In this document: positions 1 through 45,749 of the stretch, piece by piece
Numbering within the stretch: the stretch's first letter is position 1
How the letters are laid out: the number at the start of each line of letters is the position of its first letter
Origin: an uncultured Bacteroidota bacterium
Lineage (GTDB): Bacteria; Bacteroidota; Bacteroidia; 2-12-FULL-35-15
Assembly (NCBI GenBank): GCA_903870175.1
Contig: CAIQBY010000260.1
Location: 1 to 45,749, forward strand
Length of the DNA: 45,749 nt
Direction of reading: 5' to 3'
Notes under the pieces: generated by a model
What the model saw: the letters and a program-made list of their open reading frames with translations, nothing else
Database searches by the model: none
Told to the model about the DNA's origin: nothing
Made by a program: the position numbers and the translations under genes

Positions 1-1
1 C

Positions 2-421
2 GGTTTTATCGGAATTAAAGCCCAAAGTGATACTATTAATAAGAAAGGGAATAATAAATTTATTATTTCAATTGCCGGTGGGAGGGCTAAGCCAGTTGGA
101 GTTTTTTCCAAATTTGAAACAATGAATACAACTGCTGATAAACTTAGGGAAATTAAAAAAGGAACTCCTGCAGGCGGTGTAGAAACAGTGATTCCGATAG
201 ATTACAGTGCCGGAAAACGTACTCATATACATAACAAAGGTGCGACCACACTCGTTATCGGCATGATGCTGAAAGGCGATAAAGTAGGCGTATCCATTAC
301 GCTTGCACCTAATGAAGAGGCAAAACAACCATTTGATTTCTATTTTTTCAATGGAGATGCTTTATATGTTACCAACGAAGGAACAACAATTGGTATTTAT
401 CAGATTGATATTATTTCGTAA
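2..421 (+). CDS. Unknown protein, C-terminal part (5' end outside window)
   Basis: The reading frame is open from the first bases of the window through to the TAA at 419-421. The ATG at 122 is therefore probably an internal methionine of a longer protein cut by the window edge. About 139 residues are visible. The end looks like a beta-rich domain: alternating hydrophobic strands with turns such as NKG, KGDK, FFNGD and TNEGTT, finishing in IYQIDIIS. I see no catalytic motif, membrane segment or sorting signal. I do not recognise the family. The beta-rich tail is loosely similar in style to the end of the unknown protein at 40502-41440, but I cannot show homology. Confidence 0.6.
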   Translation, partial: GFIGIKAQSDTINKKGNNKFIISIAGGRAKPVGVFSKFETMNTTADKLREIKKGTPAGGVETVIPIDYSAGKRTHIHNKGATTLVIGMMLKGDKVGVSITLAPNEEAKQPFDFYFFNGDALYVTNEGTTIGIYQIDIIS

Positions 422-457
422 ATCAATAAACGCTAAACATTAATCAATAAAAAATAG

Positions 458-1417
458 TTATTCAAATCCAAGATGCATCAGCGCATCTCCCTGATTAATT
501 ACTGGGTGAGTATTAATGGCAATAATAAATCCATTTTGCGGAGCAACAATTTTCTCTTTATGTTCGCCAAACGGGTCGGTAATTTCACCAATCACTTCTC
601 CTTTGGTAATAGGCACACCATTGGTTTTGGTACAATGAAACATCCCTGAAGAACGTGCCCTAATCCAGGTAGATTTATTTATAAATGCAGTAGTGTTTTC
701 GCGCACTTCAACATCTACCATTTTTAGATATTTCATTAATCTCAAGGTGCCATTCACAGCTTCATTTATATACTGATAATGAAAACGGGACGATTCACCA
801 CCTTCAAAAACCAATATCGGTTTTTTGCTTTTGAAAGCTTCTTTTCTATATGAGCCTTCTCTGAAAGAAGAATTAATAATATATGTCGGCTGAAATTTTT
901 TGGCAAGATTCAAAGAATTGGCATCATCAAACGTACAGCGCAGTTGCGGATAATTATTTATTTGTTTTCCGCCTGTATGAAAATCCAATCCTAAATCAAT
1001 TTGAGGAATAATTTCATGTGTCATATCATAAGCTATTCTGCTGCCAAGCGAGCCATTTTTACTGCCTGGGAAACAACGATTCAAATCTTTTCCGTCCGGC
1101 AAATCTCTTGTTCCATATAAAAAAGCAAAAGTATTAATTACCGGAATAGCAATGATACTGCCGCATAATGGCTTACGAACTTCATCCTTTGTAATTAATC
1201 GCCGAACAATTTCAATCCCGTTTGTTTCGTCACCATGCATTCCCGCCTGTAATAATAATGTAGGTCCGGGCTTTTTCGAGCGAAAGACATATACAGGAAT
1301 TTCTATTACAGTTTTAGTTGGCAACTGATACCAGTTCAAACTCATTTGTGCTGAAGTACCAGGTTTTACATCAACTTCGTTGATAGTAATATTTTTATTC
1401 TTTGCAGTCATCTTCAA
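458..1417 (-). CDS. Succinylglutamate desuccinylase/aspartoacylase-family zinc amidohydrolase
   Basis: The 319-residue protein belongs by motif to the AstE/AspA (M14-like) family, zinc enzymes that cleave an N-acyl group or a terminal peptide-like bond. The metal site is visible as GMHGDE near residue 60 (His and Glu ligands) and LDFHTGG near residue 146 (third ligand His). The C-terminal third is a small beta domain (KGEVIGEITDPFGE, VAPQNGFIIA). It is the last gene of a minus-strand cluster: its start lies 3 bases after the stop of the ATP-grasp ligase at 1421-2308, so the two are probably co-transcribed. In related clusters this enzyme accompanies RimK-like ligases, which suggests it acts on the same glutamyl or acyl-amino-acid product. 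The substrate is not known from sequence. Confidence 0.85.
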   Translation of the reverse strand: MKMTAKNKNITINEVDVKPGTSAQMSLNWYQLPTKTVIEIPVYVFRSKKPGPTLLLQAGMHGDETNGIEIVRRLITKDEVRKPLCGSIIAIPVINTFAFLYGTRDLPDGKDLNRCFPGSKNGSLGSRIAYDMTHEIIPQIDLGLDFHTGGKQINNYPQLRCTFDDANSLNLAKKFQPTYIINSSFREGSYRKEAFKSKKPILVFEGGESSRFHYQYINEAVNGTLRLMKYLKMVDVEVRENTTAFINKSTWIRARSSGMFHCTKTNGVPITKGEVIGEITDPFGEHKEKIVAPQNGFIIAINTHPVINQGDALMHLGFE

Positions 1418-1420
1418 GTA

Positions 1421-2308
1421 TTATGGTTCATGATTAAATTCATTTCTTTCAACATACTCTATAATTTTTCCGGCAATATCAACTCCTGTTGCGCCTTCAA
1501 TGCCTTCAAGTCCTGGAGAAGAATTTACTTCCATCACTAAGGGTCCTCTTGCAGATTGTAGCATATCCACACCAGCAATAGCAAGCCCCAGTTTTTTTGC
1601 CGATTTAATTGCTGTTTCCCTTTCTTCCTTAGTCAATTCAAGCACTGTAGCATTACCGCCACGATGCAGATTACTACGGAATTCACCAGGTAATCCCTGG
1701 CGTTTCATCGCACCCACAATTTTTCCATCTACTACAAACGCACGAATATCAGCACCTCCAGCTTCCTTTATAAATTCCTGAACGAGAATATTTGCTTTCA
1801 ATGCAAGGAAGGATTCTATCACTGATTTCGCAGATTTATGTGTCTCTGCCAATATGACACCTATGCCTTGTGTACCTTCCAAAAGCTTTATTACTACAGG
1901 TGCTCCGCCTACCTGTTCAAGTACACTGTCAATATTTTTAGGTGCTGAAGCAAATGCAGTCTTAGGCATTCCAATGCCAGCTTTTGCCAGCAATTGCAGG
2001 CTTCTTAGCTTATCACGCGAACGAACTAATGCCTGGGACTCAACAGAAGAAAACACTTTCATCTGTTCAAACTGACGAACAACGGCAGCTCCATAAAATG
2101 TTACAGACGTTCCAATGCGAGGGATTATTGCATCAATATCTTTTACTTCTTTGCCGCCAAAAAATATATGTGGATTACTTTTTTCAATTACCAATACACA
2201 TTTTAAATGATCAAGAACAAGCACTTCATGTCCTCTTTGTTCAGCTGCTTCCACCAATCTGCGGGTAGAATAAAGCTTTGGTCCTCGTGATAAAATTGCT
2301 ATTCTCAT
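1421..2308 (-). CDS. rimK: RimK-family ATP-grasp ligase (alpha-L-glutamate ligase-like)
   Basis: The 295 residues match RimK in length and order. The N-terminal region starts [20 protein letters not shown], and the ATP-grasp core follows. [10 protein letters not shown] near residue 145 is the glycine-rich nucleotide loop, [18 protein letters not shown] near 177-194 is typical of RimK, and [13 protein letters not shown] near 258 carries the Mg-binding Glu and Asn. E. coli RimK adds glutamate residues to the C-terminus of ribosomal protein S6; other family members glutamylate small metabolites, so the target here is inferred. It sits between a retropepsin-like gene and an aspartoacylase-like gene on the same strand with gaps of 27 and 3 bases, which points to one operon. 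Confidence 0.88.
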
Positions 2309-2335
2309 GTTGTTTATTTATTTTAAAATATGATA

Positions 2336-2836
2336 TTATGATTTGGTTTTTGGGTTTTTCTTTGCGGAATTATGAGGTGTAATACAATTCAATTGTGAAA
2401 CATCAACAATAAATTTATTCTTTAAAAATCGTCGTCCAATCAACACAGGATAACGCATAGTGCCTCTGTCAGTAAGCGATATCAATGCTTTTATTCTCCT
2501 GTGTCCAATTCTAATGGTTGTTTTTATAATGTATCTATTCTCTACTTCACCAAAAGAATTTTTAATTTCCTTTTGGTAATACCCTGATGATTGTTGTTCT
2601 TTCTCATTATATTCTGGATGAGAAGGGTCTAAAAGTTTAAAATACAATACTCCGTTTTCTTCTCTGATGTCATGACAATGAAGCACAGAAGTCAATGCAC
2701 CAGTGTCAATTTTTGCTTCTATTGAAAACAAGTCCAAATCAGGAAAATCAATTATTTCCCTGCGACCAATTGTCATTTTTGTTCCCGATTCATTCATTCC
2801 ATTAAATTCAATCGCAAGATATAAACTTTTAATCAA
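2336..2836 (-). CDS. RimK-associated retropepsin-like protease (PF05618 family)
   Basis: This protein of up to 166 residues has the family's retropepsin-like signature KIDTGALTSVLH (catalytic Asp in DTG) and the later LIGRRFLKNKFIVDVS strand. The family was first annotated as ATP-dependent zinc protease or RimK/LysX-like and is encoded next to RimK ligases in many bacteria. The upstream methionine at 2836 may be too early: the conserved region begins at MTIGRREIIDFPDL (methionine 21) or at methionine 14, and only 35 bases separate the 2836 start from the divergent GTG at 2872. It is the first gene of the rimK-type operon. A second, shorter retropepsin-like gene lies at 25853-26230. Confidence 0.8.
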   Translation of the reverse strand: MIKSLYLAIEFNGMNESGTKMTIGRREIIDFPDLDLFSIEAKIDTGALTSVLHCHDIREENGVLYFKLLDPSHPEYNEKEQQSSGYYQKEIKNSFGEVENRYIIKTTIRIGHRRIKALISLTDRGTMRYPVLIGRRFLKNKFIVDVSQLNCITPHNSAKKNPKTKS

Positions 2837-2871
2837 TGATTTTATGTATTTTTATACAATAACTTAAAAAA

Positions 2872-3930
2872 GTGGACAAATACTGTAATTATATAATCGT
2901 TGGGCAGGGCATCGCAGGAACCGTACTTGGGCAAACTCTATTAGATCAAAATAAATCGGTTTTAATAATTGATGATTTGTCTTTATCTAACGCATCAAGA
3001 ATTGCGGCAGGATTATACAATCCAATTGTATTTAAAAGATTGGTAAAAAGCTGGATGATTGATGATTTACTTCCGGTGATGAATAAGTTTTACACTGATG
3101 CTGAACAATTATTAAACTATAAATTTTATTTTGAAAGAAAAATTGTTAAACCTTTTGCCGAAGCACATGAAAGAGCATTGTGGCAGAAAAAAGTAAATGA
3201 AGAAGTTGGTAAATATTTAAGTAATGATATTCATTATGACTTTCTTAAAGATATTATTTATAATCCGCTTGGTGTATCCGAAGTTTTAAGCGGAGGTAAT
3301 TTGAAAATTGAAATCTTCTTAGATTTATTCAGAGAGTATTTTAAAAGGGAAAATATACTTCTTGAGGAAAAAATTAATTACAATGAACTTATGGTAAATG
3401 AAAATAATGTTGTTTATAAAAACATTTCCGCTGATAAAGTAATTTTCTGTGAGGGATTTAAAACCATTGATAATCCTTACTTCTCTTGGCTTCCATTTAA
3501 ACTTACAAAAGGAGAAGTTATAACGATTAAAATTCCAAATGCAATCATACCTGACCAATTTGTAATAAATAAAGGAGTATTTATTCTTCCTTTAGGAAAT
3601 GGAATGTATAAAGCAGGGGCTACTTACGAGTGGAATGATTTATCGGAACATCCAACCGAAAAAGGCAAGGAGGAATTGATGGATAAGCTAAATAAGGTAA
3701 TCAAATTACCTTTTGAAATAATAGATCATCAGGCGGGAATAAGGCCTACGGTAATTGATAGACGACCTTTACTAGGAATACATCCAAAGCATAAATCTTT
3801 GGCTGTATTTAATGGTTTGGGAACAAAAGGTGTAATGCTTGCTCCTTATTTTGCAAAGCATTTTGCAGATTATTTAGACAAAAAAAATGTATTGAATAAA
3901 GAAGTGGATATAAATAGATTTATAAAGTAA
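2872..3930 (+). CDS. FAD-dependent oxidoreductase (DAO family)
   Basis: The 352-residue protein has an N-terminal dinucleotide-binding fold, IIVGQGIAGTVLG (GxGxxG) followed by a strand ending LIIDD, as in the D-amino-acid oxidase/glycine oxidase superfamily. SRIAAGLYNPIV near residue 42 and the C-terminal AGIRPTVIDRRPLLG and NGLGTKGVMLAPYFA segments are typical of the second FAD-contacting half. It is probably cytoplasmic, with no signal peptide. The start is a GTG at 2872 behind an A-rich leader; no upstream ATG in frame gives a better fit. The gene is divergent from the rimK-type operon and converges on the acyltransferase with only 3 bases between stops. The substrate cannot be inferred. 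Confidence 0.8.
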   Translation: MDKYCNYIIVGQGIAGTVLGQTLLDQNKSVLIIDDLSLSNASRIAAGLYNPIVFKRLVKSWMIDDLLPVMNKFYTDAEQLLNYKFYFERKIVKPFAEAHERALWQKKVNEEVGKYLSNDIHYDFLKDIIYNPLGVSEVLSGGNLKIEIFLDLFREYFKRENILLEEKINYNELMVNENNVVYKNISADKVIFCEGFKTIDNPYFSWLPFKLTKGEVITIKIPNAIIPDQFVINKGVFILPLGNGMYKAGATYEWNDLSEHPTEKGKEELMDKLNKVIKLPFEIIDHQAGIRPTVIDRRPLLGIHPKHKSLAVFNGLGTKGVMLAPYFAKHFADYLDKKNVLNKEVDINRFIK

Positions 3931-3933
3931 CTG

Positions 3934-4503
3934 TTATTTACTCAGTTCAATATCCACAGAAAAATTGTGATTGTTTTTGCCTTTCATGTTTTTATAAAAA
4001 TCCATTATCTCTTTCATATCATTTTTATAATCACCTGTTGGATAAATAATTTTATCAATACCGCATGATTTGGTTTCATAATTAATGAATGCCAACGCTA
4101 TTGGTACCTTCGCTTTCAGCGCAACATAATAAAAACCGGTTTTCCACTTTTCAACTCTCGAACGAGTTCCTTCAGGTGTTATAACAAGGCGCAGTACATC
4201 TCTTGTTGAAAATAAATCCACCATTGCATCTACAGTGCTGACTTTTTCTCCATCCTTTTTATTTTTATTTCTGTCAATTGGTAATGCACCGAGTGAAAGA
4301 AATAATCGCTTGAAAGGAAAACGAACCCATTCCTTTTTAATGACAAAGTTTTGATTCAGTTTCATAATTTTAACTGTTCCCATCCCAAAAGGGAAATCCC
4401 AGTTGCTTGTATGCGGCGCAACAATGATAACACATTTCTTAATGTCGTCAGACATAAAATGCGTAACCTTCCATCCACACAATTTATAAAACAGTTTAAA
4501 CAT
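3934..4503 (-). CDS. 1-acylglycerol-3-phosphate acyltransferase-like protein (PlsC family)
   Basis: The 189 residues carry the PlsC/LPLAT motifs: the catalytic HTSNWD (H-x4-D) near residue 31 and PEGTRSR (motif III) near 110. The family transfers an acyl chain from acyl-ACP or acyl-CoA to lysophosphatidic acid in membrane phospholipid synthesis. The enzyme is shorter than classical PlsC (about 240 residues) and lacks an obvious N-terminal membrane segment, which is common among small Bacteroidota members. Some of these may act on other lipids such as ornithine or glycine lipids. It is monocistronic as far as I can see and converges on the FAD oxidoreductase gene. Confidence 0.82.
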   Translation of the reverse strand: MFKLFYKLCGWKVTHFMSDDIKKCVIIVAPHTSNWDFPFGMGTVKIMKLNQNFVIKKEWVRFPFKRLFLSLGALPIDRNKNKKDGEKVSTVDAMVDLFSTRDVLRLVITPEGTRSRVEKWKTGFYYVALKAKVPIALAFINYETKSCGIDKIIYPTGDYKNDMKEIMDFYKNMKGKNNHNFSVDIELSK

Positions 4504-4661
4504 AGGTTAAAATAAACGCGAAAGTATTGTTTTTAGAATTAGAAACAAACGAAATGTTAAATGAAGAAAAGAAACAAAACATTCTATTTAAATGTTTCTT
4601 AAAGGAAATTCCTAGCAAGAATCGCTATTTCAGACAAGTTAAATGAGAAAAAAATTTGAAA

Positions 4662-5081
4662 TTAATTGACAATAGTAACGTTAAAATCTAATATTACAGT
4701 GCTTCCATTATCTTCAAATGAAACCTTGTCGGCAAGATTACGCATGAGAAATACTCCTCTTCCATTAGGTTTGTCAATATTGTCTGGGTTAGTCGGGTCA
4801 GGCAAGTTTCCGAAATTGAAACCAGTTCCTTCATCTTTTACAATAAATGAAACGTGATCCTTAAAAGATTTGAAGAAAATATCAATGCTTTTAGTCGGAT
4901 TCGCAGCATTCCCATGATATATGGCATTGTTGACTGCTTCTGTAATTGCTATCAAAATATTGCCATAATAATCTTCACCAATATTGTATAAATCACAAAC
5001 ATCTTCAACCATGCGTTCAACAAGAATAATGTTCTCCGCTCTGGAAGGAATTCTTAACTTCTGATTTTCTGAGAGTACCAT
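4662..5081 (-). CDS. RsbW-like ATP-binding serine kinase/anti-sigma regulatory factor
   Basis: The 139 residues form a single HATPase_c domain of the RsbW/SpoIIAB type. The N-box is visible as ITEAVNNAIYHGN (Glu and Asn that bind Mg-ATP) near residue 46. The G1 region is VKDEGTGFNF, and the G2-like loop PNGRGVFLMRNLADKV comes near residue 107. Such proteins bind and inhibit a sigma factor or phosphorylate an STAS-domain antagonist; no sigma factor or antagonist gene is nearby. It lies 6 bases downstream of the DUF4175 gene on the same strand, so the two are probably one operon. Confidence 0.85.
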   Translation of the reverse strand: MVLSENQKLRIPSRAENIILVERMVEDVCDLYNIGEDYYGNILIAITEAVNNAIYHGNAANPTKSIDIFFKSFKDHVSFIVKDEGTGFNFGNLPDPTNPDNIDKPNGRGVFLMRNLADKVSFEDNGSTVILDFNVTIVN

Positions 5082-5087
5082 AAATAC

Positions 5088-8000
5088 CTAATTTTCTATG
5101 TTATTAAAATACAAATTAACTTTTTCTTTATAAAAAGGGTTCAATGATGCAGGAACAGTTTTTAAAAGTTCAGTTTCTTTTTGTTTCAACCTATTATACT
5201 CCAAAAATTGATTTTGGTTGCGTTTATTTTCACTTTTTGCTTCATTCGACTGTCTTTTTTCGTCCAATTCACGTTCTTTGTCGGCTTTCTCGCTTTCCAA
5301 TAGACGAGTTAATATTTCTTCCTGACGTCTTATTGTCTCCTGGCTTATTACTTTGTTCACTAAATCGGTCTCAGTTTCTTCCATTTTATCTGCAAGTTTG
5401 CTCATTCCTCCTGCTCCTTTGCCGTCTTTATTGATTTGATCCCCCATTTTTTGTATCTCCTGACGGATAGCAGCTTGTTGTGCTGCCAGTTTTGCTAATT
5501 CCTGACTCATGCCATTTCCTGGCGCCATACCAGGTTTATCACCAGGTTTATTCCCATTCTTTTGCATTCCTTCTTTAAGCTTTTTAATCTGTTCATTTAA
5601 TTGTTGCTGCATTTTACGTAAGCTGGATGCCGAAGGTTTGCTTCCTTTCCCACCGGGTTTTTTACAACTTCCGCTTCCTGGAGGACCATTTTTCTGCTTT
5701 GCCTCTTCCTGCATTTGGTTCAATGATTCATTCAGCATTAATGCAAGATTATTAACAGATGTCATCGCAAATTGCTGACGACTCCGGCCTTCTTCCTTAT
5801 GATTTCTTCCATCCATTGATGGAGCAGCTGCTAATTCTATTTTATTTACGGCTTTCTCCATATTCATATTAATAGCTGAAATTTCCTTATTGACTGTTTC
5901 TTTAATCTTTGGATTTCTCTTACTCAATGCCAGCAAACTATCTTCAATCATTTTCGAATCATCCTGCAATTTTTTCTGTTGTTTATCAATCTTTGCTATC
6001 TGAGGGTCGCAAGGTTTTGTCTTCTCAAAATCTCCCATCAATGATTCCTGACTAAAAGAAACACGAATTAGATTTTCTAAAATTTGACGAAGTTTATCTG
6101 CATCTTCACCAGCCTGTTCCTGCTCTTCTTTTTCCTTTGCTTTAGCCATTTCTGCCGCCATTTTTTCCATTTTATCAGCAGCACTTTTTTGTGATTTTGA
6201 TGCCCCTTTCTTTTGTCCACTTTTCAATTGTTCGCTCCCACTTTCCATATCTTTCTTAATATCTTCCTGCTTTTGTTCACTATTTTCAAGTTTTTTAGGC
6301 TGTTCAAGTTCGCTATTTTTTTTCTCCAAATCTTTCATGTCTTTCTTCAAATCGTCAAACTGCTTATTCAACTCATCCTGTTTTTCTTTTTGTTCTTTGG
6401 CATCCGATTTTTTATCTTCTGTTTTCTTCGCTTCTTCATTTTCCTTCTTCGCCAATTCATTTAATTTATCAATGTTTTGCTGAAGCTTTTGTTCCACTTC
6501 CATTTGCTTGAATATCTCCAAATTTCTGTCAAGTTCCTTCATAATATCTTTATTATCCAGCTTTATTTTATCCAACGCATCCTGCACTTTATCCTTATCT
6601 AATTTTTCGAGCAACTTTTGCAATTCATCATATTTCTCTTTCAGTTCAGGAGTCATTACCTTATCAAATAATTCTTCCAGCTGCTTTTGTTTTTCAAGAA
6701 TATTTTCATCCTGTTGCTTGTATTCATTCTGTTTCTGGTTGTTTTCCTGATTTTCATTTTTAATATTCTCCACTTTTTTCTGCAACTCTTTTTGTTTGTC
6801 GAGCAAATCCTGAAGCTTCTTTTTCTCTTCCCAATTAAGTTCTTTTTTCTCTGCCACTTTACGCTGCAAATCCGTCAATTCCTTTTGTACATCCTTTGCC
6901 TGCTTGATACTTTCAATCAAATCATCCTTTATTTTAGCATTGTTTTTGTCGGTATTTTCGGCAAGTTCTTTTAATGAAGGTGCTTTAAAAATCATCTTTT
7001 GAGACCGTGTAGCTTTGCTTCCAGTTACTCCGTCATTATCCCATATCTCGAAATAATATTCTATCTGATCGCCTGCATTCACACCTAATTCAGCCATATC
7101 CCAATAATGATAAAACTGGTCTTGAATGGCTGCTTTATTAATTGTAATCGGAGTAATATGCATTTCCGCCTTTTTATTTTTTTCGCTTGCTGTGGCCGCT
7201 GTATCATTATTAGTGATATATCTATAATTAAAAGTAAGCCGGTTAAAACCATAGTCATCTTTTACTTCCCCTCTAAAAGAAATCCGCTTGGTAGAATTAG
7301 AATCTTTCTTTTCCTCCACAACTATTTGCGGATAGGCATCCGGAATTACATTGATATTATAAGTAACAGAATCCTTGCTTTTCAAATACTGATTTGCAGT
7401 AGTTATCGAATACGTTTTGTCTCTGAAATAACGACTGGAATAGTTGAACGCATTTTCCGAACTTGGTGAAATGGCAAAAGAAGTATCATTAAAATTCAAA
7501 CGAATATTTTTTGTGTTTTGTGTATTGAAATTCCAGCTCACCTTGGTTCCTGCGGGTATCACCAGGTCGCCTGTATTTTTTATTGTTTCATTTCTTTTGT
7601 TGAGATATGCAGGATAATCCAGCGCAATATCAAAGTTCAACAGGATAGGATTGGGCAATGCGACCAGCTCAAATTCCTTTGATTTAAAGCCATCCGCAAG
7701 CAACTGGAAATTTATATTCTTCTGTACATTCTTGAATACATAATTAAAATTGATACTATTTTCCTTGTCCAATTTAAATTCATTTCCTTCAATCTCAACA
7801 TATACATTATCCGGAACCTCATTGCCTGTAAGCTTTACCTTGAGTTCGAAATCCTGCTGTGCCACTGTTTTTAATTCAGGATTGGTAATCACAAATTGAA
7901 ATGGTGCTTGTTTCTCGAAGTATTCGCTGTGTTTCACCAATCGTTTTGTTCCGTCAGTAATTATACTTGGCGCTGCAAATAATAGTATTGTAATCAGCAA

Positions 8001-8507
8001 AACAGGCACCAGCGCATACTTCAGATACTTTTTATTTTCCTTGAAATCAACGGCAGAAGTGAAAGGAATAGGTTTTAATTCTTTTGTTTTCTGATTGATG
8101 CTTGCCTCAATTAAGTTGAGAGTTGACAGTTGATAGTTGATAGTTGATTGCTGTTCCTGCAATTGAAGCACATTTAATAATTTATCCTGAACATTGCTGA
8201 AGTGCTTGCCTATTATGTTTGCGGCATCGGTATAAGAAATAATCCGACCCATTTTATAAAGATGTGAAACAGGAATTGCAATGTATTTTACAAATACAAA
8301 ACCAGTAGCGGCGACAAAGGAATAGAACAGCACAGTGCGCACGGCAATATTAAAATGAGCAAAATATTCGAGTGCTGTCACCGTCACGAAAAACAATAAT
8401 ATCAAGCCTACACTGTAAATCAAGCCGCGAAGCAGTTGATTTTTATAATACTTCCGGATAAACTCATCCAGCTTTTCCTTTAATGTCTGATAATTCGAAT
8501 TCGTCAT
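5088..8507 (-). CDS. DUF4175-family membrane-anchored coiled-coil protein
   Basis: The 1139-residue protein starts with two membrane segments (residues about 24-47 and 57-80) and has a third hydrophobic helix at about 163-185, matching the DUF4175 architecture. A long periplasmic or extracellular beta region follows. From about residue 520 to 780 it is extremely rich in Lys, Glu and Gln (for example KKEELQKKVENIKNENQE), a long predicted coiled coil, then a Gly/Pro/Lys-rich low-complexity stretch and a charged C-terminus. The function of the family is unknown. Residues about 118-134 (STINYQLSTLNLIE) come from a short tandem DNA repeat that appears to be an in-frame insertion (see findings). 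A predicted promoter box lies at 8551-8558. Confidence 0.85.
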   Translation of the reverse strand: MTNSNYQTLKEKLDEFIRKYYKNQLLRGLIYSVGLILLFFVTVTALEYFAHFNIAVRTVLFYSFVAATGFVFVKYIAIPVSHLYKMGRIISYTDAANIIGKHFSNVQDKLLNVLQLQEQQSTINYQLSTLNLIEASINQKTKELKPIPFTSAVDFKENKKYLKYALVPVLLITILLFAAPSIITDGTKRLVKHSEYFEKQAPFQFVITNPELKTVAQQDFELKVKLTGNEVPDNVYVEIEGNEFKLDKENSINFNYVFKNVQKNINFQLLADGFKSKEFELVALPNPILLNFDIALDYPAYLNKRNETIKNTGDLVIPAGTKVSWNFNTQNTKNIRLNFNDTSFAISPSSENAFNYSSRYFRDKTYSITTANQYLKSKDSVTYNINVIPDAYPQIVVEEKKDSNSTKRISFRGEVKDDYGFNRLTFNYRYITNNDTAATASEKNKKAEMHITPITINKAAIQDQFYHYWDMAELGVNAGDQIEYYFEIWDNDGVTGSKATRSQKMIFKAPSLKELAENTDKNNAKIKDDLIESIKQAKDVQKELTDLQRKVAEKKELNWEEKKKLQDLLDKQKELQKKVENIKNENQENNQKQNEYKQQDENILEKQKQLEELFDKVMTPELKEKYDELQKLLEKLDKDKVQDALDKIKLDNKDIMKELDRNLEIFKQMEVEQKLQQNIDKLNELAKKENEEAKKTEDKKSDAKEQKEKQDELNKQFDDLKKDMKDLEKKNSELEQPKKLENSEQKQEDIKKDMESGSEQLKSGQKKGASKSQKSAADKMEKMAAEMAKAKEKEEQEQAGEDADKLRQILENLIRVSFSQESLMGDFEKTKPCDPQIAKIDKQQKKLQDDSKMIEDSLLALSKRNPKIKETVNKEISAINMNMEKAVNKIELAAAPSMDGRNHKEEGRSRQQFAMTSVNNLALMLNESLNQMQEEAKQKNGPPGSGSCKKPGGKGSKPSASSLRKMQQQLNEQIKKLKEGMQKNGNKPGDKPGMAPGNGMSQELAKLAAQQAAIRQEIQKMGDQINKDGKGAGGMSKLADKMEETETDLVNKVISQETIRRQEEILTRLLESEKADKERELDEKRQSNEAKSENKRNQNQFLEYNRLKQKETELLKTVPASLNPFYKEKVNLYFNNIEN

Positions 8508-8550
8508 TTATTTATATCCTCTCAAAAACCATTCCTTTGTTACTGAACAT

Positions 8551-8558
8551 CAAAGGTA
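8551..8558 (-). promoter_or_regulatory. Bacteroidota-type -7 box for the DUF4175 operon
   Basis: Reading the minus strand this is TACCTTTG, a match to the Bacteroidota TAnnTTTG element, 44 bases before the ATG at 8507. No clear -33 TTTG is visible. The box faces away from the divergent receptor promoter at 8601-8631. Confidence 0.4.
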
Positions 8559-8582
8559 CATATTCTTATTCGCTTTTTAAAA

Positions 8583-8602
8583 AATACCTTTTTTTAGGTA
8601 TT
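8583..8602. promoter_or_regulatory. Dyad (AATACCT-N6-AGGTATT) in the divergent promoter region
   Basis: A perfect 7-bp inverted repeat with a 6-base T-rich centre. It overlaps the predicted -33 element of the TonB receptor promoter and lies behind the DUF4175 promoter. It could be an operator for a dimeric repressor or a small hairpin; nothing in the sequence decides between these. Confidence 0.3.
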
Positions 8603-8631
8603 GTTTTGTGTCCTTAACACCAATACTTTTG
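8601..8631 (+). promoter_or_regulatory. Predicted promoter of the TonB-dependent receptor gene
   Basis: TTG at 8601-8603, a 20-base spacer and TACTTTTG at 8624-8631 match the Bacteroidota -33/-7 pattern. The ATG is at 8706, leaving a leader of roughly 65 bases that contains the 11-bp direct repeat at 8647-8668. Confidence 0.45.
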
Positions 8632-8646
8632 TGTCGTTATTTATAA

Positions 8647-8668
8647 TTAATCTAAGTTTAATCTAAGT
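8647..8668. repeat. Perfect tandem 11-bp repeat in the receptor leader
   Basis: TTAATCTAAGT occurs twice back to back just downstream of the predicted -7 box. One-turn spacing of two identical 11-mers is typical of a site bound by two protein subunits on the same DNA face, so this may control the receptor. It does not resemble a canonical Fur box. Confidence 0.4.
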
Positions 8669-8705
8669 ATGTAAATATGTATAATTAAATAAAATATACA
8701 GTTTA

Positions 8706-11115
8706 ATGAAAACAATTATTAAAATATTCCTGATTTGTCTTATAACATTTATGACAAATAAGACTATTGCACAAACCGGCTCTTTACATGGTATCATTTC
8801 GGATACAACCAACTCTCCAATTCCATTTGTCAATATAATCTTCTCTGGCAGTTACAACTAATGATAAAGGGGAGTTTCAATTGAAAAATATCCCCATTGG
8901 AAATCAAACTTTAATAATCCATTCTATTGGTTTCAAAACATTGACTTATGAAACTGATATTAAAGAAAACCAATCAATAGAAATTAATATTCCTCTGCAT
9001 GTTGATATAAAAAACTTAAAGGAGATTACTGTAAATGGTATTTCAACTATCAGCGGAATGGGGCATTTGGATGAAGTTCATGACGGTGTTATTTATTCAG
9101 GAATGAAAAATGAAGTAGTTATTTTGGATAGTCTTGATGCAAATACGGCTCAGAATAATCCTCGCCAGTCTGTCGGCAGAATTCCCGGGGCTAATTATTC
9201 CGAAACCGAAGGTGGCGGCTTTCCTTCCAACGGTATTGGTTTCAGAGGGCTTAATCCTGCTCAATCAGTTGAATTGGATACCCGTCAAAATGGATATAAC
9301 ATTGCAGGTGATATTTATGGTTATCCTGAATCCTATTATCTGCCGCCATTAGCAGCTATTGAGCGTATTGAAGTTACTCGCGGCGCATCCTCCCTTCAAT
9401 TCGGTCCCCAGTTTGGCGGAGTAATAAATTATATTGTGAAAAGCGCACCCGAAAATAAACCTTTTGAATTTAATACTGAACAGACAGGCGGCAGTTTTGG
9501 TCTCTTGAATTCATTTAATTCTATTGGCGGAACATATAAAAAATGGAGTTATTATACTTTTATTCAGTATGAAGGCATAACAGGCTGGCGGCCTAATTCA
9601 CAGGTACAACAGGCAATCGGATTTGCGCGAATACAATATAATGTTACAAACAAATTCAAAATCGGGTTTGAATATTCTTTATTAAGAAATAAAATTCACA
9701 TGCCTGGCGGATTGGATGATGCCGAATTTAATCAGGACCCTCAGCAATCATTCCGTTCGCGCAACTGGCTTACTACTCCATGGAATATACTGGCACTTAC
9801 AGCAGATTATAAAATAACAAATAAAGTGATGCTGTCTTTCAAATCAGCATTAAATCTTAGTCAGCGTAATATTGTATGGAGGAATGAAGATGGAGGAGCA
9901 GGTGCCATTGACAGCATAAGTACCGCTACAAACAGTTACTTACCTCGCGAAGTAGAACATGAAGGATTTAAAAGTTCTACTTCCGAACTCCGTTTGATTG
10001 CCAGTTATAATATTGCCGGCATCGAACAAACTCTTGCTGCAGGTGTTCGATTTTTCAGTGGCTTTATGAACCGTGAAGAAGGCGGCATCGGCTCATCAGG
10101 CAGTAATTTTGATTTAGGACTTTATGAAGGAACTTATGCCAACAACCTTGATTTTACTACTCTTAACGTAGCCCCGTTTATTGAAAACACTTTTCATATT
10201 GGGCAACACCTTTCTGTAACGCCCGGTATCAGGTATGAGTATATTAAATCGACAGCTAAAGGATATGTTACTACTGATGATGATTCTATAATAAATGTAA
10301 ACGAAAGCAAAGCCAGATATATTCCCCTTGCAGGTATCGGAATTCAGTTCAAAACGTCTTTAACTACTAATATCTATGGCAATATTTCACAGGCTTATCG
10401 CCCTATCGAATATTCTTTTCAATATCCGTTAGGCTTGGATATTGATGCAAAAATAGACCCGAACCTTAAAGATATAAGTGGCTACAATGCTGATTTGGGA
10501 TGGAGAGGCTCTGTAAAAAACTTTCTTAATTTCGGCTTAGGCGTTTTTTATATGGTAAAAAACAATGAAATAGCCATTGAAAATCTTACCGATGCAAGCG
10601 GTAACGCATATACTTATGAAACCAATGTGGCTAATTCAGTTCATCAGGGTGCCGAAACGTATGTGGAATTAAACATTACAAAGCTATTTACTCATAAATC
10701 ACGATTCGGAACTGTAAGTTTTTTTAATTCGTTTGCTTATGACGATGCAAGATATGTAAGCGGAATTTATAAGGGCAACATAGCTGAATTTGCACCAAAA
10801 ACAATAGAAAGAATAGGACTTACTTATTCTATTAAAAAAATTTCTACTACTTTACTATACAGCAGCACATCCAAATCTTTTTCAGATGCCAACAATACTG
10901 TATATAGCAGTGATGCCGAAATTGGTATTATTCCTGCATATCAGGTGATAGACTGGTCGGCAACTTTAAAGATAAAAAATTATCAGATAAAACTTGGTGT
11001 TAATAATCTTGCGGACGCAAAATACTTTACCATGCGTACTAATGAATATCCCGGTCCGGGAATCATTCCTTCTCTCGGCAGAAGTTTTTATGTAGGATTT
11101 GCAGCTAAGTTTTAA
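8706..11115 (+). pseudogene. TonB-dependent receptor, FecA-like, with frameshift near its N-terminus
   Basis: From 8881 the frame is open for 744 codons. It encodes the end of a carboxypeptidase-regulatory-like domain, a plug (GFRGLNPAQSVELD, IERIEVTRGASSLQFGPQFGGVINYI) and a 22-strand-type barrel ending RSFYVGFAAKF with a terminal Phe. The plug and the GPQxGGVINY motif resemble FecA-type ferric citrate receptors. The natural start is probably the ATG at 8706, giving a signal peptide (MKTIIKIFLICLITFMTNKTIAQ) and the start of the same domain (GSLHGIISDTT). That frame ends at a TAA at 8856-8858, while the continuation (AVTTNDKGEFQL) is one frame over. Removing one T near 8841 would join them. 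It could be a true frameshift or a sequencing error; the barrel itself is intact. Confidence 0.8.
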
Positions 11116-11123
11116 TAAAAAAG

Positions 11124-11150
11124 TCTCGTTCCAGTAATTCCGGAACGGGA
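11124..11150 (+). terminator. Terminator of the TonB receptor gene
   Basis: Inverted repeat TCTCGTTCC / GGAACGGGA (9 pairs, one G-U) with a 9-base loop, followed by ATTTTGCTTT, starting 9 bases after the receptor stop codon. The stretch 11151-11246 after it holds nothing I recognise. Confidence 0.7.
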
Positions 11151-11267
11151 ATTTTGCTTTAATGATTATTTATTTGGGAGATTAGATAAAGATTATTGTT
11201 TATGATTTTTTACAAAGCAGTTTGCCAATTCAATTATTACTTAATACCTTATTTCACTTTTACCTCG

Positions 11268-11632
11268 ACTCATTTCTTTTTGATAAAAACTCATTAGTTG
11301 GTTATCAAAACTAATTGGTTTTTATGCTCGCCTCGTTGCTTTTTATTCTTTACTCAACCCTTTTTTTGCTCAGCTCAAACCTTATTACCCTCAGCTCATT
11401 GGTTTTTGTGCTTTACTCGGTAGTTTTTGCCCAAAACTCCCGAGTAAATGGCATTTACTCCCGAGCTTTTCGTCATTTACTCCTGAGTAAACCCGTTTTA
11501 CTCCCGAGTAAAGTGCTTTTACTCCTGAGTTTTGGCTCCAAACCAATGAGTAAAGCATCAAAACTACCGAGTTGCGGTCAAACACCTGTAAACATTGAAG
11601 AAAATGATTTGAGTTTTGACCCAAAACCTTAA
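11268..11632. repeat. Array A: degenerate tandem repeat with 21-bp period
   Basis: Successive copies begin at 11268, 11289, 11310, 11331, 11352, 11373, 11394, 11415, 11436, 11457, 11479, 11500, 11521, 11542, 11563, 11584 and 11605. Every step is 21 bp except one of 22. The most regular copies read ACTCCCGAGT or ACTCCTGAGT followed by a T-rich spacer; TTTACTCCCGAGTAAA is a perfect dyad apart from its two central bases. Outer copies are more diverged (ACTCATTAG, GCTCAAACC, ACTACCGAG); a weaker copy may start at 11247. The overlapping open frames of 105 and 77 codons are by-products of a period divisible by three. There is no gene within the array; 11633-11795 holds nothing recognisable. Confidence 0.85.
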
Positions 11633-11795
11633 ATAGTCCTTTAAAAAGGTAAAAATGCTGGCGAAAAGAAAATAATCAAAGAGCTTTTTTTACCGATTTA
11701 TTAGAGTCAAAAACATTTTATTTCATTGCCGACAAATGACAAAATTATTCGATATTAACTAAGTTGAAATTTAGGGTTGAACTTATCTTATACAA

Positions 11796-11940
11796 TAGAC
11801 CTCTTTCATAATTCAAGCAGGAGATTCTTCGCTTCGCTCTGAATGACAGGTATTTTTCTCCCCCTCTCCAAAACAAGCGAAACTTGTCATTCAGAGCGAA
11901 GCGAAGAATCTAAAATCAATTGAATTATGAAAGAAGTCTA
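11796..11940. repeat. 145-bp inverted repeat (palindromic element, possibly MITE-like)
   Basis: The element runs from TAGAC to GTCTA. Inner arms at 11822-11848 and 11885-11911 are a perfect 27-bp inverted repeat containing TTCGCTTCGCTCTGAATGA. The outer arms pair TTTCATAATTCAA with TTGAATTATGAAA. The 36-base loop contains CTCCCCCTCTCC. It encodes no protein. Similar palindromes with GAAGCGAAGAATC-type arms are dispersed in many bacterial genomes; whether this is a mobile miniature element or a large transcript hairpin cannot be told here. Confidence 0.8.
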
Positions 11941-12040
11941 ATTAAATATAAATTTTACCTGCCACTTCTAAAACGCAATTCATTTATCTTATAAATATTA
12001 CATCTTACCTTCTTTTAAAAATTAAAACCTTATTTATTTA

Positions 12041-12048
12041 TACATTTG
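12041..12048 (+). promoter_or_regulatory. -7 box of the M14 carboxypeptidase gene
   Basis: TACATTTG matches TAnnTTTG and lies 21 bases before the ATG at 12070, implying a very short leader without a Shine-Dalgarno sequence. The -33 region is not recognisable. Confidence 0.5.
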
Positions 12049-12069
12049 TAGTTCACTAAATTTAGTACA

Positions 12070-14268
12070 ATGAAAAAATATTACTTAATCCTGTTCTGTT
12101 TTATATCAGTTTATTCATCAGCTCAAAACCTTACAAGGCAGCAAAACAGAACCGTTAACAGATTATTCAAGCATAAAACTGAAATATATTTTACGTTTCA
12201 AATAACCGACAGAAGTGAGATTAATACACTCACCCGAATCATTTCCATTGATAACGTAAAAGACCTGCAGGTATGGGCTGTGGCTAATAAGGAAGAATTC
12301 AAGAAGTTCATCACTCTTAATTATAATTATACCATATTGCCCAATGCCAACAGTAACGTGCATAATCCAATGGGCAGTTTAAGAAGCCCACAATCACATA
12401 CTCCCCTAACCGCATACCCTACTTATCAGCAATATGAAACGATGATGGCAAATTATGCAGTTACTTATCCTTCCATTTGTAAGCTGGTATTAATCGGTAC
12501 ATTGCCCAGCGGACACCGGTTGCTGGCACTTAAAATTTCTTCCAATGTAAATGTTCATCAGGATAAACCTCAGTTTTTATATACCTCAACAATGCACGCC
12601 GACGAGACTGCAGGATACATTGGGATGCTCGATTATGCTGATTATTTATTATCCAATTACGGAACAAATACACGAGTTACCAACCTTATTAATTCTATTG
12701 AGATATGGATAAACCCTCTTGCAAACCCTGATGGAACATATAAAGGCGGAGACAACACAGTAAATGGAGCAATAAGATACAATGCAAATAATGTTGATTT
12801 GAACAGAAATTATCCCGACCCTCAGGCAGGTCAGCATCCTGATGGAAATGCGTGGCAACCCGAAACAGTAGCTTTCATGCACTTTGCCGATTCACTTAAC
12901 TTGACTATGTCGGCTAATTTTCATGGCGGTTCCGAAGTAGTTAATTATCCCTGGGATACCTGGACAAGACTTCATGCAGATAATAACTGGTATGTTAGAG
13001 AATCTGCCAAATATGCGGATACTGCTCAGGCAAATGCTGCAGCTGGTTATTTTACAAGTGTAAATGCAAACGGAATTACTGACGGGTATGCTTGGTATCA
13101 GGTAACAGGCGGTCGTCAGGATTATATGAATTACTATAAACATTGCAGAGAAGTTACCATCGAATTATCAAATACCAAACTTATTCCTACCACAGATTTT
13201 ACAAATAAATGGAATGCAAATAGCAAATCCTATTTGAATTATATGCAGGAATGTCTGCATGGTTTTCGTGGCATAGTTACTGATTCCTGCAGCGGCTTGC
13301 CTCTAAAAGCAAAAGTATTTATTACAGGTCATGATGTAGATAGTTCGCATGTTTACTCCACGTCTTCTGTCGGCGATTATCATCGCCCAATCTATCAGGG
13401 AACATACAGTGTTACATTTTCTGCACCGGGATATGTTTCCAAAACCATAAATAATGTTGTAGTAACAGATATGAATAGTACAAGAGTTGATGTTGCTTTG
13501 CGCCCTTCGGTGATGCCTCTTGTAAGTGCATCCATTACTTCAATTGATACAGTAATTTGTCAGGGAACTGCTGCTGTTTTTAATGCTAATGCAGTTAACG
13601 GAGGAGGCAGTCCTGTATATCAATGGCAAGTAAATGGCAGCAATGCGGGCACCAATAGCAGTACCTTTTCATCTTCCACTTTAGCAAATGGTTCAACAAT
13701 CACATGTCATATCACTTCTTCAAATTCTTGTGTAACAAACAATCCTGCTTCATCAAATACAATTCATTTAATTGTCAATCCGCTTCCTGCAACACCCGTT
13801 ATTTCACAGGCGGGAACAGTATTAAACTCAAATTCAGCTACTGGAAATCAATGGTACAATAGTTCTTCAGGAGGTATAAGCGGCGCAACTGCTGTATCTT
13901 ATTCGCCTTCTGCAAGCGGAGACTACTTCGTAATTGTAACTGATGCCAATAGCTGCAGCTCGGATTCATCAAACATTATTCATTTTGTAAGTAGCGGCAT
14001 CACAGCGTTAAATGATAACAGCAATATTCAGGTATATCCAAATCCATGTAACGAGGAATTGTTTATTTATGTAATCAATAAAAATGCGAGTCAGAATATT
14101 ACTGTTGAAATTTATAATACACTCGGAGAGCAACTCTATAGTGAGAAGTCAGCAGAAAATAAATTAAGAATTAACTGCGGAGTTTTCTCATCAGGAATTT
14201 ACTTTTTGAATATTACAGACGGAAACATTATTCACAAGGAAAAGATAGTTGTAAATAATAAAAACTAA
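12070..14268 (+). CDS. Secreted M14-family zinc carboxypeptidase with T9SS sorting domain
   Basis: The 732 residues begin with a signal peptide (MKKYYLILFCFISVYSSAQ). The M14 catalytic domain spans about residues 115-400: the zinc site HADE follows STM near 177, substrate-binding NNVDLNRNYP comes near 242, the third zinc ligand is in ANFHGGSE near 284, and the catalytic Glu is in REVTIELS near 363. A carboxypeptidase-regulatory-like beta domain follows (about 400-480, GIVTDSCSGLPLKAKVFI), then Ig-like modules (CQGTAAVFNANA, QWYNSSSGGISGATA). The C-terminal type A sorting domain has IQVYPNPCNEELFI and ends GIYFLNITDGNIIHKEKIVV. The protein should be exported by Sec and then T9SS to the cell surface or medium, probably degrading peptides. 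Confidence 0.9.
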   Translation: MKKYYLILFCFISVYSSAQNLTRQQNRTVNRLFKHKTEIYFTFQITDRSEINTLTRIISIDNVKDLQVWAVANKEEFKKFITLNYNYTILPNANSNVHNPMGSLRSPQSHTPLTAYPTYQQYETMMANYAVTYPSICKLVLIGTLPSGHRLLALKISSNVNVHQDKPQFLYTSTMHADETAGYIGMLDYADYLLSNYGTNTRVTNLINSIEIWINPLANPDGTYKGGDNTVNGAIRYNANNVDLNRNYPDPQAGQHPDGNAWQPETVAFMHFADSLNLTMSANFHGGSEVVNYPWDTWTRLHADNNWYVRESAKYADTAQANAAAGYFTSVNANGITDGYAWYQVTGGRQDYMNYYKHCREVTIELSNTKLIPTTDFTNKWNANSKSYLNYMQECLHGFRGIVTDSCSGLPLKAKVFITGHDVDSSHVYSTSSVGDYHRPIYQGTYSVTFSAPGYVSKTINNVVVTDMNSTRVDVALRPSVMPLVSASITSIDTVICQGTAAVFNANAVNGGGSPVYQWQVNGSNAGTNSSTFSSSTLANGSTITCHITSSNSCVTNNPASSNTIHLIVNPLPATPVISQAGTVLNSNSATGNQWYNSSSGGISGATAVSYSPSASGDYFVIVTDANSCSSDSSNIIHFVSSGITALNDNSNIQVYPNPCNEELFIYVINKNASQNITVEIYNTLGEQLYSEKSAENKLRINCGVFSSGIYFLNITDGNIIHKEKIVVNNKN

Positions 14269-14273
14269 AGAAA

Positions 14274-15491
14274 TTATTTTCTTGCAGGTCTTCTGTCCTT
14301 ATTAAAACCTTTCTTTTTCAGGAAAGGTTTTTTTATTTTCACCAAAGGAGTATAAGCAGGTCCTGCACCAATTTCAGGTGGCAAAGGAAGTTTTTTCACT
14401 TCACTTCCAATTAAAGTTTCTATCTGCAAAAACTTTTGCTGATCCCACTCATTAATAAAAGTCAAGGCAACACCGGTTGCAGAAGCACGTGCAGTTCGTC
14501 CGATTCGGTGAATATAATCCGCAGCATCACCTGGTACATCATAATTTATGACCAGTCCGATATCTTCAATATCTATTCCTCTCGAAAGAATATCCGTAGC
14601 CACTAATATTTGTAACTGTTTGCTTCTGAAATTACGAAGCACTTCTTCGCGTTCGTTTTGTTCCAAATCAGAATGTATCGCTTTGGCTTTCAGGTGCGCT
14701 TTCTGTAAATCACGCTCCAGTTCTTTTACTTTTATTTTTGTTGAAACAAAAATGATAACACTTGTCAATTCTTTTCCTGCAAGCAGCGATTTTATCAATG
14801 CATTCTTCTGTCCATCATATACAAGGTACGCTCCCTGTATTACTCCTTCCGCAGGTTTTGCAAGCGAAATACTAATGTGCTCTGGGTTATGCAAAAGCTT
14901 GGTAGCAAGCGCACGAATAGTTGGTGCCATCGTTGCCGAAAACATTAATGTCTGTTTTACTTTAGGCAGGTAGGTGGTAATTTTTAATATGTCATCTACA
15001 AAGCCCATATCCAGCATCCTGTCAGCTTCGTCAAGTATTAAGGTTTCCAGTTTATCAAACTTTACATAGCCCATATTTAAGTGAGCCATCAATCTGCCTG
15101 GAGTTGCGATAATAATATTTGCACCTTCGGTCAATGCTTTTCTTTCCCGTTCAAATACACTGCCATCGCTGCCGCCATATATGGCAAGAGAACTGACAGA
15201 AGTAAAATATGAAAACCCCTGTAATGCCTGATCTATCTGCAATGCAAGTTCACGGGTAGGAACCACAATTAAAGTATTGGTAGAATCGGTAGGGTTAATT
15301 GTAAGTTTATTTAATATCGGCAAAAGGAAAGCCGCAGTTTTCCCGGTACCTGTTTGTGCGCAGCCTATTAAATCCTTGTTGTTTTGTATTATTGGAATTG
15401 CCTGTTCCTGAATTGGTGTTGGGGTTTCAAACCCCATTGAATCTAGCCCTTCCTGAAGGTTTGTCTCAAAATTAAAATCTTTAAATATCAA
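14274..15491 (-). CDS. DEAD-box RNA helicase (RhlE-like)
   Basis: The 405 residues carry the full DEAD-box set: Q motif (TPTPIQEQAIP), motif I AQTGTGKT near 44-51, Ia PTRELA, Ib TPGR, II DEAD near 152, III SAT, IV-V region VATDILSRGIDIE, and VI HRIGRTAR near 332. The C-terminus is short and basic (KKPFLKKKGFNKDRRPARK), as in RhlE-type enzymes that act in ribosome assembly and RNA turnover. The gene converges on the carboxypeptidase gene with a 5-base gap. A predicted promoter is at 15514-15521. Confidence 0.92.
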   Translation of the reverse strand: MIFKDFNFETNLQEGLDSMGFETPTPIQEQAIPIIQNNKDLIGCAQTGTGKTAAFLLPILNKLTINPTDSTNTLIVVPTRELALQIDQALQGFSYFTSVSSLAIYGGSDGSVFERERKALTEGANIIIATPGRLMAHLNMGYVKFDKLETLILDEADRMLDMGFVDDILKITTYLPKVKQTLMFSATMAPTIRALATKLLHNPEHISISLAKPAEGVIQGAYLVYDGQKNALIKSLLAGKELTSVIIFVSTKIKVKELERDLQKAHLKAKAIHSDLEQNEREEVLRNFRSKQLQILVATDILSRGIDIEDIGLVINYDVPGDAADYIHRIGRTARASATGVALTFINEWDQQKFLQIETLIGSEVKKLPLPPEIGAGPAYTPLVKIKKPFLKKKGFNKDRRPARK

Positions 15492-15513
15492 ATTATATTG
15501 TTTATTGTTTTTA

Positions 15514-15521
15514 CAAAGGTA
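15514..15521 (-). promoter_or_regulatory. -7 box of the DEAD-box helicase gene
   Basis: The minus strand reads TACCTTTG, matching TAnnTTTG, 23 bases before the ATG at 15491. Confidence 0.45.
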
Positions 15522-15534
15522 GGCTTTTTATTTG

Positions 15535-16539
15535 TCATACAAGTTTTGACAAGTCTGCAATCCATGCATTTAACAAGGTAATCTCGTCTTTTCCTACCAC
15601 ATTAATCTCAATTAATTTTTGATAACAGGCAATTAAATTTTCATAAATATGTTCCTTCCCTGCCTTTAAAGAAAGGCTTTGAAGCTCTTTGCAAATATTC
15701 AAATTATTAGTATAGCCCGGTATTTCATCTTCAAAATCTTTCATCAGATTATGTTCATTGCGCTCCTGCCATACAGTTGATTCGTGGTACAAAACACTCC
15801 AGTTGCATTCCCAAGCAATACGCTGCGCAACATAACTTCTCCAGATATCAGTCATTCGGAAACTGCAATAGGAAGGAAGATACATCAATGCAAATGCTTC
15901 TTTAAACCAATGGGTGTTTTGCGAATTAAATGGACTCCAGGCATTTCTTCCCAAAGCAATTTTATTTTTTATTTCGAATGAAAGAGGCAATGGATACGTC
16001 AATCTATAAACCGCATCCACATCAGGATTCTCATCTGCCAATCCCTGTTGAATAGGACAATCAATTGACTCCAATTTTAAAGTAGAGAGTTCTGTTTGTT
16101 TCTTCTGCAATTCTTCTAATGGATAACCGCGAGGCCATATAAATTGTTTTGTGAAATAGTGGTAAACATTTACCCATCCTGTATTTTCAAAAGCATAACT
16201 TTTAACTTTGCGTTGTGTTTCATTCCAGAATTCTTCACGTGGAATATTATCATCGTCTGTTTCAACCAACTCTGTAACACCATTTTTTATGGCAAGTAAA
16301 TAACCTAAATTTTTACGTGAATAATGACGGGTAGGGGTAATCTTTGCCAAAGAAAAAGGTAATGTTTGCTGACGTTCGACACTCCAGTAATCACAACCTT
16401 CTAATTTGAAATCAGCAGGAGATTTAGTATCACCTATAACTATAAAGTTAAGATTACGTTTTTTACATTCCTCTGCAAACTGAATTAAAATAGGATGTTT
16501 GTCGTTGGCAATGGAAGTTATTATTAATGATTTTGACAT
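15535..16539 (-). CDS. STELLO-type (DUF288) glycosyltransferase-like protein
   Basis: The 334-residue protein resembles the DUF288/STELLO family: SLIITSIANDKHPIL at the N-terminus, VIGDTKSP near 37, and a DDDN metal-binding motif in ELVETDDDNIPRE near 97. A later conserved block reads NAWSPFNSQNTHW, and RMTDIWRSYVAQRI follows. In plants STELLO proteins are Golgi glycosyltransferase-like factors for cellulose synthase assembly; bacterial members are uncharacterised. It is probably cytoplasmic or peripheral, with no signal peptide. It follows the GT2 gene on the same strand by 39 bases, so the two probably act in one surface-glycan pathway. Confidence 0.75.
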   Translation of the reverse strand: MSKSLIITSIANDKHPILIQFAEECKKRNLNFIVIGDTKSPADFKLEGCDYWSVERQQTLPFSLAKITPTRHYSRKNLGYLLAIKNGVTELVETDDDNIPREEFWNETQRKVKSYAFENTGWVNVYHYFTKQFIWPRGYPLEELQKKQTELSTLKLESIDCPIQQGLADENPDVDAVYRLTYPLPLSFEIKNKIALGRNAWSPFNSQNTHWFKEAFALMYLPSYCSFRMTDIWRSYVAQRIAWECNWSVLYHESTVWQERNEHNLMKDFEDEIPGYTNNLNICKELQSLSLKAGKEHIYENLIACYQKLIEINVVGKDEITLLNAWIADLSKLV

Positions 16540-16578
16540 AGATTTAATTTATAATTTGTAATCTGAAATTTGACAATT

Positions 16579-17313
16579 CTATAGAGTAGGTTTATTTCCT
16601 ATCAATCGTTGAATAAAATAATAGAATAAAGTTTGATAGGCATTTTTAATTGCGTTTGGAGAAACACGCGGAGAAGGTGCCTGATAATGTATCGGCACTT
16701 CAAAGTTTCTACGTTTGCGAAGTAAATATCTTAATTCGGTTTGATAAAAATGTGCTTTGGATTTAAAATCATGATTAATAATCTTAGCTACCACATCCCT
16801 GTGAAATCCTTGATAACCTGATGTCATGTCTCTTAATTTTGTACCTAATAAAACATTTGCCAATACAGTTCCTGTTTTGGATAACATTCTCCGTTTAAAT
16901 GGAGAGTCGCCCATCGAACCGCCATTTATAAAACGGCTGCCAAATGCACATTCGTTTCCTTCATTCAAAACACGAAGGAACATTGGAATGGCTCTTGGGT
17001 CGTGGGAAAGACCGGCATCCATCTCAATAATTAAATCATGGCCTGCTTCGTACGCTTCTCTTAATCCGCGAACATAAGCATCTACCACATTTTTATTTTC
17101 GGGAGCCCACACGGTTACATATCGGTTGTCTTTTGCACTAAGTTCCTGACAAAGTTCGAGAGTACGGTCTTTAGATGCTTTATCAATTACAAAATAAATA
17201 TTGCCTGGATTTAATTCATTAATAACAAAATTCAACATATCGATGAAGGGCTTAAAATCCTGCTCTTCATTAGCCATTGGAATAACTATCGCCCACTTTT
17301 TATAATAAAACAT
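16579..17313 (-). CDS. Glycosyltransferase family 2 (dolichol-phosphate-mannose-synthase-like)
   Basis: The 244 residues form a GT-A fold. The N-terminus is WAIVIPMANEE, the nucleotide-sugar region is FVIDKASKDRTLEL, and the DxD-type metal site is in IIEMDAGLSHDP near residue 98. FGSRFINGGSMGD and MTSGYQGFHRDVV are typical of DPM1-like and polyprenyl-phosphate glycosyltransferases. No C-terminal membrane anchor is present, so it resembles the soluble DPM1 type. Its product would feed membrane GT-C enzymes such as that at 20166-21986. It is first in a two-gene cluster with the STELLO-like gene. Confidence 0.82.
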   Translation of the reverse strand: MFYYKKWAIVIPMANEEQDFKPFIDMLNFVINELNPGNIYFVIDKASKDRTLELCQELSAKDNRYVTVWAPENKNVVDAYVRGLREAYEAGHDLIIEMDAGLSHDPRAIPMFLRVLNEGNECAFGSRFINGGSMGDSPFKRRMLSKTGTVLANVLLGTKLRDMTSGYQGFHRDVVAKIINHDFKSKAHFYQTELRYLLRKRRNFEVPIHYQAPSPRVSPNAIKNAYQTLFYYFIQRLIGNKPTL

Positions 17314-17450
17314 TTTAGAGAATCAGATATTAATAATTTGGAGGGTAAAATTAGACTTTTTTATGGTATTTGCCCATAATTAATCCATTTTAACTCAATT
17401 AATAAATTCAGAAATAAACTTAAAAGAAAGTCCTATATTGCTTTTAATAA

Positions 17451-20069
17451 TTACTTCTTATGAAGTATTGTGAAAAATCCAGGTATAGTTGTGTTTTTAC
17501 CATCATTCTGGAATAGGATAAAATAATAAGTACCGTCTGATTTACCAATACCCTGCCAATCATTTTTATAATCCGGATTTTCATATATTTTATTTCCCCA
17601 GCGATTATAAATTTCAATTTTACTTCCAGGATAATATTCCAGATTTTTAAATGATAAGGCATCGTTATCCCCATTTCCATCAGGTGTAATAACATTTGGA
17701 ATGGTAATGTTATAAGGAATTATTTCTACGGATTTACAGACAGTATCTACGCACCCTGAAGCTATTAAATCTACGTGGCAGACATTATATGTACCCGGTA
17801 AAGGATAAGAATGAGTAGGATTTTGAGACGAAGAACTGCTGTTTTCTCCGAACGTCCAGGTATATCCGTTTATATTAGTCACTGAAGTATCGGTAAAACT
17901 AATTGGAGTATTAACATAAACAGGTGAAGAAGGATAATAATTAAATTGCGAAATATGTGCAATTGGATTGACCGTAATAGTAACTGTGCCAGTTTTAGTA
18001 CACCCGTGAGTATCTGTAATTGTTACCGTATAAGTAGTTGTGGAAGATGGCGTAGCAACCGGATTGGCGATATTCGGATTATTTAAACCCGATGAAGGAC
18101 TCCATAAATAAGTAGTGCCACCCGTACTTGTAAGATTTACACTTTGACCCGCACAAATTGTTTGATTGGGAGAAACACTAACTGCGGGCGGTGCAAAAAC
18201 AACTATTGTATCAGGAATACTGCAATTATTATTTGAGATATTTACAATATAAGTTGTATTCACTGTTGGGTTAGCAGTAGGGTTTGCTATATTCGGATTA
18301 CTTAATCCTGTTGCAGGGCTCCAGCTATAAGTAGTTCCGCCGGTCGCATTTAATTGTACAGGTCCATTACATGCTGAAACATCAGGCTCAGGTGTAAAAA
18401 CAGGATATTGTGTCACGGTAATAGTAACAGTACCTGTCCCGGTACAGCCTGCGGCATCCACATCTGTAACAGTATAGGTAGTCGTAGTTGCTGGAGTGGC
18501 AACAGGGGTGGCAATATTAGTAAAATTTAATCCTGCCGCCGGACTCCATGAATAAGTAACGCCACCTGAAGCACTAAGGTTTACGCTTTGTCCGGCACAT
18601 ATACTTTGATTAGGCGATACATTAATTACTGAACCTGCGAAGATTACAATTGTATCATTGGCACTGCAAGTACCATTCGAAACATTTACAATGTATGTAG
18701 TAGTGACTGTAGGATTTGCAGTAGGGTTAGGAATATTAGGATTACTCAATCCTGCCGCCGGACTCCATGTATAAATTGTGCCGCCAGTTGCATTTAATTG
18801 TACTGCACCGGCGCAGTCCGAAGCATCAGGTTCGGAATTTACAACAGGAGAATTTAAAATATGAATAACTAAATTTACAGTTGTTGTCTGTGCAGGAGTC
18901 CCGTTATCAGTAGCGGTAAATGTTATTGTATTATAACCTACATCGGATGCTGAAGCAATTAACTGTGCATTAAACTGGACATTATTTGCAGGTGTATTAC
19001 TTGTAACAGTAAAACCGTTCAACGTAGCAGTGGCAGTAACGGTAGTAGTTTGACCGGCTTCGGGAGACATAAACAATATATTGAAATTTTGAGCAGTTCC
19101 AACACATAAAGTCATTGTGTCGCAATATCCCATTCCATTTGCAATTGGCGGTATATTGCCTGCAAAACAAGTATTAAAATAAAATGATTTATAATCAAGC
19201 CAGTCAATTCCACTTGCTGCTCCTGTCGGTCCGTTGTAAACTGAACCTGCCGTATCAAATGTTCCGAACTGAATATAATTTACACCATCACCTTTGTTAG
19301 CACCTACTGTTGCAGGAGTTCCACCAAAACCATTTACTCCGTTTGAAGCATCTCCCGTAGTCCATTGCATATCCTGATAACAAAATGAAACATTATTCCC
19401 ATTTGGAATTATTGAATTAGTCCCATCAGTAATTATTAATTGAAATGTGTTTTTTTTATCTACATAAGAATCATAATAACCAACGGAATCCCATTGCACT
19501 AGTAGCGCAGTTGGAGTTACTTTATAATATACAACGCCACTTCCTGTACCTCGAGTATCTACATCTCCCCAGAAAGGTGCAACCATAACAAAAGTAGGGT
19601 CAGGGAAAGGATTGGCAGTAAATGTTGAATATGGCGCACCGAAAGAAACATTCCCATTATTATTTATATATAATGAATTGTAATTAGTCCCATAAAAACA
19701 AAAAGTAAAAGGTAAATTAATTAATGGAGTTGTCCAATCATCATTTTGGTAAAGTGGTGCAGTTCCTGGTCCACCATTTCCTCCACTTCCATCAAAAGGA
19801 CAAACAGACCAGGTATTGTCCACAGTTTGCCAACAGTCACAGGCATTGGTTCTTGAAGATTTATTACTTGTATTTGTTCTAACTACAGGGGTTAGCGGTT
19901 TTGTATTAAATACAATTTGTTCGTGCCCATTTAATTTCCCGGCTTTTTTCAAAACGCTCATTGAATCGTTTACTGCTTTTCTTGAACGTTTTTGTGAATA
20001 GCTGGCAGTAGTAGAAAACAGTAGCAGTATAACTGCAACTAATCCGATAATAAGTTTACTTTTTAACAT
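17451..20069 (-). CDS. Gliding-motility-type surface protein: nidogen-like region, Ig-like repeats, PKD and T9SS type B domain
   Basis: The 872 residues start with a signal peptide ending TTASYSQ. Residues about 80-300 resemble a nidogen-like extracellular domain (INNNGNVSFGAPYS, PFWGDVDTRGTGSGVVYY). After a cadherin-like linker (about 330-405) come four repeats of about 75 residues in an A-B-A-B pattern: A copies have CAGAVQLNATGG or CNGPVQLNATGG, B copies NQSICAGQSVNLSASGG or NQTICAGQSVNLTSTGG. A PKD domain (YTWTFGENSSSSSQNPTHSY) follows, then the gliding-motility C-terminal sorting domain (NVITPDGNGDNDALSF, EIYNRWGNKIYE, DGTYYFILF). It should be a T9SS-exported adhesin. Its repeats leave near-identical DNA blocks in the gene. 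Confidence 0.9.
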   Translation of the reverse strand: MLKSKLIIGLVAVILLLFSTTASYSQKRSRKAVNDSMSVLKKAGKLNGHEQIVFNTKPLTPVVRTNTSNKSSRTNACDCWQTVDNTWSVCPFDGSGGNGGPGTAPLYQNDDWTTPLINLPFTFCFYGTNYNSLYINNNGNVSFGAPYSTFTANPFPDPTFVMVAPFWGDVDTRGTGSGVVYYKVTPTALLVQWDSVGYYDSYVDKKNTFQLIITDGTNSIIPNGNNVSFCYQDMQWTTGDASNGVNGFGGTPATVGANKGDGVNYIQFGTFDTAGSVYNGPTGAASGIDWLDYKSFYFNTCFAGNIPPIANGMGYCDTMTLCVGTAQNFNILFMSPEAGQTTTVTATATLNGFTVTSNTPANNVQFNAQLIASASDVGYNTITFTATDNGTPAQTTTVNLVIHILNSPVVNSEPDASDCAGAVQLNATGGTIYTWSPAAGLSNPNIPNPTANPTVTTTYIVNVSNGTCSANDTIVIFAGSVINVSPNQSICAGQSVNLSASGGVTYSWSPAAGLNFTNIATPVATPATTTTYTVTDVDAAGCTGTGTVTITVTQYPVFTPEPDVSACNGPVQLNATGGTTYSWSPATGLSNPNIANPTANPTVNTTYIVNISNNNCSIPDTIVVFAPPAVSVSPNQTICAGQSVNLTSTGGTTYLWSPSSGLNNPNIANPVATPSSTTTYTVTITDTHGCTKTGTVTITVNPIAHISQFNYYPSSPVYVNTPISFTDTSVTNINGYTWTFGENSSSSSQNPTHSYPLPGTYNVCHVDLIASGCVDTVCKSVEIIPYNITIPNVITPDGNGDNDALSFKNLEYYPGSKIEIYNRWGNKIYENPDYKNDWQGIGKSDGTYYFILFQNDGKNTTIPGFFTILHKK

Positions 20070-20165
20070 GATTATTTTTTGTTAAGTGAATAATAAATCA
20101 AGTACAACTATTTATTTATAGAGCGAATAAAAACATATACAGGATGGAGAATTCCTACGCCAAAA

Positions 20166-21986
20166 TTAACCTTTTTTATTGGCTAATGCAATGACAAACT
20201 TATTTTCCCGCTCTTTATCTTCATTATGTTTGAAATAATAAAGTGAGAAATTATCATAATCCGCTTTTAATTTTTCGTAAGAAAAACCGGGTAATTTATT
20301 GGCAATGTAATAATCCAGATACGCCGGAAAGTCGGTGTACTGGAAGTTATCGCCGAGCTTTGCTTTTAACTGTGCAATTAATTTACTGTTGTAAGTTATA
20401 ATCTCTGTCTTGAACTGATATGGAGAAAAGTTAATGTTCGCGTAGCGGAACGTATCTTTTGTAATTGGCCGTGCATGGATAGGGAACACGAAATTAATGT
20501 CTTTGCTTTCGAAATGTTCAATACTGCCGTGCTTTTCATGACCAATACGTTCGCGATGTTCTATTTTTGAATGTGCTATTAATGTATCTGTCAAGCCGTG
20601 AAACTCCTGTATATAACTGAAGTTTGCAAAATATCCCATACAAGCCTGCCCGCCTTTTATAAGCATTCGCGCATCTATGCCTTCAAAAGCAGCATGCAAA
20701 GCCTTGCCCATTTTTATCTCCGCTTCCATTGGATAATAACTCGTGTAAACGTAACGTTCATCTGACACATCGCCGTTCCATGTTGTTATTTCTTTTCCGT
20801 TTGCATCTGTTTTTTTAAAGATATCCATCCTTAAAGTTGTTTCTATAAAACTTGCCAGAATTAATAGACCGAGATATAGATTTACATTTTTAGGTTTTAC
20901 AAGTTTCAGTATTGAATACAGAATTATAAAATAAATAAATGGTGCAATTGGGATGATAAAACGCGCATACATAAAATCGCCGCCTACTTTGGCAACAAAG
21001 AATATTAAATAAAGAATAACAATCTTTACACTTACCAGAAACGCTGCATTCCAGTTGTCTTTTAAAAATTCTTTGAGGTTGTTTTTAAACTTGTTTTTTA
21101 ATAACGGGAAGATGATAAACAGTGGAAGAATTATTGCCAGCAACGAAACAAAATGTGGTTTGAAATAAAGCCAGATGTAATCAAATCCTTTGCTGAAATT
21201 ACTTTCGTCGCCTAATTTATCGTAGTAAGTATTCGGAAAAATAAAACCATAATAATTATATCTCCAGAGGAAATAAGGAATATAAATAACGATAATGGCG
21301 AGGTTGAAAAACAACAGCGTTTTAATGATTTTTACAATCTCCGTTTTCTGAAAAAATAAATTGCAGACAAAAAGCAGATTCGCCAGAAAGACTATCAATA
21401 GTGTGTCAGGGCGGGTGAGCAATGCCAGACATAAAAATAAACCGGATAACATATATCGTTTTGTTTCTTTTATTTCTGTAAAGAAAAAAACATAAAATGC
21501 AGAGCATAATAAAAAACTGAACAGCGACGTTTCGAGCCCCGAAGTTGCCCATGTATTATAATCATAATTCAGCGCGAGCATCAATGTAATAAAGGGAAGT
21601 ATAAATGTTTTGCTCCGTTTTGATATTTTATAAGTGATGATGGAAACTAATGTTAATGTACCTACGGAAGCCAAAATACCCAGTACCTGCACAGTTACCA
21701 GCGGGTCGCGCTTAAGCCATGTAAAAAAACTGATGAGCATTATCCAGAAAAAATCAGTGAATCCTTCTACTCTTTCGCCTTTATTATAAACGAGTCCGTT
21801 GCCCGAAACAAAATTTTGAACGTATCGCAAAGCAATGAAAATATCATCGCCAAGCCATTTTAATTTGTATGAATAAACAATGCTGACGATGATGGCAAGT
21901 ACTGAAATAGCAATAAAAAGAGTGGTATTATTTTGTTTTGCTGCAGGTAAAGGATGTTGAACTTTTGCTTTCGCTTTTGTAGCCAT
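20166..21986 (-). CDS. GT-C superfamily membrane glycosyltransferase
   Basis: The 606-residue protein has about ten membrane segments in its first two-thirds. The first extracytoplasmic loop carries WLGDDIFIALRYVQNFVSG followed by GLVYNKGERVEGFTDFFW, the pattern of polyprenyl-phosphate-sugar-dependent GT-C enzymes with adjacent catalytic acidic residues (GDD). The C-terminal 200 residues form a soluble periplasmic domain. It probably transfers sugars from a lipid-linked donor to glycans or proteins outside the inner membrane. The acceptor is unknown. A predicted promoter lies at 22007-22014. Confidence 0.72.
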   Translation of the reverse strand: MATKAKAKVQHPLPAAKQNNTTLFIAISVLAIIVSIVYSYKLKWLGDDIFIALRYVQNFVSGNGLVYNKGERVEGFTDFFWIMLISFFTWLKRDPLVTVQVLGILASVGTLTLVSIITYKISKRSKTFILPFITLMLALNYDYNTWATSGLETSLFSFLLCSAFYVFFFTEIKETKRYMLSGLFLCLALLTRPDTLLIVFLANLLFVCNLFFQKTEIVKIIKTLLFFNLAIIVIYIPYFLWRYNYYGFIFPNTYYDKLGDESNFSKGFDYIWLYFKPHFVSLLAIILPLFIIFPLLKNKFKNNLKEFLKDNWNAAFLVSVKIVILYLIFFVAKVGGDFMYARFIIPIAPFIYFIILYSILKLVKPKNVNLYLGLLILASFIETTLRMDIFKKTDANGKEITTWNGDVSDERYVYTSYYPMEAEIKMGKALHAAFEGIDARMLIKGGQACMGYFANFSYIQEFHGLTDTLIAHSKIEHRERIGHEKHGSIEHFESKDINFVFPIHARPITKDTFRYANINFSPYQFKTEIITYNSKLIAQLKAKLGDNFQYTDFPAYLDYYIANKLPGFSYEKLKADYDNFSLYYFKHNEDKERENKFVIALANKKG

Positions 21987-22006
21987 TTATTATTTTATTT
22001 GGTTTT

Positions 22007-22014
22007 CAAATGTA
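22007..22014 (-). promoter_or_regulatory. -7 box of the GT-C gene
   Basis: The minus strand reads TACATTTG, matching TAnnTTTG, 21 bases before the ATG at 21986. Confidence 0.45.
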
Positions 22015-22055
22015 AGGAAAAAAGGAGATTAAATGAGAAGTGTTATAAAACCTCA

Positions 22056-22724
22056 TTAATAGTTTAGTGTATATGTATTGTATGAAGCGGCATAACACAA
22101 TACGGAATCGGAGAAGCTATTAGTAATATTGTTTTTTCTGACAGTCCAATTAAATTTAACTAACTGTGGATCGCAATAACTGAATGGAACATTCAATTTT
22201 AGGTTAAAATTTATATTTTGCCCCGTAATATTCCAGGGATTATAAAGGTTATTACTGGTATAAAAAGCAGGATTTTGAAAGACGATGGAAAGAAGATCAT
22301 TATTGTCAAATGGTGAATTGTTTTTAACAGTCAAATATAATTGAGGCTCATAATAAATTTTAACTGGGATATTTATTTCCTGCTCTTTCCCTTTATGTAT
22401 ATTAGTAACCTGCCATTCAAAAGTTTCCCTAGAGTCATCCAAGAGGAATGAGTATTCCTGCTTAGGTATCGCCGAAAATTTTATTTCATAAAATCCATTC
22501 GCATCAGTGTAACAACTTTTTAAATATTGATAATCAGTACCTGTTTTTACTCCTTTACTTCCTCTAAACAACTGAATTGTTACATTTGGAATTGGCTGCC
22601 CATTACAATAATCAGTTACCTTACCCACAATCCTAGTATTCTCAAACCACCAGTCTTCTCTTTTACATGAAGAAACTAAAATTGTAACAAAAAATACAAT
22701 TAGGATATATTTACTTCTTTTCAT
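22056..22724 (-). CDS. Lipoprotein with carboxypeptidase-regulatory-like domain
   Basis: The 222 residues begin with a lipoprotein signal peptide: MKRSKYILIVFFVTILVSSC, with lipobox VSSC and the lipidated Cys at about residue 20. A beta-sandwich follows (RIVGKVTDYCNGQPIPNVTI, then TDANGFYEIKF), the carboxypeptidase-regulatory-like module common in Bacteroidota surface proteins. The rest is beta-rich with no catalytic motif. It has no clear functional partner; the neighbouring terminator at 22762-22795 separates it from the upstream minus-strand gene. The function is unknown. Confidence 0.75.
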   Translation of the reverse strand: MKRSKYILIVFFVTILVSSCKREDWWFENTRIVGKVTDYCNGQPIPNVTIQLFRGSKGVKTGTDYQYLKSCYTDANGFYEIKFSAIPKQEYSFLLDDSRETFEWQVTNIHKGKEQEINIPVKIYYEPQLYLTVKNNSPFDNNDLLSIVFQNPAFYTSNNLYNPWNITGQNINFNLKLNVPFSYCDPQLVKFNWTVRKNNITNSFSDSVLCYAASYNTYTLNY

Positions 22725-22761
22725 TATTCAAAACTAATCATTCTTTCTTTGCAACTAACAA

Positions 22762-22795
22762 AAAATCCCATTATGTATTTTCATAATGGGATTTT
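22762..22795 (-). terminator. Strong terminator after the array B-associated gene
   Basis: A perfect 14-bp inverted repeat (AAAATCCCATTATG / CATAATGGGATTTT) with a 6-base loop; on the minus strand it is followed by TTTTTTG. It ends the transcript of 22848-23567. Confidence 0.85.
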
Positions 22796-22847
22796 AATAT
22801 CCTGTCAAACATCAATTCGCAAATTCGTATCCATTCGTTATCCGTAC

Positions 22848-23567
22848 CTACGGAATTCGGAAACTTTGCGGTGCGCTCCAGTCGCCTTTAATACCGGTAG
22901 CGGTAACCCATCGGGAACAGGAATAAAACAGGAGACCTGAATATTTTGAGTTGAAAACAAGAATCATCGGTGTACGTGTTCCGTCTTCTATCCGTCCATA
23001 ATCATCAGCACTATCGGGTGGCACAGCAAAAGCAATCACTCCTTGAGCATCAGGCGGCAGCGGCGTACAAATAAAAATAGCTGTTTCCACACGTGCTGCA
23101 CCTTCCGGTTTTCCTCTTTTTTTCACACCTTTAGCATCCGGCTGCTGGCGATAAAATGATTTTACATTTGGAGGATTGCCTGCCTGCATCGCCATCAAAG
23201 GCACAGTTGCAGGTTTGCCTATCTTGGTTTTAGTAGTTTTATGTGGTTTTAATCCGCAATCCGACACATCTCCGTCATCCATCGAATCGTTTGCATAAAT
23301 CCATACTTTCACAAATTTACGCATCCATTTACTAAGATTAGCGCGTGCTATGTCTTTTTTATCCCTTTGAGTAGTGTTGGACTTAGTTTTCTTTTTAGTA
23401 ATCGCATATATTTTGCTCCACGCAATAAGCAAAGTCGCGCCTGCTGCTATTACGGTGGTATCAATATCCCAGTCGGCAGCATTATCCGTTACTTCTTCCA
23501 TTATTTGATTTACAAGCGTATCATACGTTTCGTCGGGTCCGCCAAATTGGTCTGTACTGTCTGACAT
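22848..23567 (-). CDS. Unknown protein encoded downstream of 21-bp array B
   Basis: The 239-residue protein has an acidic helical N-terminus (YDTLVNQIMEEVTDNAADWD) and a hydrophobic helix near 60 (TVIAAGATLLIAWSKIYAI) too short and mixed to be a confident membrane anchor. A basic linker follows (KKKTKSNTTQRDKKD). The C-terminal beta-rich part ends SRWVTATGIKGDWSAPQSF, which is reminiscent of a fibronectin-III-like fold. No signal peptide or catalytic motif is seen. I do not recognise a named family. It is a single-gene unit on the minus strand: a TACTTTTG box at 23881-23888, array B in the apparent leader, the CDS, then a strong terminator. Confidence 0.75.
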   Translation of the reverse strand: MSDSTDQFGGPDETYDTLVNQIMEEVTDNAADWDIDTTVIAAGATLLIAWSKIYAITKKKTKSNTTQRDKKDIARANLSKWMRKFVKVWIYANDSMDDGDVSDCGLKPHKTTKTKIGKPATVPLMAMQAGNPPNVKSFYRQQPDAKGVKKRGKPEGAARVETAIFICTPLPPDAQGVIAFAVPPDSADDYGRIEDGTRTPMILVFNSKYSGLLFYSCSRWVTATGIKGDWSAPQSFRIP

Positions 23568-23642
23568 TTTATTATTTATTTAATTGTTATTACTATTATT
23601 ATTAACTCTTTTTCCGTTTTATTAAATTACTTTATTTTATTC

Positions 23643-23852
23643 GGGAGTTCCCTGTTTTTATTTGGGAGCTCCTGTTTTTAAAAAGGGACTTCCCGTTTTT
23701 TATTCAGGAGTTCCTGTTTTTTAAAAGGGAGTTCCCTGTTTTTATTTAGGAGCTCAAGTTTTTAAAAAGGGAGTTCCCGTTTTTTATTTGGGAGCTCCTT
23801 TATTTTATTTGGGAGTTCCTGTTTTTTAAAATTGCCTCCGATTATTTTTACT
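23643..23852. repeat. Array B: degenerate tandem repeat with exact 21-bp period
   Basis: Copies start at 23643, 23664, 23685, 23706, 23727, 23748, 23769, 23790 and 23811, with a decayed tenth at 23832. All steps are exactly 21 bp. The core is GGGAGYTCCY, nearly self-complementary (GGGAGTTCCC, GGGAGCTCC), followed by GTTTTT. Copies alternate between ATTT-type spacers (1, 3, 5, 7) and AAAA-type spacers (2, 4, 6), a 42-bp higher order; the first and fifth copies are identical. The array lies between a predicted minus-strand promoter (23881-23888) and the start codon at 23567, so it is probably transcribed as a leader. The remainder of 23568-23933 is plain AT-rich sequence. Confidence 0.92.
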
Positions 23853-23880
23853 TTCAAAACCTTCAATGACCTTAACACGA

Positions 23881-23888
23881 CAAAAGTA
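23881..23888 (-). promoter_or_regulatory. Predicted -7 box reading into array B
   Basis: The minus strand reads TACTTTTG, a match to TAnnTTTG, located after the stop codon of 23934-24374 and just upstream of array B. It would produce a transcript carrying the array as an approximately 300-base leader of the gene at 22848-23567. Confidence 0.45.
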
Positions 23889-23933
23889 TTTGGTAAAAAG
23901 AAGAGAAACGTAGGGAAGTCCCTATTTCTTTTT

Positions 23934-24374
23934 TTATTTTTCCTGAGAAGATTTATAAAGCGAAGTAATGGATTGTTTGGAAGTACCGCATCCGGTAGAT
24001 TCATTGAGATTAGTAATAATTATTTCCAGCACTTTTTTTCCAATACCTAAATTATCAGCCGCCAGTTGCACTGTTTTCCCATCACTCAATTCAATAAAAG
24101 CTTTTATATCAAGGTCTTTATATCCTTTCTTTTTACAAAAAACAATAAACACGGTATCAATCTCCGAAAGTTCTATAGGCAGCGTCTTTTCAGATATTTC
24201 CGTGATAACAACAGCAAGCGGCAGGTTATGTTCATCATCATATATTACATTGGATAATATAGTTTGATGAACATACAAATAACATTCTCTCATATTATTT
24301 GCTGAATAAATAAATGTACTTGTAGATTGTTTTTTATTATCATAAAAAATAATTAAATATTCTTTTGTTTTCAT
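23934..24374 (-). CDS. Small protein with LuxR-like helix-turn-helix C-terminus
   Basis: The 146 residues have a beta-rich N-terminal half (EYLIIFYDNKKQSTSTFIYS, AVVITEISEKTLPIE). The C-terminal segment from about residue 94 aligns by eye with a LuxR/GerE-type DNA-binding domain: ELSDGKTVQLAADNLGIGK, then KVLEIIITNLNESTGCG and SKQSITSLYK correspond to the helix-turn-helix and the following helix. This suggests a DNA-binding regulator. It lies immediately upstream of array B on the same strand with 45 bases between its stop and the array promoter box, so the array is a candidate target. The assignment is tentative. Confidence 0.6.
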   Translation of the reverse strand: MKTKEYLIIFYDNKKQSTSTFIYSANNMRECYLYVHQTILSNVIYDDEHNLPLAVVITEISEKTLPIELSEIDTVFIVFCKKKGYKDLDIKAFIELSDGKTVQLAADNLGIGKKVLEIIITNLNESTGCGTSKQSITSLYKSSQEK

Positions 24375-24416
24375 AGAAGTAGATTTTAATATTTTCTAAA
24401 AGTAGATATAAAGAAC

Positions 24417-24424
24417 TATCTTTG
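24417..24424 (+). promoter_or_regulatory. -7 box of the 24449 gene
   Basis: TATCTTTG matches TAnnTTTG, 24 bases before the ATG at 24449. Confidence 0.45.
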
Positions 24425-24448
24425 TTAGATAAATAAAATTTAATAAAA

Positions 24449-25096
24449 ATGAAAAAACTAATTATTGGATTGCTTTTTTTGTCTGTGAACCTATTTGGAC
24501 AAACGCATTGGTATCAGATTAAAGAGAATAAAAATTCAGATGTTCTTCATAAGAAATATAAATGTTATATAGAGATTGACACGGAAATAATTAAAGATCC
24601 TAAAAATGCAATTGTTCATTACAATAATGAATTGCTAAAACCAGAGGGAAACAAGTTTTATATACTTTCAATGGCAGCTAACTTAGAAATTAAACTAACA
24701 GAAAAAGGGAATGCTGAATTTGAACAATATGAAAAAGGGCATAACAAAAAGCATCTTAGTACCAATGACTTTAATCGAATTCACTTAGCGGATTTTTATA
24801 AAATTTATGCAAAACACGATTCTGTTTATATTGGGGATGATTATAAAGAAGGCTATATAGCTTACATAGTCATTGACACTAATAAAATAAAATATTTTAA
24901 GAAAATAAGCGTATTGCTTAATGGAGGGGCAACCTCGCGAATTAAAAATACTTTTGATATTTCATTTAGACCTGCATTCCCTGGTTATATGGACTATAAT
25001 ATTGCAATAATAAATAATGAAAAAATACCAGCCGACACTATTAAATTTACTCACTCTGTTTATGGAATGTGGCCACCTAAAAAGAAAAAACCTTAA
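24449..25096 (+). CDS. Secreted protein of unknown function
   Basis: The 215 residues start with a signal peptide (MKKLIIGLLFLSVNLFGQ). The mature part is rich in Lys, Tyr and Ile with short beta strands (KCYIEIDTEIIKD, IAYIVIDTNKIKYF) and ends in a basic PPKKKKP tail. No motif is recognised. It is 32 bases upstream of the DUF3575-type barrel gene on the same strand, so the two may be co-transcribed, with this one acting as a periplasmic or surface partner. That role is inference from position only. Confidence 0.65.
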   Translation: MKKLIIGLLFLSVNLFGQTHWYQIKENKNSDVLHKKYKCYIEIDTEIIKDPKNAIVHYNNELLKPEGNKFYILSMAANLEIKLTEKGNAEFEQYEKGHNKKHLSTNDFNRIHLADFYKIYAKHDSVYIGDDYKEGYIAYIVIDTNKIKYFKKISVLLNGGATSRIKNTFDISFRPAFPGYMDYNIAIINNEKIPADTIKFTHSVYGMWPPKKKKP

Positions 25097-25128
25097 GAGA
25101 TATTAAAAGTTTTAAAGCGGGTAAAAAA

Positions 25129-25797
25129 ATGGTTGTGATAAAAAAATTGGTGAATTACTTCCTATCTATATTAATAGTACTTTTTTCTTTCAGAGGATTT
25201 GCGCAGGATTCAACCAAAACAAAGAAATTAGGTTTGATTGTGAAAGCGGATGTGCCGTTGCCCGTTGCAGATTTAGTTTTTTCAAAAGTAGAAAGAGATA
25301 TGTCGCTAACCGTTGAAAAAATAATAAATAGAAGAAATAGTGTACAAGTGACAGGAACGTATCATTTTATTAAAGCCAATGCCAATTCTCCAGATAGTGC
25401 ATTAGCCAATAGAAGAAATATATTTCAAATTATTCCTGAATATAAATTCTTTATTTTGAAACGGAAAGTTTGTTCGGGTCCTTATGTGGGAGCCTATTTA
25501 AAATATATAAGAGATGAAGAAATTTGGGATGAATGGACTGAAACCATTAATTACAATGCTTATCCTAATACTAAAAACACACACTTTTTTGCTGATTATT
25601 ATTATTTCAAATATGCAATTGGAGCAATTACAGGCTGCCAATTTTATATTAGAAACAGAGTAACATTTGATTTTTTATTTGGTGTTGGAGCCAGTAAAAC
25701 ATTTTTGGTGCAAAAGGTTTCAGGAGAAAATATCGGTACTGTTTTGGGTTCGGATTTGGATGGAAGACTTGCTTTTAATGTAGGATATAAGTTTTAA
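25129..25797 (+). CDS. DUF3575-like outer-membrane beta-barrel protein (paralogue 1)
   Basis: The 222-residue protein has a signal peptide (hydrophobic core LSILIVLFSF, ending RGFAQ) and alternating amphipathic strands ending LAFNVGYKF with the terminal Phe of outer-membrane barrels. It is clearly paralogous to 39622-40269 on the minus strand: both share GLIVK, PEYKFFILKRKVCSGPYVG, GAITG and LDGRLAFNVGYKF or LDGRFAINIGYKF. DUF3575 proteins are 8-strand-type barrels of unknown function. The central loop differs most between paralogues, consistent with a surface-exposed region. Confidence 0.75.
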   Translation: MVVIKKLVNYFLSILIVLFSFRGFAQDSTKTKKLGLIVKADVPLPVADLVFSKVERDMSLTVEKIINRRNSVQVTGTYHFIKANANSPDSALANRRNIFQIIPEYKFFILKRKVCSGPYVGAYLKYIRDEEIWDEWTETINYNAYPNTKNTHFFADYYYFKYAIGAITGCQFYIRNRVTFDFLFGVGASKTFLVQKVSGENIGTVLGSDLDGRLAFNVGYKF

Positions 25798-25832
25798 GCG
25801 AGGATAAATAAATGGAACACCAATAAATTAAG

Positions 25833-25840
25833 TACTTTTG
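25833..25840 (+). promoter_or_regulatory. -7 box of the small retropepsin-like gene
   Basis: TACTTTTG matches TAnnTTTG and lies only 12 bases before the ATG at 25853, implying a nearly leaderless mRNA. Confidence 0.45.
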
Positions 25841-25852
25841 TAAAAAAATAAA

Positions 25853-26230
25853 ATGTCAATAATAAAATTACCCTTATTGTTTGAAGGCTCCAAAGGAGAA
25901 AAAACATTAGTAGCACTTTTTGATTCGGGCGCTACATTTTCCTGCATGAGTTTGCAATCGGCAGAAGGGTTGGCAACCTTGGAAAAAATGCGCCACCCGT
26001 TAGAAGTAGCAACTGCTTCAATGGGTATTTATCTAAAAATAGAATATGCAATTCGGTTGGATTTTTATTATAACGACATCCGTCTTTCTGATGAATTTAT
26101 GGTAATTCCCAATCTTTCGGAAGATGTAATATTAGGAGTAAACACCTTTCAAAAATGGAGAATCAAATTGGATTTTGAACACGATACCGTAATCATCGAC
26201 CCCAAAGTAGCAAAAGCAATCCTTAAATAA
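25853..26230 (+). CDS. Retropepsin-like aspartic protease, single domain
   Basis: The 125 residues match a single retroviral-type aspartyl protease lobe, which would act as a homodimer. The catalytic motif is LFDSGATFSCMS (D-S-G) near residue 24, and the flap/C-terminal strand region is VILGVNTFQKWRIKLDF near residue 96. There is no signal peptide, so it is probably cytoplasmic. It stands alone and converges on valS with a 6-base gap. The substrate is unknown. It is distinct from the RimK-associated family member at 2336-2836. Confidence 0.75.
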   Translation: MSIIKLPLLFEGSKGEKTLVALFDSGATFSCMSLQSAEGLATLEKMRHPLEVATASMGIYLKIEYAIRLDFYYNDIRLSDEFMVIPNLSEDVILGVNTFQKWRIKLDFEHDTVIIDPKVAKAILK

Positions 26231-26236
26231 AACGGA

Positions 26237-28906
26237 TTAATTCAATCCTGTCAATTGTTCTTCAATAGCTTTTATCTTCGCTTCCGCATCAGCTTCTTTC
26301 TTTCGTTCATTGGCAATCAATTCAGGCTTAGCATTGGCAATAAACTTTTCGTTGGATAATTTTATCTGTACAGATTTCAGGAAACCTTTATTGTATTCCA
26401 AATCTTTTGTGAGGCGTTCTTTTTCTTCTCCTTTATTAAGAGCATTACCCAATGGTATAAAAAATTCTCCAAAAGAATTATCATTTCTTTTAACAAAAGT
26501 AATAGCTCCATCAATTACATCATCGGTATATTCAAATGATTCTAAGTTTGCAAGTTTCATAATAATCTTATCGAAATTCCCGCCTCCCTTTGTTTCTACA
26601 CGAACATATAACTTTAGTTGCACTTTAGGAGAGATTTTATACTGCTGACGAATATTTCTTATTGTTGAGATAACATCTTTACACTCTTCAAAAACCTGAA
26701 CCTTATCCCATCTATAATCAACGTTCAATTGTGGCCATTCAGAAATAATTATGCAATCTTTTTCTTCTCTCTTCTTGAGCAAACTCCATATTTCTTCCGT
26801 AATAAAAGGCATAAAAGGATGTAATATTTTTAAAATCCTTTCTAAGAATTCAATAGTAGCATCATAAGTTTTTCTATCAATAGGGAGTGATTTTCCGTCC
26901 ATATATTCAGGCTTAACTATTTCTAAATACCACGCACAGAAATCATCCCAAATTAATTTATATGTTAACATCAATGTTTCACTAATTCGATATTTATCAT
27001 AACAATCATTTATTTTATTTAATTCATTATGAAATTTATTATCGAACCAATCAATGGCAGCTCTATTAATTTCATTAATTTCTAAAGAATCACTTATTTC
27101 CCACCCGTTTACTAAACGAAAGGCATTCCATATTTTATTCGAGAAATTTCTTCCTTGCTCGCAATAACTTTCATCAAAAGGCAAATCATTACCTGCCGGC
27201 GAACACAACAGCATTCCTACACGCACACCGTCGGCACCGTATTTCTCAATCAATTCAATAGGGTCAGGACTATTACCAAGAGATTTACTCATCTTCCTGC
27301 CTTGTTTATCACGCACAATACCCGTTAAATATACATTGGTAAAAGGCTTTGCTCCGCGATATTCATACCCTGCAATAATCATACGCGCCACCCAGAAAAA
27401 TAATATTTCGGGAGCAGTTACTAAATCATTCGTAGGATAATAGTATTTAATATCGGCACCATCAGGGTTTTTGAAACCATCGAAAACAGAAATAGGCCAT
27501 AGCCAAGAGGAAAACCAAGTGTCAAGGACATCTTCATCCTGTTTCAGATTTAGGATTTCAGATTTAGGATTTTGTATTTTGTATTTCTCTATTGCTTCCT
27601 TATGAGTTTTTGCAACAACACAATTGCCTTTATCATCATACCAGGCAGGAATTTGTTGTCCCCACCACAATTGTCGGGAAATACACCAGTCGTGAACATT
27701 TTCCATCCAGTGTTTGTAAGTGTTTACAAATTTTTCAGGAATAAGTTTTATTTCACCATTCAATACATTTTCCAAAGCCGGTTTCGAAATGGTATCCATC
27801 TTCAAAAACCATTGCATCGAAAGCTTTGGCTCTATTACAGCATCCGTTCTTTCTGAATAACCAACTTTGTTTTTGATGTCTTCAACCTTTACTAACTGAC
27901 CCATTTCATCAAGGTCTTTCGCTATTTTTTTACGAACCGCAAATCTATCTTCGCCAATATAGAATTGTGCCGCAGCACTCATCTTTCCATCCGGAGCAAT
28001 GGTATCAACCACTTCAAGATTATGCTTTACCCCAAGATTATAGTCATTAATATCGTGTGCCGGAGTTACTTTCAAAGCTCCGGTACCAAATTCCAAATCA
28101 ATGTATGTGTCAAATATTACTGGCACCGAGCGGTTAACCATTGGAATAATCACACGTTTTCCTCTCAAATGTTTGTAGCGTTCATCATCAGGATGCACAC
28201 AAACAGCAGTATCTCCAAGGATAGTTTCAGGTCGGGTAGTAGCAATAGTTATCCACTCTCCCTCTCCTTTGGAGAGGGCTGGGGTGAGGCTTTCAACTTT
28301 ATATTTTACATAATATAACTTCGAATTTACTTCCTTATGAATCACTTCTTCATCCGAAACAGCTGTCAATCCTAGCGGATCCCAGTTCACCATTCTCACA
28401 CCGCGGTATATCTGGCCTTTATTATATAGGTCAATAAAAACATCAATTACAGCTTCGCTCAAATCATCTTCCATAGTAAATCGGGTACGGTCCCAATCAC
28501 AGGAAGCCCCTAATTTTTCAAGTTGTTTAAGAATAATTCCGCCGTATTTATGTTTCCATTCCCAAGCGTGTTTCAGGAAATCTTCACGAGACAAATCTGT
28601 TTTCTTAATTCCTTTTTCCTTCAGCAAAGCCACCACTTTTGCTTCAGTAGCAATAGAAGCATGGTCGGTACCGGGTACCCAGCAGGCATTTTTGCCCTGC
28701 ATCCGCGCTCTCCTTATCAATACATCCTGAATTGTATTGTTAAGCATATGCCCCATGTGCAGCACCCCTGTTACGTTTGGAGGTGGTATTACTATTGTAT
28801 ATGGTTCACGTTCGTCCGGCGTGGATTTAAAAAATTTATGAGTCAACCAATGGGCATACCATTTGTCTTCTGTAAGTTTTGGGTCGTATGTTTTTGGAAT
28901 ATCCAT
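26237..28906 (-). CDS. valS: Valyl-tRNA synthetase
   Basis: The 889 residues cover the whole enzyme: class I signature HMGH in PPNVTGVLHMGHMLN near residue 50, the editing (CP1) domain with TTRPETILGDTAV near 222, KMSKS in GRKMSKSLGN near 535, and the C-terminal coiled coil that binds tRNA (about 820-889). It charges tRNA-Val in the cytoplasm. Two segments look foreign to the family: LTPALSKGEGE near 206-216 and KIQNPKSEILN near 445-455. Both are encoded by short repeat DNA inserted in frame at surface-loop positions (see findings). Probable promoter box TAGTTTTG at 28943-28950. Confidence 0.96.
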   Translation of the reverse strand: MDIPKTYDPKLTEDKWYAHWLTHKFFKSTPDEREPYTIVIPPPNVTGVLHMGHMLNNTIQDVLIRRARMQGKNACWVPGTDHASIATEAKVVALLKEKGIKKTDLSREDFLKHAWEWKHKYGGIILKQLEKLGASCDWDRTRFTMEDDLSEAVIDVFIDLYNKGQIYRGVRMVNWDPLGLTAVSDEEVIHKEVNSKLYYVKYKVESLTPALSKGEGEWITIATTRPETILGDTAVCVHPDDERYKHLRGKRVIIPMVNRSVPVIFDTYIDLEFGTGALKVTPAHDINDYNLGVKHNLEVVDTIAPDGKMSAAAQFYIGEDRFAVRKKIAKDLDEMGQLVKVEDIKNKVGYSERTDAVIEPKLSMQWFLKMDTISKPALENVLNGEIKLIPEKFVNTYKHWMENVHDWCISRQLWWGQQIPAWYDDKGNCVVAKTHKEAIEKYKIQNPKSEILNLKQDEDVLDTWFSSWLWPISVFDGFKNPDGADIKYYYPTNDLVTAPEILFFWVARMIIAGYEYRGAKPFTNVYLTGIVRDKQGRKMSKSLGNSPDPIELIEKYGADGVRVGMLLCSPAGNDLPFDESYCEQGRNFSNKIWNAFRLVNGWEISDSLEINEINRAAIDWFDNKFHNELNKINDCYDKYRISETLMLTYKLIWDDFCAWYLEIVKPEYMDGKSLPIDRKTYDATIEFLERILKILHPFMPFITEEIWSLLKKREEKDCIIISEWPQLNVDYRWDKVQVFEECKDVISTIRNIRQQYKISPKVQLKLYVRVETKGGGNFDKIIMKLANLESFEYTDDVIDGAITFVKRNDNSFGEFFIPLGNALNKGEEKERLTKDLEYNKGFLKSVQIKLSNEKFIANAKPELIANERKKEADAEAKIKAIEEQLTGLN

Positions 28907-28942
28907 AATTTATTACTTTCTTTGCATTTCGAAAAAGAACGG

Positions 28943-28950
28943 CAAAACTA
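28943..28950 (-). promoter_or_regulatory. -7 box of valS
   Basis: The minus strand reads TAGTTTTG, matching TAnnTTTG, 37 bases before the valS ATG at 28906. Confidence 0.4.
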
Positions 28951-29049
28951 CAAAAAATAAATTTTCTTTTGGATTTTAGATTTTGGCACGGTTTTGGCAA
29001 ATAATTTTTTCGTAAAATTTAATCTTATTAAAACGTTTAGATTTACATC

Positions 29050-29532
29050 ATGAAAAAGGCAATATTTACAATTAGTTCGGTACTTCTGTTAGCTGTGTTT
29101 GCAAAAGCTCAGGAAACAGGAAAAGCTTCAACCCCTGCGTCAACAAGTTTGGCAGAGATAACTTTTGAAACAGATGCTCACGACTTTGGCACTATTGAGT
29201 ATGCAGGTAACGGAACGTATGAATTCAAATTTAAGAATACAGGAAAAGAGCCGTTGATAATCTCGAATGCGAAAGGTTCCTGCGGATGTACCGTACCTAC
29301 ATATCCAAAAGATGTGCCTATTAAACCGGGCGAATCAAATGTTATCAAGGTAACGTATGATACCAAACGTGCAGGGAATTTTACTAAAACAGTTACTATA
29401 ACTTCGAATGCAAAAACACCTGAAAAGGTAATTTCAATTAAAGGAGTAGTTCAGCCTGCAGTTGTAGAGGAAGCATTTCCGGCAAACGGGAAAAAGGATG
29501 ATGGCGCAACTCCATTGGAAAGACATTATTAA
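29050..29532 (+). CDS. DUF1573 secreted protein (copy 1)
   Basis: The 160 residues have a signal peptide (MKKAIFTISSVLLLAVFAKAQ) and one DUF1573 domain, an Ig-like ASH/MSP-type fold: AHDFGTIEY, EFKFKNTGKEPLIISNAKG, then the hallmark SCGCTVP near residue 80 and PGESNVIKVTYDT. DUF1573 proteins are abundant in Bacteroidota envelopes and their role is unknown. It is followed 55 bases later by a closely related gene, a tandem duplication, probably in one transcript ending at 30081-30116. Confidence 0.88.
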   Translation: MKKAIFTISSVLLLAVFAKAQETGKASTPASTSLAEITFETDAHDFGTIEYAGNGTYEFKFKNTGKEPLIISNAKGSCGCTVPTYPKDVPIKPGESNVIKVTYDTKRAGNFTKTVTITSNAKTPEKVISIKGVVQPAVVEEAFPANGKKDDGATPLERHY

Positions 29533-29587
29533 AAAGTAATCTCAATAAACAATAACAATAAATAAACAATTAATAAAAAACAGAAAA

Positions 29588-30058
29588 ATGAAAAAAACAA
29601 TTATTTTAGGATTAATCTTGTGCGCTGCTATAGGCGTTAATGCACAAGAAACAACAACACCAAACCCGGTTAACCCAAATGCTCCAAAGTTTAAATTTGT
29701 GACAGAAGAAATTGATTATGGTACAATAGAACATAATGCAGACGGTAACCGTGAATTCAAATTTACAAACGTAGGTAAAGAACCGTTAATTATTTCCAAC
29801 GCAGCTGGTTCTTGCGGATGTACAGTGCCAACAGCTCCAAAAGAGCCGATTAAACCAGGTGAATCAGCAGTTATTAAAGTACACTATGCAACTGATAGAG
29901 TAGGTGCTTTTGAAAAAACAGTTACATTAACTTCAAATGCTGATGTGCCTTCAAAAGTCATCAAAATTAAAGGAGTTGTTAAACCAGATCCAACACCAGC
30001 ACCAGGGACTACACCTGCTGCTCCCGGAGCACCAGTTCCTACAGAACAAAAACACTAA
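29588..30058 (+). CDS. DUF1573 secreted protein (copy 2)
   Basis: The 156 residues resemble the previous gene throughout: signal peptide MKKTIILGLILCAAIGVNAQ, IDYGTIEHNADGNREFKF, EPLIISNAAGSCGCTVP and PGESAVIKVHY. The C-terminus differs: a Pro/Ala/Thr-rich tail (PDPTPAPGTTPAAPGAP) replaces the first copy's charged tail. The tail may tether or space the domain in the periplasm or at the surface. The strong terminator at 30081-30116 follows directly. Confidence 0.88.
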   Translation: MKKTIILGLILCAAIGVNAQETTTPNPVNPNAPKFKFVTEEIDYGTIEHNADGNREFKFTNVGKEPLIISNAAGSCGCTVPTAPKEPIKPGESAVIKVHYATDRVGAFEKTVTLTSNADVPSKVIKIKGVVKPDPTPAPGTTPAAPGAPVPTEQKH

Positions 30059-30080
30059 TTAGTAATAGTTAGTAGTATTT

Positions 30081-30116
30081 CAAATCCTTCTTTGATTAAT
30101 TTCAAAGAAGGATTTG
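30081..30116 (+). terminator. Strong terminator of the DUF1573 gene pair
   Basis: A perfect 15-bp inverted repeat (CAAATCCTTCTTTGA / TCAAAGAAGGATTTG) with a 6-base loop, followed by TTGTTTTATT, 23 bases after the stop codon. Confidence 0.88.
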
Positions 30117-30190
30117 TTGTTTTATTAACGGCTGATTAGACCTGCCAATAAAATATTATTTTAATCATTTCTTCTTTCAGCACTAAATAC

Positions 30191-30198
30191 TACCTTTG
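30191..30198 (+). promoter_or_regulatory. -7 box of the aminotransferase gene
   Basis: TACCTTTG matches TAnnTTTG, 23 bases before the ATG at 30222. Confidence 0.45.
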
Positions 30199-30221
30199 GC
30201 AACTTTTTAAAAACAAATAGA

Positions 30222-31421
30222 ATGCCAAAAGTATCCATAAAAGGCAATAACATGCCTTCATCACCAATTCGTAAATTGGTTCCTTATGCTGAAGCTGCAA
30301 AGAAAGCAGGAAAAAAGATATACCACTTGAATATTGGTCAGCCTGATATAGAAACGCCTGAAACAATGTTGAATGCAATAAAAAATTCCAATATAAAAGT
30401 GTTGGAGTATTCTCATTCCGCAGGTTTCGAATCGTATAGAAAAAAATTAGCTGTTTATTATAACAATTTTAAAATGCCTGTCGACTGGCACGATATTATT
30501 ATTACTACAGGCGGCTCCGAAGCTATTGAAATAGCGATGATGACTTGTTTCAATGCCGGCGATGAGATAATAATCCCGGAACCATTTTATGCTAATTACA
30601 ATGGTTTTTCCTGTGCAGCTGATGTAATTATTAAACCTGTAAAATCAACTATTGAAAATGGTTTTGCATTACCTCCTGTTTCTGAATTTGAAAAACTAAT
30701 TACTCCGAAAACTAAAGGGATAATGATATGTAATCCCGGAAACCCTACCGGTTATTTATATACTCGTGCAGAACTGGAGTCATTAAAACAATTGATATTG
30801 AAATACGATTTGTTCTTATTAAGTGACGAAGTGTATCGTGAGTTTTGTTATGATGGAAAGGAATATGTATCAGTGATGCATTTGGAAGGAATTGAAAATA
30901 ATGTTGTTCTTTTAGATTCAATTTCTAAACGCTATAGTGCTTGTGGCGCACGAATAGGAGCAATGATTTCTAAAAATAAAGAAGTCATGATTACAGCTAT
31001 GAAATTTGCTCAGGCCAGATTAAGTCCTCCAACATTTGGGCAAATAGGCGCAGAAGCCGCTTTGGAAACACCAAAGGAATATTTTGATAAAGTACAGAAG
31101 GAATACGTGGAACGCAGAAACTACATTATTGAAGCATTGAATAAAATGGAAGGAGTTTTTTGTCCTAAGCCAAGTGGAGCATTTTATTGCATCGCTCGTC
31201 TTCCCATTGATAATGCTGATAAATTTTGCCAGTGGTTATTAGAATCTTTTGAATATGAAGGCCAGACTGTTATGTTGGCGCCTGCTACAGGTTTCTATTC
31301 TACACCAGGCTCAGGAATTGATGAAGTACGATTGGCTTATGTATTAAATATTGATGCTTTGAAAAAGGCAATGGTCTGCCTGGAGCAAGCATTAAAAGTA
31401 TATCCGGGAAGAACTAAGTAA
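30222..31421 (+). CDS. Class I/II pyridoxal-phosphate-dependent aminotransferase
   Basis: The 399 residues match fold-type I aminotransferases of the aspartate/aromatic group. LNIGQPDIETPE is the substrate-side N-terminal motif, and GGSEAIEIAM near 97 binds the PLP phosphate. NPGNPTG near 173 and LSDEVYREF near 203 contain the PLP ring contacts. SISKRYSACGARIG carries the Schiff-base Lys at about residue 236. The C-terminal substrate-binding Arg is in DEVRLAYV. It is cytoplasmic and transfers an amino group between an amino acid and a 2-oxoacid; the specific substrate cannot be read from sequence. It is a single-gene unit. Confidence 0.93.
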   Translation: MPKVSIKGNNMPSSPIRKLVPYAEAAKKAGKKIYHLNIGQPDIETPETMLNAIKNSNIKVLEYSHSAGFESYRKKLAVYYNNFKMPVDWHDIIITTGGSEAIEIAMMTCFNAGDEIIIPEPFYANYNGFSCAADVIIKPVKSTIENGFALPPVSEFEKLITPKTKGIMICNPGNPTGYLYTRAELESLKQLILKYDLFLLSDEVYREFCYDGKEYVSVMHLEGIENNVVLLDSISKRYSACGARIGAMISKNKEVMITAMKFAQARLSPPTFGQIGAEAALETPKEYFDKVQKEYVERRNYIIEALNKMEGVFCPKPSGAFYCIARLPIDNADKFCQWLLESFEYEGQTVMLAPATGFYSTPGSGIDEVRLAYVLNIDALKKAMVCLEQALKVYPGRTK

Positions 31422-31435
31422 ATTTATAGAAGAGT

Positions 31436-32224
31436 TTATTTTCTCTTTTTAAAATCAATAACTATATTGTCATAACAAATATAGTAGACTCCTTTTTTGA
31501 GGTTGGAGACATCTAAATTTTTACCAAAACCTTGTTTGGTAATGATTCCATAAGCATCGTATATTTGGTACATTGTTTCATCTGAGAACGAAATAGTTTT
31601 TGAATCTCTTGAGATGACATAAGTAGGTGTTGCTACACTGGAAACATAACTTATGGAAGTTGATTTTTTTGAAACATCTCCAAAACCTACTTGTTTAACA
31701 CGAAATTTATTCTCACCTGAATGTGGCGAAATTTTAAATGAATAGGTGTTTTTAGACATTTTTCCTGTTCCAAGTACTTCCCCTACTTTTATCCATTTAT
31801 GCCAACGAAATTGCTCAATGGTATAAGGCAAAGGACCCATTTCGTTTTTTGTTGTCCAGTTCAATATTTCATTTTTATCAATATTAATGTCTAATACTTC
31901 GAAAGTTGCATGAGGCTGCAAAACTTGAGGATTTATTACTCTTGGACTACAATCATCTTTATGATCAATTTTAACAATTACAGGGGTACCAGGTAATATA
32001 TTAAACTGGGTAAAATCAATTTCAAAAGAACTTGAATTTACCTCATCTGTAGAAATTCTACCATTTATTGACACTTGATAAGTACAGAAACCAACACCAT
32101 TTTCTGTTTGTCCATTAATAACATATAAGTTTTCATTTTGATACTTACCTTCCAGAACAAGCGTCCCTGCATTGATTGAACAATATGAAGTTGTTAATAA
32201 TATTAGAAAAAGAATATTTTTCAT
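31436..32224 (-). CDS. Secreted protein with a degenerate T9SS-like C-terminal domain
   Basis: The 262 residues begin with a signal peptide (MKNILFLILLTTSYCSINAG). The middle is beta-rich (NEMGPLPYTIEQFRWHKW, SFKISPHSGENKFRVKQVGF), resembling a fibronectin-III-like module. The last 45 residues (MYQIYDAYGIITKQ, LKKGVYYICYDNIVIDFKKRK) follow the type A sorting-domain plan (a QIYDxxG strand, then GVYY and a basic end), but the PNP motif is not evident. It is probably envelope or secreted. The function is unknown. Predicted promoter TAATTTTG lies at 32250-32257. Confidence 0.68.
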   Translation of the reverse strand: MKNILFLILLTTSYCSINAGTLVLEGKYQNENLYVINGQTENGVGFCTYQVSINGRISTDEVNSSSFEIDFTQFNILPGTPVIVKIDHKDDCSPRVINPQVLQPHATFEVLDINIDKNEILNWTTKNEMGPLPYTIEQFRWHKWIKVGEVLGTGKMSKNTYSFKISPHSGENKFRVKQVGFGDVSKKSTSISYVSSVATPTYVISRDSKTISFSDETMYQIYDAYGIITKQGFGKNLDVSNLKKGVYYICYDNIVIDFKKRK

Positions 32225-32249
32225 TGAGAGGCGGTAAACTATTCAACGT

Positions 32250-32257
32250 CAAAATTA
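32250..32257 (-). promoter_or_regulatory. -7 box of the 31436-32224 gene
   Basis: The minus strand reads TAATTTTG, matching TAnnTTTG, 26 bases before the ATG at 32224. Confidence 0.35.
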
Positions 32258-32389
32258 ATAAATTAATATATCAATACTGCTATTTTGTCAAATTAATTTT
32301 CAACAAAATCAAGACATTTAAGACAGCAGTTTTTGTTCGCGGATGTAATATGTATTTCTTAACGGAGAAAAAGCCGGAATATTATAAAC

Positions 32390-32587
32390 CTAAGGGAAAA
32401 ATAAATGCTTTAATTTCACTATTCCGAATAGTGCGAAAAATACAAATAATGAGAACAACAGAATCTTATAGCTTCCTTTAAAAAATTTCTTATTATCTAC
32501 CTTGTCTTTGCTATACGCCCATATTATCGCAATAATAAATGTTATTGCGAAAACCAATGCGAAAATTAACTGCCCTCTTGAAAACAT
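32390..32587 (-). CDS. Small two-helix membrane protein
   Basis: The 65 residues contain two membrane helices (about 8-24 and 42-58) separated by a short, basic and polar loop (AYSKDKVDNKKFFKGSYK), ending with a basic tail. The pattern MFSRGQLIFAL, a helix, then KxxKGSYK and a second helix is one I associate with a conserved small Bacteroidota inner-membrane protein of unknown function. It sits alone between a minus-strand secreted protein and the plus-strand WG-repeat gene. The gap 32225-32389 after it holds no gene. Confidence 0.72.
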   Translation of the reverse strand: MFSRGQLIFALVFAITFIIAIIWAYSKDKVDNKKFFKGSYKILLFSLFVFFALFGIVKLKHLFFP

Positions 32588-32707
32588 TTGCTTCTCCTTA
32601 TTTGTTTAATAATTCCGAATGTAAAATTACAATAAATACTTTCTGCAAATAAAAAAACTTAAACATTAGCTGTAATTGTTAATTTTACTGCAAAATTTTA
32701 TTATTGT

Positions 32708-34812
32708 ATGCAAAAATCGAAAGTTATCTTTCTATTGTGTTTTTTTTTTTTAATAGTATCGGTCATGCAAATAAAATTTCCAAAGCATTCGATGCCCTCA
32801 AAATCTATAATTATTTTGAAGCAAAGCAATTGTTTGAAAAATCTTTAAGCAAGGAGCCTGCTTGCGCTTCATTTGGATTAAGTATTATTTATTATCGAAA
32901 TGACAATCCTTTTTTTAATATTGACAGCGCTTATAAATTCATAATTAAGTCTGAAAATGCTTTTCAAAAAGCAGACATAAAAACAATTGCAAATTATAAA
33001 CAGTTTAATGTAACTGCCAATTCCATTGACTCTCTGAAAGAGTTAATCCATAATAAGGCATTTGATATATATAAAAGCAAAAAGAAAATTGATGTTCTAA
33101 ATTCCTTTATCGAAAAATATGTAACGGCACCTCAATGTTTTAAGGCTATCGAATTAAGGGATAGCATGGTTTTCGATCAAGTTAAAAAAGAAGATACTTA
33201 TACAGTGTATAAAAACTTCATTGAAAAATATCCTTATGCAAAAGAAATTAAAGAGACCAAAGAGCGATACGAAGCAACATTGTTTCAAGCTTCGACAAAA
33301 AATAATACTATCGAAGAATTTGTAAGATTTATTACCAATTACCCTTCTTCGCCTTATTTAGATGAGGCCCAGAATTCTATTTACGCTCTATCAACTTCTC
33401 ATGGAACTATCGAGGAATACCACAATTTCATTTTGAAATATCCAACTAATATTAATGTAGAAACTGCCTGGCATAATATATATAGCATTTACACAGCCGA
33501 TTATAAAACAACATCTTTGCTTCAATTCAAAAAGGAGTTTCCTGATTATCCTTTTTCTGATATTATTAATCAGGATATTGAACTGTCTCAAAAGAAATTA
33601 TTTGTTGCACGCGAAAATGGGAAGTGGGGTTTTATCGATTCTACAGGGCATTCAGCTATTCCTTATATTTATGAATGGGTAGAGGATTTTTCTGAAGGAG
33701 TTGCTGAGTGCGGCTTGAATGGTAAAGCTGGTTTCATTAATAAAGCCGGCAAATTAGTTATTCCTTTTATTTATGAAGAGGTAGAACCTTTTAAACATGG
33801 GGTTTCCATCGTAAAGCAGAATACTAAATATGGTATAATAAACAAATCAGGAAAGTTGGTTGTCCCTTTTCAATATGATGAAATAGGAGAATTTTCGGAA
33901 GGAATGGCTGTAGTTTCAAAAGCAGAAAAATGCGGTTACATGGACGAATCGCTTAATTTAGTAATACCTGTCACTTATTCAAAAGCAGGTGATTTTTCTG
34001 AAGGACTTGCATCAGTTGAGATTGGCGGCCAAAAAGGTTTTATTAATAAATCAGGAGTAGTTTTTATTCCTTGTAAATATGATTGGGTGGATAATTTTAA
34101 ACACGGTTTTGCAATCGTAAAATCAGCCAAGAAACTCGGCATTATTAATTCAAAAGGCGAAACTTTTCTTCCATGTGAATACGATTTTCTTGGCGAATTC
34201 TCCGAAGGATTAATGATGGTTGTTAAAGACAATAAATATGGATTTGTAAATAATGACGGTCTGGTGGTTATACCTATCGAATATGATTATAGCGGTACGG
34301 AAATAAAGTTTAAAAATGATTGTGCTGTTGCCGAAAAAAATAAGAAGCAAGGGCTGATTGATAAGAAAGGTAAATATATTACTACTAAAGATTTTGATAA
34401 AATAGAACCTTTCAGTGAAGGCCTTGCAGCTGCTCTGCGCAAAGAAAAGTGGGGATATATTGATACTAAACTGAAATTACAGATTCATTATACATTCCAG
34501 GCGGCAGGCGAATTCAATAACGGTTTGGCTAAAGTAAAAAAGAACGATAAGGTTGGATTTATTGATAAGGCAGGCAAATCTGTTATTGGTTTCAATTATG
34601 ATGAAGCCGAGGATTTTAAAAACAGATTAAGCATCGTTACCATTGATGATAAATTAGGTTTTATTGATAATAGCGGAAACACTATTATTCCTTGCGAATG
34701 GGACACCATCACAAATCTAACAGGTTCAATAATTAAAGTTGAAAAGAATAAAAAGATAGCCTACTATAATATTAAAGACTTGGAATATATCTGGAAAGAA
34801 GAAGGATTTTAA
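32708..34812 (+). pseudogene. WG-repeat (KWG) surface protein with poly-T frameshift in the signal peptide
   Basis: From about 32752 the frame is open to 34812. The N-terminal 280 residues are helical and TPR-like (ALKIYNYFEAKQLFEKSL). They are followed by about nine WG/KWG repeats of roughly 40 residues (WGFIDSTG, AGFINKAGKLVIPF, YGIINKSGKLVVPF, KGFINKSGVVFIP and so on), expected to form a repeated beta fold used in binding. A proper start exists at the ATG at 32708: it encodes MQKSKVIFLLCFFF and would continue into FNSIGHA as a signal peptide, but only if the 12-T run at 32740-32751 were one base longer or two shorter. The alternative TTG at 32704 in the long frame gives no good signal peptide. 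It is either a phase-variable tract or a sequencing slip. Confidence 0.75.
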
Positions 34813-34827
34813 AAGTTAGATATTAAT

Positions 34828-35766
34828 CTAAATCTTTAATTTCTGCCCAAGATGTAAAACGGAATTGGTACTTAATCCATTCTTTTGGCAAAGAACACTA
34901 ACTGAAGTACCATATTTACGGGCAATAATATATAACGAATCCCCTTGTTTCACCACATATACATTACCGGTTAATTTCCCTGCATTTTGGTTAACAACAT
35001 TTGTTTTTGAATTATAGTTTTTAGCCAATCCTTTGTTATAATTTTTAGCAGCATAGCTAAATGTTTTTTTACTCAGCATAAGAGTATCCGAAACTAATTT
35101 ATGCTCGTCAAAAGAAATAATGTCTGCAGGATTTATAGGTTGACCAAGATAACGAACTTCAAAATGCAAATGACTTCCATGCGACCATCCTGTATTGCCA
35201 CCCAATCCTATAATATCGCCTGCCGAAACTTCCTGGCCAACCTGTACATTCAATTTCGAAAGGTGGGCATAATAAGTTTCCAATCCATTGCTATGACGTA
35301 TTACTACTACATTGCCATAACTTTTACTTTTTTTAGCAATTCTTACTTTGCCATCAAAAGCAGCACCTACAGCATCTCCTGTTTGCAAATGAAGATCCAT
35401 CCCATAATGAAAATACCTGCGACAGCGCCCAAAAGGACAATTTATTTTTCCTAAAACCGGTGGAACATACCCGCAACTGTTTTTATCATTCAATACAATT
35501 GTTTTTATACTGTCCTTTAACGATTCAACTTTGAATTTAGTATAATGTATATTCTCAGTATCAAATTCGCCATAAATATCCGAAGCCGAATATTCACTAG
35601 CTGCCGAATCACTGAAAGTCAGTAAAACTTCTTTATTAAAATTATCGGGAACGGTATCTGTAGGATCTGGATTGGGAGATGTGTATACGAAAGTACTAAA
35701 TCCTGTTGTGGCAAATGCCACTTGCAGAAATGAAAAAAGAAGAAGTAAAGAAAAGGTCTTTTTCAT
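34828..35766 (-). CDS. M23 zinc endopeptidase with C-terminal LysM domain
   Basis: The 312 residues start with a signal peptide (MKKTFSLLLLFSFLQVAFAT). The M23 (lysostaphin-type) domain spans about 110-225: zinc ligands lie in FHYGMDLH near 122 (HxxxD) and in GSHLHFEVRY near 197 (HxH), with GLETYYAHLSKL between. A LysM peptidoglycan-binding domain ends the protein (VYVVKQGDSLYIIARKYG, NGLSTNSVLHLGQKLKI). It should cleave or bind peptidoglycan cross-links in the periplasm and act in cell-wall remodelling. It converges on the WG-repeat gene. Confidence 0.93.
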   Translation of the reverse strand: MKKTFSLLLLFSFLQVAFATTGFSTFVYTSPNPDPTDTVPDNFNKEVLLTFSDSAASEYSASDIYGEFDTENIHYTKFKVESLKDSIKTIVLNDKNSCGYVPPVLGKINCPFGRCRRYFHYGMDLHLQTGDAVGAAFDGKVRIAKKSKSYGNVVVIRHSNGLETYYAHLSKLNVQVGQEVSAGDIIGLGGNTGWSHGSHLHFEVRYLGQPINPADIISFDEHKLVSDTLMLSKKTFSYAAKNYNKGLAKNYNSKTNVVNQNAGKLTGNVYVVKQGDSLYIIARKYGTSVSVLCQKNGLSTNSVLHLGQKLKI

Positions 35767-35971
35767 TATTTAATTTAATACAACTATTACTATCTGAGTC
35801 CATCTTGTTTTTAAAGATGTGCAAATATGTAAAAATTATTTTAATATCCAACAGTTAATTTATGTTAACCCTTATTATTTTTATTTCTCAGAAAATTATC
35901 CTCCCTCAAAATTTAATTTCACCAAAATCTTCAGATATATCAAATTAATTACTCAATATTCAGAAAAACCT

Positions 35972-35979
35972 TATATTTG
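35972..35979 (+). promoter_or_regulatory. -7 box of the cold-shock gene
   Basis: TATATTTG matches TAnnTTTG, 31 bases before the ATG at 36011. The short AT-rich leader has no Shine-Dalgarno sequence. Confidence 0.5.
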
Positions 35980-36010
35980 TCGAACTATTAATTAATAAAT
36001 TCATAATATA

Positions 36011-36199
36011 ATGAAAACAGGTACAGTAAAGTTTTTTAACAATGCAAAAGGTTTTGGTTTTATCGCAAGTGATGATGGACAGGAATTGTTCGTTCATGTA
36101 ACTGGTATTGTTGACCAGATTCGCGATGGAGACAAAGTAACTTTTGATATTGCTGAAGGTAAAAAAGGATTAAACGCAGTGAATGTAAAAAAAGCATAA
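36011..36199 (+). CDS. Cold-shock domain protein (CspA family)
   Basis: The 62 residues form one cold-shock domain with both RNA-binding motifs: RNP1 KGFGFI near residue 14 and RNP2 LFVHVT near 27, after the start TGTVKFFNNA. Such proteins bind single-stranded RNA and DNA and melt mRNA structure. It is slightly shorter than the usual 65-70 residues, as is common in this phylum. It is a single-gene unit with its own -7 box and a bidirectional terminator. Confidence 0.95.
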   Translation: MKTGTVKFFNNAKGFGFIASDDGQELFVHVTGIVDQIRDGDKVTFDIAEGKKGLNAVNVKKA

Positions 36200-36221
36200 T
36201 TGTTATAGCTTATCCTTAAAA

Positions 36222-36253
36222 AAAATCCCGTCTTTGAAAAAAGACGGGATTTT
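36222..36253. terminator. Bidirectional terminator between csp and rne/rng
   Basis: A perfect 14-bp stem (AAAATCCCGTCTTT / AAAGACGGGATTTT) closed by a GAAA tetraloop, with T runs on both strands. It can end the csp transcript from the left and the rne/rng transcript from the right. Confidence 0.9.
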
Positions 36254-36263
36254 TTATTTAATA

Positions 36264-36302
36264 CCTGATGTTTAGAATTTAGATATTAGAATTTAGAATT
36301 TA
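36264..36302. repeat. Short dispersed AT repeat (TTTAGAATTTAG-type)
   Basis: Imperfect tandem copies of TTAGAATTTAGA/TATTAGAATT between csp and rng. The same word occurs at 39000-39032, 41465-41480 and 41630-41645, each beside a gene end. They look like dispersed simple-sequence repeats rather than regulatory sites. Confidence 0.5.
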
Positions 36303-36306
36303 AAAC

Positions 36307-37860
36307 CTATACCTTTATTTCATCATCATTTTTATTTAAGAAATGATATTCCAAAAAGTTGTATGACGAAACAGCTTTCACCTTCAAGGTTTTGCCGTAT
36401 TTTTTACTCCACTGTCTGCGTAGCGAATTAAATATTCCTCTTGTTATAAATGCCTCCAGATATGGATGAACACAAAGAGTTACACCCGATTCATTTTGTT
36501 CTTTTAATATATATCTAACATTGTTTTCTATTTCATCCATCAACAATATACTTGCCTGTATCTCACCGCTGCCGCCGCATGTAGGACATTTCTCTACAGT
36601 CACAATATTCATTTCAGGGCGCACACGCTGACGCGTAATCTGTATCAACCCGAATTTACTTGGTGGCAGAATATTATGCTTTGCCCTGTCCTTCGCCATT
36701 TCATCACGCATCCTTTCGTAAAGCATTTTACGATTATCAGCATTATGCAAGTCGATAAAATCAACAACTATAATACCGCCCATATCGCGCAATCGCAATT
36801 GGCGTGCTATTTCTACAGCTGCTTCCAGGTTTATTTCCAGCGCATTTGTTTCCTGATTGTTATCCGATTTTGCACGATTGCCGCTGTTCACGTCAATCAC
36901 GTGCATCGCCTCAGTATGCTCCACTATCAGGTAACCGCCACTTTTCATGGTTACAGTTTTTCCAAACAGCGCTTTTATTTGTCTGTCAATCCCGAAATTA
37001 TCAAAGATGGGAACAGTCCCTTTATATAGTTTTAGTATTTTCTCTTTATCAGGCGCAATAGTTTGCAAATACGTTTTTGTTTCTTCATACAATTCAGCAT
37101 CATTTATATGAATACTGTTAAAGCTCGCATTCAATAAATCACGAAGTATGGCAGATGTTCTGTCAATTTCACCAAGTACTTTTTGCGGAGGTTGTGCAGT
37201 TTTTAATGCCTGATAACATTTTTCCCATTTCGCCACCAAATCATTCAAGTCAGCATCAAGGTCAGCTACCGATTTTCCTTCAGCAACAGTTCTTATAATA
37301 ACTCCGAAATTTTTTGGCTTTATGCTCGCAAGCAATCTTTTTAATCGCGTTTTCTCTTCGTTGGTTTTTATTTTTTGCGATACAGAAATCTTGTCCGAAA
37401 AAGGAATCAGAACAATATATCTTCCTGCCAGCGAAATTTCTGTTGTAATTCTCGGACCCTTTGTAGAAATCGGTTCCTTCGCTATCTGAATAAGAAGCTG
37501 TTGATTTGCATTTATTACAGTTCCTATTTTCCCGTCTTTCGGTATATCATTTTCCAGTTTAAAATACATCAGGTTCGATGTAGTTTGTTTTTCTGTCTGA
37601 ACAAGTTTTGTGTACTTGCTAAACGAGTTGGCTTGCGGACCTAAGTCCAGATAATGCAAGAATGCGTCTTTTTCGTATCCCACATCCACAAAGGCGGCAT
37701 TCAATCCGGGCATCACTTTTTTTACCCGTCCAAGATATATGTCGCCAACCGAAAAATTATTGTTGCTCTTCTCACGATTAAGTTCTACTAATCGTTTATC
37801 ATTCAATAAAGCAATAACAACTTCGGAGGGAGTGGAATCAATGATTAATTCGTTGTTCAC
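36307..37860 (-). CDS. rng: Ribonuclease E/G family endoribonuclease
   Basis: The 517 residues match RNase G in length. They show an N-terminal S1-like region (VGDIYLGRVKKVMPGLNAAFVDVG, YEKDAFLHYLDL) and the catalytic Mg site with Asp in EAMHVIDVNSGN near 318 and in GIIVVDFIDLHN near 360. The Zn-link motif CPTCGGSGE near 427 joins protomers. There is no long RNase E-type C-terminal scaffold. It cleaves AU-rich single-stranded RNA in rRNA maturation and mRNA decay. It ends a minus-strand block containing HU, a TPR protein and the tiny AURKAIP1-like protein, an order I associate with other Bacteroidota. Confidence 0.93.
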   Translation of the reverse strand: MNNELIIDSTPSEVVIALLNDKRLVELNREKSNNNFSVGDIYLGRVKKVMPGLNAAFVDVGYEKDAFLHYLDLGPQANSFSKYTKLVQTEKQTTSNLMYFKLENDIPKDGKIGTVINANQQLLIQIAKEPISTKGPRITTEISLAGRYIVLIPFSDKISVSQKIKTNEEKTRLKRLLASIKPKNFGVIIRTVAEGKSVADLDADLNDLVAKWEKCYQALKTAQPPQKVLGEIDRTSAILRDLLNASFNSIHINDAELYEETKTYLQTIAPDKEKILKLYKGTVPIFDNFGIDRQIKALFGKTVTMKSGGYLIVEHTEAMHVIDVNSGNRAKSDNNQETNALEINLEAAVEIARQLRLRDMGGIIVVDFIDLHNADNRKMLYERMRDEMAKDRAKHNILPPSKFGLIQITRQRVRPEMNIVTVEKCPTCGGSGEIQASILLMDEIENNVRYILKEQNESGVTLCVHPYLEAFITRGIFNSLRRQWSKKYGKTLKVKAVSSYNFLEYHFLNKNDDEIKV

Positions 37861-37992
37861 TCTAAAATGTTTTAAATAAATACAATTATCCCATCTCTCG
37901 CTTTCGGAGCAGCAGGATAAATTCTAATGTTTTTTTAACAGGGCTAATTCCGGAAATGTACCGGAACGAAGATAAACTTAAGTGCGTAAATA

Positions 37993-38018
37993 AACAGAAT
38001 GGGAAATCCCATCCTGTT
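37993..38018 (-). terminator. Hairpin after the AURKAIP1-like gene
   Basis: Imperfect inverted repeat AACAG-ATGGGA / TCCCAT-CTGTT with one mismatch and a very small loop. On the minus strand it is followed by TATTTACG, a weak T tract, so it may attenuate rather than fully end transcription before rne/rng. Confidence 0.45.
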
Positions 38019-38064
38019 ATAATAATGCTACAAACGCAATTAAAACTAACAGCTTATTCAGCTA

Positions 38065-38154
38065 TTATTTTTTCTTATGTCTATTTTTCCTCAAACGTTT
38101 TTTACGTTTGTGAGTAGCCATTTTATGTCTTTTTCTTTTTTTACCGCTTGGCAT
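38065..38154 (-). CDS. AURKAIP1/COX24-domain tiny basic protein (ribosome-associated)
   Basis: A 29-codon gene below most ORF cut-offs: MPSGKKRKRHKMATHKRKKR followed by LRKNRHKKK, almost entirely Lys, Arg and His. This is the conserved Bacteroidota protein annotated with the AURKAIP1/COX24 domain, related to a mitochondrial small-subunit ribosomal protein. It is expected to bind rRNA in the small subunit. It lies 12 bases downstream of the TPR gene and upstream of rne/rng on the same strand. That placement fits a ribosome/RNA-processing operon. Confidence 0.9.
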   Translation of the reverse strand: MPSGKKRKRHKMATHKRKKRLRKNRHKKK

Positions 38155-38166
38155 AACTAATGGTTT

Positions 38167-38997
38167 TTAATTTGTTTTTAATTTATTTATATAATCTCTC
38201 GTTTCTTTCTTTACCGATTCATCGTCCACCAACGAATAATATTTCTCAAGGCTCTCAATCGCTTTCGCTTTATCACCTTTTTGCTGATACGCATCCGATA
38301 GATGCAGATAAGCATCAATAAAATCAGGCTTCAGCACCAACACCTTTTCAAATCTTCTTATTGCCCTGTCCCATTGCCCTGATTTCTCACTGAAAAAAGC
38401 GAAGTTCAATTGCAGATTCACATTGTTCGAATCCGTTTTTTCCGCCTCTCTCAACAGCCCGATTCCTTTCATCGGTTCCGGACTACCTTCCACATAGCAA
38501 GCACCTAAATTAATTTTAGCCTCCATGTTTTTCGGATTCAGTTCCAGTGTTTTTTCATAACACTCAATCGCCTTCCCGTATATCAGCCCCTTGTCACCTT
38601 CAGCAGCCAGTCGTGCAGCACCAAAAAACCGGTTGCCCGCCTCATACCAGTTCTGCTCATTTGGCGAAGCCATCGCAGCCTGCTCAAAATAATAAGCAGC
38701 CACAGCAGGCTGTCGCAAAGTATCCCATTGATTAATGATATTCTCAAAAGCAGTCTTTTTATCCGGCGAACTTTTCACAGCTTCCTCCATCATCTCCACT
38801 TCTTTTTTCTGAGAAGCAGACAGCTTAGCTTTCGCATTTTCAATCAACGTCAATATCCCTGCACTATTCGGTGTCGAATGTTCCGACATTTTCGCCTCCT
38901 CCTTTTTAGGAATCGTAGTGTTGGTAAATAATAAAAGAACGATTAATACTATCGAGCCTGCAATTACCCCTATTTGTGTTTTAGTCACAGCGCCCAT
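38167..38997 (-). CDS. Membrane-anchored tetratricopeptide repeat protein
   Basis: The 276 residues have an N-terminal membrane anchor (TQIGVIAGSIVLIVLLLF, about residues 6-23) followed by TPR repeats. YGKAIECYEKTLELNPKN, AIRRFEKVLVLKPDFIDAYL and KAIESLEKYYSLVDDE are recognisable 34-residue units in the C-terminal half. It is probably anchored in the inner membrane with its TPR part in the periplasm, acting as a protein-protein scaffold. It sits 51 bases downstream of the HU gene, and the tiny ribosomal-type gene follows it, so all are probably co-transcribed. Confidence 0.85.
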   Translation of the reverse strand: MGAVTKTQIGVIAGSIVLIVLLLFTNTTIPKKEEAKMSEHSTPNSAGILTLIENAKAKLSASQKKEVEMMEEAVKSSPDKKTAFENIINQWDTLRQPAVAAYYFEQAAMASPNEQNWYEAGNRFFGAARLAAEGDKGLIYGKAIECYEKTLELNPKNMEAKINLGACYVEGSPEPMKGIGLLREAEKTDSNNVNLQLNFAFFSEKSGQWDRAIRRFEKVLVLKPDFIDAYLHLSDAYQQKGDKAKAIESLEKYYSLVDDESVKKETRDYINKLKTN

Positions 38998-39048
38998 TCA
39001 ATTTAGAATTTAGAAATTAGTATTTAGAATTTCCATTCTAAAACTTAA

Positions 39049-39366
39049 TTACTTTGTTTTAGCTTTTCTTTCTTTCTTAACCTTCTTAACCGATTTCTTC
39101 ATGTTATTCGAAAACGTTTTAGCAGCCTTAAAAGCAGCAATATTATGAGCCGGAATAAGAACAGTAGTTTTCGCTGTTATATTTCTACCCAATTTCTCAG
39201 CACGTCTTTTAACCACAAATGTTCCAAAACCTCTCAAATATACGCTTTCACCGTTTATCATCGATTCCTTCACTGTTTTCATAAATGCTTCAACAGTTGC
39301 CATTACCACTACTTTTTCTACTCCTGTGTTTTTTGCAATTTCGTTTACAATTCCTGCTTTTGTCAT
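39049..39366 (-). CDS. HU-family DNA-binding protein with basic C-terminal tail
   Basis: The 105 residues comprise a standard HU/IHF body of about 90 residues (TKAGIVNEIAKNTGVEK, then VYLRGFGTFVVKRRAEKLGRN and the conserved AFKAAKTF) plus a Lys-rich tail (KKSVKKVKKERKAKTK) that resembles histone-H1-like extensions. It bends and packages DNA. It heads the HU-TPR-AURKAIP1-rng block. In many relatives an HU gene is next to mutY; here the two are separated by a 2.3-kb accessory segment. A TATATTTG promoter box is at 39424-39431. Confidence 0.92.
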   Translation of the reverse strand: MTKAGIVNEIAKNTGVEKVVVMATVEAFMKTVKESMINGESVYLRGFGTFVVKRRAEKLGRNITAKTTVLIPAHNIAAFKAAKTFSNNMKKSVKKVKKERKAKTK

Positions 39367-39423
39367 ACTCTATTAATTATTTTAAAATCAACTATTTATT
39401 TACTTTATTTTTATTTTGGGGTG

Positions 39424-39431
39424 CAAATATA
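39424..39431 (-). promoter_or_regulatory. -7 box of the HU gene block
   Basis: The minus strand reads TATATTTG, matching TAnnTTTG, 58 bases before the ATG at 39366. Confidence 0.45.
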
Positions 39432-39504
39432 GTATTTTATTGCATTCAGAAAACTTTTATTTTACTTTTCCCCGTGATAATCGATTAATAATTAATATTT
39501 TCTT

Positions 39505-39621
39505 ATCACTCCTTCACAAGTTTCATCACCCTCGTCTCTCTCTGCTTATCGTAGGAATCCGTTATTACAGAAACAAAATAAATGCCCGGCGCATTATCAA
39601 GAGTAATATTTATTTCCCTGG
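39505..39621 (-). pseudogene. Remnant of a T9SS type A sorting domain
   Basis: The minus strand encodes about 38 residues (LTREINITLDNAPGIYFVSV then ITDSYDKQRETRVMKLVKE and a stop at 39505). This is the characteristic last part of a type A sorting domain (N-x-PGIYFVSV, a charged turn, then a basic V-M-K-L-V end). A stop codon in the same frame lies just upstream, and the stop of the DUF3575-like gene abuts it at 39622. No start or signal peptide exists. It looks like the tail of a larger secreted-protein gene truncated by a rearrangement. Confidence 0.75.
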
Positions 39622-40269
39622 TTAAAATTTATATCCAATATTTATTGCAAACCTGCCGTCTAAATTCCATGATGGGATAAAATCTCCATTGTTAATATAA
39701 GTGCTGTTGGATTTTGTTGTTAAGATTTTCAACTCTCTCTCTCCGCCTAAACCAATTAGGAAATCAAGTACAAACCTATTTTTTATACAATATTGAAAGC
39801 CTGTAATAGCACCTAAAGAGAATGAATAAAAATAATAATAATCAGTATTTGTTGGATAGAAAACACCATCATGCCAAACATTCCCTTTCGCTGCTTCATA
39901 CATAAAAGTAATATAAGATCCTACATATGGGCCTGAACAAACTTTCCTTTTCAAAATAAAAAATTTGTATTCAGGAATAATAAGTGTTCTTTTACTTTCG
40001 AGAGAAGCACTAGAAAAGTAAATATTCGGTTCTTCATATTTATAATATAGATAAATACCAGTTAATTGAATACTCTGCCTTTTTCCAATTGTTTTTTCTA
40101 TGGTTAAAGATGCTTGTTTTTCAGTATATTTTGATGTCAAAGCAAGTACAGGCAATAGTATATCCGTTTTCACAATCAACCCAATTGGTTTTCTTTTGAT
40201 GGAATCCTGTCCTTCCATTTTTCCAAAGAAACAAAAACAAAACAATACAATAAACAAATGCCTTTTCAT
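39622..40269 (-). CDS. DUF3575-like outer-membrane beta-barrel protein (paralogue 2)
   Basis: The protein has 215 residues from the start chosen here, MKRHLFIVLFCFCFFGKMEG, a signal peptide. An upstream ATG at 40290 would sit on the predicted -7 box at 40292-40299, so it is unlikely to be used. The rest matches the paralogue at 25129-25797 (GLIVKTDILLPVLAL, PEYKFFILKRKVCSGPYVG, LDGRFAINIGYKF), with a different central loop. It is an 8-strand-type barrel of unknown role. It lies between the T9SS remnant and the terminator of the array C unit. Confidence 0.75.
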   Translation of the reverse strand: MKRHLFIVLFCFCFFGKMEGQDSIKRKPIGLIVKTDILLPVLALTSKYTEKQASLTIEKTIGKRQSIQLTGIYLYYKYEEPNIYFSSASLESKRTLIIPEYKFFILKRKVCSGPYVGSYITFMYEAAKGNVWHDGVFYPTNTDYYYFYSFSLGAITGFQYCIKNRFVLDFLIGLGGERELKILTTKSNSTYINNGDFIPSWNLDGRFAINIGYKF

Positions 40270-40291
40270 TCCTTCAATTTTAAATTCCAAA

Positions 40292-40299
40292 CAAAGTTA
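40292..40299 (-). promoter_or_regulatory. -7 box that fixes the start of DUF3575 paralogue 2
   Basis: The minus strand reads TAACTTTG, matching TAnnTTTG. It lies 22 bases before the ATG at 40269 and directly against the alternative ATG at 40290, which favours 40269. Confidence 0.45.
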
Positions 40300-40328
40300 A
40301 TATTTAATCCATCTATTCTTCCAAAAAC

Positions 40329-40364
40329 AAAGAATCCCGTTCTTTTTCAATAACGGGATTCTTT
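40329..40364 (-). terminator. Terminator directly abutting array C
   Basis: A perfect 13-bp stem (AAAGAATCCCGTT / AACGGGATTCTTT) with a 10-base loop; on the minus strand it is followed by GTTTTTGG. The first array C copy begins at 40365, the very next base, so a transcript of 40502-41440 would carry the whole array as its 3' untranslated region. Confidence 0.8.
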
Positions 40365-40511
40365 AAGGTAATGTCGAAGATTTTTGTGGTAAAAACTTAA
40401 ATTTCTGTGGTAATCTTCAAAAATTCCGTGGTAAAAACTTCATTTTTTGTGGTAGAATTTTAAAATTCTTTGGTAAAAACATAGTTTTTCTTCATCAAAA
40501 CTTAGTTATTC
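40365..40511. repeat. Array C: degenerate tandem repeat with exact 21-bp period
   Basis: Copies begin at 40365, 40386, 40407, 40428, 40449, 40470 and 40491, all exactly 21 bp apart. The core is GTGGTA, usually GTGGTAAAAACTT, followed by a T-rich end (TTTCT, TTTTT). Odd full copies (40386, 40428, 40470) share TGGTAAAAAC while even ones (40407, 40449) have GTGGTAATC or GTGGTAGAA, a 42-bp alternation. The last copy overlaps the stop codon of the gene at 40502. The core differs completely from those of arrays A and B, but period and layout are the same. Confidence 0.9.
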
Positions 40512-41440
40512 ATATAACTCATTTGGCAAGTTACTGTTAAACTTGGGTTATTAATTGTCATTGTCGTATAACCTTTTTCAACTTGCCAGTGGTCGCCTGC
40601 AACAATAACGATAGGTGTTCCGGTTCCTTTTGCACCTTTGGTAATTGTAAGCGGCACGGTTCCTGTATTTTGAATAATGCTTCCGGCAACTACAGAATAT
40701 AATATTTTGGTGCCGCCCATTTTAAATTTGGCAATAGTTAATTTAGCACCTTTTGGAGTACTGTCAATCACAAATCCCCAATCGCCACCACTTTTTGGTG
40801 TAAGCGGAAACTGTGAAACAATAAATCCGCCTGTGCCACGCAAATCTTCAAATACAGGTGCTATTGCTGCATCGCGTTTTTCGCAAAGCGATTTACTCTG
40901 TTTTTCGGCAGCCAAAAAGTCAGTATTGTTTTGCTTAATATCAGTCAATGCATCAAGGTTAGCTGCCAAATCAATTTTGTTTTGAGATAAAAAAGTAGCG
41001 GTAATAGCCCTTGTGCCTGCCGGTAACGAATTATTGTAATTAATCAATTCAGCAATTGCTGCGCAAATTTCAGCTCTGTCGGTAGGGTACACAATTTTAT
41101 TGCCTTCCACCTTTATGCCATAGTCGCCAAGCGTTTTCACTGTTTTGGCATAAAACTTTTTAAGCATCTGCACCATTAATTTATGATCTTTAAATACAGG
41201 ATTTAACCCTACTTCGCACAGTTCGAGCAGCTTTTTAGAGTTTTTGGTAGATGCATCAAACTGAGTGTTTAATTTAACTGCCTCAATTACTGCTGTTGCA
41301 TTTATACCCATATCAATCTTTTGCTGAGCGAAGTAAGGAATAAGGATGCTGCCGGCGCCGTCTTTCGTGTTTTTGTCATTCGTGTTTGTGAACAAAGTTA
41401 CTTTGCCCTCAAATGTAATCGGTAATACAATTCTTGCCAT
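40502..41440 (-). CDS. Unknown two-part protein associated with array C
   Basis: The 312 residues have no signal peptide or membrane segment. Residues about 30-190 look all-helical (AAVIEAVKLNTQFDASTKNS, KFYAKTVKTLGDYGIKV, ALTDIKQNNTDFLAAEKQSK). The last 110 are beta-rich (GDWGFVIDSTPKGAKLTIAK, IQNTGTVPLTITKGAKGTG, VIVAGDHWQVEKGYTTMTI) and suggest a beta-sandwich or Ig-like end. There is no catalytic motif. I do not recognise a named family. It is a single-gene minus-strand unit with a terminator-like hairpin in its upstream region, array C immediately after the stop codon and then a terminator. It occupies an accessory segment between HU and mutY. Confidence 0.75.
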   Translation of the reverse strand: MARIVLPITFEGKVTLFTNTNDKNTKDGAGSILIPYFAQQKIDMGINATAVIEAVKLNTQFDASTKNSKKLLELCEVGLNPVFKDHKLMVQMLKKFYAKTVKTLGDYGIKVEGNKIVYPTDRAEICAAIAELINYNNSLPAGTRAITATFLSQNKIDLAANLDALTDIKQNNTDFLAAEKQSKSLCEKRDAAIAPVFEDLRGTGGFIVSQFPLTPKSGGDWGFVIDSTPKGAKLTIAKFKMGGTKILYSVVAGSIIQNTGTVPLTITKGAKGTGTPIVIVAGDHWQVEKGYTTMTINNPSLTVTCQMSYMNN

Positions 41441-41508
41441 GATTTTTTTGATTTAGTGTTTAATTATTAGAATTTAAAATTTATTTTATTAAAGTTTGGG
41501 CAATAAAA

Positions 41509-41539
41509 AAGCCACCTAACCTTCGGGTACAGGCGGCTT
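41509..41539 (-). terminator. Terminator-like hairpin upstream of the array C gene
   Basis: Arms AAGCCACCT and AGGCGGCTT with an inner ACC/GGT helix and a 4-base loop; on the minus strand it is followed by TTTTTTATTG. It lies before, not after, the minus-strand CDS starting at 41440. It may end a short upstream RNA or act as an attenuator for that gene. Confidence 0.65.
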
Positions 41540-41578
41540 ACAGCTACTTATGTTTTCTTTTGATTACTCCATTCAACT

Positions 41579-41603
41579 ATTTAGTACGCCGAAATTACTA
41601 AAT
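41579..41603. promoter_or_regulatory. Dyad ATTTAGTA-N9-TACTAAAT between mutY and the array C gene
   Basis: A perfect 8-bp inverted repeat with a 9-base centre. A further TTACTAA lies 20 bases from the right arm, at 41615. It may be an operator or part of a small structured RNA that ends at the hairpin at 41509-41539. Confidence 0.35.
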
Positions 41604-41660
41604 AATGGCCGCATTTACTAATTTATAAAATATTAGAATTTAAAAACTGATATTTGCCCG

Positions 41661-42716
41661 ATGAATTCTTTTTCCGATAAAATAATAAGTTGGTACAAAA
41701 TCAATAAGCGCGATTTGCCGTGGCGAAATACCAAAGACGCCTACCTTATCTGGCTTTCCGAAATCATCATGCAGCAAACCCGTGTGGAACAGGGGATGAA
41801 TTATTATATAAGTTTCGCAACCAGTTACCCAACCGTAAAACATCTTGCAAAAGCCGATAACGATGATATAATGAAGCTTTGGCAAGGTCTCGGATATTAT
41901 TCCAGAGCCAGAAACCTGCATGCCACAGCACGTATAATTGCTGATAAATACAAAGGAAAATTTCCGGATGATTACACACAAATCCTTTCTTTAAAGGGCA
42001 TCGGCGAATATACAGCAGCCGCAATAGCATCTTTTGCATTTGATAAGCCACACGCAGTAGTTGATGGCAACGTGTTTCGGGTACTCGCCCGTGTATTCGG
42101 AATCGAAACTCCGATTGATACGTCGCAAGGCAAAAAAGAATTTTATGCTCTCGCCAATCAGCTGTTAAATCCAAAACATGCAGCCATGCACAATCAAGCT
42201 ATCATGGAGTTTGGAGCCATTCAATGCAAACCCGTCTCGCCCGATTGTTCCGTTTGCCCTTTAAATACAATGTGTTTCGCTTTCGCGAACAGGCGTGTTG
42301 CTCAATTACCGATAAAGGCAAAAACAACAAAAGTGCGAAACCGTTATTTTAATTATATCGTACTTCATCATTCAGGAACCACTGCCATCAACAAACGCAA
42401 AGCAAAAGACATCTGGACAAATCTCTATGATTTCCCGTTAATAGAAACCGAAAAAGAACTATCCGAACAGGAATTTTTAGCTTCGCCGCAATGGAAAAAA
42501 TTTATCGGCAAACATAAATATTCAATAACATCCATTTCCGGAATTTACAAACACATTTTAAGTCATCAGAAAATTTATGCACGATTTTTGGAGGTGAATT
42601 GCAATGTTTCTCTGGAAAAAATAATTCCTTCGTCAGCAATAATTATAAAAGAAACCGAAATTGAAAAATATGCCGTGCCAAGGTTGATTGAAAATTATCT
42701 GACGAAAAAGAATTAA
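41661..42716 (+). CDS. mutY: A/G-specific adenine DNA glycosylase
   Basis: The 351 residues match MutY. The catalytic Glu is in WLSEIIMQQTRVEQ near residue 37. The helix-hairpin-helix is SLKGIGEYTAAAIASFAF near 110-127, with the active-site Asp in VVDGNVFRVLAR. The 4Fe-4S cluster has Cys spaced x6-x2-x5 in CKPVSPDCSVCPLNTMC near 191. The C-terminal NUDIX-like domain that recognises 8-oxoguanine starts around 230 (YFNYIVLHHS). It removes adenine paired with 8-oxoG in base excision repair. In relatives mutY is often next to an HU gene; the intervening 2.3 kb here is accessory. Confidence 0.95.
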   Translation: MNSFSDKIISWYKINKRDLPWRNTKDAYLIWLSEIIMQQTRVEQGMNYYISFATSYPTVKHLAKADNDDIMKLWQGLGYYSRARNLHATARIIADKYKGKFPDDYTQILSLKGIGEYTAAAIASFAFDKPHAVVDGNVFRVLARVFGIETPIDTSQGKKEFYALANQLLNPKHAAMHNQAIMEFGAIQCKPVSPDCSVCPLNTMCFAFANRRVAQLPIKAKTTKVRNRYFNYIVLHHSGTTAINKRKAKDIWTNLYDFPLIETEKELSEQEFLASPQWKKFIGKHKYSITSISGIYKHILSHQKIYARFLEVNCNVSLEKIIPSSAIIIKETEIEKYAVPRLIENYLTKKN

Positions 42717-42788
42717 CATAGAAATTAAAAAAGTAGTACCTTATATTGGATAATTATCGTTTAATTTGCATTAACATAAATATCGAAA

Positions 42789-43340
42789 ATGAATAAAGCA
42801 GATTTTTTCACTCAGTTTATCAAACGAGGTATTCGTGTTGGCGCGGTAGCACCAAGTTCCAAACATCTGGTAAAAAAAATGATTGACCCAATCGATTTCA
42901 GTCAGGTAAAATGTATTGTCGAATTTGGTCCCGGTACCGGAAATATTACTTTCGAATTGCTCAATAAAATGCCTCAGGATGCAATATTGATTGTTTTTGA
43001 AATCAACAAAGAGTTCTGCGAACAACTAAGAAAAATAAACGACCCAAGAATAAAAATAATAAGCGATAGTGCCGAAAACCTTGACACGTACCTTCTGAAA
43101 AATAATATCACCAAAGTAGATTATATAGTTTCTTCGCTTCCGTTCACGCTAATTCCAAATTTAATAGTGCGCAAAATTTTGAAGATTGTAAGACGATCTT
43201 TAAAACCAAAAGGAGCATTTATTCAATATCAATATTCCCTGAATTCGTATGGCAGACTTCGGAAAACATTCAAGAACGTCGATTTGAATTTTACGCCTAT
43301 TAATCTTCCTCCGGCATTTATTTTTACCTGTACCAATTAG
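42789..43340 (+). CDS. Class I SAM-dependent methyltransferase (PmtA/KsgA-like)
   Basis: The 183 residues begin with KRGIRVGAVAPSSKHLVKKM, typical of small methyltransferases related to phospholipid N-methyltransferase PmtA. The SAM-binding motif I is IVEFGPGTGNIT near 41, with motif II acidic VFEIN near 65. A serine/proline motif IV (DYIVSSLPFTLIPN) near 118 resembles rRNA adenine dimethylases and PmtA. It could methylate phosphatidylethanolamine or another amine; the sequence does not settle this. It follows mutY by 72 bases. Confidence 0.82.
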   Translation: MNKADFFTQFIKRGIRVGAVAPSSKHLVKKMIDPIDFSQVKCIVEFGPGTGNITFELLNKMPQDAILIVFEINKEFCEQLRKINDPRIKIISDSAENLDTYLLKNNITKVDYIVSSLPFTLIPNLIVRKILKIVRRSLKPKGAFIQYQYSLNSYGRLRKTFKNVDLNFTPINLPPAFIFTCTN

Positions 43341-43376
43341 TACTTTTTTATTTATTGAACAGAAAATAGTTTAAAA

Positions 43377-44219
43377 ATGAAAAAACAATTCCTTCTTTTT
43401 ACACTTGTTTTAATCACAGCAAATATTTTTGCACAGTTGCCCAATACGGATATTTGGTTATTGGATATGAAATTAACTAATGACACCATACTTCTGAATA
43501 ACCCTGTAAATATTACTCATCGCGAAGGGTATGATAATCAACCCGCATTTTCTCCTGATGGAAAATATCTTTTATATTCTTCTATCAGAGAAGATAAAAA
43601 GGCGCATATTTATAAATACAAACTGAGAAGCAGAAGAACAAAACAATTTACACATACCGCCACAAGTGAGTATTCGCCCACCTTTATGCCCGATGGAAAA
43701 AATATTTCAGTAGTAATGGTTGAGAAAGACAGCGTGCAGCGTTTATGGAAATTCCCATTGAAAGGCGGGCATCCATCTGTAATTATGAAAGATATTGATT
43801 CAATTGGTTATTACTGCTGGATAACAAAAGACAGTTTGGCTATGGTAAAGACTTCCAATCCGCCGGTGCTGGAACTTATAAATGTAAATACAGAAAAACA
43901 TAAAGTGTTTGCGCATAATGTTGGAAGGTGCATGGCTGTGGAACAAATACGGCTTTATCATGTTCAAAAACCAATGGAAAACTTTTGTTATTTATACTGG
44001 AACGGAGATTATCTTTTGCAAATACCAAGTGAAGATTTTGCTTATTACAGAGCAACTCTGCCTGTGGTTTTTACAGGTGTTAAATCTAAAATAATAGTAA
44101 CTGTTCTTCCCACAAAAAGAAATGCAACTCTTCTTGATTTATCTTCTTACGGAATAAAAAATATTACCAGAATAGCTGTAAATAAAGCAGGAACTAAAAT
44201 GGCAATTGTTACTGAATAA
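43377..44219 (+). CDS. Secreted TolB-like PD40 beta-propeller protein
   Basis: The 280 residues start with a signal peptide (MKKQFLLFTLVLITANIFAQ). PD40 repeats follow: NQPAFSPDGKYLLYSS near residue 57 and SPTFMPDGKNISVVMV near 100, then RLWKFPLKGG, which indicate a TolB-type beta propeller in the periplasm or on the surface. Later blades are degenerate. The gene converges with the PD40/SPOR gene at 44237. TolB-like propellers act in envelope protein interactions; no specific partner is evident. Confidence 0.8.
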   Translation: MKKQFLLFTLVLITANIFAQLPNTDIWLLDMKLTNDTILLNNPVNITHREGYDNQPAFSPDGKYLLYSSIREDKKAHIYKYKLRSRRTKQFTHTATSEYSPTFMPDGKNISVVMVEKDSVQRLWKFPLKGGHPSVIMKDIDSIGYYCWITKDSLAMVKTSNPPVLELINVNTEKHKVFAHNVGRCMAVEQIRLYHVQKPMENFCYLYWNGDYLLQIPSEDFAYYRATLPVVFTGVKSKIIVTVLPTKRNATLLDLSSYGIKNITRIAVNKAGTKMAIVTE

Positions 44220-44236
44220 TTAAATTCTCCGTTTAT

Positions 44237-45749
44237 TTATTTATCAAATTGAATTATCCCCTGTTTTTCAAGTTCGGTTAAATATATTCGTTTGCCTTGA
44301 TAAGTAGCTGTTACAAACGCATCAGGGAATCCACTTTCTCTTACTTTCTTCTTTAAATCAATTGCTTCATTTAAAGTTTTAAACGAACCAATTGTTATAC
44401 GGGTAAGTCCGTCATCCATCAAATTTTTATCGATTTTTCCTAACCCTTTTAATTTTCCGGAATTAAAATTTTCCGGAGATTTTAAAGCACCAAGCTGAAT
44501 TTTATATACAAGTCCTTCTTTCGAAACATCACCAAACTTACTTGCAACTTTAGTTTCAATAATAGAAACTTTATCAATTTTTGCCGGTGCAGTCGCAGGT
44601 TCATCATCCGGTGATATTTTTTCAATAGGTATTTTAGAATCTGATTTTATTGCGAAATTTTTACCCACATAATTAGTTTTAGTAGAAGCGGAAGTTTTAC
44701 TGTTTTCAGCCTTTGCAGATTCTCCAACTGCTTTCTTATCTTTTTTATCCGTATGATTATTTTCTGCAGATGCAGATGATTGAATATTGGCAACCGTATC
44801 TACTTTCGTAATAAATTTAATATCCAAAACATTTTCAGTAAATGTTCTTAACGAACTTGCATCTATAGTTTTTTCAATGTCCGGAAATCCTTTCAGTTTA
44901 AAAGTGAATTTATAATTATTCCCCGGCAATATATTTACAAGATATTTTCCTGTAGAAGAATTGGAATGAAAACTCCCATAATTTTTATTTGAACTAATAA
45001 TATCTACCAGTACCTGCGCTTGTTTCGGTTTGTCATCAAGTGTTACATTTCCTTTTACAGTTTCAACAACTGGCTTAGGAAAGTTAGCCGGCATCTCAAC
45101 GGTATAAATATCCTGTTGCCCGTAACCACCTGATTTTGCTGAAGAATAATATCCATGTGTGCCGCTCGCATTAAGTACAAAATATCTGTCATCATCTGTT
45201 GTATTAATAGGATATCCTATGTTTTCAGGCTTCGACCACGATGAATCGGCTTTATTAAATCGCGTTACAAAAATATCATTGTACCCCATACTTTTTAATC
45301 CTTGAGTACTATAAAATAAAGTTTTCCCATCCGGATGAATAAACGGTGCATCATCATCATAAATTGAATTTATTTCGATGCCCATATTTCGTACGTTTCC
45401 CCAGGAACCGTCGGGTAATAATGAAGCCTGATATAAATCTCTGCCACCAAAACCGCCCGGTCTGTCACTTGCAAAAAACAATGTTTTTTCATCTGCAGAT
45501 ATAGTAACGCTTCCTTCCCAATAAGGAGAATTTACATCTCCTTTTAATTTTTCAGGTACCGACCATACATTACCTTCCAGTATGCTCATATAAATATCGC
45601 CGCCATCTGTCCCATCATCTTTATAAATAAATAATTTTTGTTCGTCATTAGAAATAGCCAATGGCGCATCATTTGAATTAGTATTAATATTCTCTCCGAT
45701 ACTTTTAGGCTTGCCCCATTTACCGTTTTCCTTATGTGTAACAAACACA
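44237..45749 (-). CDS. PD40 propeller / carboxypeptidase-regulatory-like / SPOR protein, 5' end outside window
   Basis: The frame runs off the right edge, so the true start lies beyond the window. The visible 504 residues hold PD40 blades (PLAISNDEQKLFIYKDDGTD, SVTISADEKTLFFASDRPGG, PFIHPDGKTLFYSTQG), each with the typical D-x-K-x-L-F pattern. Next come a carboxypeptidase-regulatory-like domain (VKGNVTLDDKPKQAQVLVDI), a Ser/Lys/Ala-rich linker and a C-terminal SPOR domain (VYKIQLGALKSPENF, RITIGSFKTLNEAIDLKKKV). SPOR domains bind denuded peptidoglycan. The layout resembles the PorE-type proteins of type IX secretion, in which an OmpA-like domain holds the C-terminal place, so it may tie an envelope machine to the cell wall. 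Confidence 0.85.
   Translation of the reverse strand, partial: VFVTHKENGKWGKPKSIGENINTNSNDAPLAISNDEQKLFIYKDDGTDGGDIYMSILEGNVWSVPEKLKGDVNSPYWEGSVTISADEKTLFFASDRPGGFGGRDLYQASLLPDGSWGNVRNMGIEINSIYDDDAPFIHPDGKTLFYSTQGLKSMGYNDIFVTRFNKADSSWSKPENIGYPINTTDDDRYFVLNASGTHGYYSSAKSGGYGQQDIYTVEMPANFPKPVVETVKGNVTLDDKPKQAQVLVDIISSNKNYGSFHSNSSTGKYLVNILPGNNYKFTFKLKGFPDIEKTIDASSLRTFTENVLDIKFITKVDTVANIQSSASAENNHTDKKDKKAVGESAKAENSKTSASTKTNYVGKNFAIKSDSKIPIEKISPDDEPATAPAKIDKVSIIETKVASKFGDVSKEGLVYKIQLGALKSPENFNSGKLKGLGKIDKNLMDDGLTRITIGSFKTLNEAIDLKKKVRESGFPDAFVTATYQGKRIYLTELEKQGIIQFDK

Follow-up and report, generated by a model that had tools for sequence, protein, structure and literature searches.

A 21-bp Tandem Array in an Uncultured Bacteroidota Genome Belongs to a Class of Intergenic Arrays Concentrated in One Lineage

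Genomic Context and Structure of Array A

The analyzed DNA (hereafter, the window) is the 45,749-nucleotide stretch of contig CAIQBY010000260.1 from assembly GCA_903870175.1 of an uncultured Bacteroidota bacterium, whose genome is designated G000; its closest relative is designated G012. The window contains three arrays of the 21-bp class, named A, B, and C (Table 1). The genes adjacent to array A, described in the initial annotation as a TonB receptor and a peptidase, were assigned using Pfam to a TonB-dependent receptor and an M14 zinc carboxypeptidase.

Table 1. Arrays of the 21-bp class in the window and the genes flanking array A.
Feature	Position	Strand	Characteristics
TonB-dependent receptor gene, left of array A	8881..11115	+	Pfam PF00593, PF07715
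Array A	11268..11632	.	21-bp unit in about 17 copies; a single 22-bp step at 11457-11479
Array A, best-conserved centre	11415..11583	.	eight copies with the inverted repeat ACTC-nn-GAGT
M14 zinc carboxypeptidase gene, right of array A	12070..14268	+	Por secretion tail (type IX sorting)
Array B	23630..23828	.	21/42-bp units, core GGGAGTTCCC; same class as array A
Array C	40380..40490	.	21/42-bp units, core GTGGTA, not self-complementary; same class as array A

The self-identity of array A at lag 21 was 0.60 to 0.64 against a mean of 0.30 across the window, and no array at any period was found in the dinucleotide-shuffled window at the threshold used for the real sequence. These values bear out the tandem block proposed in the initial annotation. 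Its copy number, its rank as the longest of the three arrays, and the exact position of the 22-bp step were confirmed as well. The consensus of the best copies is TTTACTCCCGAGTAAA followed by about five variable bases, an inverted repeat with a 2-bp centre. The anchor ACTC/GCTC, said to recur every 21 bp from 11268 to 11605, occurred 14 times between 11240 and 11640, 11 of these in phase, and was absent past 11535; the copies from 11542 on carry ACCA/ACTA at the anchor position. Likewise, the regular middle and decaying ends were recovered, with the best copies at 11436, 11479, and 11500, but the right third is more decayed than had been described. Array A occupies a single place in its own genome. 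Between it and the peptidase gene (11805-11945), two inverted copies of the GATTCTTCGCTTCGCTCTGAATGACA type form a long palindrome, which resembles a small dispersed palindromic element.

A coding region with seven-residue repeats was considered, since 21 is divisible by three and a frame of 105 codons (11315-11632) is open. The initial annotation had held that static arrays with a conserved coding frame would make the block a gene. Open frames were found over 28 of 50 arrays, compared with 27.6 in arrays whose 21 columns had been permuted with the period kept (the column-permutation null); the protein-coding repeat was rejected because frames are open no more often than by chance. Moreover, array A gave no Pfam match, its repeat frame is broken by the 22-bp step, and its variation is spread across the codon phases, so that this reading is almost certainly wrong. 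Array A was confirmed as a genuine noncoding tandem array with a 21-bp unit.

Distribution of the Arrays

The census of G000 was based on 29 contigs picked by contig number only, with mostly-N contigs skipped. Nine arrays of the 21-bp class were found in the 168 kb counted, i.e., 54 per Mb, which extrapolates to approximately 210 arrays per genome. Similar densities were obtained for six named close relatives (67 per Mb; 8 in 119 kb) and for G012 (66 per Mb; 16 in 243 kb, from contigs partly chosen by search hits). Outside the close relatives, in the genus and the class, the density was about ten times lower: 6 per Mb in the remaining genus (5 in 776 kb, half of this sequence from one genome, G010), 3.5 per Mb in more distant named relatives (4 in 1155 kb), and 6 per Mb in 20 other families of the class (2 in 321 kb), the densities outside G000, G012, and G010 being based on roughly 20 to 50 kb from each genome. 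The 21-bp class accounted for 9 of 15 intergenic tandem matches in the G000 contigs (168 kb), 16 of 21 in G012, and 8 of 9 in the six close relatives, and no such array appeared in shuffled sequence. In a partly targeted sample, 31 of 145 long gaps (about a fifth) held arrays. The named relatives carry the label Bacteroidetes and were assembled from metagenomes, a process that can collapse tandem arrays; several of them appear from their isolate names to be derived from lakes. An assembly artefact is unlikely because the arrays recur in separate assemblies.

Array A is therefore not an orphan but one of a class of arrays concentrated in one lineage. The suggestion that it had lost a dedicated protein partner found no support, given about 54 arrays per Mb beside many unrelated genes and no common family among the flanking genes scanned. 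The Nop domain (PF01798), the hallmark of the partners of TIGR arrays, had no match in G000, compared with matches in 4 of 14 controls; the model could miss Tas proteins that have diverged. These results also bear on the reading in which the arrays are transcribed into repeated hairpin RNAs or guides of an RNA-guided system that resembles TIGR or CRISPR and whose partner lies elsewhere. The RNA of array A folds far better than shuffled sequences on both strands (z -6.8 and -6.3), but folding of both strands is expected of palindromic DNA. Array B is bordered by a flank of some 60 bp (23829-23904), perhaps a promoter or leader, which is found again next to two G012 arrays with other units, the orthologous one and one more; a general leader for the arrays was dropped because most other arrays share no flank. 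Against RNA guides, the Rfam search of the window returned no family, the genes beside arrays A and B matched no defence-system model, and array A had no similarity to phage or plasmid records. A tRNA search likewise gave nothing. CRISPR loci have long identical repeats, unique spacers, and cas genes, whereas here the unit is 21 bp without separate spacers and the neighbouring genes are not cas by Pfam. As described in PMC12045711, TIGR arrays resemble the present ones in their short, in part palindromic, tandem units but consist of two short repeats alternating with spacers next to a Nop-domain protein; neither feature was seen here, where the whole 21-bp unit is repeated. An RNA-guided role is accordingly improbable.

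Unit Length and Sequence

The step between units was exactly 21 bp in 247 of 254 cases, with five steps of 20 bp and two of 22 bp, and a few arrays had a period of 20 or 41. Fifty arrays were used for counts after a duplicate row of the array L271 had been dropped from 51; omission of arrays with fewer than seven units left the 45 used for edge decay. The median copy number among 45 measured arrays was 11; the longest array measured is L271, with 27 copies of 21 bp at 3023-3591. Only nine cross-array similarities were detected among the 50 arrays, most of which have their own unit sequence. One unit family is common to array B, a second array of G000, and one array of G012, and another adjoins a multi-copy gene for a 315-residue protein without a Pfam match. 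An array and a gene for this protein of no known family lie in a block that is 98% identical (L240, 8326-10043, and L260 on G000 contig C181) between two genomes otherwise 75 to 91% identical in the segments shared here. Genes similar to it on contigs C77 and C82 each have their own array with related units.

The identity of units fell from 0.67 between neighbours to 0.55 at seven units apart, and the edges were decayed in 44 of the 45 arrays, part of which follows from the definition of array edges. Growth by internal duplication with outward ageing, as proposed for array A in the initial annotation, fits this drop in identity and the less similar edges, and it also fits the whole-unit differences between near-identical sister blocks.

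Intrinsically curved DNA, in which phased A-tracts would shape the nucleoid, was suggested by the T- and A-tracts that recur in arrays A, B, and C. However, an A/T harmonic of 10.5 bp beyond column permutation (p<0.05) was found in 0 of 50 arrays (AA/TT: 6 of 50), and the mean G+C content of the arrays (0.39) exceeded that of array-less gaps (0.31). With no 10.5-bp harmonic, curvature was not supported and is very improbable. As a minor observation, proteins with T9SS-type C-termini were encoded by 10 of 58 genes flanking arrays and by 42 of 505 others, a weak difference obtained with a crude motif.

Self-Complementarity of the Units

Folding was compared with the column-permutation null in 49 arrays, both L271 rows of the 51 being left out. 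Values of z below -2 were obtained for 24 of 49 arrays on the + strand and 20 of 49 on the - strand, the opposite extreme being reached by 0 and 1 of 49, respectively; array A gave z -6.3 (+) and -4.4 (-). In the palindrome test on full arrays with permuted columns, 17 of 40 arrays were significant at p<0.05, including array A (p=0.01); four weak entries of 44 had been left out, and array A had been extended by hand to 11632. The strict palindrome test on the 21-mer consensus was significant in only 9 of 50 arrays and in neither array A (p=0.20) nor array B (p=0.18), which we attribute to a loss of register caused by the 22-bp step in A and the 42-bp alternation in B. Covariation of paired columns was weak (z 2.7 at the true offset versus -3.7 to 1.2 at slid offsets, 10 arrays). 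About half of the arrays, and array A strongly, are thus self-complementary beyond a null that preserves the period. Since array C and the array L042 lack this symmetry and keep the 21-bp step, palindromes do not set the unit length.

Two further readings depend on these palindromes. REP/BIME elements are intergenic palindromic units of about 20 bp that belong to one dispersed sequence family, and elements of the REP type moved by a RAYT (Y1 transposase) would accord with the short intergenic palindromes and with five Y1 matches in G000. In contrast to REP/BIME, most arrays here have their own unit, found in one place. The Y1 counts do not track array density: the array-rich genomes G004 and G012 have two matches each, and G015 has 11 and no array in a 30-kb sample. 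In view of the unlinked Y1 counts and the lack of a single dispersed palindromic sequence, this origin was not supported and ranks as even less probable than curvature.

The second reading treats the arrays as cis-regulatory or nucleoid binding sites, on which dimeric proteins would putatively occupy inverted-repeat cores along one face of the helix (21 bp being two turns) and act cooperatively near promoters. It agrees with the exact 21-bp step and with the palindromic cores of array A, array B, and others. The 31 long gaps with arrays comprised 17 tandem, 11 divergent, and 3 convergent ones, but array-less gaps were similarly oriented (68, 28, and 18, respectively). About half of the arrays are not palindromic, and the strict consensus test gave few significant cases. 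Furthermore, the units differ between most loci, even orthologous ones, so a single protein cannot read the arrays by sequence. Binding arrays are therefore a rather unlikely explanation, albeit a more serious one than RNA guides.

Comparison of Orthologous Loci

Eight loci were compared between G000 and G012. At locus 1 (array B), the flanking genes (window positions 22848-23567 and 23934-24374) are orthologous and arrays are present in both species, with a different 21-bp unit in the G012 gap and the same right-hand boundary. At locus 2 (C7/C401), arrays follow the same gene, and the unit is 41 bp long in G000 but 21 bp in G012. Both genomes have the same unit family at locus 3 (C392/C506). 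At locus 4 (C168/C506), 400 of 420 aligned bases are identical and the arrays differ by one unit, and at locus 5 (C181/C177), a near-identical block has a 42-bp difference inside the array. Locus 6 is array A, present in G000 only: the G012 peptidase is 82% identical and has another upstream gene and no array, and no match to the TonB-dependent receptor gene was found in G012. Arrays were detected only in G012 at loci 7 and 8 (C332/C177), locus 7 being directly upstream of the ortholog of the window gene 41661-42716. The latter gene matched a PADLOC model of a type II nicking endonuclease (REase_II, E 7.7e-35).

Array presence thus differs at three of the eight loci and unit sequence at two. 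Since the two genomes do not share the gene beyond the array at loci 6 to 8, these represent a change of neighbourhood as much as a change of array. The two coincidences of arrays with different units, among five loci without shared units, are not significant alone, given that about one long gap in five contains an array. In G004, a 21-bp array of another unit lies upstream of a peptidase that is 59 to 61% identical. At one orthologous array, the unit family was kept even as identity in the DNA around it fell to about 77%, a sequence pattern that hints at possible constraint. Inspection by eye had suggested that arrays lie at rearrangement seams, but a test classed 40 of 50 array-less gaps as broken, along with 12 of 12 array gaps, and misjudged the array B pair. 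Whole-unit gain and loss, edge decay, and unit turnover were observed for the class, and array A has presumably undergone the same changes.

Proposed Origin and Related Repeats

The most probable reading, to which we assign a probability of roughly 0.6, is that array A belongs to a lineage-restricted class of intergenic minisatellites (variable-number tandem repeats, VNTRs). A minisatellite consists of units of about 10 to 100 bp joined head to tail, and its copy number varies among close copies of one locus; array A has this structure, and such variation was observed for two sister arrays of the class. A chance duplication of 21 bp would start an array, which could then lengthen or shorten in place, two helical turns at a time, by slippage or unequal exchange; decay would proceed from the edges, and arrays would be tolerated only between genes. 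Self-complementary units would probably assist by folding out as hairpins. Such exchange in place explains whole-unit change, edge decay, and unit turnover, and no function is needed to account for array A. Like bacterial VNTRs, the arrays are intergenic and head-to-tail, with whole-unit differences between near-identical copies and decayed edges; they differ in being very numerous per genome, in the fixed 21-bp step over mostly unrelated units, in the concentration in one lineage, and in frequent self-complementarity.

The fixed two-turn step goes beyond ordinary slippage and suggests a putative ruler that would act through mutation (a protein that bridges DNA or holds a loop) or through selection (binding on the same face); a repair, replication, or nucleoid protein of the lineage would be a candidate. 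It is not obvious how neutral processes alone would lead to a fixed step or to the enrichment of self-complementarity seen on the + strand. A stronger version, which we regard as doubtful, is dedicated array-making, in which an enzyme or bridging protein would duplicate intergenic sequence in 21-bp steps, with a preference for self-complementary stretches, and some two hundred mostly locus-specific arrays would be kept up and rewritten in place. To our knowledge, there is no known reason for bacterial noncoding minisatellites to share a unit length, and a literature search, mostly outside subscription journals, yielded no paper on 21-bp intergenic arrays in Bacteroidetes. If many unrelated arrays in one lineage are locked to exactly two helical turns, this would be a sign of a specific molecular ruler that acts in slippage, in repair, or in nucleoid structure, and the origin of tandem repeats would become open to direct tests. 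The arrays would also be of use as strain markers for uncultured lake Bacteroidetes.

Two other kinds of repeats invite comparison with these minisatellites. Iterons of plasmid origins are helically phased direct repeats some 20 bp long, as are the present units; however, the array class occupies an estimated hundreds of loci, and no replication initiator gene was among the Pfam matches of the array neighbours. Intergenic heptamer direct repeats (TAACTGA) of Beggiatoaceae, Cyanobacteria, and five Bacteroidetes, as described in PMC4679880, likewise form many arrays per genome, are patchy among lineages, and are missing from close relatives at some loci; they have a 7-bp step and one fixed sequence, in contrast to the 21-bp step and mostly locus-specific sequences found here. 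The window also contains heptamer tandem repeats (AGTTGAT, TTTAGAA, and AATTTAG at 8114-8148, 36271-36302, and 39000-39032), a second class of repeats similar to the published heptamer arrays.

Follow-up and report, generated by a model that had tools for sequence, protein, structure and literature searches.

The genome of an uncultured Bacteroidota bacterium contains a genome-wide class of non-coding arrays of 21-bp units, in which the period is fixed and the sequence of the unit is free. One of these arrays, array B, occupies the 5′ leader of a gene for a 239-aa protein in the window, i.e., the whole stretch of 45,749 nt that was analyzed. The arrays have an excess of dyads, they lie upstream of genes of several fast-evolving effector families, and genes for LuxR- or LytTR-type regulators are enriched beside these families. 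Taken together, these features suggest a multi-site genetic switch of a new kind. The initial annotation of the window had described array B, and it had missed the genome-wide class, the tie to a gene family, and the neighbor that is a candidate LuxR-type regulator. The features of the window are listed in Table 1.

Table 1. Arrays, neighboring genes, and leader elements in the window
Feature	Position	Strand	Description
Array A	11255..11625	.	21-bp array of the same class as array B; unrelated unit, strongly diverged; no linked effector recognized
Effector gene, 239 aa	22848..23567	-	Helical N-terminal half, strand-rich C-terminal half; diverged multi-copy family; no Pfam match
Array B	23643..23831	-	Nine 21-bp units; dyad GGGAGYTCCC-type core and A/T-rich linker; 42-bp alternation
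Promoter-proximal unit of another type (TTGCCTCC...)	23832..23852	-	Kept in G012 and L003
Conserved leader, promoter to array	23853..23880	-	Putative transcript start near 23876
Promoter box TACTTTTG, TAnnTTTG-type	23881..23888	-	TAAATTTG in the G012 ortholog
Candidate regulator gene, 146 aa	23934..24374	-	Putative C-terminal helix-turn-helix of divergent LuxR (GerE) type
Array C	40360..40514	.	21-bp array of the same class as array B; unrelated unit, centered on TGTGGTAAAA-like sequence; none of the studied effector families recognized as linked

Anatomy of array B and its leader

The units of array B start at positions 23643, 23664, 23685, 23706, 23727, 23748, 23769, 23790, and 23811. The nine copies at a spacing of exactly 21 bp that had been annotated are thus present at the claimed positions, and the array is free of indels. 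TRF reported periods of 21, 42, and 84. The self-identity at the best lag (42) was 88/105 and far exceeded the values obtained after dinucleotide shuffling of this intergenic stretch (500 shuffles; mean 49.5, maximum 60). The core GGGAGYTCC is near-palindromic, as had been noted before, and the GGGAGYTCCC cores make the array dyad-symmetric; its folding is below that of column-permuted controls on both strands (z of -3.8 and -2.4). A search of the own genome revealed the unit of array B at a single other locus, L002. Array B is not a CRISPR array, as the 21-mers are contiguous and have no spacers between them. One claim of the initial annotation had to be revised: the supposed decayed copy at 23832 is better read as a distinct conserved unit (TTGCCTCCGATTATTTTTACT). 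The orthologous array of the sister species G012 and the paralogous array L003 both carry this unit at the corresponding end, and in one array of G004 it is the unit that is repeated.

A period of 21 bp could also stem from protein repeats of seven residues, and some of the 21-nt periodicities in the genome are indeed coding (L027:15068, L021:5264). For array B, the coding of heptapeptides was rejected because stop codons are present in all six frames and the open-frame cover is 0. In addition, 83 array sequences gave no codon-position signal (observed variation 0.446, null 0.467), in a test that also missed three coding controls. We consider it extremely improbable that the arrays encode heptapeptide repeats. 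Further coding periodicities of 21/42 nt were observed in long open frames (L044:4449-4698, L027:14950-15336), and they are to be separated from the non-coding arrays.

Array B lies behind a box that matches the promoter consensus TAnnTTTG (PMC9723704). The same work supplied the location of the -7 box with respect to the transcript start, and the start site at array B is a putative one. The differences between the box and its counterpart in G012 are confined to the two nn positions of the consensus. Boxes of this type are enriched on the distal side of gene-linked arrays (14 versus 2.8 expected) and are depleted inside the arrays (1 versus 3.3). The conservation of the box in G012 and the distal enrichment are in agreement with the earlier proposal that array B is probably transcribed as a leader.

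At the orthologous locus of G012, the order of regulator, array, and effector is preserved, and the leader aligns well with that of array B. The units of the two arrays differ (cores like TGGTGCACCA versus GGGAGTTCCC in array B); the A/T-rich parts and the terminal TTGCCTCC unit are shared. One frame of the leader region (23830-23880, minus strand) reads LKVLKVKIIGGN, and the differences to G012 in this frame are all synonymous, as judged by eye. It is possibly a leader peptide; its residues are not kept in L003. A second locus (L003 and L029:1987-2260) contains the leader and terminal unit of array B together with a different array unit, and the effector gene is absent.

A genome-wide class of arrays with fixed period and free sequence

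A sample of 482 kb from the genome of the window (G000; 3.95 Mb, 423 contigs) contained 36 periodic places, and the lag was 21, 42, or 63 in 32 of them. The same lags were found in 25 of the 27 places without a long open frame, and the best lag was a multiple of 21 in 26 of the 31 periodic intergenic stretches. The presence of about 25 non-coding arrays in 482 kb extrapolates to roughly 200 arrays per genome. The units are locus-specific and differ at nearly every locus, and the period is constant. Thus, the earlier statement that the spacing is stricter than the sequence is correct not only for array B, but across the genome. For about two thirds of the G000 arrays, neither an effector nor a regulator was recognized alongside. 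The orphan arrays, the regulators, and the loci of two further gene families (A3 and L041, see below) represent a partial sampling, and the genomes are draft assemblies. A description of such arrays was not found in the open-licence PMC literature.

The sister species G005, G004, and G012 also have 21-bp arrays. In the remaining sampled members of the genus (1-200 kb each), one array was found, which is situated within an open frame that encodes YadA-like repeats, and the eight genomes of other families in the array survey contained no such arrays. For G034, G035, and G042, the presence of arrays was scored at the loci of family genes only. In a ValS tree, the four array-bearing genomes that were included group together as one clade (support 90/97), and therefore, a single event may account for the presence or absence of arrays within the genus. 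Non-coding 21-bp arrays were also observed in other Bacteroidota records (L213:13921-14079, L157:2965-3235, L203:13367-13522), and thus, the class extends beyond this genus.

The constancy of the period was quantified with 74 array entries, some loci being entered twice. The entries contain 3,586 substitutions versus 79 indel events (45 to 1), and 26 of the latter come from two arrays that are poorly handled by the alignment of a single unit. Arrays are often free of indels despite a divergence of 20–37%: 44 of the 74 entries have none at a mean divergence of 0.21, with some at 0.30-0.37. It could be argued that the arrays are functionless satellites, generated by a copying process in steps of 21 bp (slippage, staggered breaks, or similar) that amplifies local sequences. 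This would agree with locus-specific and homogenized units, with the restriction of arrays to some genomes, and with the many orphans. However, it does not predict indel-free arrays at 30-37% divergence, the excess of dyads, the regulator genes, or the upstream placement relative to particular genes with no downstream cases (see below), and we regard a neutral origin as quite improbable.

The dyad content of the arrays exceeds that of column-permuted arrays, with a mean z of -2.25 for the sense and -2.15 for the antisense strand. When G-U pairs were forbidden, the excess remained, at -2.2 in the linked arrays and at -1.9 in the orphans. These values are averages, and the excess is strong in about half of the arrays. 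The initial annotation had offered two readings of the cores of array B, a binding site for a dimeric protein or a part of RNA hairpins. In the latter case, serial hairpins of the transcribed array would govern translation, stability, or termination of the effector mRNA, and both the likely transcription of the array as a leader and its better folding compared to column-permuted arrays are consistent with this. However, the excess is equal for the two strands and persists without G-U pairs, and thus, nothing favors the RNA strand. In addition, an Rfam scan yielded sub-threshold chance matches alone, with no family above the gathering threshold, and orphan arrays occur away from effector genes. 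We therefore think that a structured RNA leader has little probability. Dyads beyond those of column-permuted arrays and equal on both strands favor the dimer site, whereas a specific function as RNA hairpin is not supported, given the lack of strand bias and of an Rfam family.

Effector families and regulator genes beside the arrays

Homologs of the 239-aa gene are present in G012, G005, G004, and on a second contig of G000, and an array lies just upstream in each case. A profile search detected the family in 8 of 36 genomes of the genus and in 18 of 295 genomes of the class. Upstream of family genes, 28 of 46 loci had a period of 21, 42, or 63, four had another period, and 14 had none, whereas a 21-bp-period array was found downstream at none of 45 loci (one G005 locus was counted twice). 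The initial annotation had listed an absence of the array beside homologs of the neighboring gene among the observations that would speak against it; arrays were found to adjoin most of the homologs (28 of about 45). Array-bearing family loci also occur in genomes of other families (G044, G093, G120, G219, and G299). For the linked arrays, the median length is 223 bp, and the median distance from the end of the array to the start codon is 132 bp.

The family was not found in the phages or plasmids searched, and neither the 239-aa protein nor its family has a Pfam match, to a replication initiator or otherwise. AlphaFold without an alignment yielded a mean pLDDT of 37 for the 239-aa protein, and a histone fold of its N-terminus was considered and rejected (hmmsearch E 0.67, hhalign probability 2.9%).

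Two more gene families have upstream arrays, A3 (L060 and L091) and L041, and no homology was detectable among the three families. A3 is present in the same eight genomes of the genus as the first family, and L041 is present in seven of these eight. Beyond the genus, the strong hits for A3 (G050, G299) and for L041 (G299) are in genomes that also contain the first family. Shared ancestry can explain the co-distribution within the genus; it explains G299 less easily. The locus L091 of G004 was considered as the ortholog of array B and rejected, because the 147-aa protein encoded next to it differs from the neighbor of array B and the effector belongs to family A3. At L284 and L285 (G015, G211), an effector-family gene and a nearby LytTR gene were observed and an array was undetected; these loci are perhaps an array-less or ancestral form.

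The window also encodes two paralogous DUF3575-like secreted proteins (25129-25797, plus strand; 39622-40290, minus strand), which share 'EYKFFILKRKVCSGPYVG' and one of which adjoins array C. A related protein is encoded beside the orthologous locus in G012. The gene at 25853-26230 (plus strand) encodes a small bacterial protein with a retropepsin-like aspartyl protease domain (RVP_2, E 1.8e-6).

On the other side of array B, the 146-aa protein has no Pfam match of its own, but homologs were found in G012 and G022, and the three proteins can be aligned across the helix-turn-helix region. The G022 homolog has a GerE match that passes the Pfam cut-off (E 1.1e-9), and its gene adjoins an array. 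The 146-aa neighbor of array B is thus a candidate for a divergent LuxR-type regulator.

Regulator genes are enriched beside family genes in general. With a profile that was not trained on the ORFs counted, six LuxR-type ORFs were found in 186 kb near family genes versus four in 3,355 kb (about 25-fold). A broader profile, which was trained on such ORFs, retrieved 13 loci near family genes versus 11 ORFs. For LytTR-type ORFs, the profile was built from control loci, and the numbers were ten in 184 kb versus seven in 3,358 kb (about 26-fold). The enrichment of LuxR- or LytTR-type genes ranges from 20- to 26-fold. Domain-limited profiles were used in place of an iterated helix-turn-helix profile, which had drifted into receiver domains. 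A check with Pfam identified LytTR in seven of the ORFs (two just below the cut-off), GerE in most others, and HxlR and HTH_28 in one each. LytTR genes are present at other family loci, e.g., L265, L291, and L296, whereas the neighbor of array B is GerE-like. Most regulator ORFs lie beyond the array, opposite the effector, which is also the order at array B. About half of the family genes have no recognized regulator within the 1.5 kb examined.

These regulator genes bear on a further explanation, namely that one architectural or nucleoid-type protein, shape-reading or oligomerizing, acts genome-wide on any 21-bp-phased combination of a dyad and an A/T run. One period with a free sequence, the orphan arrays, the lack of a preference for gene orientation, and the limitation to some genomes would all fit, and there are precedents in RemA and BldC, which form ordered multimers on DNA that is poorly conserved and consists of direct repeats or is otherwise repetitive (PMC8481266, PMC5859096). 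However, the local regulator genes would be left unexplained, as would the homogeneity within arrays together with the difference between arrays. Such an architectural role seems unlikely to us.

A putative switch and its relation to known systems

We hypothesize that array B is a locus-specific operator array to which the linked regulator binds cooperatively and in helical phase, and we hold this to be somewhat more probable than its negation, with the binding itself being inferred. The switch would be a module of three parts, the regulator gene, the leader array (23643-23852), and the effector gene. Each unit contains a dyad core and the next one follows after two helical turns, and dimers of the regulator could thus line up along a single face of the double helix, where cooperative binding would control whether the effector gene is transcribed. 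In the simplest case the effect would be negative, exerted by a repressor or a road-block, because the conserved promoter box precedes array B. Units would be copied within an array by concerted evolution and would change rapidly between loci and species, with the regulator presumably diverging along with its array. The spacing would stay fixed because, as we propose, the geometry of the protein-protein contacts requires it to be constant. LuxR-type regulators (dyads) and LytTR-type regulators (direct repeats) share the 21-bp period, and therefore, no single binding mode explains all arrays. The two loci of G015 and G211 with a LytTR gene and an effector gene but without an array run counter to the operator model, as do the arrays beside which no effector or regulator was recognized and the family genes that lack a recognized regulator or a detectable array.

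A more far-reaching version is speculative and rather doubtful: the approximately 200 period-locked, sequence-free arrays might be maintained by a dedicated activity for copying and homogenizing the units, and each array might co-evolve with its private regulator to yield an insulated switch for each fast-evolving effector. In any case, this is a genome-wide class of bacterial arrays with conserved spacing, free sequence, and a reproducible neighborhood of regulator, array, and effector, and it offers a handle on large unannotated gene families of the Bacteroidota. If each regulator binds its array, the loci would constitute a natural set of regulator-operator pairs, and it could be asked how the specificity of paralogs diverges without cross-talk.

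Several known systems share individual features with the arrays. LuxR/NarL (GerE-type) regulators are dimeric helix-turn-helix proteins that bind to dyad sites of about 20 bp. The neighbor of array B is a candidate member of the same type, but LuxR/NarL operators ordinarily consist of one or a few sites with a shared consensus, in contrast to period-locked arrays with a locus-private sequence. Plasmid iterons are direct repeats of about 21 bp upstream of a gene; the genes downstream of the arrays, however, match no Rep family, and these genes are present in many chromosomal copies. In the case of RemA and BldC, one global protein serves all sites, and to our knowledge, private pairs of array and regulator have not been described for systems of this type. 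REP/BIME elements are intergenic, palindromic, and present in many copies per genome (PMC3733652), and the arrays are similar in all three respects. However, the consensus of REP/BIME elements is common across loci, whereas that of the arrays is local to each array at a period fixed at 21 bp, as is exemplified by array B, the unit of which recurs at only one other locus.

The LytTR family has binding sites (AgrA, the LRS operons of HdrR/BrsR, RcoM, CoxC) that are direct repeats two helical turns apart. The repeats comprise 9 bp and are spaced by 10-13 bp, CoxC has three repeats at 18-21 bp, the LRS operons mostly have 12-bp spacers, and the regulator gene is adjacent and often autoregulated in LytTR systems (PMC11347149, PMC6193735). 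The direct repeats at a spacing of two helical turns are also found in array B, at exactly 21 bp, and LytTR genes adjoin several of the arrays. The differences are that LytTR operators have two or three repeats, whereas the arrays have about ten, with units that are free to differ between loci, and that at array B the candidate regulator is of a putative LuxR type and the array is situated behind the promoter box and not ahead of it.

Follow-up and report, generated by a model that had tools for sequence, protein, structure and literature searches.

Iteron arrays and plasmid or chromosomal partition (centromere-like) arrays consist of direct repeats of about two helical turns that lie beside the gene of their cognate protein. 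In the type III toxin-antitoxin systems (ToxIN, CptIN), as described in the portion of that literature drawn on here, a single protein gene is found by a non-coding tandem array with a terminator, in the order array, terminator, and then toxin gene. CRISPR arrays combine a repeated block with a variable remainder. Among other direct repeats, the TAACTGA heptamers are abundant and intergenic in Beggiatoaceae and some Bacteroidetes; the sections of that report considered here present a single invariant 7-nt sequence that lies chiefly ahead of start codons in the main genome, and mention no companion protein family (PMC4679880). A survey of close direct repeats in prokaryotic genomes found clustered ones to be over-represented and partly intergenic and, in the sections considered here, classes the patterns by length and gap, with no 21-bp rule or companion gene (PMC4060949).

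The locus described here lies in a 45,749-nucleotide stretch of DNA from an uncultured Bacteroidota bacterium (the whole stretch is termed the window), in which the gene for a 312-aa protein is followed by an array of 21-nt direct repeats. The locus resembles the iteron and partition arrays in its repeats of about two turns, its whole-turn spacing (periods of 21, 42, and 63), its locus-specific sequence, and its neighboring protein gene; it differs in that no initiator or Par-type domain was found, the binding of a partner is putative, many arrays occur per chromosome, and the array changes in sequence even where the protein remains similar. With the type III systems, as so described, it shares a single protein gene by a non-coding tandem array plus terminator, but the units are 21 nt long, a terminator precedes the gene with no array ahead of it, and the array follows the gene in every usable locus of this protein family (family C; 18/18), so the type III order does not apply. 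The units, of about 7 + 14 nt at an exact 21-nt pitch, also have a repeated block and a variable remainder, yet they contain no separate long spacer, and no cas match was found among the ten window proteins scanned, which sets the array apart from CRISPR. Like the TAACTGA repeats, these are abundant intergenic direct repeats in bacteria that include Bacteroidetes; pooled identity between array units, however, was 0.67 at lag 21 and 0.30 at lag 7, with next to no 7-nt substructure, and the heptamer class was rejected. Arrays of 21 bp with a companion gene were absent from the titles and abstract openings of the open literature, subscription papers and preprints lying outside this search. The sequence comparisons reported below suggest that a gene paired with a period-21 DNA array in some environmental Bacteroidia constitutes an undescribed module.

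Results

Layout of the module

A previous sequence-only reading had described this region as a cassette of five abutting parts. All five are present on the minus strand (Table 1), and array C adjoins the stop codon as that reading held, whereas the upstream hairpin and the start codon do not abut, being separated by a gap of 68 nt. The CDS product, said to lack a known identity, indeed had no match in Pfam or NCBIfam. The dyad sits where it had been placed; however, the window contains 38 perfect 8-bp inverted repeats with loops of 3 to 12, so it is within chance and was rejected as a feature of the module.

Table 1. Positions of the module parts and of other repeats in the window
Feature	Position	Strand	Remarks
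Dyad ATTTAGTA-N9-TACTAAAT	41579-41603	-	8-bp arms, 9-nt loop; background level
Intrinsic-terminator-like hairpin with T6, before the CDS	41509-41539	-	putative leader or insulator; followed by ATTGCCCAAACT, common to L002
CDS, 312 aa	40502-41440	-	predicted: residues 1-230, two helical repeats; 231-312, cupin-like beta domain
Array C	40367-40492	-	six 21-nt direct repeats; TTACC(A) block in common, rest variable
Terminator-like hairpin right behind array C	40329-40364	-	strong
Array B	23593-23867		units GGGAACTCCC / GGAGCTCC; directly upstream of the 239-aa gene
Gene, 239 aa	22848-23567	-	
Array A	11242-11582		about 15 degenerate 21-nt units
7-nt tandem repeat TTTAGAA	36256-36308		short
7-nt tandem repeat AATTTAG	39000-39032		short
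7-nt tandem repeat AGTTGAT	8114-8148		short

The self-match of array C peaked at 0.61 for lag 21 and at 0.74 for lag 42, and the terminator behind it has 16-nt arms that are 94% complementary. The whole window holds four period-21 arrays, compared to none in 40 dinucleotide shuffles, and a scan at periods from 10 to 63 detected arrays only at 21, 42, and 63. Short 7-nt tandem repeats occur besides these. Array A is flanked by a gene that by eye is TonB-receptor-like and by a secreted-peptidase-like gene (732 aa), neighbors that include no small helical protein.

Predicted structure of the 312-aa protein

The AlphaFold2 model of the protein (mean pLDDT of 92.1) predicts two repeats, each made of a strand, a helix, a short helix, a 53-residue helix, another short helix, and a hairpin, followed by a beta domain. 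Residues 232-312 of the model resemble domains of the cupin or double-stranded beta-helix type (Z as high as 9.7; 75 residues, 2.5 Å), and the cupins of CENP-C and Mif2 are among the structural matches of this C-terminal domain (Z of about 8). The helical part (residues 1-230) was modeled with a pLDDT of 93.9; against the PDB it gave no match better than E 0.09, and its Z values of 8.4 or lower represent helical-bundle background; the absence of a named fold among these PDB matches does not establish a new fold. Pfam and PDB searches revealed no DNA-binding fold or motif, Pfam and PDB sequences provided no match to Rep, ParA, ParB, or ParR, and nothing in the predicted model identifies a nucleic-acid-binding surface. 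There was likewise no family match to a ToxN-like endoribonuclease; the prediction is a helical bundle with a cupin-like domain. On the basis of this model, the encoded protein is probably rod-like and oligomeric.

The hairpin upstream of the gene

The hairpin before the CDS has a GC-rich stem followed by a T run, consistent with its earlier description as an intrinsic terminator, and there is no upstream gene for it to terminate. Its pattern gave one match in the window against zero expected from shuffles. A generic terminator scan with a maximum loop of 8 missed both this hairpin, whose loop, at about 13, is longer than the scan allows, and the 3' terminator. A paralogue in the same genome (L002), found by search and with 28% protein identity to the window protein, has the same element 95 nt ahead of its start codon. 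The stems of the two hairpins are ACCGCCTT/AAGGTGGT in L002 against GCCGCCT/AGGTGGC in the window; the loop differs, the stem of L002 has a G-C to A-U change, the T run is kept, and the 12-nt tail ATTGCCCAAACT is identical. The 3.95-Mb assembly has exactly two copies of the pattern TTTTTATTGCCCAAACT, each lying before a member of this gene family.

A strong upstream terminator was found in 4/19 family members with upstream sequence, compared to 7/400 random 250-nt stretches. Only the window copy and L002 share the hairpin sequence among these four, the other two differing in sequence, and in 29 other genomes of the genus the mutY site had no match to the hairpin and its tail. The proposal that the hairpin is a defining part of the module was thus not borne out, its sequence being kept only in the paralogue. 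Two sequences are too few for a covariance model, and an Rfam search with the hairpin returned sub-threshold matches only (best E 1.2), leading us to reject a known RNA. Folding of the leader was unremarkable (z -1.67), with only the terminator evident. By the Bacteroidetes promoter consensus, L002 has a candidate promoter ahead of its hairpin (TTG-N19-TATATTTG), and the window has one behind its own (TTG-N17-TAAATTTT); because the candidates fall on both sides, sequence alone does not favor any one of a small RNA, attenuation, and insulation. These comparisons make a convincing case that the upstream hairpin is a real terminator added locally to two copies, and it is best read as a putative leader terminator or insulator of the window and L002 copies.

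Pairing of gene and array

A 21-nt array was located downstream of the stop codon in 18/18 family-C genes with downstream sequence. The array starts between -33 and +46 nt from the stop codon in 17 of these loci, and that of L004 starts at +245, as set by the detection threshold. An array in this downstream position accompanies 33/851 other genes of the sampled genomes (3.9%), the counts by sample being 9/126, 0/315, 12/290, 10/67, and 2/53. The 18 loci are full or 3'-complete members from about 11 genomes, several of them sharing genomes, with five loci from G299. Five loci at contig ends that offered no usable downstream sequence (L105, from Parafilimonas terrae, L028, L034, L035, and L036) were left out, and we dropped L021 and L030, which are cut by contig ends, L031, which is the same place as L022, L023, a false hit in what appears by eye to be a cytochrome-like frame, and L112, a relative with no adjacent array. 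Each family-C array has its own unit sequence, different at every locus. By these comparisons, gene plus array appears well supported as the lasting, conserved unit of the module; the sequence-only reading, which correctly saw the module as compact and accessory, had underrated both this conserved pair and the genome-wide 21-nt period.

Within a protein family, the array keeps to one side of the gene. It is downstream in family C and upstream in the single-module relatives of family C; for homologues of the 239-aa gene beside array B (family B), it is upstream in 11/17 loci (own locus included) and downstream in none. Two loci in which the gene was probably mis-picked (L170 and L175) are kept among these 17. 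The fixed side, together with the 18/18 association against a background of 3.9%, argues against neutral tandem-repeat expansion, in which genome-wide slippage or repair would make 21-bp duplications that collect by accessory genes in permissive intergenic sites. In favor of that explanation, many arrays adjoin ordinary genes, housekeeping genes included, with no such protein.

Array-flanking ORFs numbered 98/996 in the samples. The protein clusters that recur beside arrays, in samples containing stretches picked for holding family C, are all small and hypothetical (family C, 7/7; two others, 2/2 each; and one, 2/3). Remote homology of the other array-flanking proteins to family C was rejected, as hhalign probabilities outside the family were 2.5 or lower. 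Small hypothetical proteins also adjoin 21-nt arrays at L041, L049, L078, L079, L081, L084, and L092 and may represent companion families; some of them have FN3- or Ig-like tails, as judged by eye. The NCBIfam model PQLLE (NF052641) matched P0001 and the L078 protein with an E of 0.0003, far under its cut-off, and is a lead only.

Insertion site and distribution

In the window, about 2.3 kb lie between mutY and hup, occupied by the CDS, array C, and a DUF3575-like gene. In 16 of the 29 other genomes of the genus with a mutY locus, the distance from mutY to the start of hup (identified from the N-terminal sequence) is 141-279 nt, and the CDS is absent from the site in all 29. This comparison indicates that the module is inserted between mutY and hup, in agreement with its earlier description as a compact accessory element between conserved genes. 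At the corresponding position beside mutY, the nearest relative (G020; MutY 87% identical) carries an unrelated array of about 15 units of 21 nt and lacks the CDS, an arrangement that neutral expansion would also produce. That array lies upstream of mutY (locus L136, G020:C418) and has the unit ATAATGGTTAGTAACTTGGGG. The mutY site thus appears to acquire arrays and modules time and again.

Homologues were detected in 3/36 genomes of the order, all of one genus, when searching with the single protein, and in 5/36 with a profile. The class sample yielded 15/395, partial and distant matches included, and the phylum sample 1/395, the own genome only. Named relatives of the CDS product include those of Parafilimonas terrae and several Bacteroidia and Flavobacteriales MAGs. 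Such a patchy distribution (3/36 with the single protein, 1/395 in the phylum), along with the insertion between mutY and hup, is consistent with a mobile cassette that spreads by site-specific insertion and has the array as its remnant or active end. We consider this explanation improbable, however, given that no recombinase was found among the 10 window proteins scanned, phage, plasmid, and viral collections contained no relative of the protein, and no end sequence common to the arrays was seen.

Period 21 across genomes

Array-blind stretches of the own genome (189.9 kb, window included) contain 12 arrays of period 21 and 14 of period 42; the window gives 4 of the 12 period-21 arrays, leaving 8 in 144,151 bases. 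In 380 kb of array-blind sequence from a genome of another family of the class, we found 14 arrays of period 21 and 21 of period 42, and in the array-blind stretches each remaining period between 10 and 49 yielded only 0 to 4 arrays. A length of 21 bp corresponds to two turns of B-DNA. Superperiods of 42 and 63 are common among the arrays and fit block duplication, which, like the large number of arrays, favors neutral expansion. Abundance varies strongly, as 380 kb of a same-genus genome (G014) hold a single 21-nt array that lies within a reading frame. That same sequence (L057-L075, G014:C7), though nearly devoid of 21-nt arrays, carries three arrays of period 25.

Intergenic positions account for 53/56 classified arrays, with the neighboring genes in tandem (20), convergent (11), or divergent (11) orientation or the array at a stretch end (11), compared to background settings of 190 tandem, 53 convergent, and 92 divergent. 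The classified set shows no strong promoter-like or terminator-like orientation.

What the arrays keep

Identity in 45 divergent arrays decreased from 0.59 to 0.45 over lags 21 to 147, whereas one-base-off lags were flat at 0.30-0.32. When we simulated indel:substitution ratios of at least 0.01, the off-register lags rose, unlike those of the real arrays. These results are supportive, not proof, of arrays that hold register with almost no indels, because period-21 detection within windows favors in-register arrays. Register is maintained at 40-55% unit divergence. Conservation within the unit is blocky (lag-1 autocorrelation of 0.098, s.e. 0.036, versus a null of -0.05), and the family-C units share a layout beyond their dinucleotide content (3.98 versus 3.42, sd 0.11 bits, z 5.3); a shared layout was also detected in 59 other arrays (z 3.0).

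Array similarity was 0.49 at 92% protein identity, 0.62 at 79%, and 0.39 at 73%, with a background of 0.40, and a comparison with protein similarity (Mantel 96 of 2000) revealed a relation only among the closest pairs. The letters of the array are therefore replaced far more rapidly than the protein changes, and sequence-specific recognition is unlikely because array similarity is already at background at 73% protein identity. Fast turnover is also what neutral expansion predicts, but the register kept at such divergence and the unit layout in common speak against it; weighing these with the evidence on pairing, we judge a purely neutral origin to be unlikely.

What the arrays are not

Unit variation in 49 arrays carried no codon-position signal (mod-3 contrast of 0.146 versus 0.150 when permuted; 4/49 with p<0.05), and coding heptads were rejected on this basis. 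Predicted curvature was not raised in the 18 family-C arrays (mean z 0.38, s.e. 0.23) or in 59 other arrays (mean z 0.03, s.e. 0.11), which led us to reject intrinsically curved DNA. Dyad symmetry had a mean z of 0.65, and with only 10/62 arrays above 2 they are not universally dyad-symmetric sites. A tie between the two-module protein and the 42-nt superperiod was rejected as well, the per-array self-match scores following no such rule. At L033 (2506-2827), L111 (6027-6258), and L015 (2488-2761), the array orientation flips midway, and the centers are long near-perfect inverted repeats, variable parts included.

The array might alternatively function as RNA, being transcribed as an mRNA 3' tail or processed RNA and bound by the protein in the manner of a CsrB-like sponge or a type III toxin-antitoxin system. 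In the window and in L002 the array adjoins the stop codon and has a terminator at its end. Across 52 arrays, RNA folding was stronger than in shuffles (mean dinucleotide z of -2.26) and depended on unit order in 13/52; some arrays fold far better than their shuffles, and L015, L033, and L111 hold long inverted halves. Given this predicted excess, some arrays may have an RNA structure or RNA role. Array C, in contrast, displayed no excess fold (z -0.02; unit-order z -0.33) and was rejected as a structured RNA, and the terminator scan placed a strong terminator behind only 5/18 family-C arrays. Relative to the gene, the assigned strand of the shared family-C layout is mixed (7 sense, 11 antisense), which fits DNA better than RNA. 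The array is upstream in other families, and an exact period of 21 comes naturally to B-DNA but not to RNA. We accordingly doubt that RNA is the active form of these arrays.

Discussion

The module itself is well supported: the comparisons show the pairing, the fixed 21/42/63-nt period, the lack of a codon signal, the kept register, the rapid change of unit sequence, and the insertion between mutY and hup. From these we infer a mechanism. Our preferred reading, to which we assign a probability of roughly 0.4, is an accessory module in which the gene for a rod-like, probably oligomeric protein is paired with a cis direct-repeat array that is locked to a 21-bp pitch and acts as DNA. A DNA lattice is the simplest reading because it fits the fixed two-turn pitch, the kept register, the free sequence, the mixing of strands, and the variable side. 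The array would work as helically phased, double-stranded DNA, so that at every second turn the conserved block of a unit would face the same side of the helix. Assembly along this lattice, guided more by spacing than by sequence, would fall to the encoded protein or to a partner that it recruits, and the two stacked helical modules and the cupin-like, probable oligomerization domain of the protein would serve this assembly. An autoregulatory or chromosome-organizing complex would be the likely outcome. In the window copy, the upstream hairpin would restrict transcription into the gene, in the role of a leader terminator or an insulator, and the hairpin behind the array would end the transcript. 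RNA function and neutral expansion, discussed above, remain serious rivals to this DNA lattice.

More broadly, and more tentatively, these Bacteroidia might carry genome-wide, period-locked arrays in which selection or a dedicated copying process acts on the 21-bp pitch rather than on sequence, with families of small helical proteins as dedicated partners of a lattice that is read by its spacing. Within the literature covered here, no chromosomal element of this kind is described. These findings raise the question of what reads or makes a 21-bp period regardless of its letters. If the pairing is functional, it would define a class of gene-plus-DNA element that is invisible to ordinary annotation, because the array has a different sequence at each locus and retains only its pitch, and it would provide a name and a test for groups of uncharacterized proteins of the Bacteroidia.

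Follow-up and report, generated by a model that had tools for sequence, protein, structure and literature searches.

The window analysed here, the 45,749 nucleotides of contig CAIQBY010000260.1 from an uncultured Bacteroidota bacterium, contains three arrays of direct repeats (Table 1). Array C adjoins the gene P0003, which belongs to an undescribed protein family that we labelled AAP (array-associated protein) for this analysis. Direct reading confirmed GTGGTA/TTGGTA cores at 40386, 40407, 40428, 40449 and 40470 and weaker in-phase copies at 40365 and 40491, as described in an earlier note made from the sequence alone; in the sense of the AAP gene the core reads TACCAC instead of GTGGTA. The two boundaries given in that note are also correct: the last copy contains the stop codon of P0003 (TTA at 40502-40504 on the plus strand), and the hairpin stem (AAAGAATCCCGTT...AACGGGATTCTTT) ends one base before the array. 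Read on the minus strand the stem is followed by a T-rich tail, so that it can terminate the gene transcript past array C.

Table 1. Positions of genes, repeat arrays and hairpin in the window.
Feature	Position	Strand	Description
AAP gene (P0003)	40502..41440	-	312 aa; two helical-domain copies and a C-terminal cupin-like beta barrel (predicted)
Array C	40365..40511	.	seven 21-bp registers, alternating 42-bp pattern
Intrinsic-terminator-like hairpin	40329..40364	-	adjoins array C directly
Array A	11258..11590	.	roughly 15 21-bp registers of ACTC/GAGT type
Array B	23643..23830	.	nine 21-bp registers; units palindromic (GGGAGTTCCC/GGGAGCTCCT)
Second gene	22848..23567	-	helical N part and beta C part, by eye similar in build to P0003; immediately downstream of array B

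Autocorrelation of array C, suggested in the earlier note as a check on its periodicity, yielded a lag-21 identity of 76/126 (0.60), and none of 5000 dinucleotide shuffles reached at least 76 matches (background 38.3 +- 5.3, maximum 56). In 300 shuffles the top identity over all lags from 8 to 70 was 0.49 compared to the 0.60 observed. Identity amounted to 0.66 at lag 42 and 0.61 at lag 63; the 42-bp alternation is stronger than the 21-bp period, which indicates that the units alternate. When the whole window was scanned for 84-bp stretches with at least 46 matches at lags 10 to 69, lag 21 accounted for 459 window positions in three separate clusters, corresponding to arrays A, B and C, lag 42 for 314, lag 63 for 277 and its neighbour lag 64 for 38, and each of the remaining lags for 0-5 positions. 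A spacing of 21 bp, with 42 and 63 bp, is the sole period of this kind in the window.

Array A is flanked by genes for a TonB-dependent receptor and an M14 peptidase, and no gene resembling AAP adjoins it. Array B differs from array C in folding much more strongly than its permuted versions (z -4.9 and -6.6), and the gene next to array B was likened to P0003 by build only, not by sequence homology. Dispersed copies of array C were not evident in its own genome, where GTGGTA N15 GTGGTA occurs five times in forward and four times in reverse orientation versus 5/1 for the control; one match elsewhere in this genome (C27) is another 21-bp array.

P0003 and its relatives matched no family in Pfam or NCBIfam. 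The structure of P0003 predicted from 16 family members (mean pLDDT 92.8) comprises two helical domains and a C-terminal beta barrel, and a fold search with the whole model placed cupin-like barrels on residues 231-312 (Z 7.4-9.6, some 75 residues aligned). At these middling scores the barrel resembles cupin-type folds, a likeness that does not indicate what the protein does. A model of the isolated helical domain, built from 17 single-domain relatives (mean pLDDT 83.4), had no Foldseek match among solved structures at E <= 0.001, and a sequence search of solved structures with both profiles gave nothing below E 0.05. Pfam, NCBIfam and the fold search of the helical domain detected no recognised DNA-binding domain in AAP proteins. 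When viral contigs were examined for a phage origin, a relative was encoded in none of 111 candidate stretches, and comparison with PHROGs gave single weak matches only. Among 395 genomes of the wider phylum profile A3 matched only the genome of the window and protein L145 matched none; without a positive control an empty result of this kind carries little weight.

With a profile of four members, 3 of 36 genomes of the genus and 12 of 295 genomes of the class proved to contain AAP genes, and the genome of the window is among the positives in both sets. Homologues without adjacent arrays would have spoken against the reading of the earlier note, and the outcome was the opposite: all 19 assessable homologues carry a 21-bp array at their 3’ end, starting between 36 bp before and 158 bp after the stop codon. 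This count leaves out five genes cut by a contig end at their 3’ side and six single-domain relatives. A further search gave 24 places in 11 of 295 genomes, with an array at each of the five new genes opened. Searching with a single-domain relative gave matches in 11 of 247 class genomes, and here the array precedes the gene, at a distance of no more than 353 bp, in 17 of 19 assessable cases, two of them (L144 and L145) barely at threshold; the exceptions are L153 with the array behind the gene and L161 without array. Contigs break inside AAP genes at L050, L054, L055, L056 and L059, perhaps because paralogues confused the assembly. Genomes G004 and G034 share the same AAP locus (L215, L216) with identical protein and array, which is due either to recent transfer or to mixed bins.

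The coupling contrasts with control loci. While 57 AAP loci (174.6 kb) hold 55 lag-21 arrays, only 4 are present in 29 loci of mutY (113.8 kb), and lags 18-20 and 22-24 gave 0-4 arrays in the same comparison. Three lag-21 arrays were found in 30 loci of a MATE-like gene; mutY was named from its Pfam domains and the MATE-like gene by eye. In sampled stretches of the window’s own genome an array follows the stop codon of 6 out of 217 genes, two of which are AAP genes, and in those of genome G299 of 24 out of 185 genes. Array C is one member of a class of intergenic arrays that accompany AAP genes in certain Bacteroidia.

Tandem Repeats Finder, which presupposes no period, reported 60 tandem arrays in AAP loci, 52 of them with a period of 21 (33), 42 (14) or 63 bp (5). 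Spacing is constant although units differ, as the earlier note had remarked for array C: 58 arrays of period 21 or 42 show a mean match of 75% and a mean indel rate of 2%, values to be read in the light of the fact that this program and the lag-21 detection both favour in-phase arrays. One-base slips occur inside arrays L009 and L041. The step from constant spacing to selection on spacing stands in part. Phase is kept in diverged units, and such selection is likely but not proven, because concerted copying of whole 21-bp units could keep the phase as well.

Array density differs between genomes. Sampled stretches contained 18 lag-21 arrays in 345 kb of the window’s own genome, 50 in 246 kb of G299 (approximately one per 5 kb), 1 in 75 kb of G041 and 2 in 338 kb of G010, with 0-5 arrays at each of the other lags from 15 to 30. 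In G010, which belongs to the same genus and has few arrays, the profile search detected no two-domain AAP gene. Most arrays of G299 lie between ordinary genes, away from any recognised AAP gene; in genes named by eye, L182 5844-6096 stands between rpoB and rpoC and L092 6146-6408 directly before atpF.

Comparison of mutY loci showed how AAP genes and arrays vary at one place. In the genome of the window P0003 and array C are situated upstream of mutY. In G012, the nearest genome by MutY (87%), a different gene of similar build occupies that place, followed by an array with unrelated units, and in G005 just 169 bp separate mutY from the preceding gene. Hence, a given site may have both gene and array, lack the two, or have others instead; the likeness of the genes at mutY loci is one of build, and their sequence does not show homology to P0003. 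Behind the same MATE-like gene G005 and G026 carry arrays with unrelated units (2 of 30 loci). As this is a single weak case, we do not claim that arrays keep their place over time.

The unit sequence is private to each array. Among 14 arrays of the window’s own genome and among 55 of G299, similarity between units of different arrays was at the level of column-permuted arrays, with the exception of seven pairs above 0.8 in 1485 in G299. One unit from these pairs is found at three places, between rpoB/rpoC-like genes, before a gene whose build is AAP-like and after one that resembles an outer-membrane receptor gene (all named by eye), which suggests that some arrays are copied to other sites. 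A formal motif search across arrays found nothing in common except an A/T tract, and a GGNAG core initially seen by eye was therefore dropped. Palindromes did not appear to be a general feature either, as z exceeded 2 in 5 of 29 arrays and averaged 0.5; for palindromes with gapped arms the excess was modest in G299 arrays (mean z 1.03, n 48), smaller in own-genome arrays (0.56, n 13) and absent beside AAP genes (0.26 +- 0.19, n 35).

AAP pairs more than 80% identical have similar arrays (mean 0.78, three pairs), pairs of 50-60% identity are at background (mean 0.609), and two pairs below 50% are alike too. In a permuted-array test, none of 100 permuted arrays scored as high as the pairs L058/L060, L162/L164 and L154/L157, whereas 3 did so for L146/L154 and 9 for L146/L157, and 1, 4 and 0 for the pairs with L224. 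For L036/L037/L038 the number was 18-28 of 100, and the remaining pairs gave 18-98 of 100, including those of array C with the four other arrays compared, none of which it resembles. A AAGTAYGGCACTTA-like core is common to the arrays of G093, G307 and G004/G034, which represent three taxonomic families and whose proteins are 43-50% identical. Using arrays L213, L214 and L215, 0 of 100 permuted arrays scored as high for G093 versus G034, 0 of 100 for G307 versus G034 and 3 of 100 for G093 versus G307. A core is kept in this one subfamily as well as in some close paralogues.

Moreover, arrays tolerate inversion. The G041 paralogues L162 and L164 (93% identical) share nearly the same 150 bp before the start codon, with the array inverted in place, as reflected in alignment scores of 124 inverted and 64 direct for the array versus 238 direct and 58 inverted for the flank. 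In-phase flips in mid-array were found in L031, L039 and L053, CCTACC and GGTAGG occupy one register in L092, and in G093 the AAGTAYGGCACTTA-like core is inverted and placed on the other side of the gene.

In our preferred reading, to which we give a probability of about 0.4, the array would provide helically phased DNA sites, set in a row, for the AAP encoded next to it or for a partner protein; this reading best covers the coupling, the phase, the indifference to orientation and the kept core. With 21 bp corresponding to two turns of B-DNA, all sites would lie on the same face of the helix and proteins bound to them could line up; orientation of the sites and side of the gene would be irrelevant and spacing would matter. 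The outcome would be control or local organisation of the AAP locus. From the observations above we infer binding of a protein to the array, AAP as this protein, and such a controlling or organising role. The strongest counter-evidence is that units are unrelated in most AAP pairs with 50-60% identity, so that sequence-specific binding would have to switch fast, together with the lack of a known DNA-binding domain. The dissimilarity of array C to the other arrays tested, the location of most G299 arrays away from recognised AAP genes and the want of a motif beyond the A/T tract also count against phased sites. It is conceivable, if on the whole unlikely, that AAP and array form a two-part system, different from any known one, in which AAP or a partner recognises its own array and rebuilds it, directly or via a recombinase. 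The 21-bp step would then be kept while the wording is rewritten, inverted and moved, and some arrays would be copied elsewhere.

The main rival is a process in these genomes that duplicates 21-bp units at intergenic places and confers no role. Such duplication might come from a nuclease or recombinase whose cuts are staggered by 21 bp, or from slips of two helical turns during copying, and AAP loci would be its hot spots or take part in it. We regard such a mutational by-product as somewhat unlikely. Private units of independent origin, with a within-genome similarity no higher than that of column-permuted arrays bar a few copied ones, agree with it, as do the genome-specific densities of G299, the window’s own genome and G010, the harmless position of arrays between core-operon-like genes (rpoB/rpoC, before atpF) and the unrelated units behind the MATE-like gene of G005 and G026. 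It leaves unexplained, however, why arrays are found at all AAP genes tested but at few others, and why a core was kept across taxonomic families in one subfamily. Diverged units that hold phase at a 75% match with 2% indels also speak against it, to the extent that detection itself favours in-phase arrays. Alternatively, A-tracts recurring every 10.5 bp might bend or wrap the DNA at the gene end, in which case any wording in phase would serve. The 10.5-bp harmonic of A/T content was indeed elevated (0.183 versus 0.100 +- 0.017; 29 arrays), and in a wedge model with assumed angles 19 arrays behind AAP genes exceeded the bend of block-permuted arrays at a mean z of 0.83, with z 2.2 for array C, so that DNA bending has moderate support for the arrays behind AAP genes. 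In the same model, however, the other 15 arrays showed no excess of bend (mean z -0.10), and a kept core is not needed for pure bending; we consider curvature by itself distinctly improbable as the explanation.

The position of array C between stop codon and terminator had led the earlier note to describe the array as packaged in a 3’ untranslated region, and this description holds for array C, but not as a general rule, since arrays precede the single-domain relatives, most G299 arrays lie between ordinary genes, and only 7 of the 19 AAP cases show a convincing terminator after the array. An array acting as RNA, through binding sites or structure, would fit this position and the observation that array B, L021, L053 and L071 fold more strongly than permuted arrays. 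Array C itself folds no more strongly than its permuted versions (z 0.2), the array of L031 stands behind a terminator-like hairpin, and Rfam at gathering score had no match in the window or in 16 loci. Because arrays precede genes and invert, an RNA element is very unlikely as a general reading. The arrays might also encode a heptad-repeat peptide, 21 bp being seven codons, and some contain long open frames, such as the 169-aa frame at 3017-3526 of L013. An open frame in any of the six was present in 18 of 34 arrays, though, compared to an expectation of 16.9 under column permutation; none occurs in array C, and the one-base slips in L009 and L041 are at odds with coding. With open frames at their column-permutation expectation we reject this explanation.

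Iterons of plasmid replication origins, REP/BIME elements with RAYT transposases, CRISPR arrays and Borg tandem repeats each match one feature of the AAP arrays and fail a defining one. Iterons, direct repeats that lie next to a gene and span roughly two helical turns, presumably place protein sites on one face of the DNA. AAP arrays resemble them as direct repeats next to a gene, spaced by whole helical turns and private to each system; they differ in being chromosomal and multi-copy and in changing side and orientation, and no winged-helix replication initiator was detected on P0003 or its relatives with Pfam and NCBIfam. CRISPR arrays are gene-linked and consist of identical repeats, with unrelated spacers of roughly equal length between them. 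AAP arrays share the linkage to a gene and a kept core next to a more variable part, but the 21-bp period spans the whole unit and there are no separate spacers; PADLOC applied to 16 AAP proteins gave one weak match (Cas11, E 0.044) and no convincing Cas model.

REP/BIME elements are likewise intergenic, numerous in a genome, private in sequence to a lineage and situated beside their gene. AAP, in contrast, has no Y1/HUH transposase domain, and the fixed 21-bp period with changing wording, few units being shared within a genome, differs from one dispersed sequence. As to palindromy, z was above 2 in 5 of the 29 arrays, and the gapped-arm mean z given above was 0.26 beside AAP genes and 1.03 in random G299 arrays. 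Borg tandem repeats are perfect copies whose unit length varies between arrays (PMC9879509). Like AAP arrays they are scattered, nearly all unique in sequence, arise independently and lie at gene ends and between genes, whereas the units of AAP arrays diverge (75% match) and 52 of 60 have a period of 21, 42 or 63 bp. Concordant with the earlier note, which knew of no described element of this form, we recognised no description of such gene-coupled 21-bp arrays in the open-access literature; they may be described elsewhere. A fixed repeat length combined with free sequence and tied to one protein family is not usual for slippage or selfish repeats. It suggests either a protein able to read the phase of the helix or an enzyme that works in steps of 21 bp, and each of these would be new. 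The array density in G299 bears on the organisation of intergenic DNA in these bacteria.

Repeats of other lengths were also noted. Seven-base repeats (TTTAGAA / AATTTAG) lie between genes at 36271-36302 and 39000-39032 of the window, and L044, L094 and L103 likewise contain seven-base repeats. L017 2126-2229 is a 22-bp array with AGTGAATCACTTAGAGGTACTA units and as such a rare exception to the period of 21, and L020 5878-6209, from the same genome as the window, comprises eight copies of a 41-bp repeat that are 94% alike.
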